64,000 nt of DNA from Stappia taiwanensis (GTDB lineage Bacteria > Pseudomonadota > Alphaproteobacteria > Rhizobiales > Stappiaceae): contig NZ_BMCR01000001.1 in the NCBI RefSeq assembly GCF_014635285.1, positions 248,001 through 312,000 of the forward strand. The letters run 5' to 3'. The translations under genes were made by a program, and so were the position numbers. Below the pieces are notes generated by a model. It was not told where the DNA came from. It saw nothing but the letters and a program-made list of their open reading frames with translations, and did no database searches. Shown here piece after piece: positions 1 through 64,000 of this stretch; positions within the stretch are counted from its first letter, which is position 1; each line of letters starts with the position of its first letter.

Positions 1-246
1 GGCGAGATCGTGATCGACGTGCAGAGCGAGGATCCGCCGGATCCGCTCGAGGGCGACGAGGTCGATCTTGGCGCGGTGCTGTGCGAGCAGTTCGCGCTGG
101 CGCTGGATCCTTACCCCCGGGCCGAGGGCGCGCACGTGCCGGAAGCCTACGCGGATTCCGGTGAAACGGCGGAAAATGGGGACGAGCAGGCGGAGAGACC
201 GTCCCCGTTTGCGGTGCTGGCGGACCTCAAGAAAAACCAATCCTGA
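1..246 (+). CDS. DUF177 (YceD-like) protein, C-terminal part
   Basis: Only the last 81 codons are inside the window; the frame is open from base 1 and ends at TGA 244-246. The tail is acidic, with a conserved-looking VDLGAVLCEQFALALDPYPR segment followed by ADLK near the stop, the usual C-terminus of the DUF177/YceD family. In gammaproteobacteria YceD is encoded beside rpmF and acts in 23S rRNA metabolism. In alphaproteobacteria the gene typically sits directly before plsX-fabH-ihfA, as here. The assignment rests on this end motif and the neighbourhood, since the N-terminus is missing. Confidence 0.75.
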   Translation, partial: GEIVIDVQSEDPPDPLEGDEVDLGAVLCEQFALALDPYPRAEGAHVPEAYADSGETAENGDEQAERPSPFAVLADLKKNQS

Positions 247-487
247 TGCAATTGCGCACGGCTGCAGGTGGAAGCCTGCTCCGCGCAGCCGTGACAGGAT
301 AGGGAGAAAGCTGTTGTTTCCGTGTCGCAAACAGGTATGTTCCCCGACGCTGCAAACCGCACCGCAGCGAAAGCACTCCGGGCGGGTGTTCCGGAGCATC
401 CGACGCGCGGTCTTGCCGTGGCGCGTGCCCGCTGACTGGCGGGCCTTTCAACCGACCGGAAAGACGACGGCCTAGAAGAAACGGACC

Positions 488-1549
488 ATGGCGCAGACCA
501 TTCGCATTTCGCTCGATGTCATGGGGGGAGACGCCGGTGCCGAGGTTGTGGTGCCAGGCGCCGCGCTGGCGCTGGAGCGTCACCCGGGCATCACGTTCCA
601 CCTTTATGGCGATGAGGCGATCGTCGCTCCCTTGCTTGAGGCCCATCCGGCCCTGAAGCAGGCCTCGACCCTCCATCACTGCGATGTCTCGGTGGCGATG
701 GACGCCAAGCCGAGCCAGGCGCTCCGGCAAGGCCGCTGGCGCTCAAGCATGTGGCGGGCCATCGAGGCGGTGAAGAGCGGGGAGGCGGATGTCGCCGTTT
801 CCGCCGGCAACACCGGCGCGCTGATGGCGATGTCGAAATTCTGTCTGCGGACCATGGCCAATATCGAGCGGCCGGCCATCGCGGCGATCTGGCCGACTGC
901 GCGCGGCGAATCGATTGTGCTCGACGTGGGCGCGACCATCGGCGCCGATGCGCAGCAGTTGATCGACTTCGCGCTTCTCGGCGGGGCCATGGCCCGGGTG
1001 CTGTTCGGTATCGAACGTCCCACCGTTGGCCTGCTGAACATCGGCGTGGAAGAGGTCAAGGGGCTTGAGGAGGTGCGCACCGCCGGCAAGTTGCTGCGCG
1101 AGGCCGACCTGCACTCCCTGTCCTACTACGGCTTCGTGGAAGGCGATGACCTTGGCAAGGGCACGGTCGATGTGGTCGTGACCGAAGGGTTTGCCGGAAA
1201 CATTGCCTTGAAGACGGCCGAAGGCACGGCCAAGCAGATCGGCGGCTACCTGCGCTCGGCCATGAACCGGACCTGGCGCGCGCGTCTCGGCTATCTGCTG
1301 GCCAAGGATGCCTTTGACCGGCTGCGGCAGAAGATGGATCCCCGCAACGTCAATGGCGGGGTGTTCCTCGGACTGAACGGCATTGTCATCAAGAGCCATG
1401 GCGGCACTGACGCGGAAGGCTTCGCCGCCGCGGTCGAGCTTGCCCATGACATGGCTCGCAACGATCTCATGCCCAAGATATCCCAGGATTTGCTTCATTA
1501 TCATCGCGGCCGGTTCGCGGCGCGGGATGGATCGGAAGGTGATCAGTGA
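488..1549 (+). CDS. plsX: Phosphate acyltransferase PlsX
   Basis: A 353-residue protein, normal length for PlsX. It converts acyl-ACP and phosphate to acyl-phosphate for PlsY in phospholipid synthesis, as a peripheral membrane enzyme. The N-terminus carries the family signature DVMGGDAG (residues 9-16), and AGNTGALMA follows near residue 106. The C-terminal [16 protein letters not shown] segment is also typical. The ATG at 488 follows a purine-rich AAGAAACGGACC. The stop overlaps the fabH start (GTGA), implying translational coupling. A spacer of about 240 bases separates it from the upstream DUF177 gene, so it may have its own promoter, although I see no convincing box. Confidence 0.96.
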
Positions 1550-2523
1550 CAGTTAAACGTTCCGTCGTTTTGGGAACCGGCAGCTACTTGCCGGAGCGCC
1601 GGCTGAGCAACAGCGATCTGGCCAAGATGGTCGACACCTCGGATGAGTGGATCGTTCAGCGGACGGGCATTCATGCGCGCCATATCGCAGCGGAAGGGGA
1701 GATGACCTCCCATCTGGCGCTGGCTGCGGCGCGCAATGCGCTGGATGCGGCGGGCGTGTCCGCCGACAGTATCGACATGATCATCCTGGCCACGGCCACG
1801 CCGGACAACACCTTCCCGGCGACCGCTGTTACCGTGCAGGCGGAACTTGGGATCACCACCGGTTTTGCCTTCGATGTGCATGCGGTCTGTTCCGGTTTCG
1901 TCTACGCGATGACCACCGCAGATGCTTATCTGCGCGGCGGTCTTGCCAAGCGCGCGCTGGTGATTGGCGCGGAGACCTTCTCCCGCATTCTCGACTGGAA
2001 CGACCGGACCACCTGCGTTCTGTTCGGCGATGGCGCCGGCGCGGTGGTGCTGGAGGCGGTCGAGGCGGAAGGGACCAACGCCGATCGCGGTATTCTCAGC
2101 GGTCACCTGCGCTCCGATGGGCGGCACAAGGAAAAGCTGTTCGTCGATGGCGGCCCGTCCTCGACCCAGACCGTCGGCCATTTGCGGATGCAGGGGCGCG
2201 AGGTGTTCCGGCATGCGGTGTCGATGATCACCGACGTGGTGGAGGATGCCTTCGCCGCGACCGGAACCAGCGCCGAGGATCTCGACTGGTTCGTGCCGCA
2301 CCAGGCCAATCGGCGGATCATCGATGCCAGCGCCAAGAAGCTCGGCATCGCGCCGGAGAAGCTGGTGATCACGCTGGAAGAGCAGGGCAATACCTCCGCA
2401 GCGTCAATTCCGCTGGCGCTGGATCAGGCGGTTCGCGACGGCCGGATCCAGCCTGGGCATCTGGTGATGCTGGAGGCCATGGGCGGCGGTTTCACCTGGG
2501 GGGCGTCGATTCTGCGCTGGTGA
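1546..2523 (+). CDS. fabH: Beta-ketoacyl-ACP synthase III FabH
   Basis: A 325-residue condensing enzyme that starts fatty acid synthesis by joining acetyl-CoA to malonyl-ACP. The Cys-His-Asn triad is visible: Cys115 in DVHAVCSGF, His252 in PHQANRRI and Asn282 in EQGNTSAAS, close to the positions in other FabH proteins. The GTG start overlaps the plsX stop by 4 bases, so the two are one operon. The C-terminus ([13 protein letters not shown]) is the canonical family ending. Confidence 0.97.
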
Positions 2524-2670
2524 CCGGCCATCTATTTGATGGCGGTGTGTTTTTTCTGTCGCGGGCAGCCTTGCGCGGTTGACCCGTCCGGCAGGAGTCA
2601 ATAGGCTACCGTCTCTTGAGAATGTATCCCTATTTTCTGCCAGATCTCGGTTTCTGGCCAAGGAGGGACC

Positions 2671-2988
2671 ATGGGCGGCAGGACTATCACACGCGCGGAT
2701 CTGTGCGAGGCTGTGTATCAGAAGGTCGGATTGTCTCGCTCCGAGTCATCCGAGCTGGTCGAGAAGGTGCTTTCCGAAATCGCGGATTGTCTCGTTACGG
2801 GAGAGCCGGTGAAGCTCTCTTCCTTCGGGTCGTTCGTGGTGCGCTCCAAGGGCGAGCGGATCGGGCGCAATCCCAAGACCGGTGAAGAGGTGCCGATTTC
2901 ACCGCGTCGGGTGATGGTGTTCAAGCCGTCCAACGTCTTGAAGAAGAAGATCAACGAAACCATTCTTGGGAATGCCGGCGGCGATTGA
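2671..2988 (+). CDS. ihfA: Integration host factor subunit alpha
   Basis: A 105-residue HU/IHF-family DNA-bending protein. It starts with [11 protein letters not shown] and carries the beta-arm motif [17 protein letters not shown], with the proline that intercalates into DNA, followed by [18 protein letters not shown] alpha pairs with IHF beta (not in this window) to bend DNA by a large angle in recombination, replication and promoter activation. The ATG at 2671 has a strong ribosome binding site, AAGGAGGGACC. The ihfA-merR order after plsX-fabH is conserved in Rhizobiales. Confidence 0.95.
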
Positions 2989-3020
2989 TGACGCCGCCGT
3001 CTCGGTAGGGTGTCAGACAG

Positions 3021-3713
3021 GTGTCCGTGGAAAAAAGTCCCGATGCGTTTCGCACCATCAGCGAGGTTGCCGATGACCTCGACCTGCCGCAGCACGTGCT
3101 GCGGTTCTGGGAAACACGTTTCACCCAAATCCGTCCGCTAAAGCGGGGCGGTGGCCGGCGTTACTACCGGCCCGACGATGTCGACCTTCTGCGCGGCATT
3201 CGTCATCTGCTTTACGAAGAAGGCTATACGATCAAGGGTGTGCAGCGGATCCTGAAGGAGCAGGGGCCGCGTTTCGTCATGCAGATCTGGCGCGAGGATG
3301 CGCTGACGCTGACCGCGATTGCCGCGGCCGCTCGGACCGAGGCCGGCGCCGAAGGTGCAAAGCTGGAGGCCAAACCGGCGCCTCCGGCCGCCAAGACGCG
3401 CGGCAAGCGCAAGGAGCCCGCTGCCAAACCAACCGAATCCTGGCCCGATGAAGCGCCGCCACCAGCGGCCTCCGCCGAGCGGAATGCGGAACCTGGTGAA
3501 GATGAAGCCGTCCCGCGCGGCATTCTGCCCGAAGGGGTGGACGTCGAGCCCGGCACCGCTGGCTGGTCCGGCTTGCGCCTGATGGAGCGGTTTCTCGGCG
3601 ACAAGGCCGAGGTCGCAGGCGGCGGGGCCTTGTCGCGCGATGACGTGCGCCGGCTTCAGGCAACGCTGTTCGAGCTGCTGGAGTGCAAGCGGATCCTCGA
3701 TCAGGCCCGGTAG
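3021..3713 (+). CDS. MerR-family transcriptional regulator
   Basis: A 230-residue protein with an N-terminal MerR winged helix-turn-helix at about residues 12-80: [20 protein letters not shown], then [18 protein letters not shown]. No metal-binding cysteine cluster follows, so the inducer is not evident. The middle (about 95-165) is a low-complexity linker rich in Ala, Pro, Lys and Glu, and a short helical tail follows. GTG at 3021 is taken as the start; a second in-frame GTG lies two codons later. The next upstream gene, ihfA, ends 32 bases before, so co-transcription is likely. This linked MerR gene is conserved next to ihfA in alphaproteobacteria, but I know of no defined target. Confidence 0.88.
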
Positions 3714-4026
3714 GGCGATCCCTGTATCCCATGAAACCGAACGCGCCTTCGAGACTATGATCGTCTGGTGTACGGCGATTGGCGTCGTCGCAGGGCCATG
3801 GTGGTCGGGCGCGCGCAGGGGCGCACGTGTCCGATGCCTACGGGACGGCGGTAACGACGACCGCGACAGGGCAGCGCCCCTGAGGTTCGCCAAATCTTGC
3901 TGGATTGTCGGTGGGGCCAGATCGCAAGGAAGGAACGCGAAGCACGTCGTCCCTCGTAGGGGCCGTCTGCATTGCAATCGGTCTGGACGATCGCCTGGCT
4001 GTTCGTCGAAAAGACCACTTAAAGCG
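3714..4026. other. Intergenic stretch with no supported gene
   Basis: About 310 bases between the MerR gene and the 3' end of tRNA-Pro. Open frames cross it on both strands, but none has a recognisable product, a ribosome binding site or a family resemblance. I see no clear terminator or repeat of the tRNA 3' end here. Confidence 0.5.
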
Positions 4027-4103
4027 TGGTCGGGCAGGCCGGATTTGAACCGACGACCCCTTCACCCCCAGTGAAGTGCGCTACCAGGCTGCGCTACTGC
4101 CCG
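4027..4103 (-). tRNA. tRNA-Pro (anticodon GGG)
   Basis: Read on the minus strand this is a 77-base cloverleaf: acceptor CGGGCAG pairs with CTGCCCG. The D-arm is GCGCAGCCTGGTAGCGC, the anticodon stem CTTCA/TGAAG has a CTGGGGG loop (anticodon GGG), and the T-arm contains GGTTCAAATCC. The discriminator A and CCA are encoded (4030-4027). Its 5' 23 bases overlap the end of the upstream polysaccharide gene on the same strand. Confidence 0.96.
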
Positions 4104-5457
4104 TTTGTCCGTGTGCGAACGGGTCCTTCCTAGCCGTTTGATCCGGGCTGCGCAAGCGGTTCCGTCGCGGTGCGAGCGACTGTGCACAGCGCAGTGGCTG
4201 CAGCGCCCCTTGTCGGGCGTGCCGATAAGCCTGTTCCGCGCCAATCAGCCCCCAGGCGAGACCGTAGAGCAGATAGAGATGGCGCCAACGGTCGGTATCG
4301 ATGATCGCCGACATCAGCATGTGGCCGAGCAGGACCATGAAGACGCATTGCGCAAAGGGTTGCCAGGGGCGCGGCTGGAACATGAGGGGAAAGAGCTGGC
4401 GTACGGTGACCGTCACCAGCAGCAGATAGGCAAACCCGCCAAGCCAGCCATAGGTGGTGAAGGCCTTGAGGTAGCTGTTGTGCTCGTCTTCGGGAAAGAA
4501 GTTGCGGAACTGCAGCGGTCCGAGACCGAAGGGGTGGTCCAGCACCATCTGAAAGCCGAGAGAATAGCGAGCGAAACGGCCAAGGCGCGCCGTGTCGTAA
4601 TCCTGGACCAGCTTGGCGCGCTGCAGGAACATGTCGGCCACGCTGTCGATCGACAGGGCAATCCCCATCAGCAGAACGAACCCGCCAAGCCCGGCAATCG
4701 CATAGGCGATCAGCCGCAAGCGGTCCGGGCCCCTCGGCATGGTGATGAAGACGGCGAGATAGACGCCGATCCCGGCAAAGGCCAGAAGCCCCCAGGCTGC
4801 GCGGGAGAAGCTGAGGAACACGCCGATGGTGAGAAACAGGAGAAGAGCGATCTGGGGCAGGGCGCGCGTGACCGGACGGGTCAGCACCTGATGCAGCAAC
4901 AGCGCCCAGGGGAGCACTAGAAACGGCCCGTAGACATTGGGGTCCTGAAAGGTGCCCTTGGCACGGCCGTAGAGGGTGAAACTGTCGCCCGAGAGGAGGT
5001 GGAAATAGCCGGCGATGCCGGTGAGGGTGACGATCACCGCGCTGGCGATATAGGCATTGGCGATGATGGAGAGCCGTTCGGGGCGAACGGCAACGATGCA
5101 GGCAAAGAAGATCGCCGTCAGGGCGAGAAAGGCGGTGACGGTGATGTAAAGGGCTGCCTCGCCGAAGTCGTCCGACATCAGCGAGGAAAACAGCCCGCCG
5201 GTGACGAACAGCACCATGATGAGGAGCAGCGGGCCGACCGCTGCCGGAAAGCGTGCGCCGGCGATGAGCCACCCGGCCAGCACCACCAGCATTGCCAGTT
5301 CATAGGGTGCCGGTTCCCGAAAGACGAAGCCACCAAGAAAGACGAGGCACCAGAGGGCGGCGGCCGCAATGGTTTCCGCCGGCACGCTCCAGCCTCTCCC
5401 AGCCGCGCGCGACCGGGGCGGGCAAAGCCAGAGCGGGGCCGGCAGGGTGCGCTTCAA
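4081..5457 (-). CDS. O-antigen ligase/polymerase-like membrane protein
   Basis: A 458-residue polytopic membrane protein with about 10-12 hydrophobic segments. A large periplasmic loop ends in EDEHNSYLKAFTTYGWLGG, which resembles the conserved loop motif of the O-antigen ligase/Wzy family (PF04932). Such proteins polymerise or ligate undecaprenyl-linked repeat units at the periplasmic face of the inner membrane. The start is TTG at 5457, overlapping the TGA of the initiating transferase gene (TTGA), so translation is coupled. The reading frame ends with TAG inside the D-arm of tRNA-Pro, which is unusual. Polymerase of the exopolysaccharide made by the neighbouring genes is the likeliest role; ligase cannot be excluded. 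Confidence 0.85.
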   Translation of the reverse strand: MKRTLPAPLWLCPPRSRAAGRGWSVPAETIAAAALWCLVFLGGFVFREPAPYELAMLVVLAGWLIAGARFPAAVGPLLLIMVLFVTGGLFSSLMSDDFGEAALYITVTAFLALTAIFFACIVAVRPERLSIIANAYIASAVIVTLTGIAGYFHLLSGDSFTLYGRAKGTFQDPNVYGPFLVLPWALLLHQVLTRPVTRALPQIALLLFLTIGVFLSFSRAAWGLLAFAGIGVYLAVFITMPRGPDRLRLIAYAIAGLGGFVLLMGIALSIDSVADMFLQRAKLVQDYDTARLGRFARYSLGFQMVLDHPFGLGPLQFRNFFPEDEHNSYLKAFTTYGWLGGFAYLLLVTVTVRQLFPLMFQPRPWQPFAQCVFMVLLGHMLMSAIIDTDRWRHLYLLYGLAWGLIGAEQAYRHARQGALQPLRCAQSLAPRRNRLRSPDQTARKDPFAHGQTGSSAAW

Positions 5458-7013
5458 TAGGCGTTCTCCGTGTTCAGCAGCGCGAAGGGCGTGCTGAAGA
5501 GGATCTTCAGATCAAACAGGATCGACCAGTTTTCGATGTAGTAGACGTCGTACTCGACCCGCTTCTGGATCTTCTCCGGCGTATCGACCTCACCGCGCCA
5601 ACCGTTGATCTGGGCCCAGCCGGTGACGCCCGGCTTGACCTTGTGGCGAGCGAAATACCCATCCACCACATCGTCCCAAAGAGTGTCATTGGTATGGGCA
5701 TTGACCGCGTGCGGCCGCGGGCCGACGAGGGACAGATCGCCGCGAAGGACATTGAAAAGCTGGGGAAGCTCATCGATCGAGCTGCGCCGGATGAACTTTC
5801 CGACCCTTGTCACGCGCGGGTCGTCCCGGGTCACCACCTTCTTCGCGGTCGGGTCGGCCATCTCATGGTACATGGACCGGAACTTCAGGACCTCGATCAC
5901 CTCGTTGTTGAAGCCGTAGCGCTTCTGGCGAAACAGGATGGGCCCCTTGCTTTCCATGCGGATGGCGATGGCGGTGCCGATCATCACCGGTGACAGCAGC
6001 ACGATCATCACGCAGGCGAAGACCAGGTCGAAAGCGCGCTTGGCGATGGAATCCCAGTCGGCCATCGGCTTGTGCACCACATCGACGAAGGGCACGGTGC
6101 CGATGAAGGAGGAGGCGCGATCGCGGAAGCGCATCTTGTCCATATGCGCGGACAGGCGAATGTCGACCGGCAGGACCCACAGGGTCTTGAGAAACTCCAG
6201 AAGGCGTTTCTCCGCGCGCAAGGGGATCGTCACGATCAGCATGTCGATGCGCGCGATCCGGGCGAACTCCACCAGATCGGCCACCGTACCGAGCTTCGGA
6301 TAGCCCGCGACGATGTTCGGGGAACGGTCGCCCTTGCGGTCGTCGAAGATCCCGCAGATGCGAATGTCGTTGTCCTGATGCATCTCGATTTCGTGGATCA
6401 GGTCCGCCGCCGCCGTGCCGCCGCCGACAATCACCGCGCGCCGTTCCAGTCGACCTTGGCGGGTCCAGCGGCGGGTGAGAATGGACAGGGTGAGACGCGA
6501 GACCAGCAGTGCGGCAAGCCCAAGCGCATACCAACTGGTCAGCCAGAGTTCGCTGGTGCCGGTCAGGAGGACGCCGGAGGATTTTACGACCAGAAACACG
6601 CCGAAGACGAGCGTCCAGGCAATCGTCATTCGCGCACCTTGTGACAGCACCGTCCGCATCACGGGCAATTGGTAGCAGTCGGCCGCCTGGAAGAAGGCCA
6701 CCGCGAGAATGAGCGCGGCTCCCACGAGCAGCAGATGTTCGAGCGCATAGCCACCGATGGCGGTGGAGGCGAAAGTTGCCAGCCCGGCGAGAATGACGAT
6801 CGCCATGTCGAGGAGACGTACCGTGCCTCCGAGAACCGAGGGCGAGATAACGGAGTCCTGCAGGCTTTCGGCGATTTCCAGCGCTTGCGGCGACAGTTTC
6901 GAGCCGGGGTGCCGGTTCTCCTGTTCGCTTTCCTGCTTGCGCCTGGCGGCTGCATCGTCCGTTTCAGGCGACCTGATGTCCTTGAGAAAACGGACCGTTG
7001 GATCATTGGTCAT
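5454..7013 (-). CDS. Undecaprenyl-phosphate sugar-phosphate transferase (WcaJ/ExoY type)
   Basis: A 519-residue polyisoprenyl-phosphate hexose-1-phosphate transferase, which starts polysaccharide repeat-unit assembly on undecaprenyl phosphate. N-terminal membrane helices are followed by a nucleotide-binding-like domain (AVIVGGGTAAADLIHEI) and the C-terminal Bac_transf domain: KRAFDLVFACVMIVLLSP, FRQKRYG, KFRSMYHE, RVGKFIRRSSIDELPQ and SLVGPRPHAV. The ATG at 7013 is chosen over an in-frame upstream start at 7154, which would overlap the GT4 gene by about 120 bases; from 7013 the gap is 19 bases. It belongs to the minus-strand operon GT4, transferase, polymerase. Confidence 0.92.
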   Translation of the reverse strand: MTNDPTVRFLKDIRSPETDDAAARRKQESEQENRHPGSKLSPQALEIAESLQDSVISPSVLGGTVRLLDMAIVILAGLATFASTAIGGYALEHLLLVGAALILAVAFFQAADCYQLPVMRTVLSQGARMTIAWTLVFGVFLVVKSSGVLLTGTSELWLTSWYALGLAALLVSRLTLSILTRRWTRQGRLERRAVIVGGGTAAADLIHEIEMHQDNDIRICGIFDDRKGDRSPNIVAGYPKLGTVADLVEFARIARIDMLIVTIPLRAEKRLLEFLKTLWVLPVDIRLSAHMDKMRFRDRASSFIGTVPFVDVVHKPMADWDSIAKRAFDLVFACVMIVLLSPVMIGTAIAIRMESKGPILFRQKRYGFNNEVIEVLKFRSMYHEMADPTAKKVVTRDDPRVTRVGKFIRRSSIDELPQLFNVLRGDLSLVGPRPHAVNAHTNDTLWDDVVDGYFARHKVKPGVTGWAQINGWRGEVDTPEKIQKRVEYDVYYIENWSILFDLKILFSTPFALLNTENAY

Positions 7014-7032
7014 GGCGCGGGCCCCCACCCTG

Positions 7033-8271
7033 TTACTCTGGCTTGCGCCGTACTGTCTGCGCCTTGGATTCGGCAAGCGCACCGGTTGAAAGGAATGCGG
7101 GCGCTTCTGCCCCCGTGGTCGCGCCACGCGGCTTCGGCTCGCGAATGGTGACATAGAGCGAGGTGATTCGATCGCTCATCAGCTCGACATTGAAGGTTTC
7201 CGACAGGCATTGACGCTGACCGACAGCACGGCGTCGCATTCCTTCCGGGTCGGCATAGGCAGCAGCCATGGCGCCGGCAAGCTCGTTTGCGTCCCCCGGC
7301 GTCACCAGACGGTCGGCGTAGCGGCCGAAAATTTCCGGAATGCCGCCGACGCGGCTGGCAATCAGCGGCACTTCGGCGGCCACCGTCTCCAGAACGATGT
7401 AGGGCATCGCCTCGGCGCGCGAGGGCACCACGATGCAATGTGCCTTGCGGAAGGCGTCGCGCGCGGGGAGGGGACCTGTGAACTGCACGGTTTCGGTCAG
7501 GCCGTAGTCTCTCACCATGCTTTCGTAGCGGGTGTGGTCATCGCCTTCACCGACGATCAGGGCGCGGGGCCTGAGGCCCTGGTCGCTCTTCAGCCGGTGG
7601 AGGGCCTTGATGAACAGATCCGGTCCCTTGAGGTCGCGCAACATGCCGATAAACACGAAGTCGGCGGCATCCGGATCCGGTTTGACCTTTGAAAACTCTT
7701 CCGGCGAAAGGCCGTTGTAGACGACCCGGGCCGGGGCCCTCGGCGTCATCACCTTGGCTTCATAGGCGGCATATTCGTAGTCGGAGACGAACACGAGCCC
7801 GTCGGTGAAGCGCTGCTGGAGGCGCTCCAAGGCGAAGTAGATCTTTCCTTCGAGGCGGGCCGGGTCGTAGTGCAGACTGCCGCCGTGAGGGCAATAGATC
7901 CGGGTGACCTTCTTGCCCGACATGCGCAGGATGGTGCCGATCGCCCGGGCGAAGACACCGCCCTTGGCGCCGTGGCCGTGAATGACGTCCGGGGACAGGT
8001 CGCGGATGTGCCGGTAGAGCCGCAGGGCCGAGCGAAGGTCGCTCGGGGTGACCTGCCGGCGCATCGGGAAGCGCGCCAGCCCAAGCGCAAGTTGTGGAGC
8101 AAGCCGGGCAATGGCTGCGTCCTCGAACGCGCCGCCGGTGCTGGAATCGCAAATCACGCCGACCTGATGCCCGGCACGGGTTTGTGCAAGGGCAAGGTCG
8201 GCAATATGTCGAAAGATCCCGCCGATCGGGGCGCGAACGATATGAATGATGCGCAAGGGCGCGGCGGTCAT
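7033..8271 (-). CDS. Glycosyltransferase family 4 protein
   Basis: A 412-residue GT-B glycosyltransferase. The N-terminus IIHIVRAPIGGIFRHIADLA is the acceptor-side start. The C-terminal domain has FIGMLRDLKGPDLFIKAL, LIVGEGDDHTRYE and the nucleotide-sugar-binding EX7E-type stretch PSRAEAMPYIVLETVAAEVP. The ATG at 8271 has AAGGGAG ten bases upstream and is preferred to the longer frame from 8328. It probably adds a sugar to the lipid-linked repeat unit in the cytoplasm; donor and acceptor cannot be read from sequence. Confidence 0.92.
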   Translation of the reverse strand: MTAAPLRIIHIVRAPIGGIFRHIADLALAQTRAGHQVGVICDSSTGGAFEDAAIARLAPQLALGLARFPMRRQVTPSDLRSALRLYRHIRDLSPDVIHGHGAKGGVFARAIGTILRMSGKKVTRIYCPHGGSLHYDPARLEGKIYFALERLQQRFTDGLVFVSDYEYAAYEAKVMTPRAPARVVYNGLSPEEFSKVKPDPDAADFVFIGMLRDLKGPDLFIKALHRLKSDQGLRPRALIVGEGDDHTRYESMVRDYGLTETVQFTGPLPARDAFRKAHCIVVPSRAEAMPYIVLETVAAEVPLIASRVGGIPEIFGRYADRLVTPGDANELAGAMAAAYADPEGMRRRAVGQRQCLSETFNVELMSDRITSLYVTIREPKPRGATTGAEAPAFLSTGALAESKAQTVRRKPE

Positions 8272-8397
8272 CGGAAACTCCCTTGTTCGACGCAAGGTGC
8301 ACGTCCGGATTATGCTTCCGGTTGGCACGAGGTCGACCCTAGCAGGGAGGAGTGAGTCGCAGGTTAATTCCGACGATGCAGGGACTTGCGGCCCTTT

Positions 8398-8955
8398 CTA
8401 GAAGAACCGCTCACGCACGTAGATGGTGTCGCCAGGGCGCACCGGATCGGTGATCGGAACGCGGCCGCTGATGACCTCGCCATTGATCTGACGCGTGATG
8501 TCGACGGTGCCATGCAGGGCCCGGGGCGAGAAGCCGCCGGCGGTTGCAATCGCGTTCTGGGCGGTCATGCCTGCCACATACGGATACTGGCCGGCGTTGG
8601 TGACCTCGCCCATGACGAAGACCGGGCGATAGGTGGCGACTTCGATGGAGACGTCCGGGTCGCGCAAATAGCCGTTTTTCAAGCGCTTTGTAACGGTCTT
8701 CTCAAGTTCGCGAAGGGTCAGGCCGCGCACGGGAACGCTGCCGATCAGCGGCATGGAGATGTAGCCGGCCTGATCGACGGTGTAGGTGTTGTTGAGATCC
8801 GCCTGACCGAAAACGATCACTCGCAGAACGTCCGAGGAATCGAGTCGGTAGGGCTTGGTAAGAATGTCATGGAACGCGGTCGGCGGTTGACGGTAGCCGC
8901 TGCAAGCGGCGAGCATCAAGGCCAGAGCCATGACGAATGCGGTGCGCGTGATCAT
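8398..8955 (-). CDS. Polysaccharide export lipoprotein (Wza/ExoF-like)
   Basis: A 185-residue outer-membrane polysaccharide exporter of the Poly_export (PF02563) family, with one SLBB-like region. The start at 8955 has a CAGGAGAC ribosome binding site and gives a signal peptide ending in the lipobox LMLAAC. The export domain follows: YRLDSSDVLRVIVFGQ, DQAGYISMPLIGSVPVRG, then VFVMGEVTNAGQYPY. It is shorter than enteric Wza (about 380 residues), lacking the extra C-terminal SLBB repeat and helix, as in many rhizobial exporters. It is divergent from the co-polymerase at 9127, the expected partner. Confidence 0.93.
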   Translation of the reverse strand: MITRTAFVMALALMLAACSGYRQPPTAFHDILTKPYRLDSSDVLRVIVFGQADLNNTYTVDQAGYISMPLIGSVPVRGLTLRELEKTVTKRLKNGYLRDPDVSIEVATYRPVFVMGEVTNAGQYPYVAGMTAQNAIATAGGFSPRALHGTVDITRQINGEVISGRVPITDPVRPGDTIYVRERFF

Positions 8956-9126
8956 GCCTGTCTCCTGGGGCAACTGCGCCAGTATTTTCCGCATCATGGT
9001 TAACGGGCAGTGAATCAATGGGAAATGAGTTGGGCATCAATGAGAAAGCGCTGACTTTCTGGCGGTTAACGGTCCGCTTACCATAATTCCCGACAATGGG
9101 CTCCAGGATCTCGCGGAGTAACAGTC

Positions 9127-11376
9127 ATGAATCAGCCCCAGCCCTCGGGCGCGGATGAAAGGGTCGAGATCGACCTGTCCGCGATACTTGGCGCCCTGCG
9201 TGGTGCCTTGCGCTGGTTGCTGCCGCTGTGCGCGGCGGTTGCGCTGATTGCTCTTCTCGGGTTGCAATTCGTTTCCCCGAAATATCGCGGCGAAGCCAAG
9301 GTGCTGATTGAAACCTCCGGCCCGGTTTATCCGGGAGACGCGCGCGGCGCGGAGGAGGAACGGGCTCTTCTGGACGGGGAGGGGGTTGCCAGCCAGGTCG
9401 AGTTGCTGATGTCCCGCGACCTTGTGCGGCGGGTGGCCAAGCGCATGGATCTGGCCGCGCTTCCGGAGTTTGGCGGCGACGGCTCTCCGGGGCTGGTGAC
9501 GGACATGTTCATCTCCCTGGGCCTGATGCGCGATCCGGGCCGCACCTCGCAGGAAGAGCGGGTGCTGAAGAAGTTCTATGAGAACCTCGAAGTCTACCGG
9601 GTGGATGGCTCGCGGGTCATCGCCGTGCGCTTCGTGTCCCGGGATCCGGAGCTTGCCGCGGGTGTCGCCAATGCACTGGTCGAGGAGTATCTCAACCTCC
9701 AGTCGTCGGTGAAGCGCGAGACCACGGATTTTGCCGCGACCGCACTGGAGCCGCAGATCGAGCGGTTGCAGCAGGATGTGAAGGCGGCGCAGGAGAAGGT
9801 CGAAGCGTTCCGGGCGCAGGCCGACCTGCTGCTGGGCGCGGACAACCAGACGCTGGACCAGCAGCAACTTGGTGAGATCAGCACCGAGCTCTCTGATGCC
9901 CGCGCCGCCCAGTCCCAGGCCGAGGCCCGGGCCAATCAGATCCGGCGCCTTCTGAAGCAGGGCGGATCGCTGGACAGCGCCAGTGAGGTGCTGAACTCGC
10001 AGCTGATCCAGCGGCTGCGTGAGCGGCAGGTGGAGTTGCAGGGGCGGATCGCCGAACTGTCGACCACCTTGCTGCCGAACCATCCGCAGATCCGGGCTCT
10101 GCGCTCGCAGCTCAACGATTTCGACCGGCAGATTCGCGCCGAAGCGAGAAAGGTCATCGCCGGTCTTGAGAACGATGCGAAGGTGGCGCGGGATCGTGTC
10201 GCTTCGCTGACCGCCACCTTGAGCGAGTTGAAGGCGCGGGCGGCCAAATCGAACGAGGATCAGATCCGCCTGCGCGAACTGGAGCGGGAGGCCAGCGTCA
10301 AGACGGCGCAGCTCGACCAGTTGATGATCCGCTACCGCGAAGCGGACACCCGGCGCAATGCGACGGTGCTGGCCGCTGATGCCCGCGTCATCTCCCGCGC
10401 CACGGTTCCGCTGGAGCCGTTCTCGCCCAAGGTCCTGCCGATCACGATCATGGCGACCCTGGCAACGCTTGTGCTTGGCGCCACCTGGGTCGTGCTGGGG
10501 CAATTCCTTTCTGGCCGGGTCTTTGTGTATGTGCCGCTGGCAGATGGTGAGGTTTCCGACAGCCCCGCGCGGCCGGCGATGCCGACGCCTGTGACCACCG
10601 CCGGATTCGGCGCGGGTGCATTTGGTGCGGCCAGCTATGCCCGTTCAGGTAGCAGTGCCTTTTCCTATGGCTTTGGCGCGCCCCAGACGGTGACCCCCAC
10701 TCAGGCGGGCACGGCGGCGCCGACCGACGCGCCGGAAGCGGCGCCGGCAGAGGTGCCCGCGGGCGATGAGCGGGGGGGAAGCGCAGCGGAAACGGCGGCG
10801 TCGACCTATGCCCCGGTTTCCCGTCCTGCGCAGGACCGGCCCCGCCGGATCGCCGTTCTCAGTGTCGACAATGATGAAGTGGCGCAGGAAGTGGCGTTCC
10901 GCCTGGTGCGGGAGGCGGCCGAACAGGGCGTGTTGCCGCTGTTTCTGGAGGTGCGCCCGGATCTCGCCGATCCGGAGGCTGTGGCCGGGTTTGCCGAGCT
11001 TCTGGATGGCAGCGCCTCGTTCGCCGGGGTGATCTATCGCGATACGGCCTCGCGCGCGCATGTGATCGAGTCGGGTCGTCAGCTCATTGACGATGACCTG
11101 GCGCAGAGCGGCCGCTTCGAAACGCTGATGACCGCCATCGACCATACCTACGATCAGGTGTTCTTCGATCTCGGGTTGATCGACGATTCCCTCATCAGCG
11201 CGCAGATCCTGGCCATGGCCGATCAGGTGGTGGTGGCCTCCGGCGGATCGCCGGCCGGCCCGGAGCTGGAAGAAGCGCTGCGGATGCTGGAAGAGCACAC
11301 CGGCGCACCGGTGGCGATCGAAACCGTGAGCCGGGACGACGGCGGCAAGCGGCCACGCTCCGACATGGCGGCCTGA
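9127..11376 (+). CDS. Polysaccharide co-polymerase (GumC/ExoP-like) with degenerate kinase domain
   Basis: A 749-residue Wzz-type inner-membrane protein that sets chain length and couples to the exporter. The first membrane helix is near residues 29-48, a long periplasmic coiled coil occupies about 200-415, and the second helix is near 436-458 (TIMATLATLVLGATWVVL). A disordered Ala/Pro/Thr-rich linker follows at about 480-570. The C-terminal domain (from PRRIAVLSVDN) resembles a BY-kinase fold, with a Walker-B-like VFFDLGLID. It has no Walker A P-loop, and there is no tyrosine cluster at the C-terminus, so kinase activity is not expected. The start has GGAG eight bases upstream. Confidence 0.9.
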   Translation: MNQPQPSGADERVEIDLSAILGALRGALRWLLPLCAAVALIALLGLQFVSPKYRGEAKVLIETSGPVYPGDARGAEEERALLDGEGVASQVELLMSRDLVRRVAKRMDLAALPEFGGDGSPGLVTDMFISLGLMRDPGRTSQEERVLKKFYENLEVYRVDGSRVIAVRFVSRDPELAAGVANALVEEYLNLQSSVKRETTDFAATALEPQIERLQQDVKAAQEKVEAFRAQADLLLGADNQTLDQQQLGEISTELSDARAAQSQAEARANQIRRLLKQGGSLDSASEVLNSQLIQRLRERQVELQGRIAELSTTLLPNHPQIRALRSQLNDFDRQIRAEARKVIAGLENDAKVARDRVASLTATLSELKARAAKSNEDQIRLRELEREASVKTAQLDQLMIRYREADTRRNATVLAADARVISRATVPLEPFSPKVLPITIMATLATLVLGATWVVLGQFLSGRVFVYVPLADGEVSDSPARPAMPTPVTTAGFGAGAFGAASYARSGSSAFSYGFGAPQTVTPTQAGTAAPTDAPEAAPAEVPAGDERGGSAAETAASTYAPVSRPAQDRPRRIAVLSVDNDEVAQEVAFRLVREAAEQGVLPLFLEVRPDLADPEAVAGFAELLDGSASFAGVIYRDTASRAHVIESGRQLIDDDLAQSGRFETLMTAIDHTYDQVFFDLGLIDDSLISAQILAMADQVVVASGGSPAGPELEEALRMLEEHTGAPVAIETVSRDDGGKRPRSDMAA

Positions 11377-11456
11377 CAGGCGTCAGGCCCCACAAAGGGC
11401 AGCTCCAGGAATGTGCGGGATGCCCGGTGGGAGCGGAAACGCGCTGATCCACTACC

Positions 11457-12689
11457 TCAGAGTGGCAGCCCGAGGCGGCGCAACCGGCGGACGATGGCCC
11501 ACAGGCGCGGGGAGTTGCGGATATAGCGCTTGCCGTTGCGCAGCGCCCGCACGCTCATCTCGGCGCAGCGGCCCTTGAGCGTGACCGGGATCTCGACATC
11601 CATCAAGACTTCCTTGTCCGCCCAGGCGGTCTTGTAGCGCTCCGCGCCCAGGCCGAAATCGAAGGCCTCCGCGCCAAGGGTGCAGGCCTCGGCGATCACA
11701 TGGTTCAAAAGGATATCGCCGGGGCTGCACGCGGCGACGTCTTCGCTGATGCTGTTGGTGTAGGCGTGAAACCGGTCGAACTGGAGGCCGGACAGATAGG
11801 TCGCCTTGACCGCGTCGCCGACAATCAGGGCGTGGATCATGAAACTGTCCGATCCGTCGTCGAGTGCCTTTGTGAGTTGCTCCGACAGGAACGCGCGAAC
11901 GTCTTCCGGCTCGAACACATTGGGAATGCCGCTGCTTTCCTGCCGCGCGCTGCGCTGCGCGATCAGCGTGTCGAGAAAGGAAAGCGCGGTTGCCGCATCC
12001 CGCGCACGTTCGATACGCACCGGCCCGATCTCGCCGAGTTTCTTTTCCTTGGTCCGCAGCTTCTTGCGAGCGCTTGAGCTGCGCCGCGCCTTGTAGAGCG
12101 CGTCGAAGTCGGGCGTGAGCGGCAGGGCATGAATTGCGTTGAGACTTTCGATCGACGCCTGATCAACCAGGGGATGTACGCGCCCGTTGATCTCCGCCGG
12201 GACATATTTCAGATCGAAGAGGTCAATGCCGTGGTGGCGACCGATGGAAATCAGGGCTTTCCGCAAGGTGCGTCCGTGAATGCCGGCAAGGATATCCCGG
12301 CGCCACAGGCCGCTGTTCTGATTGCCATGGAAGTCGGCGAGGAAGCGGGCGATGGTCACCGTGCCGCCGGCCGCGCGCATCAGTCCCAGCGGCAGCAGGA
12401 ACGCTGGCTTGCCCTCGATCGTCCCGACGACGATCAGCGCTTCGATACCCCGCGTCCGTCCAACATGGTGTTGCCAGGACGACAGCCAGTCATAGCTGGT
12501 GAAAAGCGTGCCGAATGCGTTTTCCTGAAGGGTGCGCCATTCCACCTCGACCTCTGTCGGATCATGGGCGGCGCGGATGGAGAAATCGCCGGACTCCAGC
12601 ATGGCATCGATCCTCATGGCTTCTGCATCCATCTCTTCCCAGGTATGTGCGGGGAGCCGGAAGGCGGGGGGCGCAGAGGTTGCTGACAT
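11457..12689 (-). CDS. CelD/BcsL-type GNAT acyltransferase
   Basis: A 410-residue protein matching the acetyltransferase family linked to cellulose and exopolysaccharide synthesis (CelD/BcsL, PF13480). Recognisable parts are EWRTLQENAFGTLFTSYDWL near residue 50, a central basic region ARRSSSARKKLRTKEKK, and the C-terminal GNAT core GDAVKATYLSGLQFD, then LGAEAFDFGLGAERYKTAW. It probably acylates sugar residues or precursors of the polysaccharide made here. It is convergent with the co-polymerase gene and divergent from the polysaccharide deacetylase. Confidence 0.85.
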   Translation of the reverse strand: MSATSAPPAFRLPAHTWEEMDAEAMRIDAMLESGDFSIRAAHDPTEVEVEWRTLQENAFGTLFTSYDWLSSWQHHVGRTRGIEALIVVGTIEGKPAFLLPLGLMRAAGGTVTIARFLADFHGNQNSGLWRRDILAGIHGRTLRKALISIGRHHGIDLFDLKYVPAEINGRVHPLVDQASIESLNAIHALPLTPDFDALYKARRSSSARKKLRTKEKKLGEIGPVRIERARDAATALSFLDTLIAQRSARQESSGIPNVFEPEDVRAFLSEQLTKALDDGSDSFMIHALIVGDAVKATYLSGLQFDRFHAYTNSISEDVAACSPGDILLNHVIAEACTLGAEAFDFGLGAERYKTAWADKEVLMDVEIPVTLKGRCAEMSVRALRNGKRYIRNSPRLWAIVRRLRRLGLPL

Positions 12690-12825
12690 CCGTGGGTTCT
12701 CTCATTCTCAGTCCAATTGGATGGCCGCCGTGAGGCGTTATTGCAATTTGAAATAGCAAGGAGTTCTAAAGAAAACGTCGCTAGGCTCGCGCCTGTATTA
12801 TCGGGACGCTCGGGAAGGGACTGGA

Positions 12826-13899
12826 ATGGACGTGCGCCGGCAGATCCTTGGAAGTGGCTGCAAACTGCTTCACTGGAGTGGCATCGGGCGTCTCTTGTCG
12901 CCGCTGACAGCCGGAAAGGGCCTCATCTTCACCCTGCACAGTGTGCGGACAGGGAAAGCACATGGCGACTTTCTCCCCAACAGGCACCTTTCCGTCACCT
13001 CGGACTTTCTGGAGCAGACCATCGAACAGGTGCGCGGCGCCGGCTTCGATTTCGTCTCGCTGGACGAGGCGGTCGACCGGATGGGGGAAAGCGGCGGGCG
13101 CCCCTTTGCCGCCCTGACCTTCGACGATGGCTATCGCAACAATCTCGACATCGCCTATCCGGTGCTGAAGCGACACCAGGTGCCCTTCACCATCTTCGTC
13201 ACCAGCGGTTTCGTGGATCGGACCTCGGAAATCTGGTGGGAGGCGCTGGAGCGGATTGTCGCCTCGGCCGAGGCGATCGAAATGCCCATCGGCGAGCGGA
13301 TGCAGCGGTTGCCGACAGATACGCCCGCGCGCAAGATGCAGGTCTTCGACAGATTGCTGAAGTGGTATTCGCTGGATCTTGGCGAGCGGTCGCAGCGGAT
13401 GGAGATCCGGCGGCTCGCCAAGCGCCATGGGCTGGACCTTGCCGCGCTGGCCGAGGAGCTCATCCTCGGCTGGGATGACATCCGCGGGCTCTGCGCCGAT
13501 CCGCTGTTCAGCCTCGGTGCGCATACCCACAATCATTTCGCGCTGGCCCGTCTGACCCGCGACGACATGCGCAGCGAAATCCGGCAGGGCCTTGAGCGGT
13601 TTCAGGCCGAACTGGGGATCCGCCCCACCATGTTCGCCTATCCCTATGGTTTCGAGGCTGCGGTGAACCACCAGTCGACGGAAGCGGTGCGCGAATTCGG
13701 CTTCCGCGCGGCGGTGACCACCCATCCGGGGGTCTTGAGCGGTGATGAGCCGCTGCTGGAGTTGCCGCGCGTGTCGCTGAATGGCTACTTTCAGGACCGG
13801 GCGATCATTGCCCAGTATCTCACTGGCGCGCCGTTCCCAGTGCTCAATGCCATGAAGCGGATCCGCAGCCGGCTTAGTCTTCAGCCTGCTTGCGGCTGA
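12826..13899 (+). CDS. Polysaccharide deacetylase (NodB domain)
   Basis: A 357-residue CE4-family enzyme. Motif 1 is LTFDDGYRNN (metal Asp and catalytic Asp), motif 2 is SLGAHTHNH (metal His pair), and a later FAYPYGF matches motif 3. It removes N- or O-acetyl groups from polysaccharides with a divalent metal. No signal peptide is obvious, so it may be cytoplasmic or leave by another route. Next to a CelD-type acyltransferase it suggests editing of the acetyl pattern of the exopolysaccharide. The C-terminus overlaps the convergent DUF2842 gene by 26 bases. Confidence 0.92.
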   Translation: MDVRRQILGSGCKLLHWSGIGRLLSPLTAGKGLIFTLHSVRTGKAHGDFLPNRHLSVTSDFLEQTIEQVRGAGFDFVSLDEAVDRMGESGGRPFAALTFDDGYRNNLDIAYPVLKRHQVPFTIFVTSGFVDRTSEIWWEALERIVASAEAIEMPIGERMQRLPTDTPARKMQVFDRLLKWYSLDLGERSQRMEIRRLAKRHGLDLAALAEELILGWDDIRGLCADPLFSLGAHTHNHFALARLTRDDMRSEIRQGLERFQAELGIRPTMFAYPYGFEAAVNHQSTEAVREFGFRAAVTTHPGVLSGDEPLLELPRVSLNGYFQDRAIIAQYLTGAPFPVLNAMKRIRSRLSLQPACG

Positions 13900-14104
13900 T
13901 TGTCGCGGGGCGCTCCATCCACCAGATCAGGGCGCCGGCGGGAACGGTCCAGGCAATGCCCGCAATGGCGAAGTAGAGCAGCTTTACGGCCATATGGGCA
14001 TTTTGCAGCGTCATGTCGCCAATCACCATGGCGATGAAGGCGTAGACGATGACGAAGGTCACCAGAATCACCATTCCAATGAATTTGCGCAGGCGAGAGG
14101 GCAT
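13874..14104 (-). CDS. DUF2842 small membrane protein
   Basis: A 76-residue protein from ATG 14104 (MPSRLRKFIGMV), with two membrane helices: the first around LVTFVIVYAFIAMVIGD, the second AVKLLYFAIAGIAWTVPAGA. An aromatic IWWMERP follows. This matches the DUF2842 family common in alphaproteobacteria. Function is unknown. A longer frame from 14200 would add 32 residues lacking the family pattern, so the shorter start is used; the ribosome binding site is weak. Confidence 0.8.
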   Translation of the reverse strand: MPSRLRKFIGMVILVTFVIVYAFIAMVIGDMTLQNAHMAVKLLYFAIAGIAWTVPAGALIWWMERPATISRKQAED

Positions 14105-14276
14105 GGGCGTTGTCGTCCGTATCAGCGGGAGAGGGTGCGCGGCATACCGCGCTTGTCCGCTGGATGTGTCACATTCTCCGGGCGCGTCAAGCCTTGTCAT
14201 TCGCCGCCACGGTCTGTAACCGGCTTAGAGGGGAGGCCCCGCGCCAGCGTCAGGCACGGGCCACGGCGGAGGAAAC

Positions 14277-15380
14277 ATGACGGATTTGGCAGTGTCTTTC
14301 GAGCGCACGGCAGAGCAGCGGGCACGCGACCGGCGGGCCATTCGGGTCTGGCTCTATGGCGTCTGTCTGTTGATTTTCGCCATGATCGTCGTCGGTGGTG
14401 CCACCCGGCTGACCGAATCCGGCCTGTCGATCACCGAATGGAAGCCGATCCACGGGGTGATTCCGCCGCTGTCTGTTGCCGAGTGGGAGGAGGAGCTGGA
14501 GAAATACCGCCAGATTCCCGAGTACCAGCTCATCAACAAGGGAATGTCGCTGGCGGAGTTCAAGTTCATCTACTGGTGGGAATGGAGCCACCGCTTGCTC
14601 GGCCGGGTGATCGGTGTGGCCTTCTTCCTGCCGCTGGTCTGGTTCTGGGCACGGGGACGGGTGGAGCCCTGGCTACGCCCCTGGCTGATCGGCGGCTTCG
14701 TGCTTGGTGGAATGCAGGGGGTGATCGGCTGGTGGATGGTGGCCTCGGGCCTCGTCGACCGGGTCGATGTCAGCCAGTACCGGCTCGCAACCCATCTGAC
14801 GCTGGCCTGCCTGATCCTTGCCTATCTGCTTGCGTTGGCCCGCCATCTGGCACTGGCGCCACTGGACGGCCCGGCGCGACAGGGCGGAGGCCGCTACAGC
14901 GGCGCGGCGGCAGTGCTTCTGGCGCTGCTTGGCGTGCAGATCTTCCTCGGCGGGCTGGTCGCGGGTCTCAATGCCGGCCTGACCTTCAACACCTGGCCGC
15001 TGATGGATGGTGCCTGGATCCCGGACGGCTTGTGGTTGATGCAGCCGGCCTGGCTCAATCATTTCGAAAACGTGCTGACGGTGCAGTTTCAGCACCGGGT
15101 CACCGCCTATCTTCTGGTGTTGGCTGCCGTCTGGGTGGCCGTATCCGTATGGCGCAATGGGAACGCCCGGGCCTTGCGTCCGGTGGCGCTGGCGGTTGTC
15201 GGCGTGCTGCTTGTGCAGATGACCCTCGGCATCCTGACCCTGCTTGGCCATGTGCCCTTCACGCTGGCCCTCTTCCATCAGGGCTTCATCGTCATCGTGC
15301 TGGCGGCAATGGTCGAGTTCTGGATCCGCGCCAGATTGCACACGGGCAATGCGGCGCGCGTTTCGACCTTCAGGAGATGA
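14277..15380 (+). CDS. ctaA: Heme A synthase
   Basis: A 367-residue, eight-helix membrane enzyme that oxidises heme O to heme A for cytochrome c oxidase. Diagnostic motifs are GGATRLTESGLSITEWKP, the heme-ligand region WWEWSHRLLGR, and the later QFQHRVTAYLL and ALFHQGF. The start has a strong GGAGGAAAC site. The length and motifs match the alphaproteobacterial type-2 CtaA (Cox15-like). It is followed by a strong bidirectional terminator. Confidence 0.96.
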   Translation: MTDLAVSFERTAEQRARDRRAIRVWLYGVCLLIFAMIVVGGATRLTESGLSITEWKPIHGVIPPLSVAEWEEELEKYRQIPEYQLINKGMSLAEFKFIYWWEWSHRLLGRVIGVAFFLPLVWFWARGRVEPWLRPWLIGGFVLGGMQGVIGWWMVASGLVDRVDVSQYRLATHLTLACLILAYLLALARHLALAPLDGPARQGGGRYSGAAAVLLALLGVQIFLGGLVAGLNAGLTFNTWPLMDGAWIPDGLWLMQPAWLNHFENVLTVQFQHRVTAYLLVLAAVWVAVSVWRNGNARALRPVALAVVGVLLVQMTLGILTLLGHVPFTLALFHQGFIVIVLAAMVEFWIRARLHTGNAARVSTFRR

Positions 15381-15386
15381 AACAAA

Positions 15387-15419
15387 AAACGGGCCGGGGA
15401 AATGGTCCCCGGCCCGTTT
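15387..15419. terminator. Bidirectional intrinsic terminator between ctaA and metY
   Basis: A perfect 14-bp stem (AAACGGGCCGGGGA with TCCCCGGCCCGTTT) around a 5-base loop, with A and T runs at its ends. It sits between the convergent stops and can serve both. Confidence 0.9.
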
Positions 15420-15445
15420 GTCGTTGCGCAGTTCTGTGAAGGCGC

Positions 15446-16735
15446 TCAGCCCTTGATACTGGCCAGCGCTTGATCCAGATCGGCGATGATGTCTTCCGCG
15501 TCTTCCAGGCCGACGGAAATCCGCACCACATCGGGGCCGGCGCCCGCCGCCGTCTTCTGCTCGTCGGTAAGCTGGCGATGGGTGGTGGAGGCCGGGTGGA
15601 TGATCAGCGACCGGGTATCGCCGATATTGGCGAGATGGGAAATGATCTCGCAGTTGGAGACCACGGCAACGCCGGCGTCATAGCCGCCCTTGACGCCGAA
15701 GGTGAACACCGCACCGGCCCCCTTGGGCATGTATTTCTGGTGCTTGGCGTAGTTCGGGTCGCCCGGAAGCCCGGCGTAGGACACCCAGCTTACCTTGTCG
15801 TGCCCATCGAGATATTCGGCGACCTTCAGCGCGTTGTCGCAATGACGCTGCATCCGGAGCGGCAGCGTCTCGATGCCGGTCTGCAGCATGAAGGCATTCA
15901 TCGGCGAGATCGCCGGCCCGAGATCGCGCAAACCCAGCACCCGGCAAGCGATGGCGAAGGCGAAATTGCCGAAGGTTTCGTGCAGCACCATGCCGTTGTA
16001 TTCCGGCCGGGGCTTGGACAGCATCGGGTAGTTCTCGCTGGACGACCAGTCATAGGAGCCGCCATCGACGATGACGCCGCCCATGGAGTTGCCGTGCCCG
16101 CCCATGAACTTGGTCAGCGAATGCAGGACGATATCGGCGCCATGCTCGATCGGCCGGCAGAGGTAGGGGGAGGCCATGGTGTTGTCGACCACCAGCGGCA
16201 CGTTGCGCGCCTTGGCGATTTCGGCAATCGCGGCCATGTCGGTCACCACGCCGCCCGGGTTGGCCAGGCTCTCGATGAACACGGCCCGGGTGCGGTCGTC
16301 GATCAGATCGGCGAAGCTCTGCGGGTCTTCCGCGTCCGCCCATTTGACGTTCCAGCCGAAGCTCTTGAACGAATGGTTGAGCTGATTGATCGAGCCGCCA
16401 TACAGCTTGTTCGCCGCGACAATGTTGTCGCCCGGGGTCATCATGGCGTGGAAGGTCAGCAACTGCGCGGAATGGCCAGATGCAACGGCAAGCGCGGCGG
16501 TGCCGCCCTCGAGCGCGGCGACCCGCTCTTCCAGCACCGCCGTGGTCGGGTTGGTGATCCGGGTATAGATGTTGCCGAACGCCTGCAGGCCGAACAACGA
16601 GGCGGCGTGGTCGACGTCATCGAACACGAAGGAGGTCGTCTGGTAGATCGGCGTGGTGCGTGCGCCGGTGGACGGGTCCGGTTGGGCGCCCGCGTGAATG
16701 GCGAGCGTCGAGAAGCCGGGAATGCGGTCAGTCAT
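15446..16735 (-). CDS. metY: O-acetylhomoserine sulfhydrylase / aminocarboxypropyltransferase
   Basis: A 429-residue fold-type I PLP enzyme of the Cys/Met metabolism family. It makes homocysteine from O-acetylhomoserine and sulfide. The PLP lysine is Lys209 in LHSLTKFMGGHG. SGHSAQLLTFHAMMTPGDNI and SLIIHPASTTHRQL (C-terminal substrate-binding Arg) are typical. The ATG at 16735 has GGAGG nine bases upstream and is preferred to the frame starting at 16789. I looked for a SAM-II riboswitch in the leader and did not find its conserved core. Confidence 0.95.
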   Translation of the reverse strand: MTDRIPGFSTLAIHAGAQPDPSTGARTTPIYQTTSFVFDDVDHAASLFGLQAFGNIYTRITNPTTAVLEERVAALEGGTAALAVASGHSAQLLTFHAMMTPGDNIVAANKLYGGSINQLNHSFKSFGWNVKWADAEDPQSFADLIDDRTRAVFIESLANPGGVVTDMAAIAEIAKARNVPLVVDNTMASPYLCRPIEHGADIVLHSLTKFMGGHGNSMGGVIVDGGSYDWSSSENYPMLSKPRPEYNGMVLHETFGNFAFAIACRVLGLRDLGPAISPMNAFMLQTGIETLPLRMQRHCDNALKVAEYLDGHDKVSWVSYAGLPGDPNYAKHQKYMPKGAGAVFTFGVKGGYDAGVAVVSNCEIISHLANIGDTRSLIIHPASTTHRQLTDEQKTAAGAGPDVVRISVGLEDAEDIIADLDQALASIKG

Positions 16736-16848
16736 GGAATCCTCCACCGTGGATGAATGCGCGGCATACTGGCTGAAGGCCTGAGGCACGTCAAAGCAAA
16801 GCGATTGCCTGAAAAGCCGGTCTGTTGGAAACGCTTTCCAGGCCTGTG

Positions 16849-17385
16849 TCAGTCCTGCGGCGACTTGCTCGTCGCCAGTCCGCGATGCTGAAAGCCGCTC
16901 TTCAACACCGGACGCTTGGCCGACAGGTTGCGTGAATTGACGCCGGTCCAGCCGATCTCGCCGGAAAGCCGCCCGTATTCGATCTTCGGGCAGCGGTCCA
17001 TCACCACCTTGAGACCCTTGTCCTCGGCCAGCCGGGCCGCAGCGTCGTTGCGCACGGAAAGCTGCATCCAGATGACCTTGGGCAGCGTCGGGAGCCGGAG
17101 CGCTTCTTCAACGACGGCGCCGGCGGCCTCCGAATTGCGGAAGATGTCGACCATGTCGATGGCGACGGGCACGTCCGCCAGCGAGGCATGGACGGTCTGG
17201 CCGAGGATCTCTTTGCCGGCCTGTCCGGGATTGATCGGGATGACCTCATAGCCCTTGGACAGCAGGTATTTCAGAACGAAGTAGGACGGCCGCACCGTAT
17301 TGGCGCTGGCGCCGACCAGGGCAATGGTCTTCACGCCGTCGAGGATGTCGCGGATATAGGTGTCCGGGTAGCTGTCGTGGTTCAC
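16849..17385 (-). CDS. CoA-binding (YccU-like) protein
   Basis: A 178-residue protein with a Rossmann-type CoA-binding domain: KTIALVGASANTVRPSYFVL, then GYEVIPINPG and AIDMVDIFRNSEAAG. The later PKVIWMQLSVRND and MDRCPKIEYGRL are hallmarks of the YccU family. These resemble the CoA-binding domain of succinyl-CoA synthetase alpha but stand alone; their physiological role is not established. It lies between metY and an enoyl-CoA hydratase on the same strand, an arrangement common in Rhizobiales. Confidence 0.88.
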   Translation of the reverse strand: MNHDSYPDTYIRDILDGVKTIALVGASANTVRPSYFVLKYLLSKGYEVIPINPGQAGKEILGQTVHASLADVPVAIDMVDIFRNSEAAGAVVEEALRLPTLPKVIWMQLSVRNDAAARLAEDKGLKVVMDRCPKIEYGRLSGEIGWTGVNSRNLSAKRPVLKSGFQHRGLATSKSPQD

Positions 17386-17430
17386 GGCAAGGGGCTCCGG
17401 TAAGGGCAGGGCGTTGGCTGCGGAGAAGGG

Positions 17431-18240
17431 CTATTCCCCGGTCCATTCGGGCGAGCGCTTTTCAAGGAAGGCGCCGATGCCTTCCTCCGCATCGCGGGCC
17501 ATCATGTTGTCGACCATCACCTGGGCGCAGTAGTCATAGGCCTCGGCGAGCGGCATCTCGATCTGCCGATAGAACGCTTCCTTGCCGGTCTTCAGCGTCA
17601 GCGGCGACTTGGCGGCGATGGTTTCGGCGTATTTCGCCACCACCTGACCCAGATAGGCCTCCGGAACGACACGGTTGACGAGGCCGAATTCGCGGGCGGT
17701 CGAGGCGTCGATGATCTCGCCGGTGAGCAGCATTTCCATCGCCTGCTTGCGCGAGACATTGCGCGACAGCGCCACCATCGGCGTGGAGCAGAACAGGCCG
17801 ATATTGACCCCGGGGGTGCAGAACCGCGCCGTGTCGCTGGCAATCGCCAGATCGCAGGAGGCAACGAGTTGCAGCCCGGCGGCGGTCGCCATACCGCCCA
17901 CCTCGGCGATCACCGGCTTGGGCAGGGTAACGATGGTCTGCATCAGCCGGGAGCAGCGCCCCATCACATCCGTGTAATAGGCCCGGCCGCCATCGGCCTG
18001 GGCGCGTGCCGCGGTCATCTCCTTCAGGTCGTGACCGGCGCAGAACACAGCACCCGAAGCCCTGAGCACAACCACCCGGACCTCGGGATCGCTCGCCGCG
18101 CCCTCGAGCGCTGCCTGAAGCGCGGCCATCATCTCCTCCGACAGCGCGTTACGGCTTGCCTCCCGTTGCAGGGTGAGGGTCAGAATGCCGCCCTGGCGGT
18201 CCTGGGCGATCGGTGGGGTGGCATCTTGCGCTTGCAGCAT
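17431..18240 (-). CDS. Enoyl-CoA hydratase/isomerase family protein
   Basis: A 269-residue crotonase-fold protein. The oxyanion-hole motifs are AVFCAGHDLKEM and KPVIAEVGGMATAAGLQLVA, and INIGLFCSTPMVALSR follows. The usual catalytic glutamates of true hydratases are not obvious: the position after the second oxyanion loop reads AAGLQLVASCDLAIA. The exact reaction is therefore uncertain and isomerase or other acyl-CoA chemistry is possible. The ATG at 18240 has AAGGAGAC upstream and is preferred to an ATG seven codons earlier, which would place that site inside the gene. Confidence 0.88.
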   Translation of the reverse strand: MLQAQDATPPIAQDRQGGILTLTLQREASRNALSEEMMAALQAALEGAASDPEVRVVVLRASGAVFCAGHDLKEMTAARAQADGGRAYYTDVMGRCSRLMQTIVTLPKPVIAEVGGMATAAGLQLVASCDLAIASDTARFCTPGVNIGLFCSTPMVALSRNVSRKQAMEMLLTGEIIDASTAREFGLVNRVVPEAYLGQVVAKYAETIAAKSPLTLKTGKEAFYRQIEMPLAEAYDYCAQVMVDNMMARDAEEGIGAFLEKRSPEWTGE

Positions 18241-18374
18241 GGCGCGCGGTCTCCTTGACATGTCTGCCCGTTATAACGGAGCCACTGGCGCCGACAAAGC
18301 GCCGTGTGGGCCTTGTGATGCAAGGTCGCATTCCGTAAACGGAAAGGGGAGACGCGCGAGGGGGAGGGAATATC

Positions 18375-18806
18375 TTGCAGCCAATCATGAGTATTGCGGA
18401 ACTGGACGCGTTCATCGACCGGGAGTTTCCGCAGGTGCATGTGGATGGGCGGATCTATGCCATCGAAGATTTGTCGTCGGGACAGGCGGTGGTGTCAATC
18501 ACCCCGCAGGAGCGGCATCTGCGCCCCGGGGGGACGGTGTCCGGCCCGACCCAGATGACGCTTGCCGATCTCGCCGCTTATATCGTGATTCTCGCCCATA
18601 TCGGGCCGGTGGGGCTTGCCGTCACCACCCATCAGTCGATCAATTTCCTGCGCAAGCCCGAGCCCGGCGAGTTGATCGCCACCTGCTCACTCCTGAAACT
18701 CGGCAAGCGGCTGGCCGTCACCGAATGCGGTATCCGCAGTCGTGGCAGCGAGGAGCTGGTTTCGCACGCAACCGCGACCTATTCGATCCCGCCACGCGAA
18801 AGCTGA
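18375..18806 (+). CDS. PaaI-type thioesterase (hotdog fold)
   Basis: A 143-residue protein of the PaaI/YdiI thioesterase superfamily: RHLRPGGTVSGPTQMTLADL, then HQSINFLRKPEPGELIATC. Such enzymes hydrolyse acyl-CoA thioesters. The TTG at 18375 has GGGAGGG seven bases upstream. An ATG four codons later is the alternative start. It is divergent from the enoyl-CoA hydratase, which also acts on CoA esters. Confidence 0.83.
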   Translation: MQPIMSIAELDAFIDREFPQVHVDGRIYAIEDLSSGQAVVSITPQERHLRPGGTVSGPTQMTLADLAAYIVILAHIGPVGLAVTTHQSINFLRKPEPGELIATCSLLKLGKRLAVTECGIRSRGSEELVSHATATYSIPPRES

Positions 18807-18912
18807 GCCGGTGCAGGGCGATTTCGGCGAGGAATTATGTGGTAATATCATACCGTTTTTGTAGGCGATTGTTTTAATTGATAAATCTCAGGGGTGGTGC
18901 GAATAATGTTGA

Positions 18913-18941
18913 TTGACAGCCTGTTCCGCCACGCGTAAATA
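18913..18941 (+). promoter_or_regulatory. Putative sigma-70 promoter of rplM-rpsI
   Basis: TTGACA at 18913-18918, a 17-base spacer, then TAAATA at 18936-18941, in an AT-richer spacer about 110 bases before rplM. The -35 is a perfect match; the -10 is weak. Confidence 0.45.
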
Positions 18942-19048
18942 CCCTTCGACAGCACGCGGTCCCGCTTCGGGGCCGTTTTGCATGGCATTCGGACCGGCTT
19001 GGCTGACATCTGCCAATGTCCGGTTCGCGACAAAAACGGATCGCACCC

Positions 19049-19516
19049 ATGAAGACCTATTCTGCCAAGACGGCCGAGGTCGAGAAAAAGTGGATCTTGA
19101 TCGACGCTGAGGGCGTTGTCGTCGGCCGCCTGGCCGCCTTCATCGCCAACACTTTGCGCGGCAAGACCAAGCCGACCTTCACCCCGCACATTGACTGCGG
19201 CGACAATGTCATCGTCATCAACGCCGACAAGGCGGTTCTGACGGGCAACAAGCTGCAGGACAAGAAGTACTACTGGCACACCGGTTATCCCGGCGGCATC
19301 AAGGAACGCACCGCGCGCGCCATCATCGAGGGCAAGTTCCCCGAGCGCGTCCTGGAGCAGGCCGTGAAGCGCATGATGCCGGGTGGCCCGCTGAGCCGCC
19401 AGCAGCTGAAGAATCTCCGGATTTACGCCGGGTCCACCCATCCGCATGAAGCCCAGGCACCGGTCACGGTTGACTTCAAGGCCTTCAACGCGAAGAACGA
19501 CGGAAAGAGGGCTTGA
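19049..19516 (+). CDS. rplM: 50S ribosomal protein L13
   Basis: A 155-residue L13: [20 protein letters not shown] at the start, [28 protein letters not shown] and the C-terminal [17 protein letters not shown]13 binds 23S rRNA early in large-subunit assembly. The ATG at 19049 matches the family N-terminus; an upstream in-frame ATG at 19016 would add 11 non-conserved residues. It forms an operon with rpsI, whose ATG is 2 bases beyond the rplM stop. Confidence 0.98.
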
Positions 19517-19518
19517 TC

Positions 19519-19995
19519 ATGGCTGAGCTGCAGTCCCTCGAAGAACTCGGCGGCGCCATCGACGCCGGCCAGTCCGAAGCTCCTGTGCATGTCCAGAAGC
19601 TTGATGCCCATGGCCGCGCCTACGCGACCGGCAAGCGGAAGGACGCGATCGCACGTGTCTGGATCAAGCCGGGCACCGGCAAGATCACCGTCAACAAGAA
19701 GGACTTCGTGGAGTATTTCGCGCGTCCGGTGTTGCAGATGATCCTGCGTCAGCCGATCGTTCTGACCGATCGCGACGGCCAGTATGACGTGATCGCCACC
19801 GTCACCGGCGGCGGCCTGTCCGGCCAGGCCGGTGCGCTGCGTCACGGCATCTCCAAGGCTCTGACCCATTACGAGCCGGAGCTGCGCGGCGTGCTCAAGA
19901 AGGAAGGCTTCCTGACCCGCGACAGCCGTGTTGTCGAGCGTAAGAAGTACGGCAAGCGCAAGGCGCGCCGGAGCTTCCAGTTCTCCAAGCGCTGA
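19519..19995 (+). CDS. rpsI: 30S ribosomal protein S9
   Basis: A 158-residue S9 with the conserved core [39 protein letters not shown] and the basic tail [16 protein letters not shown] that reaches the ribosomal P site. An N-terminal extension of about 30 residues before the core is usual in alphaproteobacteria. The ATG at 19519 follows GAGGGCTTGATC. It is the last gene of the rplM-rpsI operon, ended by a hairpin terminator. Confidence 0.98.
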
Positions 19996-20024
19996 TCTGC
20001 GGATCGGTTCTTGCAAGACTTTCG

Positions 20025-20052
20025 ACGGCCCGCCTTTCGGCGGGCCGTTTTG
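20025..20052 (+). terminator. Intrinsic terminator of rplM-rpsI
   Basis: A 10-bp GC-rich stem, ACGGCCCGCC with GGCGGGCCGT, a TTTC loop and a short T run after the stem, 29 bases past the rpsI stop. Confidence 0.85.
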
Positions 20053-20108
20053 CGTTTGCGGGGCAGGTGGTGCAGCGCCGTGCCGCGTCCCGGCGATAAA
20101 CGCGCGGC

Positions 20109-20540
20109 CTATCCCTTGCGCGAGGCCAGAAGGATGCTGGTTTCCGAAGAGGCGATGCCATCGAGGCCGCGGATCGTCGACAGTAGCCGGTCGAAGGCCT
20201 CCAGCGTGTCCGCCTCGATCTCCGCGACCACATCCCAGCGTCCGTTGGTGGTGTGCAACGCGCGCACGTCCGGAAAGCCGTAGAGCCGGCGTACGATCGC
20301 ATCCGCCCGGTGTCCCTCGACCTCGATCATCATCACCGCGCGGATCGGCCGGCCCGTCGCATCGCTGCGCAGGCGAAGGGTGAAGCCCTGAATGGTGCCA
20401 TCGGCCACCAGCCGGTCCATCCGCGCCCGAACGGTCGCCCGCGACGTGCCAAGCTCGGCGGCGAGCGAGGCGACCGGCAGGCGGGAATCGTGGCGCAGCA
20501 GGGCGATCAGTTTCCGGTCGAGATCATCCATATGTATCAT
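20109..20540 (-). CDS. Lrp/AsnC-family transcriptional regulator
   Basis: A 143-residue feast/famine regulator. The N-terminal helix-turn-helix is MDDLDRKLIALLRHDSRLPV, with VASLAAELGTSRATVRARMD, followed by a RAM ligand-binding domain (VEGHRADAIVRRLYGFPDVR). The start could be 20540, or the ATG three codons later. It is divergent from arginase and ornithine aminotransferase, the classic position of a local activator responding to arginine or ornithine; that role is inferred from context. An inverted repeat lies in the shared promoter region. Confidence 0.92.
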   Translation of the reverse strand: MIHMDDLDRKLIALLRHDSRLPVASLAAELGTSRATVRARMDRLVADGTIQGFTLRLRSDATGRPIRAVMMIEVEGHRADAIVRRLYGFPDVRALHTTNGRWDVVAEIEADTLEAFDRLLSTIRGLDGIASSETSILLASRKG

Positions 20541-20554
20541 ATTGCTCCATTGAG

Positions 20555-20571
20555 CCTGCCACTATGGCAGG
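20555..20571. promoter_or_regulatory. Inverted repeat in the lrp-like/arginase spacer
   Basis: CCTGCCA, 3 bases, TGGCAGG: a perfect 7-bp dyad 15 bases from the regulator start. It is a candidate operator for the divergently encoded Lrp-type protein; binding is inferred. Confidence 0.4.
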
Positions 20572-20693
20572 ATTCCTGAACAAATCGCCGAAAAACCATC
20601 TATTTGCCACCGCGCAATCGGCGCATTCTGTGTGAAACGGCCGGGAGGGAGTGTGTCTCTCATCGCCGGTACCGGGATGCAGGGAGGCGGCTG

Positions 20694-21647
20694 ATGAGCG
20701 GGAACAGGGCACGGCGGATCGGTTTGCTTGGCGTGCCGGTGGAGGCGGGAACGGGCCGTCGCGGAGCGTGTATGGGGCCGGAGGCCTTGCGCGTCGCCGA
20801 ACTGGAAGCCCGGCTTGCTGCCCTTGGCTGGGACGTCACCGACCATGGCAATGTGGTGCAATTGGATGCGCGGGCGCTGGGGGCGCTGACCTTTGCCGGC
20901 GCCGCCCACAGCCCGGAGCGGGTGGCGAGTTGGGTGCGCCCGCTTGCCCGCCAATCCTACGATCTGTGCAAGGCCGGAACGCTGCCGGTGTTTCTCGGCG
21001 GCGATCACTCCCTGGCGATGGGCTCCGTCATGGGTGTTGCCCGCCACTGGGAGGAAGAGGGCCGGCCACTCTTCGTCCTCTGGCTCGATGCTCACGCGGA
21101 TTTCAACATTCCCTCGATTTCGCCCTCGGGCAACATGCATGGCATGTCGCTGGCCTTGCTGGCCGGCGAGGCGGAGTTGCGTCCGGTCTTCGGCGATGAG
21201 CCGACCACCGCCATCCCGCCGGAGCGCATGTGTGTGTTCGGCGCCCGCTCGATCGATCCGGGCGAGCGCGATCTGCTGCGCCGGCGCGGCGTGTCGATTG
21301 TCGACATGCGGCAGATCGACGAACACGGTGTTTCGGTGCTGCTGCACCGGTTCCTGAACCGTGTCGCTGCCGAGAACGGCGTGCTGCACGTATCGCTCGA
21401 CGTGGACTTCCTTGACCCGACGGTCGCGCCAGGCGTGGGCACCACCGTGCCGGGCGGCGCCACCTATCGCGAGGCCCATCTGGTGATGGAGCTTCTGGAG
21501 GATGCGGGCTGTGTCGGCTCGCTCGATGTGGTGGAGCTGAACCCGTTTCTCGATGACCGCGGCCGCAGCGCCCTGGTGCTTGCCGAGCTGGTCGCCAGCC
21601 TGTTCGGGCAGGAAATCATGGATCGCCCCACCCAACCGTTCGGGTAA
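20694..21647 (+). CDS. rocF: Arginase
   Basis: A 317-residue ureohydrolase that splits arginine to ornithine and urea. All binuclear manganese ligands are present at canonical spacing: GGDHS (His105), DAHAD (Asp132, His134, Asp136) and LDVDFLDP (Asp236, Asp238). VPGGATYREAH and a late Glu in VELNPFLDD complete the family pattern. The ATG at 20694 has GGGAGG upstream; the open frame reaches back to 20604 without a ribosome binding site. It is followed by rocD, which uses its product. Confidence 0.95.
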   Translation: MSGNRARRIGLLGVPVEAGTGRRGACMGPEALRVAELEARLAALGWDVTDHGNVVQLDARALGALTFAGAAHSPERVASWVRPLARQSYDLCKAGTLPVFLGGDHSLAMGSVMGVARHWEEEGRPLFVLWLDAHADFNIPSISPSGNMHGMSLALLAGEAELRPVFGDEPTTAIPPERMCVFGARSIDPGERDLLRRRGVSIVDMRQIDEHGVSVLLHRFLNRVAAENGVLHVSLDVDFLDPTVAPGVGTTVPGGATYREAHLVMELLEDAGCVGSLDVVELNPFLDDRGRSALVLAELVASLFGQEIMDRPTQPFG

Positions 21648-21711
21648 GTGAAGGAACGCGCCCGACCACCCCTTCACTGATTGTTGCATCACTTGATCCG
21701 AGGAGGCCCGC

Positions 21712-22923
21712 ATGAGCCGGTTGCCGGAAGACTACATCGCCGCCGAACACCGTTTGGGTGCGCACAACTACAAACCGCTGGATGTCGTCCTGACGAAGGG
21801 TGAGGGCGTCTGGCTCTGGGATGTGGAGGGGCGCCGCTATCTCGATTGCCTCTCCGCCTATTCGGCGGTCAACCAGGGGCACTGCCATCCGCGCATCCGC
21901 GATGCGATGATCGAACAGGCCGGCAAGCTGACGCTGACCTCCCGGGCCTTTCACAACGACCAGCTTGCGCTTCTCTACGAAGACCTCTCGGCCCTGACCG
22001 GCGCGCACAAGATCCTGCCGATGAACTCCGGCGCCGAGGCGGTGGAAACGGCCGTGAAGGCGGTGCGCAAATGGGGCTATGAGGTGAAGGGCGTGCCGGC
22101 GGGCAAGGCGGAAATCATCGTCTGCGCCAACAATTTCCATGGCCGGACCCTGGGCATCGTCGGCTTCTCGACCGACCCGACGGCGCGTGCCGGGTTCGGG
22201 CCGTTCGCGCCCGGTTTCAAGGTGGTGCCGTTTGGCGACTACGCGGCGCTGGAAGCAGCGGTGACCGACAACACGGTCGCCTTCCTTGCCGAGCCGATTC
22301 AGGGAGAGGCCGGCATTCTCATTCCGCCCAAAGGGTACTTCCGCAAGGCGCGGGAGCTGTGCACCGCGCGCAACATCACCATGATTCTCGATGAGATCCA
22401 GACCGGCCTCGGGCGCACCGGGCGGTTGCTGGCGGAGGAGCATGAAGGGGTCGAGGCGGATGTGACGCTGGTCGGCAAGGCCCTGTCCGGGGGCTTTTAT
22501 CCGGTCTCGGCGGTGCTCTCCAACTCGGAGGTTCTCGGCGTTTTGAAGCCGGGGGAACATGGCTCGACTTTCGGCGGCAATCCGCTCGCCTGTGCTGTTG
22601 CCCGCATGGCGCTGAAGGTGCTGGTTGATGAAGGCATGATCGAGAACGCGGAGACCAAAGGGGCCTATTTCCGTGAAGGATTGGGTGAAATCAGGTCCAA
22701 TGCGGTGCGCGAGGTGCGCGGGCGCGGCCTGATGATTGCCGTGGAACTGCACCCGGAAGCCGGCGGCGCGCGGGCGTATTGCGAGGCGCTGCGCGATGAG
22801 GGGATCCTGGCCAAGGACACCCATGATCACACGATCCGCATAGCGCCGCCGTTGGTGCTAACCCGCGATGATGTCGACTGGGCGCTGGAGCGTTTCGACA
22901 AGGTTTTGACGCGCGGCGCCTGA
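21712..22923 (+). CDS. rocD: Ornithine aminotransferase
   Basis: A 403-residue class-III PLP aminotransferase that converts ornithine and 2-oxoglutarate to glutamate semialdehyde. Motifs are [35 protein letters not shown], the [11 protein letters not shown] loop and PLP Lys256 in VGKALSGG. The [11 protein letters not shown] and GYEVKG segments are specific to ornithine rather than acetylornithine transaminases. A GAGGAGG-type ribosome binding site precedes the start. With rocF it forms an arginine-to-glutamate catabolic unit, probably controlled by the divergent Lrp regulator. Confidence 0.95.
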
Positions 22924-22936
22924 GGCGTCCGACCGG

Positions 22937-23566
22937 TCAGCCCCCTGTCTGGCGGCGTGTCCGCTTGCCGGTCTGGTGGCTGGCGGCGTTGTCGTTATCC
23001 GGCGTGATGCTCCAGGAGCGGTAAACGGGATGCGCGTCGCGCATCTCGTCGTAGAGCCTGACCATCGTCTGCAGGAAGGTCATCTTCCCCGCATAGGTGA
23101 GAACCAGGCCGATGACGAGCGGCGCCAGGCTGGTGGTCACCGCGCCCCAGAGCCCGATGACGAAGCCGATGCCGGTAACCAGAGACAGCGCCATGGCGCG
23201 GCGGTTGATGGTGTCCGGGATCGGGACCATCAGCCGGTTGAGCCACACCCGTTCGCCGAAGGTCGCGCGCACGTGCCAGCTGTCGAACCGTTTGGGTGGC
23301 GGGAAAAGTCTCGGGTTCAGCCACAGCCAGATGCACACCAGCGCGATTGCGGCAAGGGCCGTAGGCCAGCCGTACCAGGCATGCGACCAGACGGCGAGAT
23401 GCAGCAGGGGCAGGGTGGCGAAGCGGGTCCACACGCTCCAGCCGCTGGCATGGCGGCGCCATACATCCGCATCCATGCCCAGCGCCGGAATCTTTCCTGC
23501 GTCCATGGGCCGGTAGACGGAGTATTTTGCGGCCGGCGTGCCGGTCCGCTGCGGGGTGTGCGGCAT
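22937..23566 (-). CDS. Conserved membrane protein of unknown function
   Basis: A 209-residue protein with two pairs of hydrophobic segments. The first pair covers FATLPLLHLAVWSHAWYG and ALAAIALVCIWLWLNPRLFPPP. The second pair is around ALSLVTGIGFVIGLWGAV and LVIGLVLTYAGKMTFLQ. The NPRLFPPP and KMTFLQTMVRLYDEM patterns recall the DUF6653 family, but I hold that loosely. The ATG at 23566 is used rather than a TTG eleven codons upstream. It is convergent with rocD (13 bases between stops) and shows no link to the flanking genes. Confidence 0.7.
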   Translation of the reverse strand: MPHTPQRTGTPAAKYSVYRPMDAGKIPALGMDADVWRRHASGWSVWTRFATLPLLHLAVWSHAWYGWPTALAAIALVCIWLWLNPRLFPPPKRFDSWHVRATFGERVWLNRLMVPIPDTINRRAMALSLVTGIGFVIGLWGAVTTSLAPLVIGLVLTYAGKMTFLQTMVRLYDEMRDAHPVYRSWSITPDNDNAASHQTGKRTRRQTGG

Positions 23567-23759
23567 GATGCGCCTGTATTCGGCTGAGCCTGTCAGCAAC
23601 TGAAACGGATGCCCGATGGCGTGGCAAGGCCTCGCACGATCGGTGCTCCGGCCCCCCGCAAGGAGCCTGCGAGAACCCTTTCAGTCATACCGCATGTCCC
23701 CACCCCATGCCAAGGCTGAGGCAGGGCCGGCGCAATCCGGGGGCGCTATGCGCGGACGG

Positions 23760-25565
23760 TCAGGAGCGCGCCTTGACGTAGCTTCCGGGGGCGTCCTCCA
23801 GGATCTTCATGCGCCGCGCGCCGGGTTTGCGCGCCTTGACAATGGTATCGTCCTGCGCGCGGATCCAGGCATCCCAATGCGGCCACCAGGAGCCGGGATG
23901 CTCGCTCGCCTTGGCGATCCAGTCCTCCAGCGTGCCGGCGGGAGGCCCATCGACCCAGTACTGGTACTTCTTCTTGGCGGGCGGATTGACCACGCCGGCG
24001 ATGTGCCCCGAGCCGGAGAGCACATAGTCCACCTTGCCGCCAAAGAAGCTGGAGCCGAGAAACACCGATTCCGGTGGTGCGATGTGATCCTCGCGGGTGG
24101 CGAGGTTGTAGACCGGGATCGTCACCTTGCCCAGATCCAGCCGTTCGCCGGCGATTTCCATCTCGCCCTTGGAGAGACGGTTTTCCAGGTAGCAGTTGCG
24201 CAGGTAGAAGGAGTGATTGGCCGCCGGCATCCGGGTGGAATCCGAATTCCAGAACAACAGGTCGAAGGGGAAGGGCTCGCGCCCCTTCAGGTAGTTGTTG
24301 ACCATGTAGGGCCAGATCAGATCGTTCGACCGCAGCAGGTTGAAGGCGGAGGCCATCTTGGAGCCATCCAGGTAGCCCTTTTCCTCCATGCGCTTTTCCA
24401 GCGCTTCGATCTGCTCTTCGTCGACGAACACCTTCAGATCGCCTGCGTGGGTGAAATCGACCTGTGTGGTGAAGAAGGTGGCGCTCTGGATCCGCTCGTC
24501 GCCGGTTGCCGCCATATAGGCCAGCGTCACGGCCAGCAGGGTGCCGCCGACGCAATAGCCGATGGCATTGACCTCTTCCTCGCCGGTGGCGCGCTTGATG
24601 ACGTCGAGGGTCTCCAGAATTCCCTCGCGCATGTAGTGCTCGAAGCTCTTCTTCGCCTGGCGTTCATCGGGATTGACCCAGGAGACGACGAACACCGTAT
24701 GTCCCTGTTCCACCGCCCATTTGATGAACGACTTTTCCGGATTGAGATCGAGAATGTAGAACTTGTTGATCCAGGGCGGCACGATCATCAGCGGCCGCTT
24801 GAGAACGGTATCTGTGGTCGGGGTGTACTGGATGACCTGGCACACGTCATTCTGGGCGATCACCTTGCCGGGGGTCAGCGCCAGGTTCTCGCCGACCTTG
24901 AACTTGGTCGGGTCCGACTGGCGAAGGCGCAGCTCGCCCTTGCCGGCTTCGATGTCCTCCGCCAGCAGCTTCATGCCGCGCACCAGGTTCTCGCCGTTCG
25001 ATTCCAGCGTTTCGCGCAGCAACTCCGGATTGGTCAGGACGAAGTTCGACGGCGACAGCGCGTTGGCGATCTGCTTGACGTAGAAATCCGCCTTGTGGCG
25101 GGTGTGTTCGTCGAGATCCGCAGCCTCAACCACGAGCTGCTCGGCCCATTGCGAGGTGATCAGGTAGAGCTGCTTGACGAAATCGAAGAACTGATTCTCG
25201 CTCCATTCCGGGTCGCCGAACCGCTTGTCGCGCGGATCCGGCTGGACGGCCGGCGTGGAGGGCTCGCCCATCATGCGCTTGAGCGAGGAGTTCCACAGGC
25301 CGATATACTGGGTCCACAGGCGGCTCTGGGCTTCGATCGCGCGCTGCGGATCGGACATCCAGTACTCGCCGACCTGGCTGAGGGTCTTGACGATTCCCGT
25401 CAGTTCATCGGCCAGTTCGGGCTTGATCTCCCCCTTTTCGCGCGGTTCTACATAGGCGGCCATGGCCTTGCCGGCGTTTTCGATGATCTTGGCGAGGTTC
25501 TGCGCAAAGGCTTCCGGATTGTTCACGATGTACTGCAGAAGTGGGTTGTGTTGATCGTTCTGCAT
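23760..25565 (-). CDS. phaC: Class I polyhydroxyalkanoate synthase
   Basis: A 601-residue PHA synthase that polymerises hydroxyacyl-CoA into storage granules. The catalytic triad is visible: Cys338 in GYCVGG, Asp493 in REDHIAP and His521 in [12 protein letters not shown], near the positions of the Cupriavidus enzyme. The length is that of class I, single-subunit synthases. The ATG at 25565 (MQNDQHNP) has GGAGG eleven bases upstream and is preferred to an ATG eight codons earlier. No phaA, phaB or phasin gene is nearby. It is divergent from a lipoprotein gene across a spacer with an inverted repeat. Confidence 0.96.
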
Positions 25566-25681
25566 CCGCGCTGTGCCCTCCACTGGCATTCCGGAAATTG
25601 ATGTCTGCCGCCGCTGGTGCCGGTCCTTGGTGCCGATCCGCGCATGGCGAGAGTGGACCGGCGAAGCTCAACTGGCATAAT

Positions 25682-25722
25682 AGCGCTTTATCAGGGCGGC
25701 ATGACAAGATGGACAAAGCGCT
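25682..25722. promoter_or_regulatory. Inverted repeat in the phaC promoter region
   Basis: AGCGCTTT at 25682-25689 and AAAGCGCT at 25715-25722: 8-bp arms with centres 33 bases apart, about three helical turns. Each arm holds a small AGCGCT palindrome. The left arm overlaps a possible phaC -10 element (TATTAT on the minus strand). A candidate operator or looping site; no regulator is identified. Confidence 0.35.
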
Positions 25723-25743
25723 TAGTGTGTCGTAACCGGGGGA

Positions 25744-26268
25744 ATGTTGAATCCGATGACCTCCGCACGCAGGGATCGGCCACGGGAGAAGGCCGGGCAC
25801 AGTTCGACGTTGGTTGCGCCACTTATGGCTGCACTGGCGCTCGTTGTTGGCGCCTGCGCCTACGCACCTTCCGGCACATTGGTTGACGCCTTCGAGCCGG
25901 CGCCGGGGACCGTTGGTGCGGCACCGGCTACGGAGATGCGCCCGACCGCAACCGCAGGTGCTCAAACCACCACGGCGGAGCGCCTTGCCGAAACCGCGAC
26001 GGCGGCACCAGCACCGGTGACGGACGGCGACGCCTCCCGGCCGGAGACGCCGGCAACTGCGTTTTTCACGCCCTACAACTTCGATTCGCAGCTGCTGTCC
26101 CTTGAGGAGCAGGAAGCGACGCGCCGCCGGCTCCTGGACATTGCGGCCGGCCGGGCAGGGGCATCGCCGCCCGCACCGGCTCAATCCGGGGCCGAAGCCC
26201 TGCGCCGTCTCGGCGCCGAGCATGGTCAGCGCGCCATTCGCGACATCGAAGCGGATGCGGAGAATTAA
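25744..26268 (+). CDS. Putative lipoprotein, function unknown
   Basis: A 174-residue protein with a basic N-terminus, a hydrophobic stretch LVAPLMAALALVVGAC ending in a lipobox, and then a long Ala/Pro/Thr-rich low-complexity region. A short helical part near residue 118 (QLLSLEEQEATRRRLLDIAA) follows. Family unknown to me. The ATG at 25744 lies very close to GGGGGA; the ATG at 25756 has better spacing and may be the true start. It is divergent from phaC. Confidence 0.65.
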   Translation: MLNPMTSARRDRPREKAGHSSTLVAPLMAALALVVGACAYAPSGTLVDAFEPAPGTVGAAPATEMRPTATAGAQTTTAERLAETATAAPAPVTDGDASRPETPATAFFTPYNFDSQLLSLEEQEATRRRLLDIAAGRAGASPPAPAQSGAEALRRLGAEHGQRAIRDIEADAEN

Positions 26269-26554
26269 GAACGACGGCATCGGCCGGGCGGTTTGACCGC
26301 AGGTGCCCGTTCTTTCTGCCCGCTTCGGCGGGGAAGGCCACAAAGATCAGCGTCATGAACGTGATTTTGCCGATGCATGGCGCCGCGTTCGCTGGTAAAC
26401 AACCGCGCTGCTATACCGCCTGACATCCCGTCTCCCGACCGTTCCGCGTCCGCGCGAAGGCAAGGGGAGGGTAGGCGGAGCGGGCCGGAAGCGTTTTCGC
26501 AGGTGCCGCCTCCGGATGATTGATGAGTTTCCTGCGCCGTGCAAGAGGTGTGTC

Positions 26555-27772
26555 ATGGAAGAGTTCTACCAGACGCGGCGTTTGCCGCCCTATGTCTTCG
26601 AACAGGTGAACCGGCTCAAGGCAAAGGCACGCGCGGCAGGGGCGGACATCATCGATCTGGGTATGGGCAATCCGGATGTGCCCACGCCCCAGCACATTGT
26701 CGACAAGCTGGTCGAGACGGTCCAGAACCCGCGGACCCATCGCTATTCCTCTTCCAAGGGCATTCCGGGGCTGCGCCGCGCGCAGGCGGCCTATTACGAG
26801 CGCCGCTTTGGCGTCAAGCTCGATCCGGAAACCCAGGTGGTCGCCACGCTCGGCTCCAAGGAAGGCTTCGCCAACATGGCTCAGGCGATTTCCGCGCCGG
26901 GCGATGTGGTGCTCGTGCCGAACCCGAGCTATCCGATTCACGCCTTCGGCTTCCTGATGGCCGGCGCGGCCCTGCGCTCCATTCCCGCCGAGCCCGGTCC
27001 GGAGGTGTTTCACGCTCTGGAGCGGGCGATTGTCCATTCGGTGCCCAAGCCGATCGCGTTGATCCTGTGCTATCCGGCGAACCCGACGGCCTATGTGGCC
27101 GATATCGAGTTCTACAAGGACATCGTCGCCTTCGCGAAGAAGCATGACATCTTCGTTCTGTCCGATCTGGCTTATTCGGAGATCTACTTCGGCGATACGC
27201 CGCCGCCCTCGCTGTTGCAGGTGCCCGGCGCGATGGATATCGCCGTGGAGTTCACCTCCCTGTCCAAGACCTTCTCCATGCCCGGCTGGCGCATGGGCTT
27301 TGCGGTCGGCAACGAGCGGCTGATCGCCGCGTTGGCGCGGGTGAAGTCCTATCTGGACTATGGCGCCTTCACGCCGATCCAGGTGGCGGCCACCGCCGCG
27401 CTCAACGGTCCGGACGATTGCATTGCCGAGACCCGGGCGATCTATCGCAAGCGGCGCGATACGCTGGTCGATTCCTTCAGCCGGGCGGGCTGGGACGTGC
27501 CGGCTCCGGAAGCAAGCATGTTCGCCTGGGCGCCGATTCCGGAGAAGTTCCGCGAACTGGGCTCGGTGGAGTTTTCCAAGCTTTTGATCGAGAAGGCCGA
27601 GGTGGCGGTCGCCCCGGGGCTGGGCTTCGGTGAACACGGCGACGGCTATGTGCGTATCGCGCTGGTGGAAAACGAACAGCGGATCCGCCAGGCGGCGCGC
27701 AGTCTCCGTCGCTTCCTTGAAACGGCGGACAAAACATTGCACAACGTGGTCCCCATCGGAGCGTCCCGCTAG
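26555..27772 (+). CDS. Class I aminotransferase (AlaC-like)
   Basis: A 405-residue fold-type I PLP aminotransferase. PLP Lys238 is in SLSKTFSMPGWRMGFAVG; LGMGNPDVPTP, YPANPTAYVA and SDLAYSEIYF are conserved. It most resembles the glutamate-pyruvate transaminase AlaC group, often annotated as LL-diaminopimelate aminotransferase. The ATG at 26555 follows AAGAGGTGTGTC, and the frame extends upstream to 26516 without support. It precedes homoserine dehydrogenase by 33 bases, so the two are probably co-transcribed, a common pairing in alphaproteobacteria that suggests amino-acid biosynthesis. Confidence 0.92.
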   Translation: MEEFYQTRRLPPYVFEQVNRLKAKARAAGADIIDLGMGNPDVPTPQHIVDKLVETVQNPRTHRYSSSKGIPGLRRAQAAYYERRFGVKLDPETQVVATLGSKEGFANMAQAISAPGDVVLVPNPSYPIHAFGFLMAGAALRSIPAEPGPEVFHALERAIVHSVPKPIALILCYPANPTAYVADIEFYKDIVAFAKKHDIFVLSDLAYSEIYFGDTPPPSLLQVPGAMDIAVEFTSLSKTFSMPGWRMGFAVGNERLIAALARVKSYLDYGAFTPIQVAATAALNGPDDCIAETRAIYRKRRDTLVDSFSRAGWDVPAPEASMFAWAPIPEKFRELGSVEFSKLLIEKAEVAVAPGLGFGEHGDGYVRIALVENEQRIRQAARSLRRFLETADKTLHNVVPIGASR

Positions 27773-27805
27773 GACGGTCGCGCTTACAAACGGATTGCAT
27801 CTCAT

Positions 27806-29119
27806 ATGGCAACTGAATTGCACGTCGGTGTCGCGGGCCTTGGAACGGTCGGCGCGTCCCTCGTCGGACTGCTGGACAAGAAAGCGAACGCGCTTGCGGC
27901 CCGCTGCGGCCGTCCCTTGAGGACGGTCGCGGTCTGCGCCCGTGACAGGACGCGCGATCGCGGGCTCGACCTGTCCGGCTGCGAATGGTTCGACGATCCC
28001 TGCGCGCTCGCGGTCTCGCCGTCGATTGACGTGTTCGTTGAACTGATCGGCGGCGACGAGGGGGCGGCGCATGACAGCGTGCGCGCTGCCCTGGAGGCCG
28101 GCAAGCATGTGGTGACGGCGAACAAGGCCTTGCTCGCCCGCCACGGCGTCGAGCTGGCGGCGATTGCCGAGAAGAACGGCGTCAGCCTCAATTTCGAGGC
28201 GGCGGTGGCCGGCGGTATCCCCATCGTCAAGACCATGCGCGAAGCGCTGGCGGGCAATGACGTTGCCCGCGTCTATGGCATCATGAACGGGACCTGCAAC
28301 TACATCCTCACCCGGATGGAGCAGGAAGGGCTCGGCTTTGCCGAATGCCTCGCCGATGCCCAGCGTCTCGGCTATGCCGAGGCCGATCCGACCTTTGACA
28401 TCGAAGGGTTCGACACGGCGCACAAGCTGGCGATCCTGACCTCGCTCGCCTTTGGCTGCGAGATCGACATGGATGCGATCTATGTCGAGGGCATCACCTC
28501 GATCAGCAAGGCGGATATCGAGGCGGCGAGCGAGCTTGGCTATCGCATCAAGCTCCTGGGCGTGGCGCTGCGCACCGACAGCGGCATCGAACAGCGGGTG
28601 CACCCGACCATGGTCCCTCGCGCTTCGGCGATTGCCCGCATCGACGGCGTGTTGAACGCGGTCGCGGTGGATGGCGATACGGTCGGGGAGGTGGTTCTGG
28701 TCGGCCCCGGTGCCGGTGGCAATGCCACCGCTTCCGCAGTGATCGCCGATCTTGCCGATGTGGCCCGCGGGCAGATGCGCCCCGCGCTTGGCGCACCGGT
28801 CGGCGAATTGACGCCCTATCGCGCGGCGCGGATGCGCCGGCATGAAGGGGGATATTACATCCGCCTTTCCGTCTTCGACCGTCCGGGTGCTTTCGCCGAG
28901 ATCGCCCGCCTCATGGCCGAGGAGGAGATTTCGCTGGAATCGATCGTGCAGCACGGCCGTGCGTCCGCTGCGGCGGGCGAGGGCTGTTCGCCGCAACCGG
29001 TGATCCTGATAACCTACGAAACAACAGAAGCCGCCGTGAAGCGGGCCCTTGCGGCGATTGAGGCGCAAAACCTGGTCGACGGCACCCCACAACTGATCCG
29101 GATCGAGAAACTCGCTTGA
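27806..29119 (+). CDS. hom: Homoserine dehydrogenase
   Basis: A 437-residue enzyme reducing aspartate semialdehyde to homoserine. The NAD(P)-binding GLGTVGASLVGLL is at residues 10-22. HVVTANKALLARHG and the catalytic domain (GGIPIVKTMREALAG, MNGTCNYILT, LGYAEADPTFDIEGFD) follow. A C-terminal ACT domain (YYIRLSVFDRPGAFAEIARL) implies feedback control, typically by threonine. The product feeds threonine and the metY pathway for methionine. Confidence 0.97.
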   Translation: MATELHVGVAGLGTVGASLVGLLDKKANALAARCGRPLRTVAVCARDRTRDRGLDLSGCEWFDDPCALAVSPSIDVFVELIGGDEGAAHDSVRAALEAGKHVVTANKALLARHGVELAAIAEKNGVSLNFEAAVAGGIPIVKTMREALAGNDVARVYGIMNGTCNYILTRMEQEGLGFAECLADAQRLGYAEADPTFDIEGFDTAHKLAILTSLAFGCEIDMDAIYVEGITSISKADIEAASELGYRIKLLGVALRTDSGIEQRVHPTMVPRASAIARIDGVLNAVAVDGDTVGEVVLVGPGAGGNATASAVIADLADVARGQMRPALGAPVGELTPYRAARMRRHEGGYYIRLSVFDRPGAFAEIARLMAEEEISLESIVQHGRASAAAGEGCSPQPVILITYETTEAAVKRALAAIEAQNLVDGTPQLIRIEKLA

Positions 29120-29153
29120 TCCCTGCACACTACCATTGATCTGAGGACCATTC

Positions 29154-30149
29154 ATGTCGAAGACCGAAGCCGCCAAGAGCGATGCGCTCGACCGTATCCT
29201 GGCCCTGGAACTGGCCCGTGTCACCGAGCGTGCTGCCGTGGCGGCTGCGCGGTTGCGCGGGCGCGGCGACGAGATGGCCGCCGACCAGGCCGCCGTCGAC
29301 GCCATGCGCCGCGAGCTGAACTGCCTGCCGATTGCGGGCACCGTGGTGATCGGCGAGGGCGAGCGCGACGAGGCGCCGATGCTCTACATCGGCGAGACGG
29401 TCGGCACCGGTGAGGGGCCGGCGGTCGATATCGCGCTCGACCCGCTCGAAGGCACGACCATCTGCGCCAAGAACCTGCCGAACTCGCTGGCGGTGATCGC
29501 GATGGCGCCGAAGGGCGGTCTGCTCAACGCTCCGGACAGCTACATGGAGAAGATCGCGGTGGGTCCGGGCTACCCTGCGGGGATCGTCGATCTCGACGCG
29601 CCGGTGGAAGAGAACATCGCCGCGCTGGCCAAGGAAAAGGGCGTGCCGGTGGCGGAAATCACCGCCTGCGTGCTCGACCGTCCGCGCCATGCCGGTCTGA
29701 TCGAGGGCCTGCGCGCGACCGGCGCCTCCATTCGCCTGATCGGCGATGGCGACGTGGCCGGTGTGATCCACACCACCGATCCGGACGAGACCGGCATCGA
29801 CATTTACATGGGCATTGGCGGCGCGCCGGAAGGCGTGCTGGCGGCGGCCGCTCTGCGCTGCATCGGCGGCCAGATGCAGGGGCGTCTGGTGATCACCCGC
29901 GAAGAGCAGGTCGAGCGCGCCTATCGCATGGGCATCGATGACATCAAGCGCAAGTACACCATGGAAGAGATGGCCACTGGCGATGTGCTGTTCGCGGCCA
30001 CCGGTGTCACCGACGGCAACTTCCTGCAGGGCGTGCGCTTCGGTCGTGGCGACATCACCACCCACACGGTCGTGATGCGCTCCACCACCGGGACCGTTCG
30101 CTACATCAAGGCGCGGCACAGCCATCTCGACAAGTTCCATTTGGGCTGA
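29154..30149 (+). CDS. glpX: Class II fructose-1,6-bisphosphatase
   Basis: A 331-residue GlpX-type sugar phosphatase for gluconeogenesis. Metal and substrate motifs are GTVVIGEGERDEAPM, VDIALDPLEGT and the later GIGGAPEGVLAAAALRCIGG. The length matches the family. A ribosome binding site GAGGACC precedes the ATG, 34 bases after hom. The order hom-glpX-recJ is conserved in alphaproteobacteria and suggests one transcript, though a hairpin separates glpX from recJ. Confidence 0.96.
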   Translation: MSKTEAAKSDALDRILALELARVTERAAVAAARLRGRGDEMAADQAAVDAMRRELNCLPIAGTVVIGEGERDEAPMLYIGETVGTGEGPAVDIALDPLEGTTICAKNLPNSLAVIAMAPKGGLLNAPDSYMEKIAVGPGYPAGIVDLDAPVEENIAALAKEKGVPVAEITACVLDRPRHAGLIEGLRATGASIRLIGDGDVAGVIHTTDPDETGIDIYMGIGGAPEGVLAAAALRCIGGQMQGRLVITREEQVERAYRMGIDDIKRKYTMEEMATGDVLFAATGVTDGNFLQGVRFGRGDITTHTVVMRSTTGTVRYIKARHSHLDKFHLG

Positions 30150-30164
30150 CTGAAATCTAAGCGC

Positions 30165-30190
30165 GGGCCGGCCGGCTGAACGGCCGGCCC
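30165..30190 (+). terminator. GC-rich hairpin after glpX
   Basis: A perfect 10-bp stem GGGCCGGCCG with CGGCCGGCCC and a 6-base loop, 15 bases after the glpX stop. No T run follows, so it may be a weak terminator or a processing/stability element. Confidence 0.45.
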
Positions 30191-30223
30191 CGCACCGGCG
30201 CCGACGGGGAGCCTCGAACGGGC

Positions 30224-32041
30224 ATGACAGGCATGGACGAGGGCACGCGGCGCACGGTTCTTGGCGTGGTGCGCTCCGCCGGCGAACGCATCTGGCAGGA
30301 ACGGCTCGACCGGCGTCAGGCCAGCGTCGCCATGGCCATCACCCAGCGGCTCGGCGTGCCGGAAGTGGTGGGCCGCGTGCTGGCCGGACGCGATGTACCT
30401 CTCGACGCGGCCACCGAGTTTCTCGACCCGACAATCAAGAGCCTGATGCCGGATCCCTCCGTGGTTCAGGACATGGAAGCGGGCGCGGCGCGGGCCGCCG
30501 ACGCAATTCTCGCCGGGGATGAGATCGCCGTCTTCGGTGACTACGATGTGGATGGCGCCACGTCTTCAGCGGTGCTGTCGCGTTACTTCTCCGCGCTTGG
30601 CGTTTCCTGCCGCATCCATATTCCCGACCGGATCACCGAAGGCTACGGCCCGAACGGCCCCGCCATCCGCGCCCTGAAGGACGCCGGCGCCGGGCTGCTG
30701 ATCTGCGTCGACTGTGGCAGCACCTCGTTCGAGGCGTTGGAGGAAGCCGCCGCCGTCGGGCTGGAAACGCTGGTGATCGACCATCATCAGGTCGGCGAAG
30801 CATTGCCCCGGGCCTATGCCCTGATCAACCCCAACCGGCAGGACGATCTGTCCGGCCTCGGCCATTTGGCCGCCGTCGGGGTCGCCTTTCTGTTCGTTGT
30901 CGCCCTGAACCGCGAGCTGCGCCGCCGGGGCGTGTTCCGCCAGCGGCGGGAGCCGGATCTTCTGGCTCTGCTCGATCTGGTCGCCGTCGGCACCGTCTGC
31001 GACGTGGTGCCGCTCAAGGGGCTGAACCGGGCCTTTGTGCGCAAGGGGCTGCTGGCTCTCCATGCGCGCGGCAACATTGGTCTTGCCGCGCTTTGCGACA
31101 TCGCCCGGGTCAACGGCCCGGCCACGCCCTATCATCTGGGCTTTCTCATCGGTCCGCGTATCAATGCGGGCGGGCGGATTGGCGATGCGGCGCTTGGCGC
31201 GCGTCTGCTGACGACCCTTGACGGGGATGAGGCGCGCTCGATTTCCGAGACCCTCGAACGGCTGAACGGCGAACGGCAGGCCATCGAGGCGATCATGCTG
31301 GAGGAGGCCGATGCCGCCGCCCTGATCGCGGTGGAGCGGAACGATCCGCCGGTGCTGGTCTCCGGCTCCGATGGCTGGCACCCGGGCGTGGTCGGGCTGG
31401 TCGCTTCCCGCCTGAAGGAACGCTACCGCCGCCCGGCCTTCGCCATTGCCTTCGACGAGCGGCGCGGTGTCGGCACCGGCTCCGGACGGTCGATTCCCGG
31501 CGTCGATCTTGGCGGGGCGGTGCGCAAGGCGGTTGATCTCGGAATTTTGGAAAAGGGCGGCGGCCATGCCATGGCCGCTGGCCTGACCGTGGCGCGTGAC
31601 CGGATGACCGAGCTTGAGGAATTTTTCCGGGCCGAGCTTTCCGATGAGGTGGCCGCCGCCCGCGCCGGCAACACCCTGAAGGTCGATGGCGTGCTGACCG
31701 CCAGCGCCGCCAGCGTCGATCTTCTGCACCTTCTGGAGGATGCCGGACCATTCGGAGCCGGTCATTCGGAGCCGGTGTTCGCCTTTCCCGCGCACCGGGT
31801 GAAATTCGCCGATGTGGTCGGCAAGGGGCATGTGCGCCTGACCCTGGGCGATGGCGCCGGTGGCAGCCTGAAGGCGATTGCCTTCAAGGCGGAGCAGACC
31901 CCCTTGGGGGAAATGCTGCTGTCGAAGCGCGGCCAGACCTTGCATCTGGCCGGGTCCTTGTCGCTCGACACTTGGCAGGGCCGCGAACAGGTTCAGGTGC
32001 GGGTGATCGATGCCGCCGATCCGCGTACGTGCCGGCCTTGA
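30224..32041 (+). CDS. recJ: Single-stranded-DNA-specific exonuclease RecJ
   Basis: A 605-residue 5'-3' exonuclease of the DHH superfamily used in recombination and mismatch repair. DHH motifs are FGDYDVDGATSSAV, then LLICVDCGS and the DHH triplet itself in LVIDHHQVGE. The C-terminal DHHA1 domain has GGGHAMAAGLTV, and an OB-fold region follows. The ATG at 30224 is used; another lies three codons later. Confidence 0.96.
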   Translation: MTGMDEGTRRTVLGVVRSAGERIWQERLDRRQASVAMAITQRLGVPEVVGRVLAGRDVPLDAATEFLDPTIKSLMPDPSVVQDMEAGAARAADAILAGDEIAVFGDYDVDGATSSAVLSRYFSALGVSCRIHIPDRITEGYGPNGPAIRALKDAGAGLLICVDCGSTSFEALEEAAAVGLETLVIDHHQVGEALPRAYALINPNRQDDLSGLGHLAAVGVAFLFVVALNRELRRRGVFRQRREPDLLALLDLVAVGTVCDVVPLKGLNRAFVRKGLLALHARGNIGLAALCDIARVNGPATPYHLGFLIGPRINAGGRIGDAALGARLLTTLDGDEARSISETLERLNGERQAIEAIMLEEADAAALIAVERNDPPVLVSGSDGWHPGVVGLVASRLKERYRRPAFAIAFDERRGVGTGSGRSIPGVDLGGAVRKAVDLGILEKGGGHAMAAGLTVARDRMTELEEFFRAELSDEVAAARAGNTLKVDGVLTASAASVDLLHLLEDAGPFGAGHSEPVFAFPAHRVKFADVVGKGHVRLTLGDGAGGSLKAIAFKAEQTPLGEMLLSKRGQTLHLAGSLSLDTWQGREQVQVRVIDAADPRTCRP

Positions 32042-32116
32042 AGCAGGCCGTGAACTAGGCAAAAATTTCCCTTAATTAACCAAGATGTAATCCCGTTGCT
32101 CCTATCTTGGGGGAGG

Positions 32117-32143
32117 ATGATGATGACGGGATTGAACGAATGA
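32117..32143 (+). promoter_or_regulatory. Possible leader minigene before a small ORF
   Basis: After GGGGGAGG come three ATG codons and five more sense codons, then a TGA whose first two bases overlap the ATG of the next frame (ATGA at 32140-32143). The strong ribosome binding site serves this eight-codon frame, not the downstream ORF, so translational coupling is a possibility. Confidence 0.3.
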
Positions 32144-32340
32144 CACCTCGGGCACAGCTGCGCCGGTTGATGAGCGACGTCGACCAGGCGGCGGACAGGG
32201 CGCATGTGGCGCTGCGGCGCGTGCAGGCCGGGCCCGACGTGCGCTGCGTCGATGCCGCCGAGGTGGCCGCGCCCTTGCGCCATGGCCTCATTCTCGCCAG
32301 CTTGTTGATGGCCGCGAAGGTGCTCTTCGCGCAAGGGTGA
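32140..32340 (+). CDS. Small protein of unknown function
   Basis: A 66-residue frame with an amphipathic N-terminal half (LRRLMSDVDQAADRAHVALR) and a hydrophobic C-terminus (HGLILASLLMAAKVLFAQG) that could be a single membrane helix. Third codon positions are strongly G/C, as in real genes nearby. An AT-rich stretch just upstream (32062-32100) could hold a promoter. I do not recognise the family, and it could be non-coding. Confidence 0.45.
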   Translation: MTPRAQLRRLMSDVDQAADRAHVALRRVQAGPDVRCVDAAEVAAPLRHGLILASLLMAAKVLFAQG

Positions 32341-32414
32341 GCCTGCGCGGAAGGCGTGGGAGCCGCTGATTTTGCGGTTGAATTTCCTTGGCACTGGCGG
32401 CAGCATCGCCGCCC

Positions 32415-33314
32415 ATGAGCACCAATTCCTATTCTATCGCGCTATGCGCGCTGAACCTTGGTCAGGGCGGGAAAACCGCCGGTGACTTTGTCGCGGCCAT
32501 TGCCCGCCATATGGGCCGGGCACGGGAGGCGGGCGCCCGTCTGCTCGTGCTGCCGGAATACATCAGCGAGTGTTTCCTCGCCTGGCGCCCGGAAGGGCTG
32601 TCCCCCGATGGCGAAATCGCCTGGATGGCGGGGGAGGCGGACCGGATCCTTCCCCAGCTTCGCGAACTTGTCACCCGCACTGGGGTTTCGCTGGTGGCTG
32701 GGTCGATGCCTCATGCGGCCGGCGAGGGGCGGTTCACCAACCGGGCAACGGCTTTCCTGCATGACGGCCGGACCATTCATCACGACAAGCTGGCGCTCAC
32801 CCCGGATGAGCAGGACCGGGACACCTGGGACCTTTACCCAGGCGATGCGGTGACGCTGTTCGAGCTGGACGGCATCCGCATGGCGATGCTGATCTGCCTC
32901 GATGTGGAGATGCCGGCTCTGTCCTGCCTGATGGCCGCCGAGGCACCCGAATTGCTGCTGGTGCCGTCGATGACCTCGAGCCTTGCCGGGTATAGCCGGG
33001 TGTTCGGCTGCGCCAAGGCACGGGCGGTGGAACTGATGGGCGCGGTGGCGGTCTGCGGCACGGTCGGCAGCACGCCGGGCACCACGCAGAACGAGGAAAC
33101 CGTCTCCGGCGCTGCGCTCTATCTGCCTTGCGAGCCGGGGCTTGGCTATGACGGCATCGGTGCGGCGCTGCCGCCGGTGGACGGCAAGGGCGGGGAAGAG
33201 CCGTTTCTGGTGGTGGATGTGCCGATCGGTGAGATCCGGGCGCTGCGTGCCGGCGGGGCCGAGGTCTGGCCGGGCAACTGGCGCGCCGATGGCGTGGCGC
33301 TGCGCAAGGCTTGA
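32415..33314 (+). CDS. Carbon-nitrogen hydrolase (nitrilase superfamily)
   Basis: A 299-residue amidohydrolase-like protein with the Glu-Lys-Cys triad: Glu in VLPEYISE, Lys in HHDKLALT and Cys in MLICLDVEMP. The superfamily cleaves amides and nitriles; the substrate here is not apparent. The sequence after the catalytic Cys, PALSCLMAAEAPELLLVPSM, matches the YafV/omega-amidase-like side only loosely. ATG 32415 is chosen over a TTG nine codons earlier; neither has a clear ribosome binding site. It is convergent with the tungstate transporter. Confidence 0.88.
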   Translation: MSTNSYSIALCALNLGQGGKTAGDFVAAIARHMGRAREAGARLLVLPEYISECFLAWRPEGLSPDGEIAWMAGEADRILPQLRELVTRTGVSLVAGSMPHAAGEGRFTNRATAFLHDGRTIHHDKLALTPDEQDRDTWDLYPGDAVTLFELDGIRMAMLICLDVEMPALSCLMAAEAPELLLVPSMTSSLAGYSRVFGCAKARAVELMGAVAVCGTVGSTPGTTQNEETVSGAALYLPCEPGLGYDGIGAALPPVDGKGGEEPFLVVDVPIGEIRALRAGGAEVWPGNWRADGVALRKA

Positions 33315-33366
33315 AGCGAGACGGGCAGCGGAGCTGCCGGCAATCATAATGTTCAGATAAGATAGT

Positions 33367-33391
33367 CGCCCCCGCCAGGCAGGCGGGGGCG
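33367..33391. terminator. Intrinsic terminator between nitrilase-family gene and tupA
   Basis: A perfect 10-bp stem CGCCCCCGCC with GGCGGGGGCG and a 5-base loop, between convergent genes. The T-rich tail is poor on both sides. Confidence 0.6.
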
Positions 33392-33413
33392 GCCGGTATT
33401 TGTCTTCAGCGGA

Positions 33414-34256
33414 TCAGTTGGTTTCCTTGGTCGCGTTCGGGAAGAACAACTGCTGGCCATCGACCTGGTAGGCGGCAATCGCCTTCTGGCCTTCCGCGCC
33501 GATCAGCCAGTCGATGAAGGCCTGGCCGTCGTCCTTCTTCACCGCGGCGTGCTTTTCCGGATTGACCAGAATGACGCCATACTGGTTGAACAGCCGGTCG
33601 TCGCCCTCGGTCAGGATTGCCAGCTCGCCCTTGTTCTTGAAGGCGATCCAGGTGGCCCGGTCCGACATGGTGTAGGCGCCCATACCGGCGGCGGCGTTCA
33701 GCGTCGCGCCCATGCCCGAGCCGGTTTCCCGGTACCAGCTGCCCGATGCCTCGCCGATGTCGACCTCGGCCATCTTCCAGAGCGCGCGCTCCTTCTTGTG
33801 GGTGCCGGAATCATCACCGCGCGAGGCGAAGGGCGCCTTGCTGTCCGCGATCTTGCGCAGCGCGAGCGGTGCGTCCGACAGGCCCTTGATACCGGCGGGG
33901 TCGCTCTTCGGTCCGATGATCACGAAATCGTTGTACATCACGTCGGACCGCTTCACGCCGAAGCCGTCCGCGACGAATTTTTCCTCCGCCGGCTTGGCGT
34001 GGACCAGAAGCACGTCGCCATCGCCATTGCGGGCATTCTTCAGGGCCTGCCCGGTGCCGACGGCGACGACACGGACTTCGATGCCGCTCTTGTCCTTGAA
34101 CTGCGGCAGGATGGCATCGAGCAAACCGGAGTTCTGCGTCGAGGTGGTCGACTGGACGATGATGAAACGATCATCGTCGGCAAGAGCCGGCGCCGTGGCG
34201 ACAACGCCCAGCGCGAGAACTGCGGCGGCGGATGCGGAGAAGAAACGTGTGAGCAT
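33414..34256 (-). CDS. tupA: Tungstate ABC transporter, substrate-binding protein
   Basis: A 280-residue periplasmic protein with a signal peptide ([17 protein letters not shown]). The TupA oxyanion-binding motifs follow: [40 protein letters not shown] and the later [14 protein letters not shown]. The family binds tungstate with very high affinity; molybdate or vanadate cannot be excluded from sequence. It is the last gene of the minus-strand order permease-ATPase-binding protein, 30 bases after the ATPase gene. Confidence 0.93.
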
Positions 34257-34286
34257 GGGGTCTCCCTTCGGGTTTTGGCGGAAAGT

Positions 34287-35051
34287 TCACAGCAGGATCT
34301 GGCCGGCGAGATAGGCCCGGGCCTCGGGGGAGGCCGGTGCGTCGAAATAGCTGTCTGCGTCGCTGTGCTCGGTCAGCCGGCCGCGATGCAGGAAGACCAC
34401 GTCTTCGGCAAGCCTGCGGGCCTGATGCAGATCGTGGGTGACGAGCAGGACCTTGGTGCCGCCGGCCCGCGCCTTGTGCAGGGTCTCCTCGATCAGCAGC
34501 ACCGAGGCAGGGTCGAGATTGGCGCAAGGTTCATCAAGGAACAGGATATCCGGAGTGAGCAGCAGAGCGCGCGCCAAGGCCAGCCGCTGCTGTTCACCGC
34601 CTGACAGCAGGCGCGCTGGCCGGTCGGCCAGGTCATTGAGATGAAGGTCGTCCATGAGAATGGATAGAAGATCAGTTGCTTCAGGCGATTTCTTCAAGTT
34701 GACCGCGAATTGAAGATTGGCACGTACCGAACGTCTGAACAGCACCGGTTTCTGGAACACCATGGCCTGACGCTGGCGCGTGTGCCGGTCGAGCTCCCGC
34801 CCACCCCAAAGGATCCGTCCCGCCGAGGGGGGCAGGAGCCCGTGCAGCAGCTTCAGGAGTACGCTCTTGCCGGCGCCGTTGGGGCCCATGATCACCGTCA
34901 GCCGGTTGTCCGTCAGGTCGAGATCGATGCCGTCGAGGATCCGGGTGCCATCGGCGACGAAGCCGAGCCCGCGAACGGTCAGCGGCAGCCGGGCGGCGGG
35001 GCGCGCTTCGCCCGGGCTTGTGGGGAAGGGCAGGACGCGGGGGTCAGGCAT
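34287..35051 (-). CDS. tupC: Tungstate ABC transporter, ATP-binding protein
   Basis: A 254-residue ABC ATPase. Walker A is MGPNGAGKSVLLKLL, the signature is LLSGGEQQRLALARALL, Walker B is DILFLDEPCANLD, and the H-loop is VTHD. Its ATG overlaps the permease stop by 8 bases, so the two are translationally coupled. It energises uptake of the oxyanion bound by TupA. Confidence 0.93.
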   Translation of the reverse strand: MPDPRVLPFPTSPGEARPAARLPLTVRGLGFVADGTRILDGIDLDLTDNRLTVIMGPNGAGKSVLLKLLHGLLPPSAGRILWGGRELDRHTRQRQAMVFQKPVLFRRSVRANLQFAVNLKKSPEATDLLSILMDDLHLNDLADRPARLLSGGEQQRLALARALLLTPDILFLDEPCANLDPASVLLIEETLHKARAGGTKVLLVTHDLHQARRLAEDVVFLHRGRLTEHSDADSYFDAPASPEARAYLAGQILL

Positions 35052-35751
35052 AGGCCATCCTCCGCGCGCTCGCCCTGACGGCCATCACGGCGGCGTTGAC
35101 CGCCAGCGCGATCATCAGGAGCACAAGGCCCAGTGCCAGCGCCAACGCCAGATCGCCCTTCGATGTCTCAAGAGCGATGGCCGTGGTCATGACGCGGGTG
35201 ACGTGGTTGATGTTGCCGCCGACAATGATGACGGCGCCAACCTCGGCAATGGCCCGGCCGAAGCCGGCAAGCACCACGGTCAGCAGCGCATAGCGGGCAT
35301 CCCACAGCAGCGTCACTGCGGCCTTGTGCCAGGGAACCACCATGGAGCGGAAGGTGTCGGCGTATTCGGCGTTGAGATCGCTCAGGACCTGCTGGGTCAG
35401 GGCGACGATGATCGGGGTGACCAGAACGGCCTGGGCGATGATCATCGCCCCGGGGGTGTAAAGCAGCTGGAGAACGCCAAGCGGTCCGGCATTCGACAAG
35501 AGCATGTAGACCAAGAGGCCGACCACCACCGGCGGCAGGCCCATCAACGTGTTGAAAAGAACGACGAACAGCCCGCGTCCGGGAAAGCGCAGGATCGCCA
35601 GCGCGGCGCCGATTGGCAGGCCGATGACACATGCGATCAGAACCGCGGCAAAGGTGACGCGCAACGACAGGAACACGATTTCACCCAGCGCTGGGTCAAA
35701 CCGCCACAGCAACTGAAAGGCCAGGGAGAAGGAGTGTGCGAAATCCTGCAT
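35044..35751 (-). CDS. tupB: Tungstate ABC transporter, permease
   Basis: A 235-residue membrane protein with five to six helices and an EAA-like cytoplasmic loop (WDARYALLTVVLAGFGRAIAEVGAVIIVGG) typical of oxyanion permeases. The ATG at 35751 (MQDFAHS) is used; an in-frame ATG at 35784 would add 11 residues, and neither has a strong ribosome binding site. It is first in the operon, unlike the common tupABC order. Upstream, CGCA-N5-TGCG (within 35798-35815) is a small dyad, but I cannot tie it to a molybdate or tungstate regulator. Confidence 0.9.
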   Translation of the reverse strand: MQDFAHSFSLAFQLLWRFDPALGEIVFLSLRVTFAAVLIACVIGLPIGAALAILRFPGRGLFVVLFNTLMGLPPVVVGLLVYMLLSNAGPLGVLQLLYTPGAMIIAQAVLVTPIIVALTQQVLSDLNAEYADTFRSMVVPWHKAAVTLLWDARYALLTVVLAGFGRAIAEVGAVIIVGGNINHVTRVMTTAIALETSKGDLALALALGLVLLMIALAVNAAVMAVRASARRMAYA

Positions 35752-35925
35752 AATCCCGCGCGATTTCCGAAAATGAATGCCCATACGTAACCTAACGCAG
35801 CTTATGCGCTTGTAAAGTGGGTTCTCTCGCGAGCCATCCGCGCCGCGTTTGCGCTATAACAATGGCCAAACGGGGCGGCAGGTCGATGCGGCTTGGCCGC
35901 GACAGCAGAAAACTCAAGGAAAGTC

Positions 35926-36339
35926 ATGACGATCAAGCGGCGTTCAGGTGTGGGGTTCATCCTTGGCGGGCTCGTCGGAGCGGGGGGCGTGGCGCTGTCG
36001 GCGGCGGCCACCCATTCGGCGGCAACCGAGCTGTTGCGCCCGGCGGCACAGATGTTGCTGTTCCACGCGCCGCTGTTTCTCAGCTTGTCCCTGCTCTTTC
36101 TCTGGCGCGGACGCGGTGTGTCCGCCGCCGTTCTGGCGATGGGCACCGGAGCGCTTGTTGTGCTTGTGGCCGGGTTGGCGCTTTTTTGCGGAGATCTGCT
36201 GTTTCGTGCCTATGGCGGCGCGCGGTTGTTTCCCTTCGCCGCGCCGCTTGGCGGCAGCCTGTTGATCGCTGCCTGGGTTGGTGTGATCCTCACAGGGGCC
36301 GCGCTGCTGCGCTCCGGCGAAACCGAGCGTGGCGCTTAG
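35926..36339 (+). CDS. DUF423 family membrane protein
   Basis: A 137-residue protein with four hydrophobic helices: GFILGGLVGAGGVALSAAAT, MLLFHAPLFLSLSLLFLW, MGTGALVVLVAGLALFCGD, and LGGSLLIAAWVGVILTGA. The GDLLFRAYGGARLFPFAAP loop matches DUF423 (HAPL and P-x-GG pattern). Function is unknown in the family. The ATG at 35926 follows AAGGAAAGTC; the frame runs in from 35893. Confidence 0.82.
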   Translation: MTIKRRSGVGFILGGLVGAGGVALSAAATHSAATELLRPAAQMLLFHAPLFLSLSLLFLWRGRGVSAAVLAMGTGALVVLVAGLALFCGDLLFRAYGGARLFPFAAPLGGSLLIAAWVGVILTGAALLRSGETERGA

Positions 36340-36447
36340 GCGCGACAGCATGTCGGATTTGTACAAGCCGCGCGCGGGAAACGGCGGCACAACAATGCCA
36401 TGGATGGTCGCGCCGTTTCGCGATCGCGACAGGAAGCCGAGGTTCGC

Positions 36448-37701
36448 ATGACCCGTTTCTCCTTCTGGGAGCTGGCGCGCAAGGCGCTGAACGCCCATCA
36501 GGACTGGGGCGATCAGTGGCGCAAGCCCGAGCCGAAACCCGCCTATGACGTGATCATCATCGGTGCGGGCGGCCATGGGCTGGCGACTGCCTATTACCTG
36601 GCCAAGGAGCACGGCGTGACCAACGTCGCCGTGCTGGAAAAGGGTTGGCTCGGCGGCGGCAACACCGGGCGCAACACCACCATCGTCCGCTCGAACTACC
36701 TTTGGGAGGAGAGCGAAGCGCTCTACGACCATGCCATGGACCTGTGGCAGGACCTGTCGCAGGAGCTGAACTACAACGTGATGTATTCGGCGCGTGGCGT
36801 GATGATGCTGGCGCATACGGTGCATGACATTCAGGTGTTCAAGCGCCATGTGCACGCCAATCGGCTCGCCGGGGTGCAGAACGAATGGCTGAGTGCTGAA
36901 GAGGCGAAGGCTTTTTGCCCGCCGCTGAATATCGGGAAGAACATCCGCTATCCGGTGCTCGGCGCCGCCTTGCAGCGCAAAGGCGGGGTCGCCCGCCATG
37001 ATGCGGTGGCCTGGGGCTATGCGCGCGGCGCGGACCAATACGGCGTCGATATCATCCAGAACTGCGCGGTCACCGGCATTCGCCGGAATGCCGATGGATC
37101 GGTTGCCGGGGTCGAGACCTCGCGCGGCTTCATCGGCGCGAAGAAGGTGGGCGTCGTCGCCGCCGGTCACACCAGCACGGTGATGGACATGGCCGGCGTG
37201 CGCATGCCGCTGGAATCGAACCCGTTGCAGGCGCTGGTCTCCGAGCCGGTGAAGCCATGCTTTCCTTGCGTGGTGATGTCCAACACCGTGCACGCCTATG
37301 TCTCGCAGTCGGACAAGGGCGAGTTGGTGATCGGCGCGGGCACCGACCAGTATGTCTCCTACAGCCAGACCGGCGGATTGCAGATCACCACCCACACGGT
37401 CGATGCCATCTGCGAGCTGTTCCCGATGTTCCGCCGCATGCGGATGCTGCGCAACTGGGGCGGGATCGTCGACGTGACCCCGGACCGCTCGCCGATCATC
37501 GGCAAGACGCCGGTGCCGGGGCTCTTTGTCAATTGCGGCTGGGGTACCGGCGGCTTCAAGGCGACCCCCGGTTCGGGGCATGTCTTCGCCCACACCATCG
37601 CCCGCGACGACCCGCACCCGATCAATGCGCCCTTCACCCTCGACCGGTTCCGCACCGGCCGGCTCATCGACGAGGCGGCGGCCGCCGCCGTCGCCCATTG
37701 A
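36448..37701 (+). CDS. soxB: Sarcosine oxidase subunit beta
   Basis: A 417-residue FAD-binding DAO-family subunit of the heterotetrameric sarcosine oxidase. The complex oxidises sarcosine to glycine and passes the methyl carbon to tetrahydrofolate. The start MTRFSFWELARKALNAHQDW is characteristic of SoxB. The dinucleotide site is VIIIGAGGHGLATAYYLAKE, and the C-terminal CGWGTGGFKATPGSG is conserved. GAGG lies six bases before the ATG at 36448. It is first of soxBDAG, a tightly packed operon with soxD 9 bases away. Confidence 0.96.
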   Translation: MTRFSFWELARKALNAHQDWGDQWRKPEPKPAYDVIIIGAGGHGLATAYYLAKEHGVTNVAVLEKGWLGGGNTGRNTTIVRSNYLWEESEALYDHAMDLWQDLSQELNYNVMYSARGVMMLAHTVHDIQVFKRHVHANRLAGVQNEWLSAEEAKAFCPPLNIGKNIRYPVLGAALQRKGGVARHDAVAWGYARGADQYGVDIIQNCAVTGIRRNADGSVAGVETSRGFIGAKKVGVVAAGHTSTVMDMAGVRMPLESNPLQALVSEPVKPCFPCVVMSNTVHAYVSQSDKGELVIGAGTDQYVSYSQTGGLQITTHTVDAICELFPMFRRMRMLRNWGGIVDVTPDRSPIIGKTPVPGLFVNCGWGTGGFKATPGSGHVFAHTIARDDPHPINAPFTLDRFRTGRLIDEAAAAAVAH

Positions 37702-37710
37702 GGTAGGTTC

Positions 37711-38031
37711 ATGCTGCTGATCCAGTGTCCCTATTGCGCGGTGGAGCGCCCCGAGCTCGAATTTCGCTATGGCGGCGAGGCGCATATCGCCCGCCCCGAG
37801 AGCCCGTCGGAGCTGACCGACGAGCAATGGGCCGATTTTCTCTACATGCGCAGCAACCCGAAGGGCGTGATGGCCGAACGCTGGCGCCATGTGCATGGCT
37901 GCGGTCGGTTCTTCAATGCCCTGCGCGATACGGTCAGCGACCGCTTCCTCGCCGTCTACAAGGCCGGCGAGCCGCGCCCCGATATCGAGGCGCCGGAGCC
38001 AACTGCCCCGAACAAGGAGACCGGCCGGTGA
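37711..38031 (+). CDS. soxD: Sarcosine oxidase subunit delta
   Basis: A 106-residue zinc-binding small subunit. Ligands are apparent as CPYC (residues 6-9) and HVHGCGRFF. RPELEFRYGGEAHIARP and DFLYMRSNPKG are family hallmarks. Its TGA overlaps the GTG start of soxA, so the subunits are made in a coupled way. Confidence 0.95.
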   Translation: MLLIQCPYCAVERPELEFRYGGEAHIARPESPSELTDEQWADFLYMRSNPKGVMAERWRHVHGCGRFFNALRDTVSDRFLAVYKAGEPRPDIEAPEPTAPNKETGR

Positions 38032-41000
38032 CCCAGATCCGCCGCACCCGCTCCGGCGGCCGTATCGACCGGTCGCAGCCGGTGCGTTTCACCTTCGATG
38101 GCCGGGAGCTGACCGGTTTTGCCGGCGATACGCTCGCCTCCGCCCTTCTGGCCAATGACGAGCACCTGGTCGGCCGGTCGTTTAAGTATCACCGGCCGCG
38201 CGGTATCCTCACCGCCGGCTCGGAGGAGCCGAACGCCCTTGTCGGCGTCACCCGGTCGCCGGGCTCCGGCACACCAAACCTGCGCGCCACCCAGGTGGAG
38301 CTCCATGAGGGGCTGTCCGCCCGCAGCCAGAACCGCTTTCCCTCGCTCGGGTTCGACATCGGCGCGGTCAACGATCTGATGTCACCGCTGTTCGTCGCCG
38401 GGTTCTACTACAAGACCTTCATGTGGCCGAAGAGCTTCTGGAATCGGGTCTACGAGCCGTTCATCCGGGCCGCCGCCGGTCTCGGCACGGCGCCGACCGC
38501 GCCGGATCGCGACCGCTATGCCAACCGCTATGTCCACTGCGATGTGCTGATCGCCGGTGCCGGTCCGGCGGGCATCGCCGCTGCCCTGTCCGCCGCCGAG
38601 GCGGGGGCGCGGGTGATCCTGGCCGATGAGCAGGCGGAAATGGGCGGGGCGCTGCTGCATGAAACCGGCGCCACGGTGGAGGGCCAGCCGGCTGACCGCT
38701 GGCTGGAAGCGGCGCTGGCGGAGCTCGCCGCCAATCCGCGCGTCACCCTGCTGCCGCGCACCACCGCCTTCGGCTATTTCAATCACAACTACATCGCGCT
38801 CGGCGAACGGGTCACCGACCATCTTGCCGTGCCGGACCCGGATTTGCCGCGCGAGCGGCTGTGGCAGGTTCGTGCCCGTCAGGTGGTGATTGCGGCCGGT
38901 TCGATTGAGCGCCCGCTGGTGTTTCCGGAAAACGACCGTCCGGGTGTGATGCTGGCCGAGGCGGGGCGTATCTATGCCAACCGCTATGGGGTGTTGCCGG
39001 GCAGATCCATCGCGGTCGCCACTGCTTGCGACACCGCCTATCGCGCCGCGCTCGACATCCATGCGGCGGGCGGTTCCATCGCGGTCATTGCCGACCTGCG
39101 GGAGCGGCCAGATGAGGCGCTTGTCGCCGAGGCCCGGGCGGCCGGCATCCGCGTCGAGACCTCCTGCGTCGTCACCGGGGTGCTTGGCCGCAAACGCGTG
39201 CGCGGTGTTCTGCTGGGTCGGTTGCGGGCGGGCAGCGTCACAGCGGCCGGCACCGTGAATGCCGATTGTCTGCTGATGTCTGGCGGCTGGACCCCGAATG
39301 TCAGCCTGCATTCCCAGTCGCGTGGAAAGCTCGTCTGGGACGAGGAACGCGGCGCTTATCTGCCCGGAGATGCCGTGCAGGCGGAGCGCTCTGCCGGGAG
39401 CTGTGCCGGGGTCGACGGGCTTGCGGCGGTGCTTGCCGATGGCGCCCGCGCCGGCGCGGAGGCAGCCCGAGAGGCCACCGGCAAGGCGCATGCGCCGCGT
39501 GAGATCTTGGCCGAGGGCGGCGAAGCCGGCATTGGCTGGGTGCTGGGCGCGCTGCCGCATGACCGGGATGCGGCCAGGGTGCGCGCCTTTGTCGACTACC
39601 AGAACGACGTCACCGCCAAGGACGTCAAGCTGGCGGTGCGCGAGGGCATGCACTCCATCGAGCATATCAAGCGCTACACCACCACCGGCATGGCGACCGA
39701 TCAGGGGCGCCTGTCGAACATGAATGCCCTGTCGATTGCCTCCACGGCGCTGGACCGGCCGGTGCCGGAGGTGGGGCTGACCACCTTCCGCCAGCCCTAT
39801 ACGCCGGTCAGTTTCGGAACGCTTGCCACCACCTCGCGCGGGGATCTGTTCGACCCGGTCCGCAAGACGCCGATCCACGACTGGGCGGCCGGGCAGGGGG
39901 CGGCCTTCGAGGATGTCGGCCTGTGGAAGCGGGCCTGGTACTTCCCGCGCGGCGGTGAGGACATGCACCGCGCGGTGGAGCGGGAATGCCGCACGGTACG
40001 AGAAAGCGTCGGCCTGTTCGATGCCTCCACCCTGGGCAAGATCGAGGTTGTCGGACCGGATGCGGCGGAATTTCTCAACCGGATCTACACCAACCCGTGG
40101 CTGAAGCTCGGGCCAGGCCGCCTGCGCTACGGGCTGATGCTGAACGAGGCCGGGTTCATCATGGATGACGGTGTCGTCGGCCGGCTGGCCGAGGACCGCT
40201 TCCATGTGACCACCACCACCGGCGGTGCGCCGCGCGTCCTGGCCCATATGGAGGACTACCTCCAGACCGAATGGCCGGATCTCAAGGTCTGGCTGACCTC
40301 CACCACCGAACAATGGGCGGTGATCGCGGTGCAGGGGCCGAAGGCGCGGGAGGCGATCGCGCCGATCATTGACGATATCGACCTTGCGACCGAGGCGCTG
40401 CCGCATATGTCCATGCGCGAAGGGCATGTGATGGGCGGCATTCCCTGCCGGCTGTTCCGCATGAGCTTCACCGGCGAGGCCGGATATGAACTCAACGTGC
40501 CGCCCTCGCGCGCCCGCGAGGTTTGGGAGGCGGTCTGGGCCAATGTCGAGAAGCTTGGCGGTTGCGCCTATGGTACCGAGACCATGCACGTGCTGCGGGC
40601 GGAAAAGGGCTACATCATCGTCGGTCAGGAGACCGATGGTACCGTCACCCCGGACGATGTCGGCATGAGCTGGGCCATCGGCAAGAAGAAGCGCGACTTC
40701 GTCGGCATGCGTTCGCTGGCCCGGCCGGATCTGGTGGCCGAGGGGCGCAAGCAACTGGTCGGCCTTTTGACCAGGGACGGCACGACGCTGTTGGAGGAGG
40801 GGGCGCAGATCACCCGCGAGGCGGTGCCCGCGCTGAAGACCCCCGCTCTTGGTCATGTGACCTCGTCCTATGTTTCACCCGCCGCCGGCCGGCCGATTGC
40901 CCTGGCGATGATCGCCGATGGCCGGGCCCGGATGGGCGAAACCCTGCATGTGCCGATGCCGGAAGGCGCGATTACCGTCGAGGTGGTCCCACCGGTGTTC

Positions 41001-41033
41001 GTCGATCCCGAAGGAGCGCGGCTCAATGTCTGA
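38028..41033 (+). CDS. soxA: Sarcosine oxidase subunit alpha
   Basis: A 1001-residue subunit. The N-terminal part is ferredoxin-like without an iron-sulfur cluster (RFTFDGRELTGFAGDTLASA). A pyridine-nucleotide domain follows (LIAGAGPAGIAAALSAAEAG, near residue 175), and the C-terminal half is an aminomethyltransferase-like folate domain (GLFDASTLGKIEVVGPDAAE to GEAGYELNVPPSRA). The GTG start at 38028 overlaps the soxD TGA by two bases. The frame is open upstream to 37725, but that part is antisense-free shadow of soxD. The end overlaps soxG by 8 bases. Confidence 0.95.
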   Translation: MTQIRRTRSGGRIDRSQPVRFTFDGRELTGFAGDTLASALLANDEHLVGRSFKYHRPRGILTAGSEEPNALVGVTRSPGSGTPNLRATQVELHEGLSARSQNRFPSLGFDIGAVNDLMSPLFVAGFYYKTFMWPKSFWNRVYEPFIRAAAGLGTAPTAPDRDRYANRYVHCDVLIAGAGPAGIAAALSAAEAGARVILADEQAEMGGALLHETGATVEGQPADRWLEAALAELAANPRVTLLPRTTAFGYFNHNYIALGERVTDHLAVPDPDLPRERLWQVRARQVVIAAGSIERPLVFPENDRPGVMLAEAGRIYANRYGVLPGRSIAVATACDTAYRAALDIHAAGGSIAVIADLRERPDEALVAEARAAGIRVETSCVVTGVLGRKRVRGVLLGRLRAGSVTAAGTVNADCLLMSGGWTPNVSLHSQSRGKLVWDEERGAYLPGDAVQAERSAGSCAGVDGLAAVLADGARAGAEAAREATGKAHAPREILAEGGEAGIGWVLGALPHDRDAARVRAFVDYQNDVTAKDVKLAVREGMHSIEHIKRYTTTGMATDQGRLSNMNALSIASTALDRPVPEVGLTTFRQPYTPVSFGTLATTSRGDLFDPVRKTPIHDWAAGQGAAFEDVGLWKRAWYFPRGGEDMHRAVERECRTVRESVGLFDASTLGKIEVVGPDAAEFLNRIYTNPWLKLGPGRLRYGLMLNEAGFIMDDGVVGRLAEDRFHVTTTTGGAPRVLAHMEDYLQTEWPDLKVWLTSTTEQWAVIAVQGPKAREAIAPIIDDIDLATEALPHMSMREGHVMGGIPCRLFRMSFTGEAGYELNVPPSRAREVWEAVWANVEKLGGCAYGTETMHVLRAEKGYIIVGQETDGTVTPDDVGMSWAIGKKKRDFVGMRSLARPDLVAEGRKQLVGLLTRDGTTLLEEGAQITREAVPALKTPALGHVTSSYVSPAAGRPIALAMIADGRARMGETLHVPMPEGAITVEVVPPVFVDPEGARLNV

Positions 41034-41583
41034 GGCACCCCTTTATTCCGCCGCTGGTGACACCGAAGCGGTGCTTGCCGCCCCGGGGCTGCGGGTCTCC
41101 CGGACCCGGCCGCTTGCGCGCTTCGCCTTTCGCGGTGATCCGGCGGCTGCCGGCAAGGCCGGCGCTGCCTTCGGCGCGTCCCTGCCGATGACCCCGCTTG
41201 CCGCCAACCGGGTCTCCGCCCGCGCCGCGCTCTGGCTCGGCCCGGATGAATGGCTGCTGTTGGCCGCTGATGAGACTGCGGCGGCAATCGCAGTCGGCAT
41301 GGCCACGGCGCTTGCCGATGCGCCCCATGCGCTCGTTGATGTGTCGGAGCGCAATGTCGCGCTTTTGGTGGAAGGCGAAGGCGCGGAGCGTCTGCTCAAC
41401 ACCCAGGTGTTTCTTGACCTGGACCCGGCGGCCTTTCCCGTGGGGATGGCGACCCGGACCTTGTTCGCCAAGGCGGAAATTATCCTCTGGCGGCTCGGGG
41501 ACGAGGCCTTCGCCGTGGAATGCTGGCGCAGCTTTGCCCCCTACATTGAGGGATTGCTCGTGGAGGGAGCGCGGGGGCTTTGA
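41026..41583 (+). CDS. soxG: Sarcosine oxidase subunit gamma
   Basis: A 185-residue subunit of the GcvT-like gamma family: WLGPDEWLLLA, then ALVDVSERNVALLVEGEGAE and a late TLFAKAEIILWRLGDEAF. The ATG at 41026 lies inside the end of soxA (8-base overlap). Last gene of the operon. The glyA, purU and folD genes often linked to sox operons are not present here. Confidence 0.93.
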   Translation: MSEAPLYSAAGDTEAVLAAPGLRVSRTRPLARFAFRGDPAAAGKAGAAFGASLPMTPLAANRVSARAALWLGPDEWLLLAADETAAAIAVGMATALADAPHALVDVSERNVALLVEGEGAERLLNTQVFLDLDPAAFPVGMATRTLFAKAEIILWRLGDEAFAVECWRSFAPYIEGLLVEGARGL

Positions 41584-41623
41584 GATCGTTGGCCGTCCGC
41601 GCTCCGTTTTCCGGTGTTCGTGG

Positions 41624-43675
41624 TCAGTCGGCGATCAGGCCGCGCTTCTTCAGCAGCCCATCGACCGACGGCAACGCGCCTCGGAAGGCGATGTAGGCGT
41701 CCTTCGGGTCCTGGCTGCCGCCGGCGGAATAGATCCACTTGCCGAGCCGCTCGGCGGTGTCCGCATGGAACGCATCGCCGGTTTCCTCAAAGGCGGTGAA
41801 GGCGTCCGCGTCCATCACCTCCGACCACATGTAGCTGTAGTACCCGGCCGAATAGCCATCGCCGGAAAACACATGGGCGAAATGGGTCGGCCGATGCCGC
41901 ATGACGATCTCGCGCGGCATGTCGATGCGCGACAGGGTGGCTGCCTCCAGCGCGGCGACGTCCGCACCGTCCGCCGGCTGGCCGTCATGCACATCGAGAT
42001 CGAAGATCGCCGAAGCGAGGTATTCGACGGTGGAGAACCCCTGGTTGAAGTTGCGGGCCGCGTGCAGGCGGTCGAGCAGATCCTGGGGCATGGGCTGGCC
42101 GTCATGGGCGCTGATGGCGAATTGCGACAGGATTTCCGGCTCGCTCAGCCAGTGCTCGAACAGTTGCGACGGCAGCTCGACAAAGTCACGGGCAACGGAG
42201 GTGCCGGAGATCAGCGGATAGGTGACATTCGACATCAGCCCATGCAGGGCATGACCGAATTCGTGAAACAGGGTGCGGGCATCGTCGAAGGTGAGCAGCG
42301 TCGGCTCGCCGGGGGCCGCCTTGGCGAAATTCATCACGTTGACGATGATCGGGCGAATGTCGCCATCGAGCTTCTGCTGGCGCCGGAAGGCACTCATCCA
42401 GGCGCCGCTGCGCTTGGAGGCCCGATTGAAATAGTCGCCAAGGAACAGGCCGAGATGCTGGCCGCCCCGATCCTTCACCTCGAAGGCACGGACATCGGGG
42501 TGATACAGATCGAGCCCTTCGACCTCCTGGAAGGTAAGGCCGAACAGCCGGTTGGCGGTGTGGAAGGCGGCCTCGATCATCCGGTCAAGCTGGAAATACG
42601 GCTTCAGCTCCGCATCATCGAGCGCGTAGTCGCGCTGGCGGAGCTTTTCCGAGTAGTAGCGCCAGTCCCAGGGGGCGATTTCAAGATTGTCGCCCTCAGC
42701 CGCCGCGATTTCCTGCAGCGCTGCGGCTTCCGCGCCAGCCTGTGCCCGTGCCGGGCCCCAGACCGCCTCCAGCAGTTCCCGCACTGCCGTCGGCGATCCG
42801 GCCATGGTGTCATCGAGCTTGAAGCTGGCGAAATCGTCGAACCCGAGGAGCCGGGCGCGTTCAGCACGGAGCTTCAGAGTTTCGGCGATGATCTCCCGGT
42901 TGTTGGTCTCACCCGGCATCTCGCCGCGCCGGATCCAGGCGGCAAAGGCCTCCTCGCGCAGGTCGCGTCTTGCTGAGAATTGCAGGAACGGCTCGATCAG
43001 CGAACGGGACAGGGTGATCACATGCTTGCCCGGGTGCCCGCGTTCGCGCGCCGCTTCGGCCGCTGCCGCCCGCAGAAAGTCGGGCAGGCCGGCAAGATCC
43101 GCCTCCGTTTCAAGGACCAGGGCATACTCTGCTTCGTCGCGCAGGACATTCTGGGAGAACGCCGTGCCCAGCACCGCCAGCCGCTGGGTGATTTCGCTCA
43201 TCCTTGCCTTGCCGGCGTCATCGAGCCCGGCCCCGGCGCGGCGAAACAGAGTGTGATAGCGCTCTAGAACCCGGCGCTGCTCCGCATCGAGGCCAAGGCT
43301 CTCCCGTTGCTGCCAAAGGCGGTCGATCCGCTGGAACAGCGCCGAGTTGAGCATGGTTTCGCTGTGATGCCGGGCAAGGCGGGGCGCCATGTCGCGCTCG
43401 ATGGCCTGCAAGGCGGGGCTGGTGTGGGCGCCGGTGAGATTGAAGAACACCGACGCGACCCGGGTGAGCTGCTCGCCGGCGCGCTCCAGCGCCTCGACGG
43501 TGTTGGCGAAATCGGGCGCGTCCGTCCCCTCGGCGATGGCTGCGATATCCGCCTTCGCTTCCGCCAGAGCCGCGTCGAAGGCCGGGGCGAAGTCGCTCGC
43601 CTCGATCTGGCCGAAAGGAGGGAGACCGAAGGGCGTGTCCCAGCGGGCAAGAAGCGGATTTGTGGTGTCGGACAT
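41624..43675 (-). CDS. dcp: M3 family metallopeptidase (peptidyl-dipeptidase Dcp-like)
   Basis: A 683-residue zinc peptidase. The catalytic HEFGHALHG has both zinc histidines and the glutamate, and FVELPSQLFEHW supplies the third-ligand region downstream. DYFNRASKRSGAWMSAF and the C-terminal YSAGYYSYMWSEVMDADAF are typical of the Dcp/oligopeptidase A group. These are cytoplasmic enzymes that degrade short peptides. The ATG at 43675 matches the family N-terminus (NPLLARWDTPFGLPPF); an upstream ATG at 43732 would add 19 unlikely residues. Oligopeptidase A (PrlC) is the alternative name. Confidence 0.9.
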   Translation of the reverse strand: MSDTTNPLLARWDTPFGLPPFGQIEASDFAPAFDAALAEAKADIAAIAEGTDAPDFANTVEALERAGEQLTRVASVFFNLTGAHTSPALQAIERDMAPRLARHHSETMLNSALFQRIDRLWQQRESLGLDAEQRRVLERYHTLFRRAGAGLDDAGKARMSEITQRLAVLGTAFSQNVLRDEAEYALVLETEADLAGLPDFLRAAAAEAARERGHPGKHVITLSRSLIEPFLQFSARRDLREEAFAAWIRRGEMPGETNNREIIAETLKLRAERARLLGFDDFASFKLDDTMAGSPTAVRELLEAVWGPARAQAGAEAAALQEIAAAEGDNLEIAPWDWRYYSEKLRQRDYALDDAELKPYFQLDRMIEAAFHTANRLFGLTFQEVEGLDLYHPDVRAFEVKDRGGQHLGLFLGDYFNRASKRSGAWMSAFRRQQKLDGDIRPIIVNVMNFAKAAPGEPTLLTFDDARTLFHEFGHALHGLMSNVTYPLISGTSVARDFVELPSQLFEHWLSEPEILSQFAISAHDGQPMPQDLLDRLHAARNFNQGFSTVEYLASAIFDLDVHDGQPADGADVAALEAATLSRIDMPREIVMRHRPTHFAHVFSGDGYSAGYYSYMWSEVMDADAFTAFEETGDAFHADTAERLGKWIYSAGGSQDPKDAYIAFRGALPSVDGLLKKRGLIAD

Positions 43676-43876
43676 GAACGGGGTTCCGTCTGCGGGGAAG
43701 AAAAGGGGAGATGTCACCAGATGTGGAGACATCCATTATATGGGCGCAAGGCCCTCTCTTGTCAGCCCTTGCGGACCTGACCGCAGAGGTTTTCACGAGC
43801 GTGGGCGGGCGGTTCGGGAGAATTGACCCGCCTCGCGTCATTGATCGTTAAGGGCGCGCGCATCATACTGAGCGCC

Positions 43877-44185
43877 ATGTCCGCTCTGTCCATCTCCTTG
43901 TCCGGCCTGCAACGCGCCGGTGCCAGATTCGAGACCGCCGCCCGTCAGATCGTCTCCGCGGGAACGGTCCGGCCAGGGACAGAGAGTGAGGGGCCGGCTC
44001 CTGCCGCCGGACCGGAGGCCGCCATTGGCGCGCCGCGTCCCGGGTTTTCGCCGGATATGGCCACAGCCATGGTCGGGATGATCGAGGCGGAAAACGCCTA
44101 TGTGGCCAATGCGCGGGTGGCCGGTCGCATTGCCGAGATGCAGAAGGCCTATCTGGACGCGCTTGCCCCGAAATCCGAAAAGTAA
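43877..44185 (+). CDS. Miniature flagellar rod/hook-like protein
   Basis: A 102-residue protein. Its N-terminus, SALSISLSGLQRAGARFETA, resembles the first helix of flagellar rod and hook proteins (FlgB/C/F/G/E). Its C-terminus, AMVGMIEAENAYVANARVAG, resembles their C-terminal helix, where the family has an A-x-x-Y-x-A-N pattern. The normally large middle domain is only a Pro/Ala/Gly-rich linker. No other flagellar gene is in the window. The ATG at 43877 is used; a TTG at 43823 is possible. The family comparison is from memory of motif patterns, and the role is unknown. Confidence 0.6.
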   Translation: MSALSISLSGLQRAGARFETAARQIVSAGTVRPGTESEGPAPAAGPEAAIGAPRPGFSPDMATAMVGMIEAENAYVANARVAGRIAEMQKAYLDALAPKSEK

Positions 44186-44298
44186 AACCTTGCGCTGAGC
44201 ACGCCGCGATCTCGTTCAGCCCGTAAGGAGCGCGCGTCAGGCGGACATCTGCCGGCTGCAGGTCGTGTGTCGGCGATTGGGGGAAAGCTGGGGCCAGA

Positions 44299-44417
44299 AA
44301 TAAATAACGCCCACCGGAGGGAGGAGAACCGGTGGGCGCCATTTATTGGCAACCGATGCTGGGAGGAGGTGCACCGGTTGTACAACGGGGCCAGACGTTG
44401 GGAGGAGGAGTGTCCGG
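44299..44417 (-). ncRNA. Three-hairpin anti-Shine-Dalgarno RNA array B (cuckoo/CcsR-like)
   Basis: On the minus strand three hairpins in a row each hold a CUCCUCCC-type loop. First, CCGGAC/GTCTGG at 44417-44391. Second, CAACCG+GTGC/GCAT+CGGTTG at 44380-44350. Third, CGCCCACCGG/CCGGTGGGCG at 44338-44308, with an outer AATAAAT/ATTTATT stem. The first and second stems each contain a pair that is G-U on the minus strand but would be A-C on the plus strand, so the RNA is read from the minus strand. The third hairpin is followed by a T-rich tail. The motif matches the CcsR/cuckoo RNA family of alphaproteobacteria, thought to sequester ribosome binding sites or protein partners under stress. No DUF1127 gene precedes this copy. 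Confidence 0.75.
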
Positions 44418-44490
44418 CGCCGTTGAGAGACATATGGGGGAGTCGGCCCGGGATTGCCAGAGCCGAGGTTGCATATCAGCTCTGAACTCA

Positions 44491-44517
44491 GTGCAGGGCA
44501 CTGCACAATTTTTCAAG
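44491..44517 (-). promoter_or_regulatory. Dyad and sigma-32-like -35 element upstream of RNA array B
   Basis: GTGCAG, 4 bases, CTGCAC (44491-44506) is a perfect 6-bp dyad. CTTGAAA on the minus strand (44517-44511) matches the -35 of heat-shock (RpoH) promoters. No good -10 is seen at the right spacing, so this is only a candidate promoter or operator for array B. Confidence 0.3.
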
Positions 44518-44735
44518 CCGGTTTGTGTGCGGTGCGAAATTGGCGGGTCTTCGAACCGTGCCTCCCCGTGAACAACGCGCGGGAGGGTGGTGGCTGTATG
44601 GGCAGTAAGGTTTTGTAAAATAACAGTTATCAAGAATTTTGCGCGCTGTGATTTGCCATTCGGCTCAGACGCGGGCGCCGTCTTCGCTGATGCTTGCGCT
44701 GGCTGGCGGGCGCAAACACATGATATCAAAAGAAG

Positions 44736-45314
44736 ATGAAGCCCTGCCGTCTCACCTCCGCCGGTCTCATCGTTCAGGCCGATGGCTCCAGTTATCCACT
44801 GCCGGACGTCGATGCGGCCGAGATTCTTGTGCCCCATCTGGCGCCACGTGTCGAAACCTATGAGTTGGCGGGCTTGGGCGAGATCGGCGTTCTGATCCGC
44901 TATTCCTGTCATTGCTGGACCAGCAAATATGATGAGGCACTCCATAACGGCGTGATCCGGATCATGGATCGTGGGCGGGCGCGCGCCTTTGACCCTGCGC
45001 GCTATGCGGCCTCGTTGGAACTGCCGGAGCTGATGCGGGATCTGCCGCACAAGCGGATCTATGCCACGCGGGGCGACCGCAACTATGGCTGCTATGATGC
45101 GAGCCGGCGCGATGCGGATGGGCTCTGCTATACGGCCTATTTCGCACTGAAGGCGCGCAAGGGCCTATGTGATGCTGCCCCCTATAGTTTCCGCTTGTTC
45201 GTTGAAAGCGCCTATCCCAAGGCGCAGCAGGAGCCAGGTCGGGCAACGAGCCTGCGTGCGATCCTTGGCAGGTCCCGCGCGGGGACAGAGATTGGCGAGG
45301 AACCCGAAGACTGA
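44736..45314 (+). CDS. Conserved-looking protein of unknown function
   Basis: A 192-residue protein I cannot assign. It looks globular and cytoplasmic, with no signal or membrane segment. Notable elements are a Cys/His/Trp patch RYSCHCWTSKYDEALH near residue 54, RIYATRGDRNYGCYDASR, and an aromatic strand LCYTAYFALKARKG. The C-terminal SFRLFVESAYPK is followed by a disordered tail. Four or five cysteines could bind metal. AGAAG lies just before the ATG. It runs antisense between the two minus-strand RNA/DUF1127 units and ends at a bidirectional terminator. Confidence 0.65.
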   Translation: MKPCRLTSAGLIVQADGSSYPLPDVDAAEILVPHLAPRVETYELAGLGEIGVLIRYSCHCWTSKYDEALHNGVIRIMDRGRARAFDPARYAASLELPELMRDLPHKRIYATRGDRNYGCYDASRRDADGLCYTAYFALKARKGLCDAAPYSFRLFVESAYPKAQQEPGRATSLRAILGRSRAGTEIGEEPED

Positions 45315-45335
45315 CGCGGCGTGGATGCGAAAACG

Positions 45336-45373
45336 AAAAAAGCGCCCCCCGAGGCTTCGGGCGGCGCTTTTTT
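45336..45373. terminator. Bidirectional terminator between unknown gene and DUF1127 gene
   Basis: AAAAAAGCGCC pairs with GGCGCTTTTTT (11 bp) and an inner CCCGA/TTCGGG extends it. A and T runs on both ends suit both the plus-strand gene and the minus-strand DUF1127 gene. A second small hairpin CCCGCC/GGCGGG is at 45381-45396. Confidence 0.88.
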
Positions 45374-45402
45374 GTTCGGACCCGCCTGACGGCGGGGCGA
45401 GA

Positions 45403-45549
45403 TCAGCGATGGGTGCGGGCGATGAAGTCGATGTCGCCACGGCCGATGCCGAGATCGCTGAGCTCACGGTTGGAGAGCCGCGACAGCTCGTAATAGGTCT
45501 GCCGGTACTTCTGCCAGGAATTGTATTTGCGCACGAGGGTGTCGAACAT
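45403..45549 (-). CDS. DUF1127 small protein (first copy)
   Basis: A 48-residue arginine-rich protein: MFDTLVRKYNSWQKYRQTYY, then ELSRLSNRELSDLGIGRGDI and a short DFIARTHR tail. This is the DUF1127 (YjiS-like) pattern. In Rhodobacter and Agrobacterium such proteins act as RNA-binding or phosphate/stress adaptors. The ATG at 45549 matches the family start; longer frames from 45612 add unrelated residues. Two helices with an E-L-x-D-L-G-I turn are expected. It is followed by a terminator, with no anti-Shine-Dalgarno hairpins between. Confidence 0.9.
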   Translation of the reverse strand: MFDTLVRKYNSWQKYRQTYYELSRLSNRELSDLGIGRGDIDFIARTHR

Positions 45550-45743
45550 GGTTTCGCTCTTTCGGTCTGATGTTTCAGTGAGCGAACACCCGCCGATGTT
45601 GCGGCGCGACAATCGCTCGATAGGGTGGATATAAGCTGCCTTTCGGCCTTCGGAAGACGGTGTTTCAGCATGGCTGGGCCGCGTTGGCTGCGGAACTGAA
45701 ACAAGGGCGTCCGGTGCGGCGGGACACGCCGCGAAGCTCTTTC

Positions 45744-45863
45744 AAAAAAAAGCGATCGCCCGCCGGAGGGAGGAGAACCGGCGGGCGACGCTATTTCCGG
45801 ACGAGGCTGGGAGGAGGATGCCTCGCCGGGCACGCTAAAGGGACAGGGGAGGAGGTCTATCCC
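45744..45863 (-). ncRNA. Three-hairpin anti-Shine-Dalgarno RNA array A (cuckoo/CcsR-like)
   Basis: Minus-strand RNA just downstream of the second DUF1127 gene. Hairpin 1: GGGATAG/CTGTCCC around ACCUCCUCCC (45863-45840). Hairpin 2: CGAGGC/GCCTCG around AUCCUCCUCCCA (45825-45802), extended by CCGG/CCGG. Hairpin 3: CGCCCGCCGG/CCGGCGGGCG around a UUCUCCUCCCU loop (45787-45757), extended by AGCG/CGCT and followed by eight T, so it doubles as an intrinsic terminator. Hairpin 1 needs a G-U pair that exists only on the minus strand. In Rhodobacter the CcsR RNAs are likewise processed from a transcript led by a DUF1127 gene; homology is inferred from loop motif and context. Confidence 0.8.
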
Positions 45864-45878
45864 TTTGAACGTGATCTC

Positions 45879-46028
45879 TTATCGGCTCACGCGCTTGGCG
45901 ATGAAGGGAATGTCGCCGCGTGCAATGCCAAGGTCGTCAAGTTCGCGCGTCGTCAAGCGCGACAGCTCGGAAACCGTGCTCTGGTAGCTCTTCCAGGACC
46001 GGTACTTGCGCGTAAGTGACTCAAACAT
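45879..46028 (-). CDS. DUF1127 small protein (second copy)
   Basis: A 49-residue protein: MFESLTRKYRSWKSYQSTVS, then ELSRLTTRELDDLGIARGDI and the tail PFIAKRVSR. It aligns end to end with the copy at 45403-45549 (same length, about 60% identical), so the pair looks like a local duplication. It lies 15 bases upstream of RNA array A and would share its transcript, the arrangement known for CcsR RNAs. The promoter must lie in 46029-46140, where I see no clear -10/-35 pair. Confidence 0.9.
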   Translation of the reverse strand: MFESLTRKYRSWKSYQSTVSELSRLTTRELDDLGIARGDIPFIAKRVSR

Positions 46029-46138
46029 CGGATGGCCTCGCCAGATTTGCGCCGCTGCCGTTCCGCGTCAGCGCCGCGTCAATTCGATGACCGGTAGATA
46101 GATTTTCCAGCTGATGAAAAAAAGAGCGATTTGTGCAT

Positions 46139-46180
46139 GGCAGGGGTGCGGATTGTGCATTGCAACATCACACCCCTGCC
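46139..46180 (-). terminator. Hairpin downstream of uvrA
   Basis: GGCAGGGGTG pairs with CACCCCTGCC (10 bp) around a 22-base loop, 28 bases after the uvrA stop. A run of seven T on the minus strand follows about 17 bases later. A probable uvrA terminator, although the T run is not adjacent. Confidence 0.5.
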
Positions 46181-46208
46181 CAATTGCCCGGTTTTGCGCC
46201 GAAACCGC

Positions 46209-49181
46209 CTATTCGGCGGCACTCATCCGCCGGATCGGTCGTCGTGCGAGTACCTCGCGCAGGAACTGCCCGGTGTAGCTTTCCGGCACCTCGGCGATTT
46301 CTTCCGGAGGACCGGCGGCAACCAGCGTTCCGCCGCCATCACCGCCCTCCGGCCCGAGATCGAGAATCCAGTCGGCGGTCTTGATGACCTCCAGATTGTG
46401 TTCGATCACCAGCACGGTGTTGCCTTGGTCGACCAGCTCGTGCAGCACCTCCAGCAGTTTCGCCACATCATGGAAGTGCAGGCCGGTGGTCGGTTCGTCG
46501 AGGATATAGAGCGTGCGGCCGGTGGCGCGCTTGGCCAGCTCCTTGGCCAGCTTGACGCGCTGCGCTTCGCCGCCGGACAGGGTGGTGGCCTGCTGGCCGA
46601 CCTTGATATAGCCGAGCCCCACCCGGGCGAGGGTCTCCAGCTTGTCGCGCACGGCCGGCACGGCGGAAAAGAACGCGGCACCTTCCTCAACTGTCATGTC
46701 GAGCACATCGGCAATCGATTTGCCCTTGAACAGAACTTCAAGCGTCTCCCGATTGTACCGCTTTCCCTGGCAGACATCGCAGGTGACATAGACGTCGGGC
46801 AGGAAGTGCATCTCGATCTTGATGACACCGTCGCCCTGGCAGGCCTCGCAGCGTCCGCCCTTGACGTTGAAGGAGAACCGGCCCGGCGCATAGCCGCGGG
46901 TCTTGGCTTCCGGCAGGCCGGCAAACCACTCGCGGATCGGTGTGAAGGCGCCGGTGTAGGTCGCCGGGTTGGAACGCGGCGTGCGTCCGATCGGCGACTG
47001 GTCGATGTCGATCACCTTGTCGAGCAGTTCCAGCCCGTCGATATGATCGTGCGGCGCCGGGTTGTCGCGGGCGCCGTTCAGCCTCCGCGCCGCCGCCCGG
47101 TACAGGGTGTCGATCAGGAAGGTCGACTTGCCGCCGCCAGACACGCCGGTGATGCAGGTGAAGGTGCCGAGCGGAATGTCGGCGGACACGTTTTTCAGAT
47201 TGTTGCCGCGCGCGCCCGCCACATGCAGCCGGCGCGCCTTGGAGATCTCGCGGCGCATGGCCGGCATGGGAATCGTCAGGTCGCCGGAGAGATAGCGACC
47301 GGTCAGCGACGCCGGGTTGGCGAGGATGTCCGCCGGGGCCCCTTCGGCGACGATCTCACCGCCATGCACGCCCGCGCCCGGGCCGATATCGACCACGTAA
47401 TCGGCGGTCAGCACCGCATCCTCGTCATGCTCGACCACGATCACCGTGTTGCCCAGGTCGCGCAGGTGCTTGAGCGTTTCCAGCAAGCGGGCATTGTCGC
47501 GCTGATGCAGACCGATTGACGGCTCGTCGAGCACGTAGAGAACCCCGGTGAGACCCGAACCGATCTGCGACGCCAGCCGGATGCGCTGGCTTTCGCCGCC
47601 GGACAGGGTGCCGGAATTGCGCGCCAGCGACAGATAGTCGAGCCCCACGTCATTGAGGAATTTCAGCCGCTCGCGAATTTCCTTCAGGATTCGCACGGCA
47701 ATTTCGCTCTGCTTGGTGGTGAGGTGATCCGGCAGCGCGGAGAACCAGTCGCCGGCCTCACGGATCGACAGCTTTGCGATGTCGCCGATATGGCAATCGG
47801 CGATCTTCACCGCCAGCGCTTCCGGTTTCAGCCGGTGGCCACCGCAGGTGGGGCAGGGGCGGTCGGACTGGTAGCGCGACAGCTCCTCGCGGACCCATTC
47901 GGATTCGGTCTCGCGCCAACGCCGCTCGATATTGCCGACGACACCCTCGAAGGTCTTGGAGGTGCGATAGCTGCGCACCCCGTCATCATAGACGAATTCG
48001 ATCTTCTCCCGCCGGGTGCCGAACAGGATGGCGTTGCGCAGCGTCTCCGGCAGGTCCGACCAGGGCGCGGTCATCGAGCCGCCGAAGTGCCGGCAGAGCG
48101 CTTCCAGGGTCTGCGCATAGTAAGGAGATGTCGAGCCGGTCTTGGCCCAGGGCAGCACCGCCCCGCCGCGTAAGGACAAGCTATGGTCTGGCACCACCAG
48201 TTCCGGCTCGAACGCCAGCGTGGTACCGAGCCCGTCGCAGGCCGGGCAGGCGCCGAACGGGTTGTTGAAGGAGAACAGGCGCGGCTCGATTTCCGAGATG
48301 GTGAAACCGGAAACGGGACAGGCGAATTTCTCTGAAAAGACAATGCGTTCGTGGGTTTCGTTGCGATTCTGCAGCACCGCATCGCGGCTCTTGTCCGCAG
48401 CCGGCAACGGCCGATCGGCATATTCGGCAATGGCGATGCCATCGGCCAGCGATAGGGCCGTTTCCAGCGAATCTGCCAGCCGTCCAGAGATGTCGCCGCG
48501 CACGACAATGCGGTCGACCACCACGTCGATGTCGTGTTTCAGCTTCTTGTCGAGCGCCGGGGCTTCGGAAATCTCGTGGAACTCGCCGTCGATCTTGACC
48601 CGCTGGAAGCCCTTCTTCATCAGCTCGGCCAGTTCCTTGCGGTATTCGCCCTTACGCCCGCGCACCACGGGCGCCAGCAGATAAAGTCGCGTTCCTTCCT
48701 CCAGCGCCAGCACCCGGTCGACCATCTGGCTCACCGTCTGGCTCTCGATCGGCAGACCGGTCGCCGGCGAATAGGGCACGCCGATGCGCGCGAACAACAG
48801 GCGCAGGTAGTCGTAGATTTCGGTGACCGTGCCGACCGTCGAGCGCGGGTTGCGCGAGGTCGTCTTCTGCTCGATGGAGATGGCCGGCGACAGGCCGTCG
48901 ATCTGGTCGACATCCGGCTTCTGCATCATCTCCAGGAACTGGCGGGCATAGGCCGACAGGCTTTCCACGTAGCGGCGCTGTCCTTCGGCGTAGATGGTGT
49001 CGAACGCCAGCGACGACTTTCCGGAACCGGAAAGGCCGGTCATCACGATCAACTGATCGCGCGGCAGGTCGAGGTCGACATTCTTCAGGTTATGCTCGCG
49101 CGCGCCCCGCACGCTGATCATGCGCCGGTCCGGTGCGGACTGGGGAGCGGAAGGGGGGGGGGTCGAGCGGGTCTTGGCCAT
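46209..49181 (-). CDS. uvrA: Excinuclease ABC subunit A
   Basis: A 990-residue damage-recognition ATPase of nucleotide excision repair. The first Walker A is [14 protein letters not shown] and the second [14 protein letters not shown]. Signatures are [15 protein letters not shown] and [16 protein letters not shown], and Walker B is [12 protein letters not shown]. The C-terminal zinc finger has CEAC and CDVC pairs. The first zinc module is altered, reading CPVSG instead of CPxCG, with the second pair CPAC intact. The ATG at 49181 is preferred to a TTG four codons upstream. An SOS box and promoter lie upstream, shared with ssb. Confidence 0.97.
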
Positions 49182-49366
49182 TGGTGTCTGCAATCCCTGG
49201 CGTTGCGGTGCCGGAGTTATTCAGGAATTTCGGGCGATGCGGTCCCGGAGTGAGGATCCGTTCCGCCGCGCCGTTCTACGCTATGACGGCGGATGCGTCG
49301 ATTGACGAACGCGACCCGGCGAGGGTTTCTAGTTTTGTACGTTTCGGCATGGAAGTTCGATTGCAT

Positions 49367-49381
49367 GAACATAATAAGAAC
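49367..49381. promoter_or_regulatory. LexA (SOS) box, GAAC-N7-GAAC
   Basis: GAAC at 49367-49370 and GAAC at 49378-49381 with seven bases (ATAATAA) between: the exact direct-repeat LexA consensus of alphaproteobacteria. It lies between uvrA and ssb, both expected SOS genes. Confidence 0.88.
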
Positions 49382-49397
49382 ATTACCGGGGTGGCAA
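49371..49397 (-). promoter_or_regulatory. Putative uvrA promoter overlapping the SOS box
   Basis: On the minus strand TTGCCA (49397-49392), a 15-base spacer, then TATTAT (49376-49371). The -10 is the spacer of the SOS box, so bound LexA would block it. The short spacing lowers confidence. Confidence 0.5.
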
Positions 49398-49660
49398 GTC
49401 CATTGCGGTGCGGCGGTGGAATTTTGCCCTTCGCTGCCCCTCGCGATGGTCGGAAGGCGCGCTCCGCGTGGCGCGCCAAGAGAGGCTCTTGAAATCGGTC
49501 GGTGGATGTGGAACGAATGGGGAACGCGGTCGGGCGTTTCGGCGCCGACTGTGGAAAAACGGCAAAAATCCACGGCATCGCTGGCACCAAACCCATATGG
49601 TCCCCCGACGCGGCCGGACATTCGGCGGGCGCTGAATGAAGACGAACGAGGAGAGCGACA

Positions 49661-50188
49661 ATGTCGGGTAGCGTCAACAAGGTCATCCTGGTGGGCAATC
49701 TCGGCGCCGATCCGGAAGTGCGGCGGATGCAGGATGGCCGTCCGGTCGTCAACCTGCGCATCGCCACCTCGGAGAACTGGCGTGACCGCAACACCGGCGA
49801 GCGGCGCGAGCGGACCGAATGGCACCGGGTGGTGATTTTCAACGAGGGGCTGGCCAAGGTCGCCGAGAATTACCTGCGCAAGGGCTCCAAGATCTATGTG
49901 GAAGGCCAGTTGCAGACGCGCAAGTGGCAGGACCAGTCCGGCCAGGATCGCTACAGCACCGAGGTGGTGCTCCAGGGCTTCAACTCCGTGCTGACCATGC
50001 TGGATGGCCGCGGTGAAGGCGCTGGCGGCGGTCGTGAGCTTGGCGGCCCGTCCGGCGGGTCGGCATCGGGCGGCGGCTTTGGCGGCGGTTCGCGCGGCGG
50101 CGGCTATGACGCGCCGCAGCAGGGTGGCGGTGGCGGCTACGGCGGCCCCGGTGGTCCCGGCGACATGGACGATGAAATTCCGTTCTGA
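49661..50188 (+). CDS. ssb: Single-stranded DNA-binding protein
   Basis: A 175-residue SSB. The OB fold (residues 5-110) has [38 protein letters not shown] and [20 protein letters not shown] Gly-rich disordered linker (about 115-165) and the acidic tip MDDEIPF follow. The tip docks replication and repair partners. GGAGAGCGACA precedes the ATG. It is divergent from uvrA with a shared SOS box. Confidence 0.98.
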
Positions 50189-50230
50189 GGCAATGTCCTG
50201 TCTTCGAGAGGCAGGCTGAACCAGACAATG

Positions 50231-50265
50231 AAAAACCCGGCGCAGGGATCTGCGCCGGGTTTTTT
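50231..50265. terminator. Bidirectional terminator between ssb and cation efflux gene
   Basis: A 14-bp stem AAAAACCCGGCGCA with TGCGCCGGGTTTTT, a 6-base loop and T/A runs on both ends, between convergent genes. Confidence 0.92.
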
Positions 50266-50302
50266 GTGTCTGTTGCGAGTCGAAGACGGTTGATCGGTGC
50301 CC

Positions 50303-51262
50303 CTAGTGCGTGTCCGTGTCCCGCGACTTGCTCGCTGCCAGCATTTCCTCATGGTGGCGGGTGGCCTGCACCTCGATGAAGACCCGGCGGACGATGGGAA
50401 AGCGCTGTTTGATCGCGATTTCCAGCGCATAGATCGCTTCTTCCACCTTGCCGACCGTGAGATTGTCCTGAAAGTCGACGGAGAGAGCGAGCAGCACGTC
50501 CTCCGGTCCCCGGTGCAGGGTGCGGATCTCGTTAAGGCGCGACACGGTCGGCGTCGCTTCGACGACGGCACGGATGGTGTCCACCACCTCCGGCGCGGCG
50601 GATTCGCCCACCAGCAGGCCCTTGGTCTCATAGGCAAGGAATGCGGCTGTGGCCGCCAGGATCACGCCGATGGCAACCGAGGCGGCGCCATCGAGCCAGG
50701 GCAGGCCGAGATATTGCGCCGCCAGCAAGCCGCTAAGGGCAACCAGCAGGCCGAGCATGGCCGCTGTGTCCTCGAACAGAACGGTGAAGACCGCCGGATC
50801 CTTGCTGTCGCGCACCGCCTGCAACAATCCCTGCCGCCCGCGCACCTTGGAAAACTCCTTGTAGGCGATCCACCAGGCGCCCGCCTCGAACACGATGGCA
50901 AGGCCCAGCACCACATAGGCGACGATTGGCGAGGTAACCGGATGCGGATGCAGGATCTTCTGCACCCCCTCGTAGATCGAAATGCCGGAGCCCACGGCGA
51001 AGATCAGGATGGCGACCACGAAGGACCAAAAGTAGAGCTCGGCCCCATATCCAAAAGGATGTTTTTCATCAGCGGGTTGCCGGGCTTTCTTCAGGCCATG
51101 CAAAAGAAGTCCCTGGTTGCCGGTATCCACCAGCGAGTGAATCCCTTCCGACATCATCGCCGAGGAGCCGGTGTAGGCTGCGGCGAAGAACTTGGTCACG
51201 GCGATGAGGGCGTTGCCGGCAAGCGCGGCGTAGATGACTTTTTTGGAGCCGGTCGCTGCCAT
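50303..51262 (-). CDS. Cation diffusion facilitator family transporter
   Basis: A 319-residue CDF exporter with six helices and a cytoplasmic C-terminal domain. The metal-site helix regions are SSAMMSEGIHSLVDTGNQ and LFEDTAAMLGLLVALSG. HPFGYGAELYFWSFVVAI and the ASVAIGVILAATAAFL helix are typical. The C-terminal dimer domain runs from about residue 210 to 305. The D/H pattern (S/E-x3-H-x3-D and E-D-x-A) differs from classic zinc H-x3-D sites, so the metal is uncertain (Zn, Fe or Mn). AGGAAA precedes the ATG. Confidence 0.92.
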   Translation of the reverse strand: MAATGSKKVIYAALAGNALIAVTKFFAAAYTGSSAMMSEGIHSLVDTGNQGLLLHGLKKARQPADEKHPFGYGAELYFWSFVVAILIFAVGSGISIYEGVQKILHPHPVTSPIVAYVVLGLAIVFEAGAWWIAYKEFSKVRGRQGLLQAVRDSKDPAVFTVLFEDTAAMLGLLVALSGLLAAQYLGLPWLDGAASVAIGVILAATAAFLAYETKGLLVGESAAPEVVDTIRAVVEATPTVSRLNEIRTLHRGPEDVLLALSVDFQDNLTVGKVEEAIYALEIAIKQRFPIVRRVFIEVQATRHHEEMLAASKSRDTDTH

Positions 51263-51437
51263 GGAGTTTCCTTTCCTGCCCGGTCGGGCGGCTTACGTGG
51301 GCGACAATCCTCGAATGCGCCGGGCACAGCTGACGCGGATGTGACTCGAGAGCATGTCCTGTTTCGGGGTAGTCAATCGAGGACGGCTCTGCAACCTCTC
51401 GCAAGCGGGCGAAGGTGGGAGAAGGGGAGGAAGATGG

Positions 51438-51857
51438 ATGTCGCGACGTGCTCCGAATGCTCAAGATGCCGCTGCAGGGAGACCATTCCGGCGGCGTTTG
51501 ACAGGTCTCATGGCGGCCTTCATTCTGCTTGGTGCGGTCAGTCCTGCATGCGCCGGTGAAGCCGAGGTGGTCGATGCCCACGCGCGGCAATCTGCGGATG
51601 GGAGTTGGCGTTTCGAGGTGACCGTCTCCCATGCCGACACCGGCTGGGATCACTATGCAGATTTATGGGAGGTGCTGGCGCCCGATGGTCGGGTGCTTGG
51701 TCGTCGGGTCCTCGCCCATCCGCATGTGAACGAGCAGCCCTTCACCCGGTCGCTGGCCGGGGTGGCGATCCCGGAAGGCCTCGATCGGGTCGAAATCCGG
51801 GTGCGCGATACGGTCCACGGATGGGGGGAGCGGCGCTATCTCTTGAACTTGCCTTGA
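51438..51857 (+). CDS. Exported protein of unknown function
   Basis: A 139-residue protein with a basic N-terminus and a signal peptide (LMAAFILLGAVSPACAG, cleavage after ACAG). The mature part is a small beta-rich domain: ADGSWRFEVTVSHADTGWDH, then LAPDGRVLGRRVLAHPHVNE and a late VRDTVHGWGERRY. I have seen similar uncharacterised proteins in many proteobacteria, but no function. GGGGAGG lies eight bases before the ATG at 51438. The open frame extends upstream to 51354 without support. Confidence 0.78.
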   Translation: MSRRAPNAQDAAAGRPFRRRLTGLMAAFILLGAVSPACAGEAEVVDAHARQSADGSWRFEVTVSHADTGWDHYADLWEVLAPDGRVLGRRVLAHPHVNEQPFTRSLAGVAIPEGLDRVEIRVRDTVHGWGERRYLLNLP

Positions 51858-51988
51858 GAATTGCTCCGCGCGGCGCAAGACGACGGGGCTTGTGACCGAA
51901 TATGAAGCGGGAGAGATAGGAAATTGTTTTTGCTTTAAAAAACAGGGATTATGAGAACTCTATCAAAAGTCGATTCCCGGGGGCTGAC

Positions 51989-52147
51989 ATGTATCTTGGA
52001 TTGCTGTTCCTGCTGCTGACGGCAACGCTCGCCAGCGCCGCCTATGGGCCGCCGCGTTGGACGGTGGGGCTGACTGTTGTTTCCTTTGTCGCGGCGGGGC
52101 TGGTGTATTTCCATCACGCCTCCGACTCGCTTCCTCTGTCGTTCTGA
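51989..52147 (+). CDS. DUF5993 small membrane protein
   Basis: A 52-residue protein with two membrane helices: MYLGLLFLLLTATLASAAYG, then VGLTVVSFVAAGLVYFHHAS. It ends in DSLPLSF. The HHAS/T-D-x-L-x-L-SF ending and its place directly before a DsbB-type gene match the DUF5993 family. It starts 9 bases upstream of the DsbB-like gene on one transcript, suggesting a small partner of the disulfide membrane enzyme. It is too short for most gene callers. Confidence 0.8.
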   Translation: MYLGLLFLLLTATLASAAYGPPRWTVGLTVVSFVAAGLVYFHHASDSLPLSF

Positions 52148-52155
52148 GGCCCGCC

Positions 52156-52728
52156 ATGATCTCCCGTACGCTCGAAACGACGCTGAACGCGCTCGCCCTC
52201 TACGCCATCGCTGCCGTGCTTGGTGTGGCCTTTTTCGATCAACTCGTGAACGGCGAGTTGCCCTGTCCGCTTTGCTTGCTGCAGCGGGCCGGCTTCCTGC
52301 TCTTGGCGATCGGGCCGGTCCTGGCCGTCGCGCGCGGGCCCAGGGCCGCCTGGTACGGCGTGACGATCCTGGCCGGTCTCGCCGGCGCGGGCTTCGCCAC
52401 GCGCCAGATCCTGCTGCACATTGCGCCGGGGGATGCCGGCTACGGCGCGCCTTTCCTTGGGCTGCATTTCTACACCTGGGCCTTCGTGGTCTTCGTTGTC
52501 GCCATTGCCGCGAGTGCGCTGATGCTGATCCTGCGCCAGCCTGACGGCGAAGCAACTGACGAAGTGCAGGCCGGCGCCGCCTCGGGCGATGCACTCGGGC
52601 GCATCGGCATTCTGCTCGTCATTCTGATGGCGGCAGCGAATGTGCTCTCGACCACGCTGGAATGCGGATTTGCGACTTGCCCGGACGATCCGGTGACCTA
52701 CCAGCTTCTGACGCCGTCCGGTTCGTGA
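52156..52728 (+). CDS. DsbB-type disulfide bond formation protein
   Basis: A 190-residue four-helix membrane protein. The first cysteine pair is CPLC in GELPCPLCLLQRAGF, on the first periplasmic loop, and the second is in LECGFATCPDD near the C-terminus. DsbB passes electrons from DsbA to quinone. Here the second pair is after the fourth helix region rather than in the usual second loop, typical of the DsbB variants found beside DUF5993. GAGG precedes the ATG at 52156. No dsbA is nearby. Confidence 0.88.
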   Translation: MISRTLETTLNALALYAIAAVLGVAFFDQLVNGELPCPLCLLQRAGFLLLAIGPVLAVARGPRAAWYGVTILAGLAGAGFATRQILLHIAPGDAGYGAPFLGLHFYTWAFVVFVVAIAASALMLILRQPDGEATDEVQAGAASGDALGRIGILLVILMAAANVLSTTLECGFATCPDDPVTYQLLTPSGS

Positions 52729-52779
52729 GACGCGGTGTGGGGGGCGGTACCCATGCGCTCGCGCACTGATTGACGCTGC

Positions 52780-52816
52780 GGGCGGTCCTCCGTATCACGG
52801 GAGACCGCCCTTTTTT
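52780..52816 (+). terminator. Intrinsic terminator after the DsbB-type gene
   Basis: GGGCGGT and CTCC pair with GGAG and ACCGCCC (11 bp with one bulged C), a 8-base loop and six T after the stem. Confidence 0.85.
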
Positions 52817-52842
52817 GTGCCTCGTTGAGCCGGAGCCTGTCC

Positions 52843-53694
52843 ATGACCCAACGCCTTGCCATTCGCCGCATGAAGCCTGCGGATCTGGAACGTGCGCTCG
52901 ACTGGGCTGCGGACGAGGGCTGGAACCCGGGTGTCGACGACGGCACGCCGTTTCTGGCGAGCGATCCGGAAGGTTTCTTTGTCGGTGAGTGCGAGGGCAC
53001 GCCGGTGTCTTGCATATCGGCTGTGCGCTACGGCGAGGGTTACGGCTTCATCGGCTTCTACATCTGCCACCCGGATTGGCGCGGCAAGGGGTATGGCAAG
53101 CTCATCTGGGATCATGCCATGGCATATCTGGAGGGGCGTACGATCGGTCTCGATGCGGTCCTCGCCCAGGAGGCCACCTATCGCTCGTCGGGCTTTGAGA
53201 GCGACTATCACACGATCCGCCATGGCGGGCTCTCGCTGGCCGAACAGCCGTCCGACCCGCGCGTCGCGATGCTCGGGCAGGGCATTCTACCGACGGTGCT
53301 CACGTATGACCGCCCGTTCGTTCCCGCCGTGCGCGATGCGTTCCTGACGTCCTGGTGCTCGCCGATGGCGAAGGGGCGGCGCGGGTTCGTCTTCGTGGAG
53401 AATGGCGAGCTACGCGGCTATGGCGTGATCCGCCAGTGCCGCGAGGGCTTCAAGATCGGCCCGCTCTTCGCCGACACTTCGGAGGTGGCCGACACGCTCT
53501 TCCGCGCGCTGGCGGGGCAGGTGCGCGGACAGATGGTCTGGCTCGATGTGCCTGAGCGCAACGCGGCGGCGATGGCGCTGGCCGAGACCTACGAGCTCTC
53601 GCCGGAGTTCGAGACCGCACGCATGTATCATGGCGAGAAGCCCGTTCTCGATCTGGCGCGGACCTACGGCATCACCACGCTGGAGCTGGGCTGA
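52843..53694 (+). CDS. Double-GNAT acetyltransferase
   Basis: A 283-residue protein with two GNAT-type halves. The first has the acetyl-CoA site IGFYICHPDWRGKGYGKLIW (the Q/R-x-x-G-x-G/A loop) near residues 70-90. The second half, about 145-280, fits the C-terminal GNAT domain of YitH/HolE-like proteins: GRRGFVFVENGELRGYGVIR, then FKIGPLFADTSEVADTLFRA. The acceptor is unknown. The ATG at 52843 has GGAGCCTGTCC upstream. Confidence 0.86.
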   Translation: MTQRLAIRRMKPADLERALDWAADEGWNPGVDDGTPFLASDPEGFFVGECEGTPVSCISAVRYGEGYGFIGFYICHPDWRGKGYGKLIWDHAMAYLEGRTIGLDAVLAQEATYRSSGFESDYHTIRHGGLSLAEQPSDPRVAMLGQGILPTVLTYDRPFVPAVRDAFLTSWCSPMAKGRRGFVFVENGELRGYGVIRQCREGFKIGPLFADTSEVADTLFRALAGQVRGQMVWLDVPERNAAAMALAETYELSPEFETARMYHGEKPVLDLARTYGITTLELG

Positions 53695-53722
53695 GGGCGG
53701 TGCTGGTGCCCGCGCGCGGCGT

Positions 53723-54355
53723 TCAGCCGGCGGCGATCAAGGCGCGAACGCCATCGGCGATGAACTGTACGGAAAGGGCGGCCAGCAGGACGCCGAGAAG
53801 GCGGGTCACGACCATCGCCGCCGTATCGCCCATCAGCCGCTCGATCCGGTCGGCCAGCAGGAACGAGACGAAGCAGCTGCCGATGATCACAAGGATCACC
53901 GACACCAGACCGGCCATGGAGAGGCTGTCGGGCGCCTGGGAGCTGAGCAGGATGATCGCGCTGATCGCGGCGGGGCCGGCGATCAGCGGAATGGCGAGCG
54001 GAAACACGGCGACCGCGTGCAATTCGTCCTGATGGGCGACTGCCTTTTCCGCGCTTTCCGATTTTCGCCGATTGCGTTTCTCGAACACCATTTCCACGGC
54101 GATCATGAGAAGCAGCAGGCCGCCGGCGATCTGGAAGGCGGGCACCGAGATACCGAGCACGCCAAGGACGCTCTTTCCCGCCACCAGGAACAGAAACAGG
54201 ATCCCACCGCCGATCAGGGTCGCGCGCACGGCGATGCGCTTGCGCGTCTGCGCGGTCGCACCGGCGGTGATGGCGAGGAACATCGGCGCGAGGCCGACCG
54301 GATCGATCGTCACGAACAGTGTGGCAAAGGCGTTGACGAGGAATTCTGCCAGCAT
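53723..54355 (-). CDS. MarC family integral membrane protein
   Basis: A 210-residue six-helix protein: FATLFVTIDPVGLAPMFLAI at the start, GGLLLLMIAVEMVF, then AVFPLAIPLIAGPAAISAII and the last helix LLGVLLAALSVQFIADGVR. This is the MarC/UPF0056 family. Despite the name, a role in multiple antibiotic resistance is not supported in the family; function is unknown. It is divergent from gyrA. Confidence 0.92.
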   Translation of the reverse strand: MLAEFLVNAFATLFVTIDPVGLAPMFLAITAGATAQTRKRIAVRATLIGGGILFLFLVAGKSVLGVLGISVPAFQIAGGLLLLMIAVEMVFEKRNRRKSESAEKAVAHQDELHAVAVFPLAIPLIAGPAAISAIILLSSQAPDSLSMAGLVSVILVIIGSCFVSFLLADRIERLMGDTAAMVVTRLLGVLLAALSVQFIADGVRALIAAG

Positions 54356-54562
54356 GTGCGGCGCATCGGCTCCCGACTCGGATGGCTCTTTATATCAATG
54401 AAACGGGCCAATGTCGGCCAGGGACTTCCCGCGTTCTTGCGACAATTCACAGGGAGCCGTCTCAACCGTTTGAATTCGCAGGGAAATGCAGTTTCCGTTT
54501 TGCTGTCGTGAATTTGTCGCGCAGGGCGAAATCGGGTATAAGAAACCAGCGAATTCAACAGA

Positions 54563-57370
54563 ATGCGAGACACCTCCTTGTCAGATCAGGATACGAGCGC
54601 ACCGTCGGGCGGCCTACCGTCCGATATCCGGCCTGTTTCCATCACCGACGAAATGAAGCGCAGCTATCTCGACTACGCCATGAGCGTGATCGTCAGCCGT
54701 GCGCTTCCCGATGTCCGGGACGGACTGAAGCCGGTCCACCGGCGGATTCTCTACTCGATGCACGAAAACGGCTACGAGTGGAACAAACCCTACCGCAAGT
54801 CGGCGCGCGTCGTCGGTGACGTGATGGGTAAGTATCACCCCCATGGCGACAGCGCGATCTATGACGCGCTGGTGCGCATGGCACAGGACTTCTCGCTCCG
54901 GCTGCCGCTGATCGACGGGCAGGGCAACTTCGGCTCCATCGATGGCGACCCCGCCGCGGCGATGCGCTACACCGAATGCCGCCTGCAGAAGGTCTCCCAG
55001 CGCCTGATCGACGATCTCGACAAGGATACGGTCGATTTTCAGGACAACTACGACAATTCGGAAAGCGAACCGGTGGTCATGCCGGCGAAATTTCCGAACC
55101 TCCTGGTCAATGGTGCCGGCGGTATCGCCGTGGGCATGGCGACCAACATTCCGCCGCACAATCTGGGCGAGGTGATCGATGCCTCCATCGCCCTGATGGA
55201 CAATCCGCACATGTCGCTGGCGGAGCTGATGGAGATCGTGCCGGGACCGGACTTCCCGACCGGCGGCATCATCCTCGGCCGCTCGGGCATTCGTTCCGCC
55301 TATGAGAACGCACGCGGATCGGTGGTGATGCGCGGCCGGGCCGAGGTGGAGGAAATCCGCAAGGATCGCTACGCCATCGTCGTCACCGAGATCCCGTATC
55401 AGGTGAACAAGTCGACGATGATCGAGAAGATCGCCGAGCATGTTCGCGAAAAGCGGATCGAGGGCATCTCCGACATTCGCGATGAGTCCGACCGTTCCGG
55501 CATGCGGGTGGTGATCGAACTGAAGCGCGACGCGGTCGCCGATGTGGTGCTGAACCAGCTCTACCGCTACTCGGCGCTGCAATCGACCTTCGGCGCCAAC
55601 ATGGTGGCGCTCAATGGTGGTCGCCCGCAGCAGCTCGGTCTGAAGGAAATGCTGAGCGCCTTCATCGCCTTCCGCGAGGAGGTCATTGGCCGGCGGACCC
55701 GCTTCCTTCTGACGAAGGCGCGCGACCGGGCGCATCTGTTGGTCGGTCTGGCCATCGCGGTGGCCAATATCGATGAGGTGATCCATCTGATCCGGACTGC
55801 GCCCGATCCGGCGACCGCCCGGGCCCAGTTGATGGAACGCAACTGGCCGGCCCGCGATGTGGAGCCGCTCATTCGCCTGATCGACGACCCGCGCCACATG
55901 GTGCAGGAGGACGGCACCTATCGCCTGTCCGAGGAGCAGGCCCGGGCCATCCTGGAATTGCGCCTGCAGCGCCTGACCGCGCTTGGCCGCGATGAGATCG
56001 CCGATGAACTCAACAAGATCGGCGAGGAAATCCGCGACTATCTGGAAATCCTGCGCTCGCGTGAGCGGATCCTCGACATCATCCGCGAGGAGCTGACGGA
56101 AATCCGCGACGAATTCGCGACCCCGCGCCGGACGGAAATCGTCGAAGGCGGCGCGGATCTGGAAGACGAGGACCTGATCCAGCGCGAGGACATGGTCGTC
56201 ACCGTCAGTCACGCCGGCTACATCAAGCGGGTGCCGCTCGACACCTACCGGGCGCAGCGGCGCGGCGGCAAGGGCCGCTCGGGCATGTCGACCAAGGACG
56301 AGGATTTCGTCACCCGGCTGTTCGTTGCCAACACGCACACGCCGGTGCTGTTCTTCTCCTCGCGCGGCATCGCCTACAAGATGAAGGTCTGGCGCCTTCC
56401 GCTCGGCGGCCCGACCTCGCGCGGCAAGGCGCTGGTCAACATGCTGCCGCTAGAGCAGGGGGAGCAGATCACCTCGATCCTGCCGCTGCCGGAAAACGAG
56501 GACAGCTGGTCCGAGCTGGACGTGATGTTCGCCACCCGGCGCGGTACGGTCCGGCGCAACAAGCTGTCCGATTTCGCGCAGATCAACAAGAACGGCAAGA
56601 TCGCCATGAAGCTGGAGGACGGCGACGGTATCGTTGGCGTCTTTACCTGCACCGAGCATGACGATGTGCATCTGACCACCGCGCTCGGCCAGTGCATCCG
56701 CTTCGCGGTGACCGATGTGCGCGTCTTCGCCGGCCGCAATTCGGTTGGCGTGCGTGGTGTCAATCTGGGCGAGGGGGATCACGTCATCTCCATGTCGATC
56801 CTGCGCCATTTCGAGTGCACGGCGGAAGAGCGGGCGGCCTATCTGCGCTGGCGCCGGTTGATGCGTGGCGAGGCGGATGATGCGGCCGAGCCGGCAGCTA
56901 CCGGCGAAGAGGAGGAGGCGGCCGGCGAGCTGTCGCCGGAACGCTACGCGGCGATGAGTGCTGCTGAGCAGATCATCCTCACCATTTCCGAGAACGGTTA
57001 TGGCAAGCGCTCCTCGTCCTTCGAGTACCGGGTGACCGGACGCGGCGGCAAGGGCATCACCGCCATGGCGGTGACCAAGCGCAACGGACCGTTGATCGCC
57101 TCCTTCCCGGTCGATGACAGCGACCAGATCATGCTGGTAACCAACGGTGGCCAGTTGATCCGTTGCCCGGTCGACGGGATCCGGATCGCGGGCCGTGCCA
57201 CCCAGGGCGTGATCGTCTTCAAGACGGCCGAGGGCGAGGAAGTCGTCTCCGTCGAGCGAGTCTCCGACGAGGAGGAGCATGACGACGTGCTTGGCGGCGA
57301 AGGCGAGGCCGATGCGGCGACCTCCGAGGATCCGGGCCAGTCCGGAGATGATGGGGCGGCGGAAGAGTAA
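54563..57370 (+). CDS. gyrA: DNA gyrase subunit A
   Basis: A 935-residue type IIA topoisomerase subunit. The catalytic tyrosine is Tyr136 in [10 protein letters not shown]. The quinolone region reads [18 protein letters not shown], with Ser97 and Asp101 at the positions of E. coli Ser83 and Asp87, so the wild-type residues are present. The C-terminal beta-pinwheel starts near residue 540, and the GyrA box is [10 protein letters not shown]. An acidic insert (about 768-800, [20 protein letters not shown]) interrupts the pinwheel, and the tail is also acidic. The start region has no strong ribosome binding site. Confidence 0.97.
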
Positions 57371-57400
57371 TCGGCCGGACGCTGTCTGATGAAGCTTTGA

Positions 57401-57433
57401 AGGGGCGCGTGGTGTTTGCTGCGCGCCCTTTTT
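57401..57433 (+). terminator. Intrinsic terminator after gyrA
   Basis: AGGGGCGCG pairs with CGCGCCCTT with one bulged G, a loop of about ten bases, then five T, 31 bases after the gyrA stop. Confidence 0.7.
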
Positions 57434-57515
57434 CATGCGCCGGCGACAGAGCGAAATATCGAGCGGCGAAGCAGGGCAGGTGGCGCGGGATCGGTGGTAC
57501 GGGTCCTGAAACGGC

Positions 57516-57551
57516 AAAGGCGACGCCTGAAGGATCAGGGCGTCGCCTTTT
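57516..57551. terminator. Hairpin between gyrA and a minus-strand gene
   Basis: AAAGGCGACGCC pairs with GGCGTCGCCTTT (12 bp), extended inward by TGA/TCA. It is a likely terminator for the minus-strand exported-protein gene and a backup for gyrA. Confidence 0.8.
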
Positions 57552-57587
57552 GCAGTGAGGTTTGTGAGCGCCGCTGGCGCGAAAGGA

Positions 57588-57947
57588 TCAGGTGCTGATC
57601 GGCACGCGGGTCAGGATCGAGGTGCGATTGCTGACCGACCGGTCCTCGTGGGTCTCGAAACGGATCTGCCGCGAGGCCCGATTGCCCTCCAGGGCGTTGA
57701 TGCAGTCGCTCGACCAGTTGCCCCAGCTCTGTCCTTCACAGGCCGCCGGCAGCGGCTTGGTCTGCCGGTTGGTCTTGGCTTCCATATTGGAGACCACCGT
57801 TTCGCCCGTTGCCGGGTCCGCCGCAGTCGGTGCGCTGGTCTGCGACCAAGACGTGCCCACCACGCCGGCAAGAATGGCGGCGGCGGCGACAGTGGCAATG
57901 GCCAGGCTGCGGAAGTGCTGTTCCGGGGCTCGCTGAGCAAAGGTCAT
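57588..57947 (-). CDS. Small exported protein of unknown function
   Basis: A 119-residue protein with an N-terminal hydrophobic anchor or signal (SLAIATVAAAAILAGVVGTS) followed by a Thr/Ala-rich linker. A C-terminal domain holds two cysteines in PAACEGQSWGNWSSDCINAL, which probably form a disulfide. The CExQxWGxWSxxC pattern recurs in small rhizobial secreted proteins, to my memory, with no known role. It is first reading from the gyrA side of three small minus-strand genes. Confidence 0.68.
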   Translation of the reverse strand: MTFAQRAPEQHFRSLAIATVAAAAILAGVVGTSWSQTSAPTAADPATGETVVSNMEAKTNRQTKPLPAACEGQSWGNWSSDCINALEGNRASRQIRFETHEDRSVSNRTSILTRVPIST

Positions 57948-58024
57948 TTGAGGTCATCCCTGCTTCGTTGTTGATGCCTCCATCTTGTCAGGACCGACGG
58001 GGAAAACCGTGACGGGTGTCACGA

Positions 58025-58354
58025 TCAGAAGGTTTGCAGCAGGCTGTATTGGCGTTCCGCGCTCAGCGGGGCGACCAGAACGGGCGCGCGCATCTGCGTT
58101 TCCCGAAGGCCGAAGCAGGATGGGTCCTCATCGCGGAAAATGATGCCATCGCACGCCTCGGCCGCAGCCTCGATCTCCAGGGGCTCCTCTGTCAGCATTT
58201 GGGTTGCATGGGTCCGATCGGCAGATGCCTGTCGGTCGGTATAGGCCACGCCGCTGATCAGAACGGCGGCAAATGCCACCACGCCAGCCAGCCAGAAGGC
58301 GAGCGGGGTGGACGGCTGATAAATTTTGTGAATCGTCATCATGGGCGCATACAT
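58025..58354 (-). CDS. Small exported or membrane-anchored protein
   Basis: A 109-residue protein with one hydrophobic helix (FWLAGVVAFAAVLISGVAYT) near residues 20-40. A polar domain with two cysteines follows (AAEACDGIIFRDEDPSCFGL). Several ATG codons lie close together (58354, 58342, 58339), so the start is uncertain. No family is recognised. Its layout, an anchor plus a two-cysteine domain, matches the two neighbouring small genes on the same strand. Confidence 0.58.
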   Translation of the reverse strand: MYAPMMTIHKIYQPSTPLAFWLAGVVAFAAVLISGVAYTDRQASADRTHATQMLTEEPLEIEAAAEACDGIIFRDEDPSCFGLRETQMRAPVLVAPLSAERQYSLLQTF

Positions 58355-58561
58355 GGATCATGGATCGCCTTCTGGCAACGGGGTGAAGCCGTGGCCCTGT
58401 CATATTTTTGTTATGTGTGTCGGCTCCGTTGAGCCGCTGGCCTGGCCGAGGCTATGGATGCTCGGCAGTCATCTGATTTTGGCCGCCGAAACGGAGACGC
58501 GGTGATGAGTCGGGGAACTCACCACCGCGTCGCACGAGAGGTCCGAGGTCAGGGTATCGGA

Positions 58562-58855
58562 TCACTCTGTAACGGGGATGCGGATCAACTCCGTCATCGA
58601 ATTGCTGGTTCTGGCAACGGTCGTGAAGGCCGGTTTGGCATCGGGGGCGACCGAGCGTGCAAGCTCCGCGCACCCGGTAACGGAATCCGTCATGGTCGTT
58701 GCATCACAAGCCACATGAACCACTCTCTGCTGCCGGTCGCCCTTGCGCGCCGAGGCGCTGTCGCCGCCAAGCATGGTGGCCCCCGTGGTGGCGATGAACA
58801 GAGCAGCGCCAGCGGCAATAATGCCAAGGGTCCAGGCCCCCACTACACGCTTCAT
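58562..58855 (-). CDS. Small exported protein of unknown function
   Basis: A 97-residue protein with an N-terminal hydrophobic segment (GAWTLGIIAAGAALFIATTG). The short mature domain has two cysteines (VVHVACDATTMTDSVTGCAE). A strong GGAGGCGAAG ribosome binding site sets the start at 58855. No family is recognised. It is transcribed away from coaD, which is divergent. Confidence 0.65.
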   Translation of the reverse strand: MKRVVGAWTLGIIAAGAALFIATTGATMLGGDSASARKGDRQQRVVHVACDATTMTDSVTGCAELARSVAPDAKPAFTTVARTSNSMTELIRIPVTE

Positions 58856-59013
58856 CTTCGCCTCCTTGTGTTTGTTGGCCACACCCTAGCAGAAAATGAC
58901 GTTGGGTAAAATAAAATCGTTGTGTGTGATTATTGCGCAACAAAGTTACCCGGAAAGTCGCGCGCGTGCGGGCCTCTCTTGTCTCTGGGCGTGTGCGCGG
59001 GTAGAGATGGCGC

Positions 59014-59520
59014 ATGACTCGTACCGCCCTTTACCCAGGCTCGTTTGACCCGGTCACCAATGGCCATATCGACATCCTGCGCCAGGCGCTGGATCTGGCC
59101 GACCGTGTTGTCGTCGCCATTGGTATCCATCCCGGCAAGGCGCCGCTGTTTTCCTTCGAGGACCGCGTGGCGATGATTGCCGAAGTGGCGCGCGAGGCGT
59201 TCGGCGCCGCCGATGCGGCGCGGCTGGAGGTGATCTCCTTCGACGGGTTGGTGGTCGAGGCAGCACGCAGCGCCGGGGCGGATTGTCTTGTGCGTGGGCT
59301 GCGCGACGGCACCGACCTGGATTACGAGATGCAGATGGCGGGGATGAACGGAGCGATGGCGCCTGAAGTGCGCACGCTGTTCCTGCCGGCTTCGCCCGAT
59401 GTTCGTCATATCACCGCCACTCTGGTGCGGCAGATCGCAAAGATGGGGGGCGATGTGCGCCCCTTCGTCCCGTCGCATGTCGTGGCCTGTCTGCGACAGC
59501 GACTGGCCGAGCCGGCGTGA
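59014..59520 (+). CDS. coaD: Phosphopantetheine adenylyltransferase
   Basis: A 168-residue nucleotidyltransferase for the penultimate step of CoA synthesis. The motif [16 protein letters not shown] holds the H-x-G-H-like adenylate site. [20 protein letters not shown] and the C-terminal [17 protein letters not shown] are diagnostic. It is followed, 37 bases on, by ppiA. The order coaD-ppiA-ppiB-queA-tgt is conserved in Rhizobiales. Confidence 0.97.
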
Positions 59521-59557
59521 GCGCCGGCAGACCGGCCGCAGTATTTCTGGAGAGAAC

Positions 59558-60100
59558 ATGATAGCCCGTTTGACGTCCCTGATCTGCGCTGCCGCCCTTG
59601 CCATGGGGCTTGCCTTCAGCGCCAGCGCCCAGGCGCCGGACCTTGAGAACACGCTTTATCTCGATCTCAAGGACGGGCGTGTGGTGATCCGGCTGCGTCC
59701 GGACCTTGCGCCCAAGCATGTGGAGCGGCTGAAGAAGCTCACCCGCGACGGCTTTTACGATGGCATCGTCTTTCACCGGGTGATCGACGGTTTCATGGCC
59801 CAGACCGGTGATCCGACCGGCACCGGCACGGGTGGGTCCGATCTGCCCGATCTCGCCGCCGAGTTTTCCGACGCGCCGTTCAAGCGCGGCACGCTCGGCA
59901 TGGCGCGGGCGCAGAACCCCAACAGCGCCAATTCCCAGTTCTTCATCATGTTCGCCGATGGCGACTGGCTGAACGGCCAGTACACCGTCTTCGGCGAAGT
60001 GGTCGAGGGCATGGACCTCGTCGACAAGATCAAGCGCGGCGAGCCCGTCCAGAACCCGGACAAGATTATCAAGATGCAGGTCGCGGCGGACGCCAAGTGA
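59558..60100 (+). CDS. ppiA: Periplasmic peptidyl-prolyl isomerase (cyclophilin)
   Basis: A 180-residue cyclophilin with a signal peptide (LICAAALAMGLAFSASAQA), so it is exported. The core motifs are FHRVIDGFMAQTGDPTGTGT, then MARAQNPNSANSQFFIMFAD and NGQYTVFGEVVEGMD. The usual cyclosporin Trp is not conserved, as in many bacterial enzymes. The ATG at 59558 follows TGGAGAGAAC. Next to its cytoplasmic relative ppiB, a tandem duplication. Confidence 0.94.
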   Translation: MIARLTSLICAAALAMGLAFSASAQAPDLENTLYLDLKDGRVVIRLRPDLAPKHVERLKKLTRDGFYDGIVFHRVIDGFMAQTGDPTGTGTGGSDLPDLAAEFSDAPFKRGTLGMARAQNPNSANSQFFIMFADGDWLNGQYTVFGEVVEGMDLVDKIKRGEPVQNPDKIIKMQVAADAK

Positions 60101-60157
60101 TCCTGGGACCTGGGATGAAACGACCCGACAACTCGCGACCCAACAAGGAGAAAGCGC

Positions 60158-60628
60158 GTGGCTGATTACAAGGATCCGGAAAACACCCTGCTGATGGAAA
60201 CCACGCAAGGCCCGGTCGTTATCGAGATGAAGCCGGATCTGGCGCCGCAGCATGTCGCCCGCATCAAGGAACTGGTGCGCGATGGCTTTTACGACGGCAT
60301 CGTGTTTCACCGGGTGATCGATGGCTTCATGGCCCAGACCGGCTGCCCGCAGGGCACCGGCACCGGTGGTTCGGGCAAGAAGCTGAAGGCCGAGTTCAAC
60401 GCGCACAAGCACGCGCGCGGCACCTGCTCCATGGCCCGTGCCATGGACCCGAACTCCGGCGACAGCCAGTTCTTCATCTGCTTTGCCGATGCGCCCTGGC
60501 TCGACGGCCAGTACACCGCCTGGGGTGAGGTGATCGAGGGGATGGACAATGTCGACAAGATCAAGCGCGGCGAGCCGGTGGTGAACCCGGACAAGATCAC
60601 CTCGCTGAAGGTCGCCGCCGACGCGTAA
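60158..60628 (+). CDS. ppiB: Cytoplasmic peptidyl-prolyl isomerase (cyclophilin)
   Basis: A 156-residue cyclophilin without a signal peptide: VVIEMKPDLAPQHVARIKEL, then FHRVIDGFMAQTGCPQGTGT, MARAMDPNSGDSQFFICFAD and DGQYTAWGEVIEGMDNV. The start is GTG at 60158, with AAGGAG eight bases upstream. It shares long stretches with ppiA, confirming gene duplication with divergence of location. Confidence 0.95.
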   Translation: MADYKDPENTLLMETTQGPVVIEMKPDLAPQHVARIKELVRDGFYDGIVFHRVIDGFMAQTGCPQGTGTGGSGKKLKAEFNAHKHARGTCSMARAMDPNSGDSQFFICFADAPWLDGQYTAWGEVIEGMDNVDKIKRGEPVVNPDKITSLKVAADA

Positions 60629-60645
60629 GCTGCAAGGATCGGAAT

Positions 60646-61053
60646 GTGAGCGCGATGAGCAACAGCATTCCGGTCCTTCGGGTGGTCCGTCCGACCAACG
60701 ATTTTGCGCCGCTTGAGCGCTTCTACATGCAAGGCGCCGACTTCCGGCGCCTTGCCGCTTTCGAGGGGCGTGATGGGTTTTCCGGCATGGTGCTGGGGTA
60801 CCCCAGGGCTCCCTGGCATCTGGCCCTCGTTCGGGAGGAGGGGCAGATCGCCCCACGGGCTGGCAGCCCGGAACAGCTTCTCGTTCTCTACCTGCCCGAT
60901 CCGGATGAATGGCGCGTTGCGGTTGACCGGATGACGGCGCACGGGTATGAGCCGGTGCCCGCCCAGAACCCTTATTGGGAGGTGGCGGGCAAGACCTTCG
61001 AGGATCCCGACGGCTACCGGCTCGTCTTCCAGAACCGGGCCTGGGATCTCTGA
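60646..61053 (+). CDS. Glyoxalase/VOC-fold protein
   Basis: A 135-residue VOC-superfamily protein with two beta-alpha-beta-beta-beta modules: [20 protein letters not shown] at the start and the C-terminal [16 protein letters not shown], where the final Glu/metal region of the fold lies. Substrate is unknown. GTG at 60646 follows AAGGATCGGAAT; an ATG three codons later is the alternative. It lies between ppiB and queA in a likely operon. Confidence 0.85.
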
Positions 61054-61081
61054 CATTCGCCCCAGCAGATCCAGAGCGGCC

Positions 61082-62170
61082 ATGCGCGTCGACGATTTTG
61101 ATTTCGAACTTCCGCCCGAGCGTATTGCCCTGCGGCCCGCCCGTCCGCGCGATGCCGCACGGATGCTTGTGGTGCGCCCTAGTGGCCAGCCGGAACTCTC
61201 GGATGCGGGGGTGTCCGATCTTGCCGCGCTGCTCGACCCGGGCGATGCGCTGGTCTTCAACGACACGAAGGTGATTCCGGCCCAGCTTGAGGGCCGCCGC
61301 ACCCGGGGCGAAGTCACTGCGCGGATCGGCGCCACCTTGCACCTGCGCTCCGGCGATGATCGCTGGTGGGCCTTTGTGCGTCCGGCCAAGAAGCTCGTGG
61401 TTGGTGATCGGGTCAATTTCGGGGAGGGGGCGAACAACGCTTGTCTGCTCGGCAGCCTCGATGCGACGGTCGCGGAAAAGCGCGACAACGGCGAGGTGCT
61501 GCTGGTGTTCGACCTTGCCGGACCGGATCTCGATGCCGCCATCGCAGCCGTCGGCCATATCCCGCTGCCGCCCTATATCGCCGCCAAGCGCGGGGAGGAC
61601 GCGGCCGACCGCGCCGATTACCAGACGATCTTCGCGGACAAGGACGGCGCGGTCGCGGCCCCCACCGCCGGGCTGCATTTCACCCCCGGTCTCATCGCCG
61701 CGCTCGATGCACGCGGTATCGAGCGGCATTTGGTGACCCTGCATGTGGGCGCCGGCACCTTTCTGCCGGTCAAGGTGGACGACACCGCCGACCACAAGAT
61801 GCATGCGGAGCGGGGCGAGGTGAGCGCGGAAACCGCCGAAGCCCTGCGCAAGGTGCGCGCGCGCGGCAACAAGGTGGTGGCCGTCGGCACCACGTCCTTG
61901 CGCATTCTGGAGAGCGCGGCGGCGGGCGAGGGCGGACTTGAGGCCTTCTCCGGCGAAACCTCGATCTTCATCACCCCAGGCTATCGGTTTCGGGCCATCG
62001 ATGCCCTGATGACCAACTTTCACCTGCCGCGATCGACCCTGTTCATGCTGGTCAGCGCCTTTTCCGGGCTTGAGACCATGCATCGGGCCTACGCCCATGC
62101 GATCGCTGGCGGCTACCGATTCTATTCCTACGGCGATGCGTCGCTGCTGTTTCCCAAGGATGGTTCATGA
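61082..62170 (+). CDS. queA: S-adenosylmethionine:tRNA ribosyltransferase-isomerase
   Basis: A 362-residue enzyme that builds the epoxyqueuosine ring on tRNA. Motifs are [50 protein letters not shown] and [17 protein letters not shown]. The ATG at 61082 is the family start; the frame is open further upstream. Its stop overlaps the tgt start (ATGA), coupling the two queuosine genes. Confidence 0.97.
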
Positions 62171-63312
62171 CCGATCGTTTTGCCTTCAGGTTGCTGGCGC
62201 GCGACGGCGCGGCCCGGCGCGGCGAAATTCGTACTCCGCACGGGACGGTGCAGACCCCCGCCTTCATGCCGGTCGGCACGCAAGGGACCGTCAAGGCGAT
62301 GTATCCCGAACAGGTGCGTGCGCTCGGCTCCGACGTGGTGCTCGGCAACACCTATCACCTGATGCTGCGGCCGACGGCGGAGCGGGTTGCGCGTCTGGGG
62401 GGCTTGCACAAGTTCATGAACTGGCCGCACACAATCCTTACCGATTCCGGTGGCTTTCAGGTGATGTCGCTGGCTCAGCTTCGCAAGCTGACCGAAAATG
62501 GCGTCACCTTTCAGAGTCATGTGGACGGCAGCCGTCACGAGATGACACCGGAGCGCTCGGTCGAGATCCAGCAATTGCTCGGCTCCGATATCCAGATGCA
62601 GCTCGATGAATGCATCGCCCTGCCGGCGGCGCGCGACGATGTGGAACGGGCGATGCGCCTGTCGCTCCGTTGGGCGGAGCGCTCCCGGCGCAAGTTCGAG
62701 GAGATGGGCGGCCCGGAGCGGGGGCAGGCGCTCTACGGCATCGTTCAGGGCGGCGATGTGCCCGACCTCAGGGTGATCTCGGCAACCGAACTCGGCGCCA
62801 TGCCGTTCGAAGGTTATTCGGTCGGCGGGCTTGCCGTCGGTGAGCCGCAGGACGTGATGTTGCGGATGCTGGAGGAAACCACCCCGGCCATGCCCGAGGA
62901 CAAGCCGCGCTACCTGATGGGCGTCGGCACGCCGGAGGATATTCTGGAAAGCGTCGCGCGCGGTATCGACCAGTTCGACTGTGTGATGCCGACCCGCGCC
63001 GGCCGGCATGGTCTGGCCTATACCCGCTTCGGCAAGGTCAACCTGAAGAATGCCCGCCATGCGGAAGACCATCGTCCGCTCGACGAAGAGGCGGAGTGCC
63101 CGGCGGCCCGGGACTACAGCCGCGCCTATCTGCATCACCTTGTGAAGGCGGGGGAGGGGCTGGCGGCGATGCTGCTGACCTGGAACAACCTGGCCTACTA
63201 CCAGAGCCTGATGAAGGGCATTCGCGAGGCGATCGAGGCGGGACGGTTCGAGGATTTCCGCAACGAGACGCGCGAAAACTGGGCGCGCGGCGACATCTCA
63301 AAGCTGGCATAG
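62167..63312 (+). CDS. tgt: tRNA-guanine transglycosylase
   Basis: A 381-residue enzyme that swaps G34 for preQ1 in tRNAs with GUN anticodons. Catalytic Asp93 is in [11 protein letters not shown] and Asp271 in [12 protein letters not shown]. The zinc site is abnormal: the family C-x-C-x2-C pattern reads A-x-C-x2-A (only Cys311 left), and the fourth ligand His in the TIHN position is Asn340 (LTWNNLAYY). The rest of the C-terminal domain is intact. It starts inside the queA stop codon. Confidence 0.96.
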
Positions 63313-63484
63313 GCTGGTCGGCGTGCATCAGAGGTGCCGGTTGCCGTGCGTGGCGAATACGAGAATGCACAGTTTGCCGTTTACCGGGCTTGAACGCTCC
63401 GGCGCTACGCTCCAGGGCGATGTAAGCTCCTGTGAAAACAGGTTCTTGCCTGAGGTTGTGGTGGTCGGGGGAGTTTGAAGGTCA

Positions 63485-63805
63485 ATGGCGGCTGACAAAC
63501 CAACAGTGCGAGGCGAGATTCGTTCCGTTCCTCGGGCGGACTGCTCGCTCCCGGCCGTTCTGCATGACAAGGGCATGGAGATTGCCTGCGTCATTGAGAA
63601 CCTCAGCATTTCCGGCTGTCGGGTGCGTTTGCCGCGCCGGGCCTTGCTTAGTGAGAATTTTATCCTGGAGTTCTCAGGTCGCGGTATTCGCGTTGCCGCC
63701 GAACTTGTGTGGCTCAACGGCGAGGAAGCGGGATTGCGCTTCCACCACGAACGGCCGGCTGACGTCCCTTCCGAGACGGCAACCGTTCAGGTCGATGTGC
63801 CGTAG
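63485..63805 (+). CDS. PilZ domain protein
   Basis: A 106-residue single-domain protein. Both c-di-GMP motifs are visible: R-x3-R as RSVPR near residue 13, and N-x-S-x-x-G as NLSISG near residue 40. They are followed by the beta strands RVRLPRRALL, FILEFSGRGIRV and AELVWLNGEEAGLRF. It is expected to bind cyclic di-GMP and relay it to a partner. The ATG at 63485 is preceded by no strong ribosome binding site. It is convergent with the murein-binding gene at the window end. Confidence 0.8.
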   Translation: MAADKPTVRGEIRSVPRADCSLPAVLHDKGMEIACVIENLSISGCRVRLPRRALLSENFILEFSGRGIRVAAELVWLNGEEAGLRFHHERPADVPSETATVQVDVP

Positions 63806-63832
63806 ACACGGCCCGCGCGAGACCGGCGGGCG

Positions 63833-64000
63833 TCAAAGGCGGTTCAGCAGGGCAGGTGTCGGCCAGCCATCTGCCGGGATGCCGAGACGGAGTTGCTCGG
63901 CCTGCACGGCGGCGCGGGTTCCGGAGCCGAGAATGCCGTCGATCTTGCCAACGTCATACCCCCGCTTGCGCAGCCGCGTCTGCAAGGCCTTCATCTGCGC
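63833..64000 (-). CDS. Peptidoglycan-binding domain protein, C-terminal part
   Basis: The last 55 codons of a minus-strand gene that runs off the window. It reads as a PG_binding_1 (PF01471) repeat: QTRLRKRGYDVGKIDGILGS, then GTRAAVQAEQLRLGIPADGW and PTPALLNRL. The G-x-D-G-x-x-G-x-x-T-R pattern is diagnostic. In alphaproteobacteria this domain usually ends a lytic murein transglycosylase, which is the likely identity, but the catalytic part is outside. Confidence 0.85.
   Translation of the reverse strand, partial: AQMKALQTRLRKRGYDVGKIDGILGSGTRAAVQAEQLRLGIPADGWPTPALLNRL

Follow-up and report, generated by a model that had tools for sequence, protein, structure and literature searches.

The 64,000-nucleotide stretch of Stappia taiwanensis DNA analysed here (the window), from a host genome of 4.42 Mb, carries on its minus strand, in this order, uvrA (ORF 46209-49193), a short DUF1127 gene (DUF1127-A), a three-hairpin array (array A), a T run, a second DUF1127 gene (DUF1127-B) and a second array (array B) (Table 1). 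An earlier note on this DNA had called a 49-residue DUF1127 gene on the minus strand, and the ORF indeed matches Pfam DUF1127 at 49.5 bits (cut-off, 23.3). DUF1127-A is identical in Stappia indica SN13-18, the nearest named relative that we found. The gap between the gene and the hairpins, put at 15 bases in that note, measured 12 nt from the stop codon to the first stem core. DUF1127-B and array B were both absent from the note. Read by eye, an inverted repeat and T run 3' of DUF1127-B look like a terminator, and between this gene and array B lies a plus-strand ORF (44736-45314, 192 aa) without a Pfam match.

Table 1. Genes, hairpins and promoter elements at the two DUF1127 genes and arrays of the window
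Feature	Position	Strand	Remarks
LsrB/VtlR-type composite box	46135..46159	-	TGCA-CAATCC-GCAC-CCC-TG-CCA-T-GC; DUF1127-A promoter; matches TGCANNNNNNGCANNNCNGNCATGC exactly
Putative -35 of DUF1127-A	46119..46124	-	CTTTTT; 17 nt ahead of the -10-like hexamer, within conserved sequence
Putative -10 of DUF1127-A	46096..46101	-	CTATCT; exactly 58 nt from box start
DUF1127-A gene	45879..46028	-	49 aa, Arg-rich (7 R, pI 10.1)
Array A, alpha-r14 (cuckoo) sRNA	45751..45876	-	directly 3' of DUF1127-A; RF02344
Array A, hairpin 1	45837..45866	-	10 bp, loop ACCTCCTCCC
Array A, hairpin 2	45797..45830	-	10 bp, loop ATCCTCCTCCCA
Array A, hairpin 3	45755..45789	-	12 bp, loop TTCTCCTCCCT; also likely intrinsic terminator
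Eight-T run past hairpin 3	45744..45751	-	
DUF1127-B gene	45403..45549	-	48 aa; Pfam 53.2 bits; between arrays A and B
Weaker box ahead of array B	44471..44495	-	TGCACTGAGTTCAGAGCTGATATGC; score 7.7, rank 3 of 127,944
Putative -10 of array B	44432..44437	-	CCATAT; 58 nt from box start
Array B, second alpha-r14 sRNA	44299..44425	-	three hairpins: 44383-44425, 44350-44380, 44299-44347

The hairpins of array A adjoin one another and carry loops of the CCUCCUCCC type, that of hairpin 3 having CTCCTCCC, one letter short. Could such an array have arisen by chance? Its minimum free energy was -70.1 kcal/mol (z -9.71), and none of 200 shuffles equalled it; array B folded with a z of -9.54, again equalled by 0 of 200 shuffles. 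Three CTCCTCC motifs spaced 18-46 nt apart occurred at two places in the 4.42-Mb genome, both of them in the window and corresponding to arrays A and B, and the reversed-pattern control occurred nowhere in that genome. Chance is excluded as an explanation of the three-hairpin array. A covariance-model search for the cuckoo RNA family, proposed beforehand as a check, placed array A above the gathering score of Rfam family RF02344 (ar14) (65.2 bits; gathering, 58.8), and array B outscored it, with 82.7 bits at 44302-44428. Among the 150 of 425 candidates in the genome that were scored, these were the only matches above gathering; the others were weak (18.7-23.9 bits). We conclude that array A is a member of the ar14 family. 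The three minus-strand hairpins with CCUCCUCCC-type loops described by the earlier note hold up, and its reading of the loops as anti-Shine-Dalgarno (aSD) sequences and of hairpin 3 with its eight T as terminator is supported.

The choice of relatives rested only on similarity to the DUF1127-A protein (best 80 of 96), and 79 of the 80 loci were scored, L110 having too little downstream sequence. At least one aSD hairpin lay within 400 nt downstream of the DUF1127 gene at 66 of the 79 loci, at least three lay there at 44, and 13 had none in that stretch; being related, the loci do not supply independent events. Upstream stretches gave aSD hairpins at 2/79 loci and the antisense strand at 0/79. 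When random 400-nt stretches were taken elsewhere in the loci, 11/2100 had at least one hairpin and 0/2100 had two.

Array A was aligned across 21 sequences (the window and 20 of 26 array stretches, omitting L141, L144 and four second arrays of genomes already represented), and the loop motif columns were invariant throughout. Of the alignment cells in stem positions, 86.8% were paired, compared with 36.1-48.2% when partners were slid, a control biased in favour of the tested structure, which was the window's own fold. Two-sided pair changes numbered 20 against 13.9 in shuffles, and 0 of 500 shuffles reached as high; further pair types (40 vs. 39.7, with 270 of 500 shuffles as high) did not rise above shuffles. 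With this covariation and these invariant loops (n = 21), stems and loops are kept in related genomes, a point on which the earlier note had staked its proposal.

The layout DUF1127-array-DUF1127-array recurs in same-family genomes, with exceptions: within the sequence used, 6 of 40 loci showed no DUF1127 gene next to a hairpin, among them L142, L145, L148, L152 and L154, and L135, which is counted among the six, is without a second array. In same-genus relatives, array A begins 10-13 nt past the DUF1127 stop codon in 13/13 cases and ends in a terminator-like hairpin. Perhaps the hairpins are then a cis element of the 3' UTR, serving stability or termination, with the loop kept for contact with a protein or the ribosome? 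The three-loop design occurs also away from the gene, however, in some copies with a box of its own (array B, below), and NfeR1, which belongs to the ar14 family, represses in trans via these very loops (PMC10746234). We regard a purely cis-acting element as very unlikely.

DUF1127-B and array B are separated by 977 nt in the host genome as well as in S. indica SN13-18 (L129); in the remaining 12 same-genus relatives, for which the finder overlooked some first hairpins, the gap is 185-283 nt. Array B is intact despite the intervening ORF, which suggests that its transcription is independent of that of DUF1127-B; it is probably autonomous, with its own promoter. Larger arrangements also occur: L141 (G017) has four consecutive three-hairpin arrays behind one DUF1127 gene, and L146 (G025) has an eight-hairpin cluster, an expanded array.

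When upstream regions were aligned, a conserved block, TGCA-N6-GCA(T)-N3-TG-N3-T-GC, stood out before DUF1127-A; it was looser before array B and DUF1127-B. Two published operators bear on this block. The LsrB site of PnfeR1 is given as TGCA-N6-GCAT at -72 to -60 (PMC10746234), and the VtlR box as GCAT-N3-TG-N3-T (PMC7486931), the motif of VtlR in Brucella being written CAATGCAGCCATGCA (PMC12595884). The box in the window is one base off the former, with TGCA-N6-GCAC, and one base off the latter, with GCAC-CCC-TG-CCA-T; several same-genus relatives, L120, L121 and L122 among them, have the exact published forms.

The pattern TGCANNNNNNGCANNNCNGNCATGC had three exact matches in the host genome, compared with one for the reversed pattern, and 48 in 37 genomes, compared with three reversed; 24 of the 37 genomes had a match. 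By hand comparison, 21 of the 48 matches lie at the DUF1127-ar14 locus, a share that is not independent, the pattern having been derived from such promoters. The third exact match in the host genome (L170 1501-1525, contig 2) lies upstream of what by eye is a SpeD-like ORF, with a spermidine synthase nearby. At L169 1501-1849, also on contig 2, the composite box precedes a 74-aa Arg-rich small protein. Relatives of this protein were present at 12 of the 36 box loci searched, and it shows no detectable kinship with DUF1127 (Pfam, no hit; our own HMM, E of 0.073).

Training of a box matrix used 19 same-family promoters, with neither the window nor S. indica SN13-18 among them. Of 127,944 positions in the window, the top-ranked one was the DUF1127-A box (score, 37.7; next, 9.2). 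The matrix recognised no box at DUF1127-B in the host genome (score, -9.4; rank 294), and it gave the array B box of S. indica SN13-18 a score of -3.0. Within 300 nt upstream of DUF1127, scores of at least 16 were reached at 37 of 71 test loci (L049-L119, without the nine Stappia-type loci L040-L048; a few are loosely named MAGs, for which kinship to the training family is possible) and in 0/1944 control stretches; 31 of the 71 loci scored under 12. Loci with a box (score of at least 12) had two or more hairpins in 34 of 40 cases, compared with 18 of 31 without a box (Fisher p 0.015), a comparison to which L110 contributed only about 200 nt of downstream sequence. The DUF1127 gene of L118, which also has a strong box of the LsrB type (score, 23.4), comes from a MAG that bears the name Octadecabacter, and mis-binning is possible.

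Do arrays come in two modes, one sharing the promoter of a DUF1127 gene and the other with a box of its own? Distinct clusters with at least two hairpins numbered 124, and 64 of them abut DUF1127 (at most 35 nt from its stop codon). None of the 64 had a box (score of at least 4) between 130 and 20 nt ahead of hairpin 1. Among the 60 non-abutting clusters, 19 had a box (score of at least 6) before hairpin 1. Ten of these 19 boxes lay 73-74 nt ahead of hairpin 1, and eight more non-abutting boxes lay at 104-119 nt, which may reflect a missed first hairpin. Because 41 of the 60 non-abutting arrays have no recognisable box before hairpin 1, the two-mode rule is only partial.

The spacing between box and promoter is fixed. 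In 21/21 aligned DUF1127-A promoters, the start of the box and a -10-like NTANNT hexamer were exactly 58 nt apart. Of 20 array B promoters, 12, that of the window included, had CCATAT exactly at +58 of the best box match, although 3 of these 12 had negative box scores. If the start is assumed to lie 7 nt past the -10, the DUF1127-A box would sit at about -70 to -58. Consensus scoring proved uninformative as a guide to the sigma factor and was set aside: many random stretches fit the sigma-70 or sigma-32 consensus at least as well as the hexamers do, and the consensus match of the putative -35, CTTTTT, is by itself at chance level.

The earlier note had equated the locus with the CcsR and cuckoo systems. 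The kinship stands, through Rfam ar14 and CIN1; identity at the level of control is not supported, DUF1127-A being preceded by an LsrB/VtlR-type box and by no standout RpoH-like promoter. Might an RpoH-type promoter nonetheless drive the operon under heat or oxidative stress, as in CcsR logic proper? The gene order is that of the ccaF1-CcsR operon, which is driven by an RpoHI/RpoHII promoter (PMC10253847), and SmelA075 of S. meliloti, an ar14 family member, is reported to be stress-induced and to have several processed forms (PMC3927594), which favours the stress induction and processing proposed in the earlier note, though for another locus. At array B, CTGGCA-N17-CCATAT has 2 mismatches to a sigma-32-like form, a match equalled by 20 of 400 control stretches, and this promoter leans to that form. 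Before DUF1127-A, however, the best sigma-32-like match has 3 mismatches, a level equalled or bettered in 131 of 400 random stretches, and it lies away from the conserved hexamers; the element that is strongly conserved there is the LsrB/VtlR-type box at its fixed spacing. We consider RpoH control of this operon unlikely, and an LsrB/VtlR-type input to array A is better supported than the CcsR-type input assumed in the earlier note. Stress induction by another route is possible, because LsrB is redox-linked (PMC11975290).

Is a matching regulator encoded in the genome? On contig 2, at about 536.9-537.8 kb, a LysR-type gene directly follows trxB. The best PDB match of its product is 9hh1 (E 1.9e-128; next match, 2.9e-31), which the depositing Agrobacterium paper presents as the LsrB structure (PMC11975290). 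Similarity and gene order suggest an LsrB/VtlR orthologue, and we call the gene LsrB-like. The trxB-lsrB-abcR order is matched as well (L211 3040-4525, contig 2), with two tandem AbcR-like repeats downstream, in the place that abcR1 and abcR2 of Agrobacterium occupy after lsrB (PMC7486931). Each repeat has the CTCCTCCC motif, together with GCAT-N3-TG-N3-T sequences, and in both the matrix box starts 59 nt before CATATA (distances by eye). Rfam gave only two sub-threshold SorX matches on the repeats (20.6 bits; gathering, 46.6); place, aSD motif and box are what make them AbcR-like. A further candidate, on contig 9, scored 62.9 bits for RF00519 (suhB) and was rejected, as NCBIfam showed no LysR or trxB among 10 of its 16 surrounding ORFs. 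One paper confines LsrB to the Rhizobiales (PMC11975290); another describes strong divergence of the VtlR/LsrB pathway between species, and in that study LsrB left AbcR unaffected in S. meliloti (PMC7486931).

We consider it quite probable that this is a Stappia DUF1127/alpha-r14 (CIN1, cuckoo) locus in which an LsrB/VtlR operator drives a short transcript that yields a trans-acting aSD RNA. LsrB-type activation at the composite box would produce one short transcript, made up of a leader, DUF1127-A and the three-hairpin RNA, which would double as terminator. Array A itself, or a product processed from it, would serve as a trans-acting sRNA. In this RNA every loop would expose CCUCCUCCC, imitating the 16S anti-Shine-Dalgarno, and would pair with GGAGG-type ribosome binding sites, so that target mRNAs would be translated less, as with NfeR1. 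Array B, about 1.4 kb away and with a related box in a promoter of its own, would be a free-standing NfeR1-like sRNA. NfeR1 itself is a single 123-nt three-hairpin transcript that is activated by LsrB in S. meliloti; its three loops are redundant on two ABC transporter mRNAs, and ntrB is also silenced (PMC10746234).

Perhaps such an array does not regulate a set of mRNAs but serves as a Shine-Dalgarno decoy, a global damper of translation initiation? Its three near-identical short loops are complementary to the general Shine-Dalgarno core. The full 9-nt complement, moreover, is hardly enriched before ATG in the host genome (9 sites vs. 3 in the control), with about 3 credible ORFs by judgement (466, 282 and 128 aa), and we rejected it as a target predictor as too weak. 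NfeR1, on the other hand, has the specific, tested targets named above (PMC10746234). A global damper seems to us unlikely, and we favour an LsrB/VtlR-driven RNA that would act on particular mRNAs. As for the protein, DUF1127-A may be an RNA-binding helper of processing, like CcaF1, which helps CcsR RNA maturation (PMC10253847), or it may act on proteins instead. It may also be unrelated to the RNA function, because YjiS shows no binding to RNA and PhoR is what DUF1127 proteins act on in Agrobacterium; protein targets are reported in Salmonella too (PMC12501420).

More broadly, we lean towards the view that in Hyphomicrobiales the DUF1127-cuckoo operon is a unit of LsrB/VtlR, a redox-sensing LysR protein, and in Rhodobacter one of RpoH: the same effector with a swapped input. 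The operator TGCA-N6-GCAT-N3-TG-N3-T, 58 nt before the -10, would then feed DUF1127 proteins, alpha-r14 RNAs, AbcR RNAs and the second, 74-aa Arg-rich protein. In Brucella, VtlR activates three DUF1127 genes and AbcR2 (PMC12595884). Three published threads (DUF1127/VtlR, NfeR1/LsrB and the DUF1127-CcsR operons) are joined in this way into one testable regulon, and arrays that share a DUF1127 promoter offer a natural comparison with arrays that have their own. Because protein and RNA would be co-produced here, the locus is also an entry to the question of whether DUF1127 acts on RNA or on proteins.

Much of this is known in print: the RNA family, its loops, the DUF1127 link (CIN1) and the mode of action, the pairing of DUF1127 with aSD RNA having been published as the CIN1 locus and as ccaF1-CcsR (PMC10253847). 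In the literature passages covered, which do not extend to the original Brucella VtlR, 2021 Agrobacterium LysR-sRNA and cuckoo RNA papers, no DUF1127-array operon is described as an LsrB unit, NfeR1 is not treated together with DUF1127, and nothing joins DUF1127, sRNA and CCUCCUCCC, or ar14, sRNA and Brucella. Reinkensmeier and Giegerich are said to have described the cuckoo RNA family and the CIN1 locus in 2015. The CIN1 definition, a short DUF1127 gene adjoining CcsR-like aSD RNAs, fits the Stappia locus.

How, then, does the locus compare with known systems? The alpha-r14 RNA NfeR1 (Smr14C2) of S. meliloti (RF02344) shares with it the three hairpins, the ultraconserved CCUCCUCCC loops and the variable stems, and its LsrB-type box (-72 to -60), upstream of a sigma-70 promoter, has a near-equivalent before DUF1127-A (about -70 to -58 from the assumed start). 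NfeR1 as described is free-standing, which array B resembles, whereas array A lies 12 nt past a DUF1127 stop codon. The cuckoo RNA family at CIN1 has in common with it the short DUF1127 gene and adjacent CCUCCUCCC-loop hairpins; the double layout and the LsrB-type promoter set Stappia apart, as far as citing papers describe CIN1. With ccaF1-CcsR1-4 of Rhodobacter sphaeroides it shares the order of DUF1127 gene, aSD RNAs and terminator in one unit. There, CcaF1 has 71 aa and an RpoHI/HII promoter serves four sRNAs, several separate sRNAs being released by RNase E with help from the DUF1127 protein (PMC10253847); in Stappia, a 49-aa protein is followed by one three-hairpin array, behind an LsrB/VtlR-type box. 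The uORF-duf1127 attenuation operon of S. meliloti likewise places a DUF1127 gene under post-transcriptional control, although that control resides in a 5' leader with a uORF (PMC12218461). Finally, the VtlR/LsrB regulon comprises DUF1127 genes, AbcR and other sRNAs, and the window box is within one base of both its published forms. In that regulon as described in the passages covered, DUF1127 genes and sRNAs are separate targets, whereas in Stappia one promoter would serve both.
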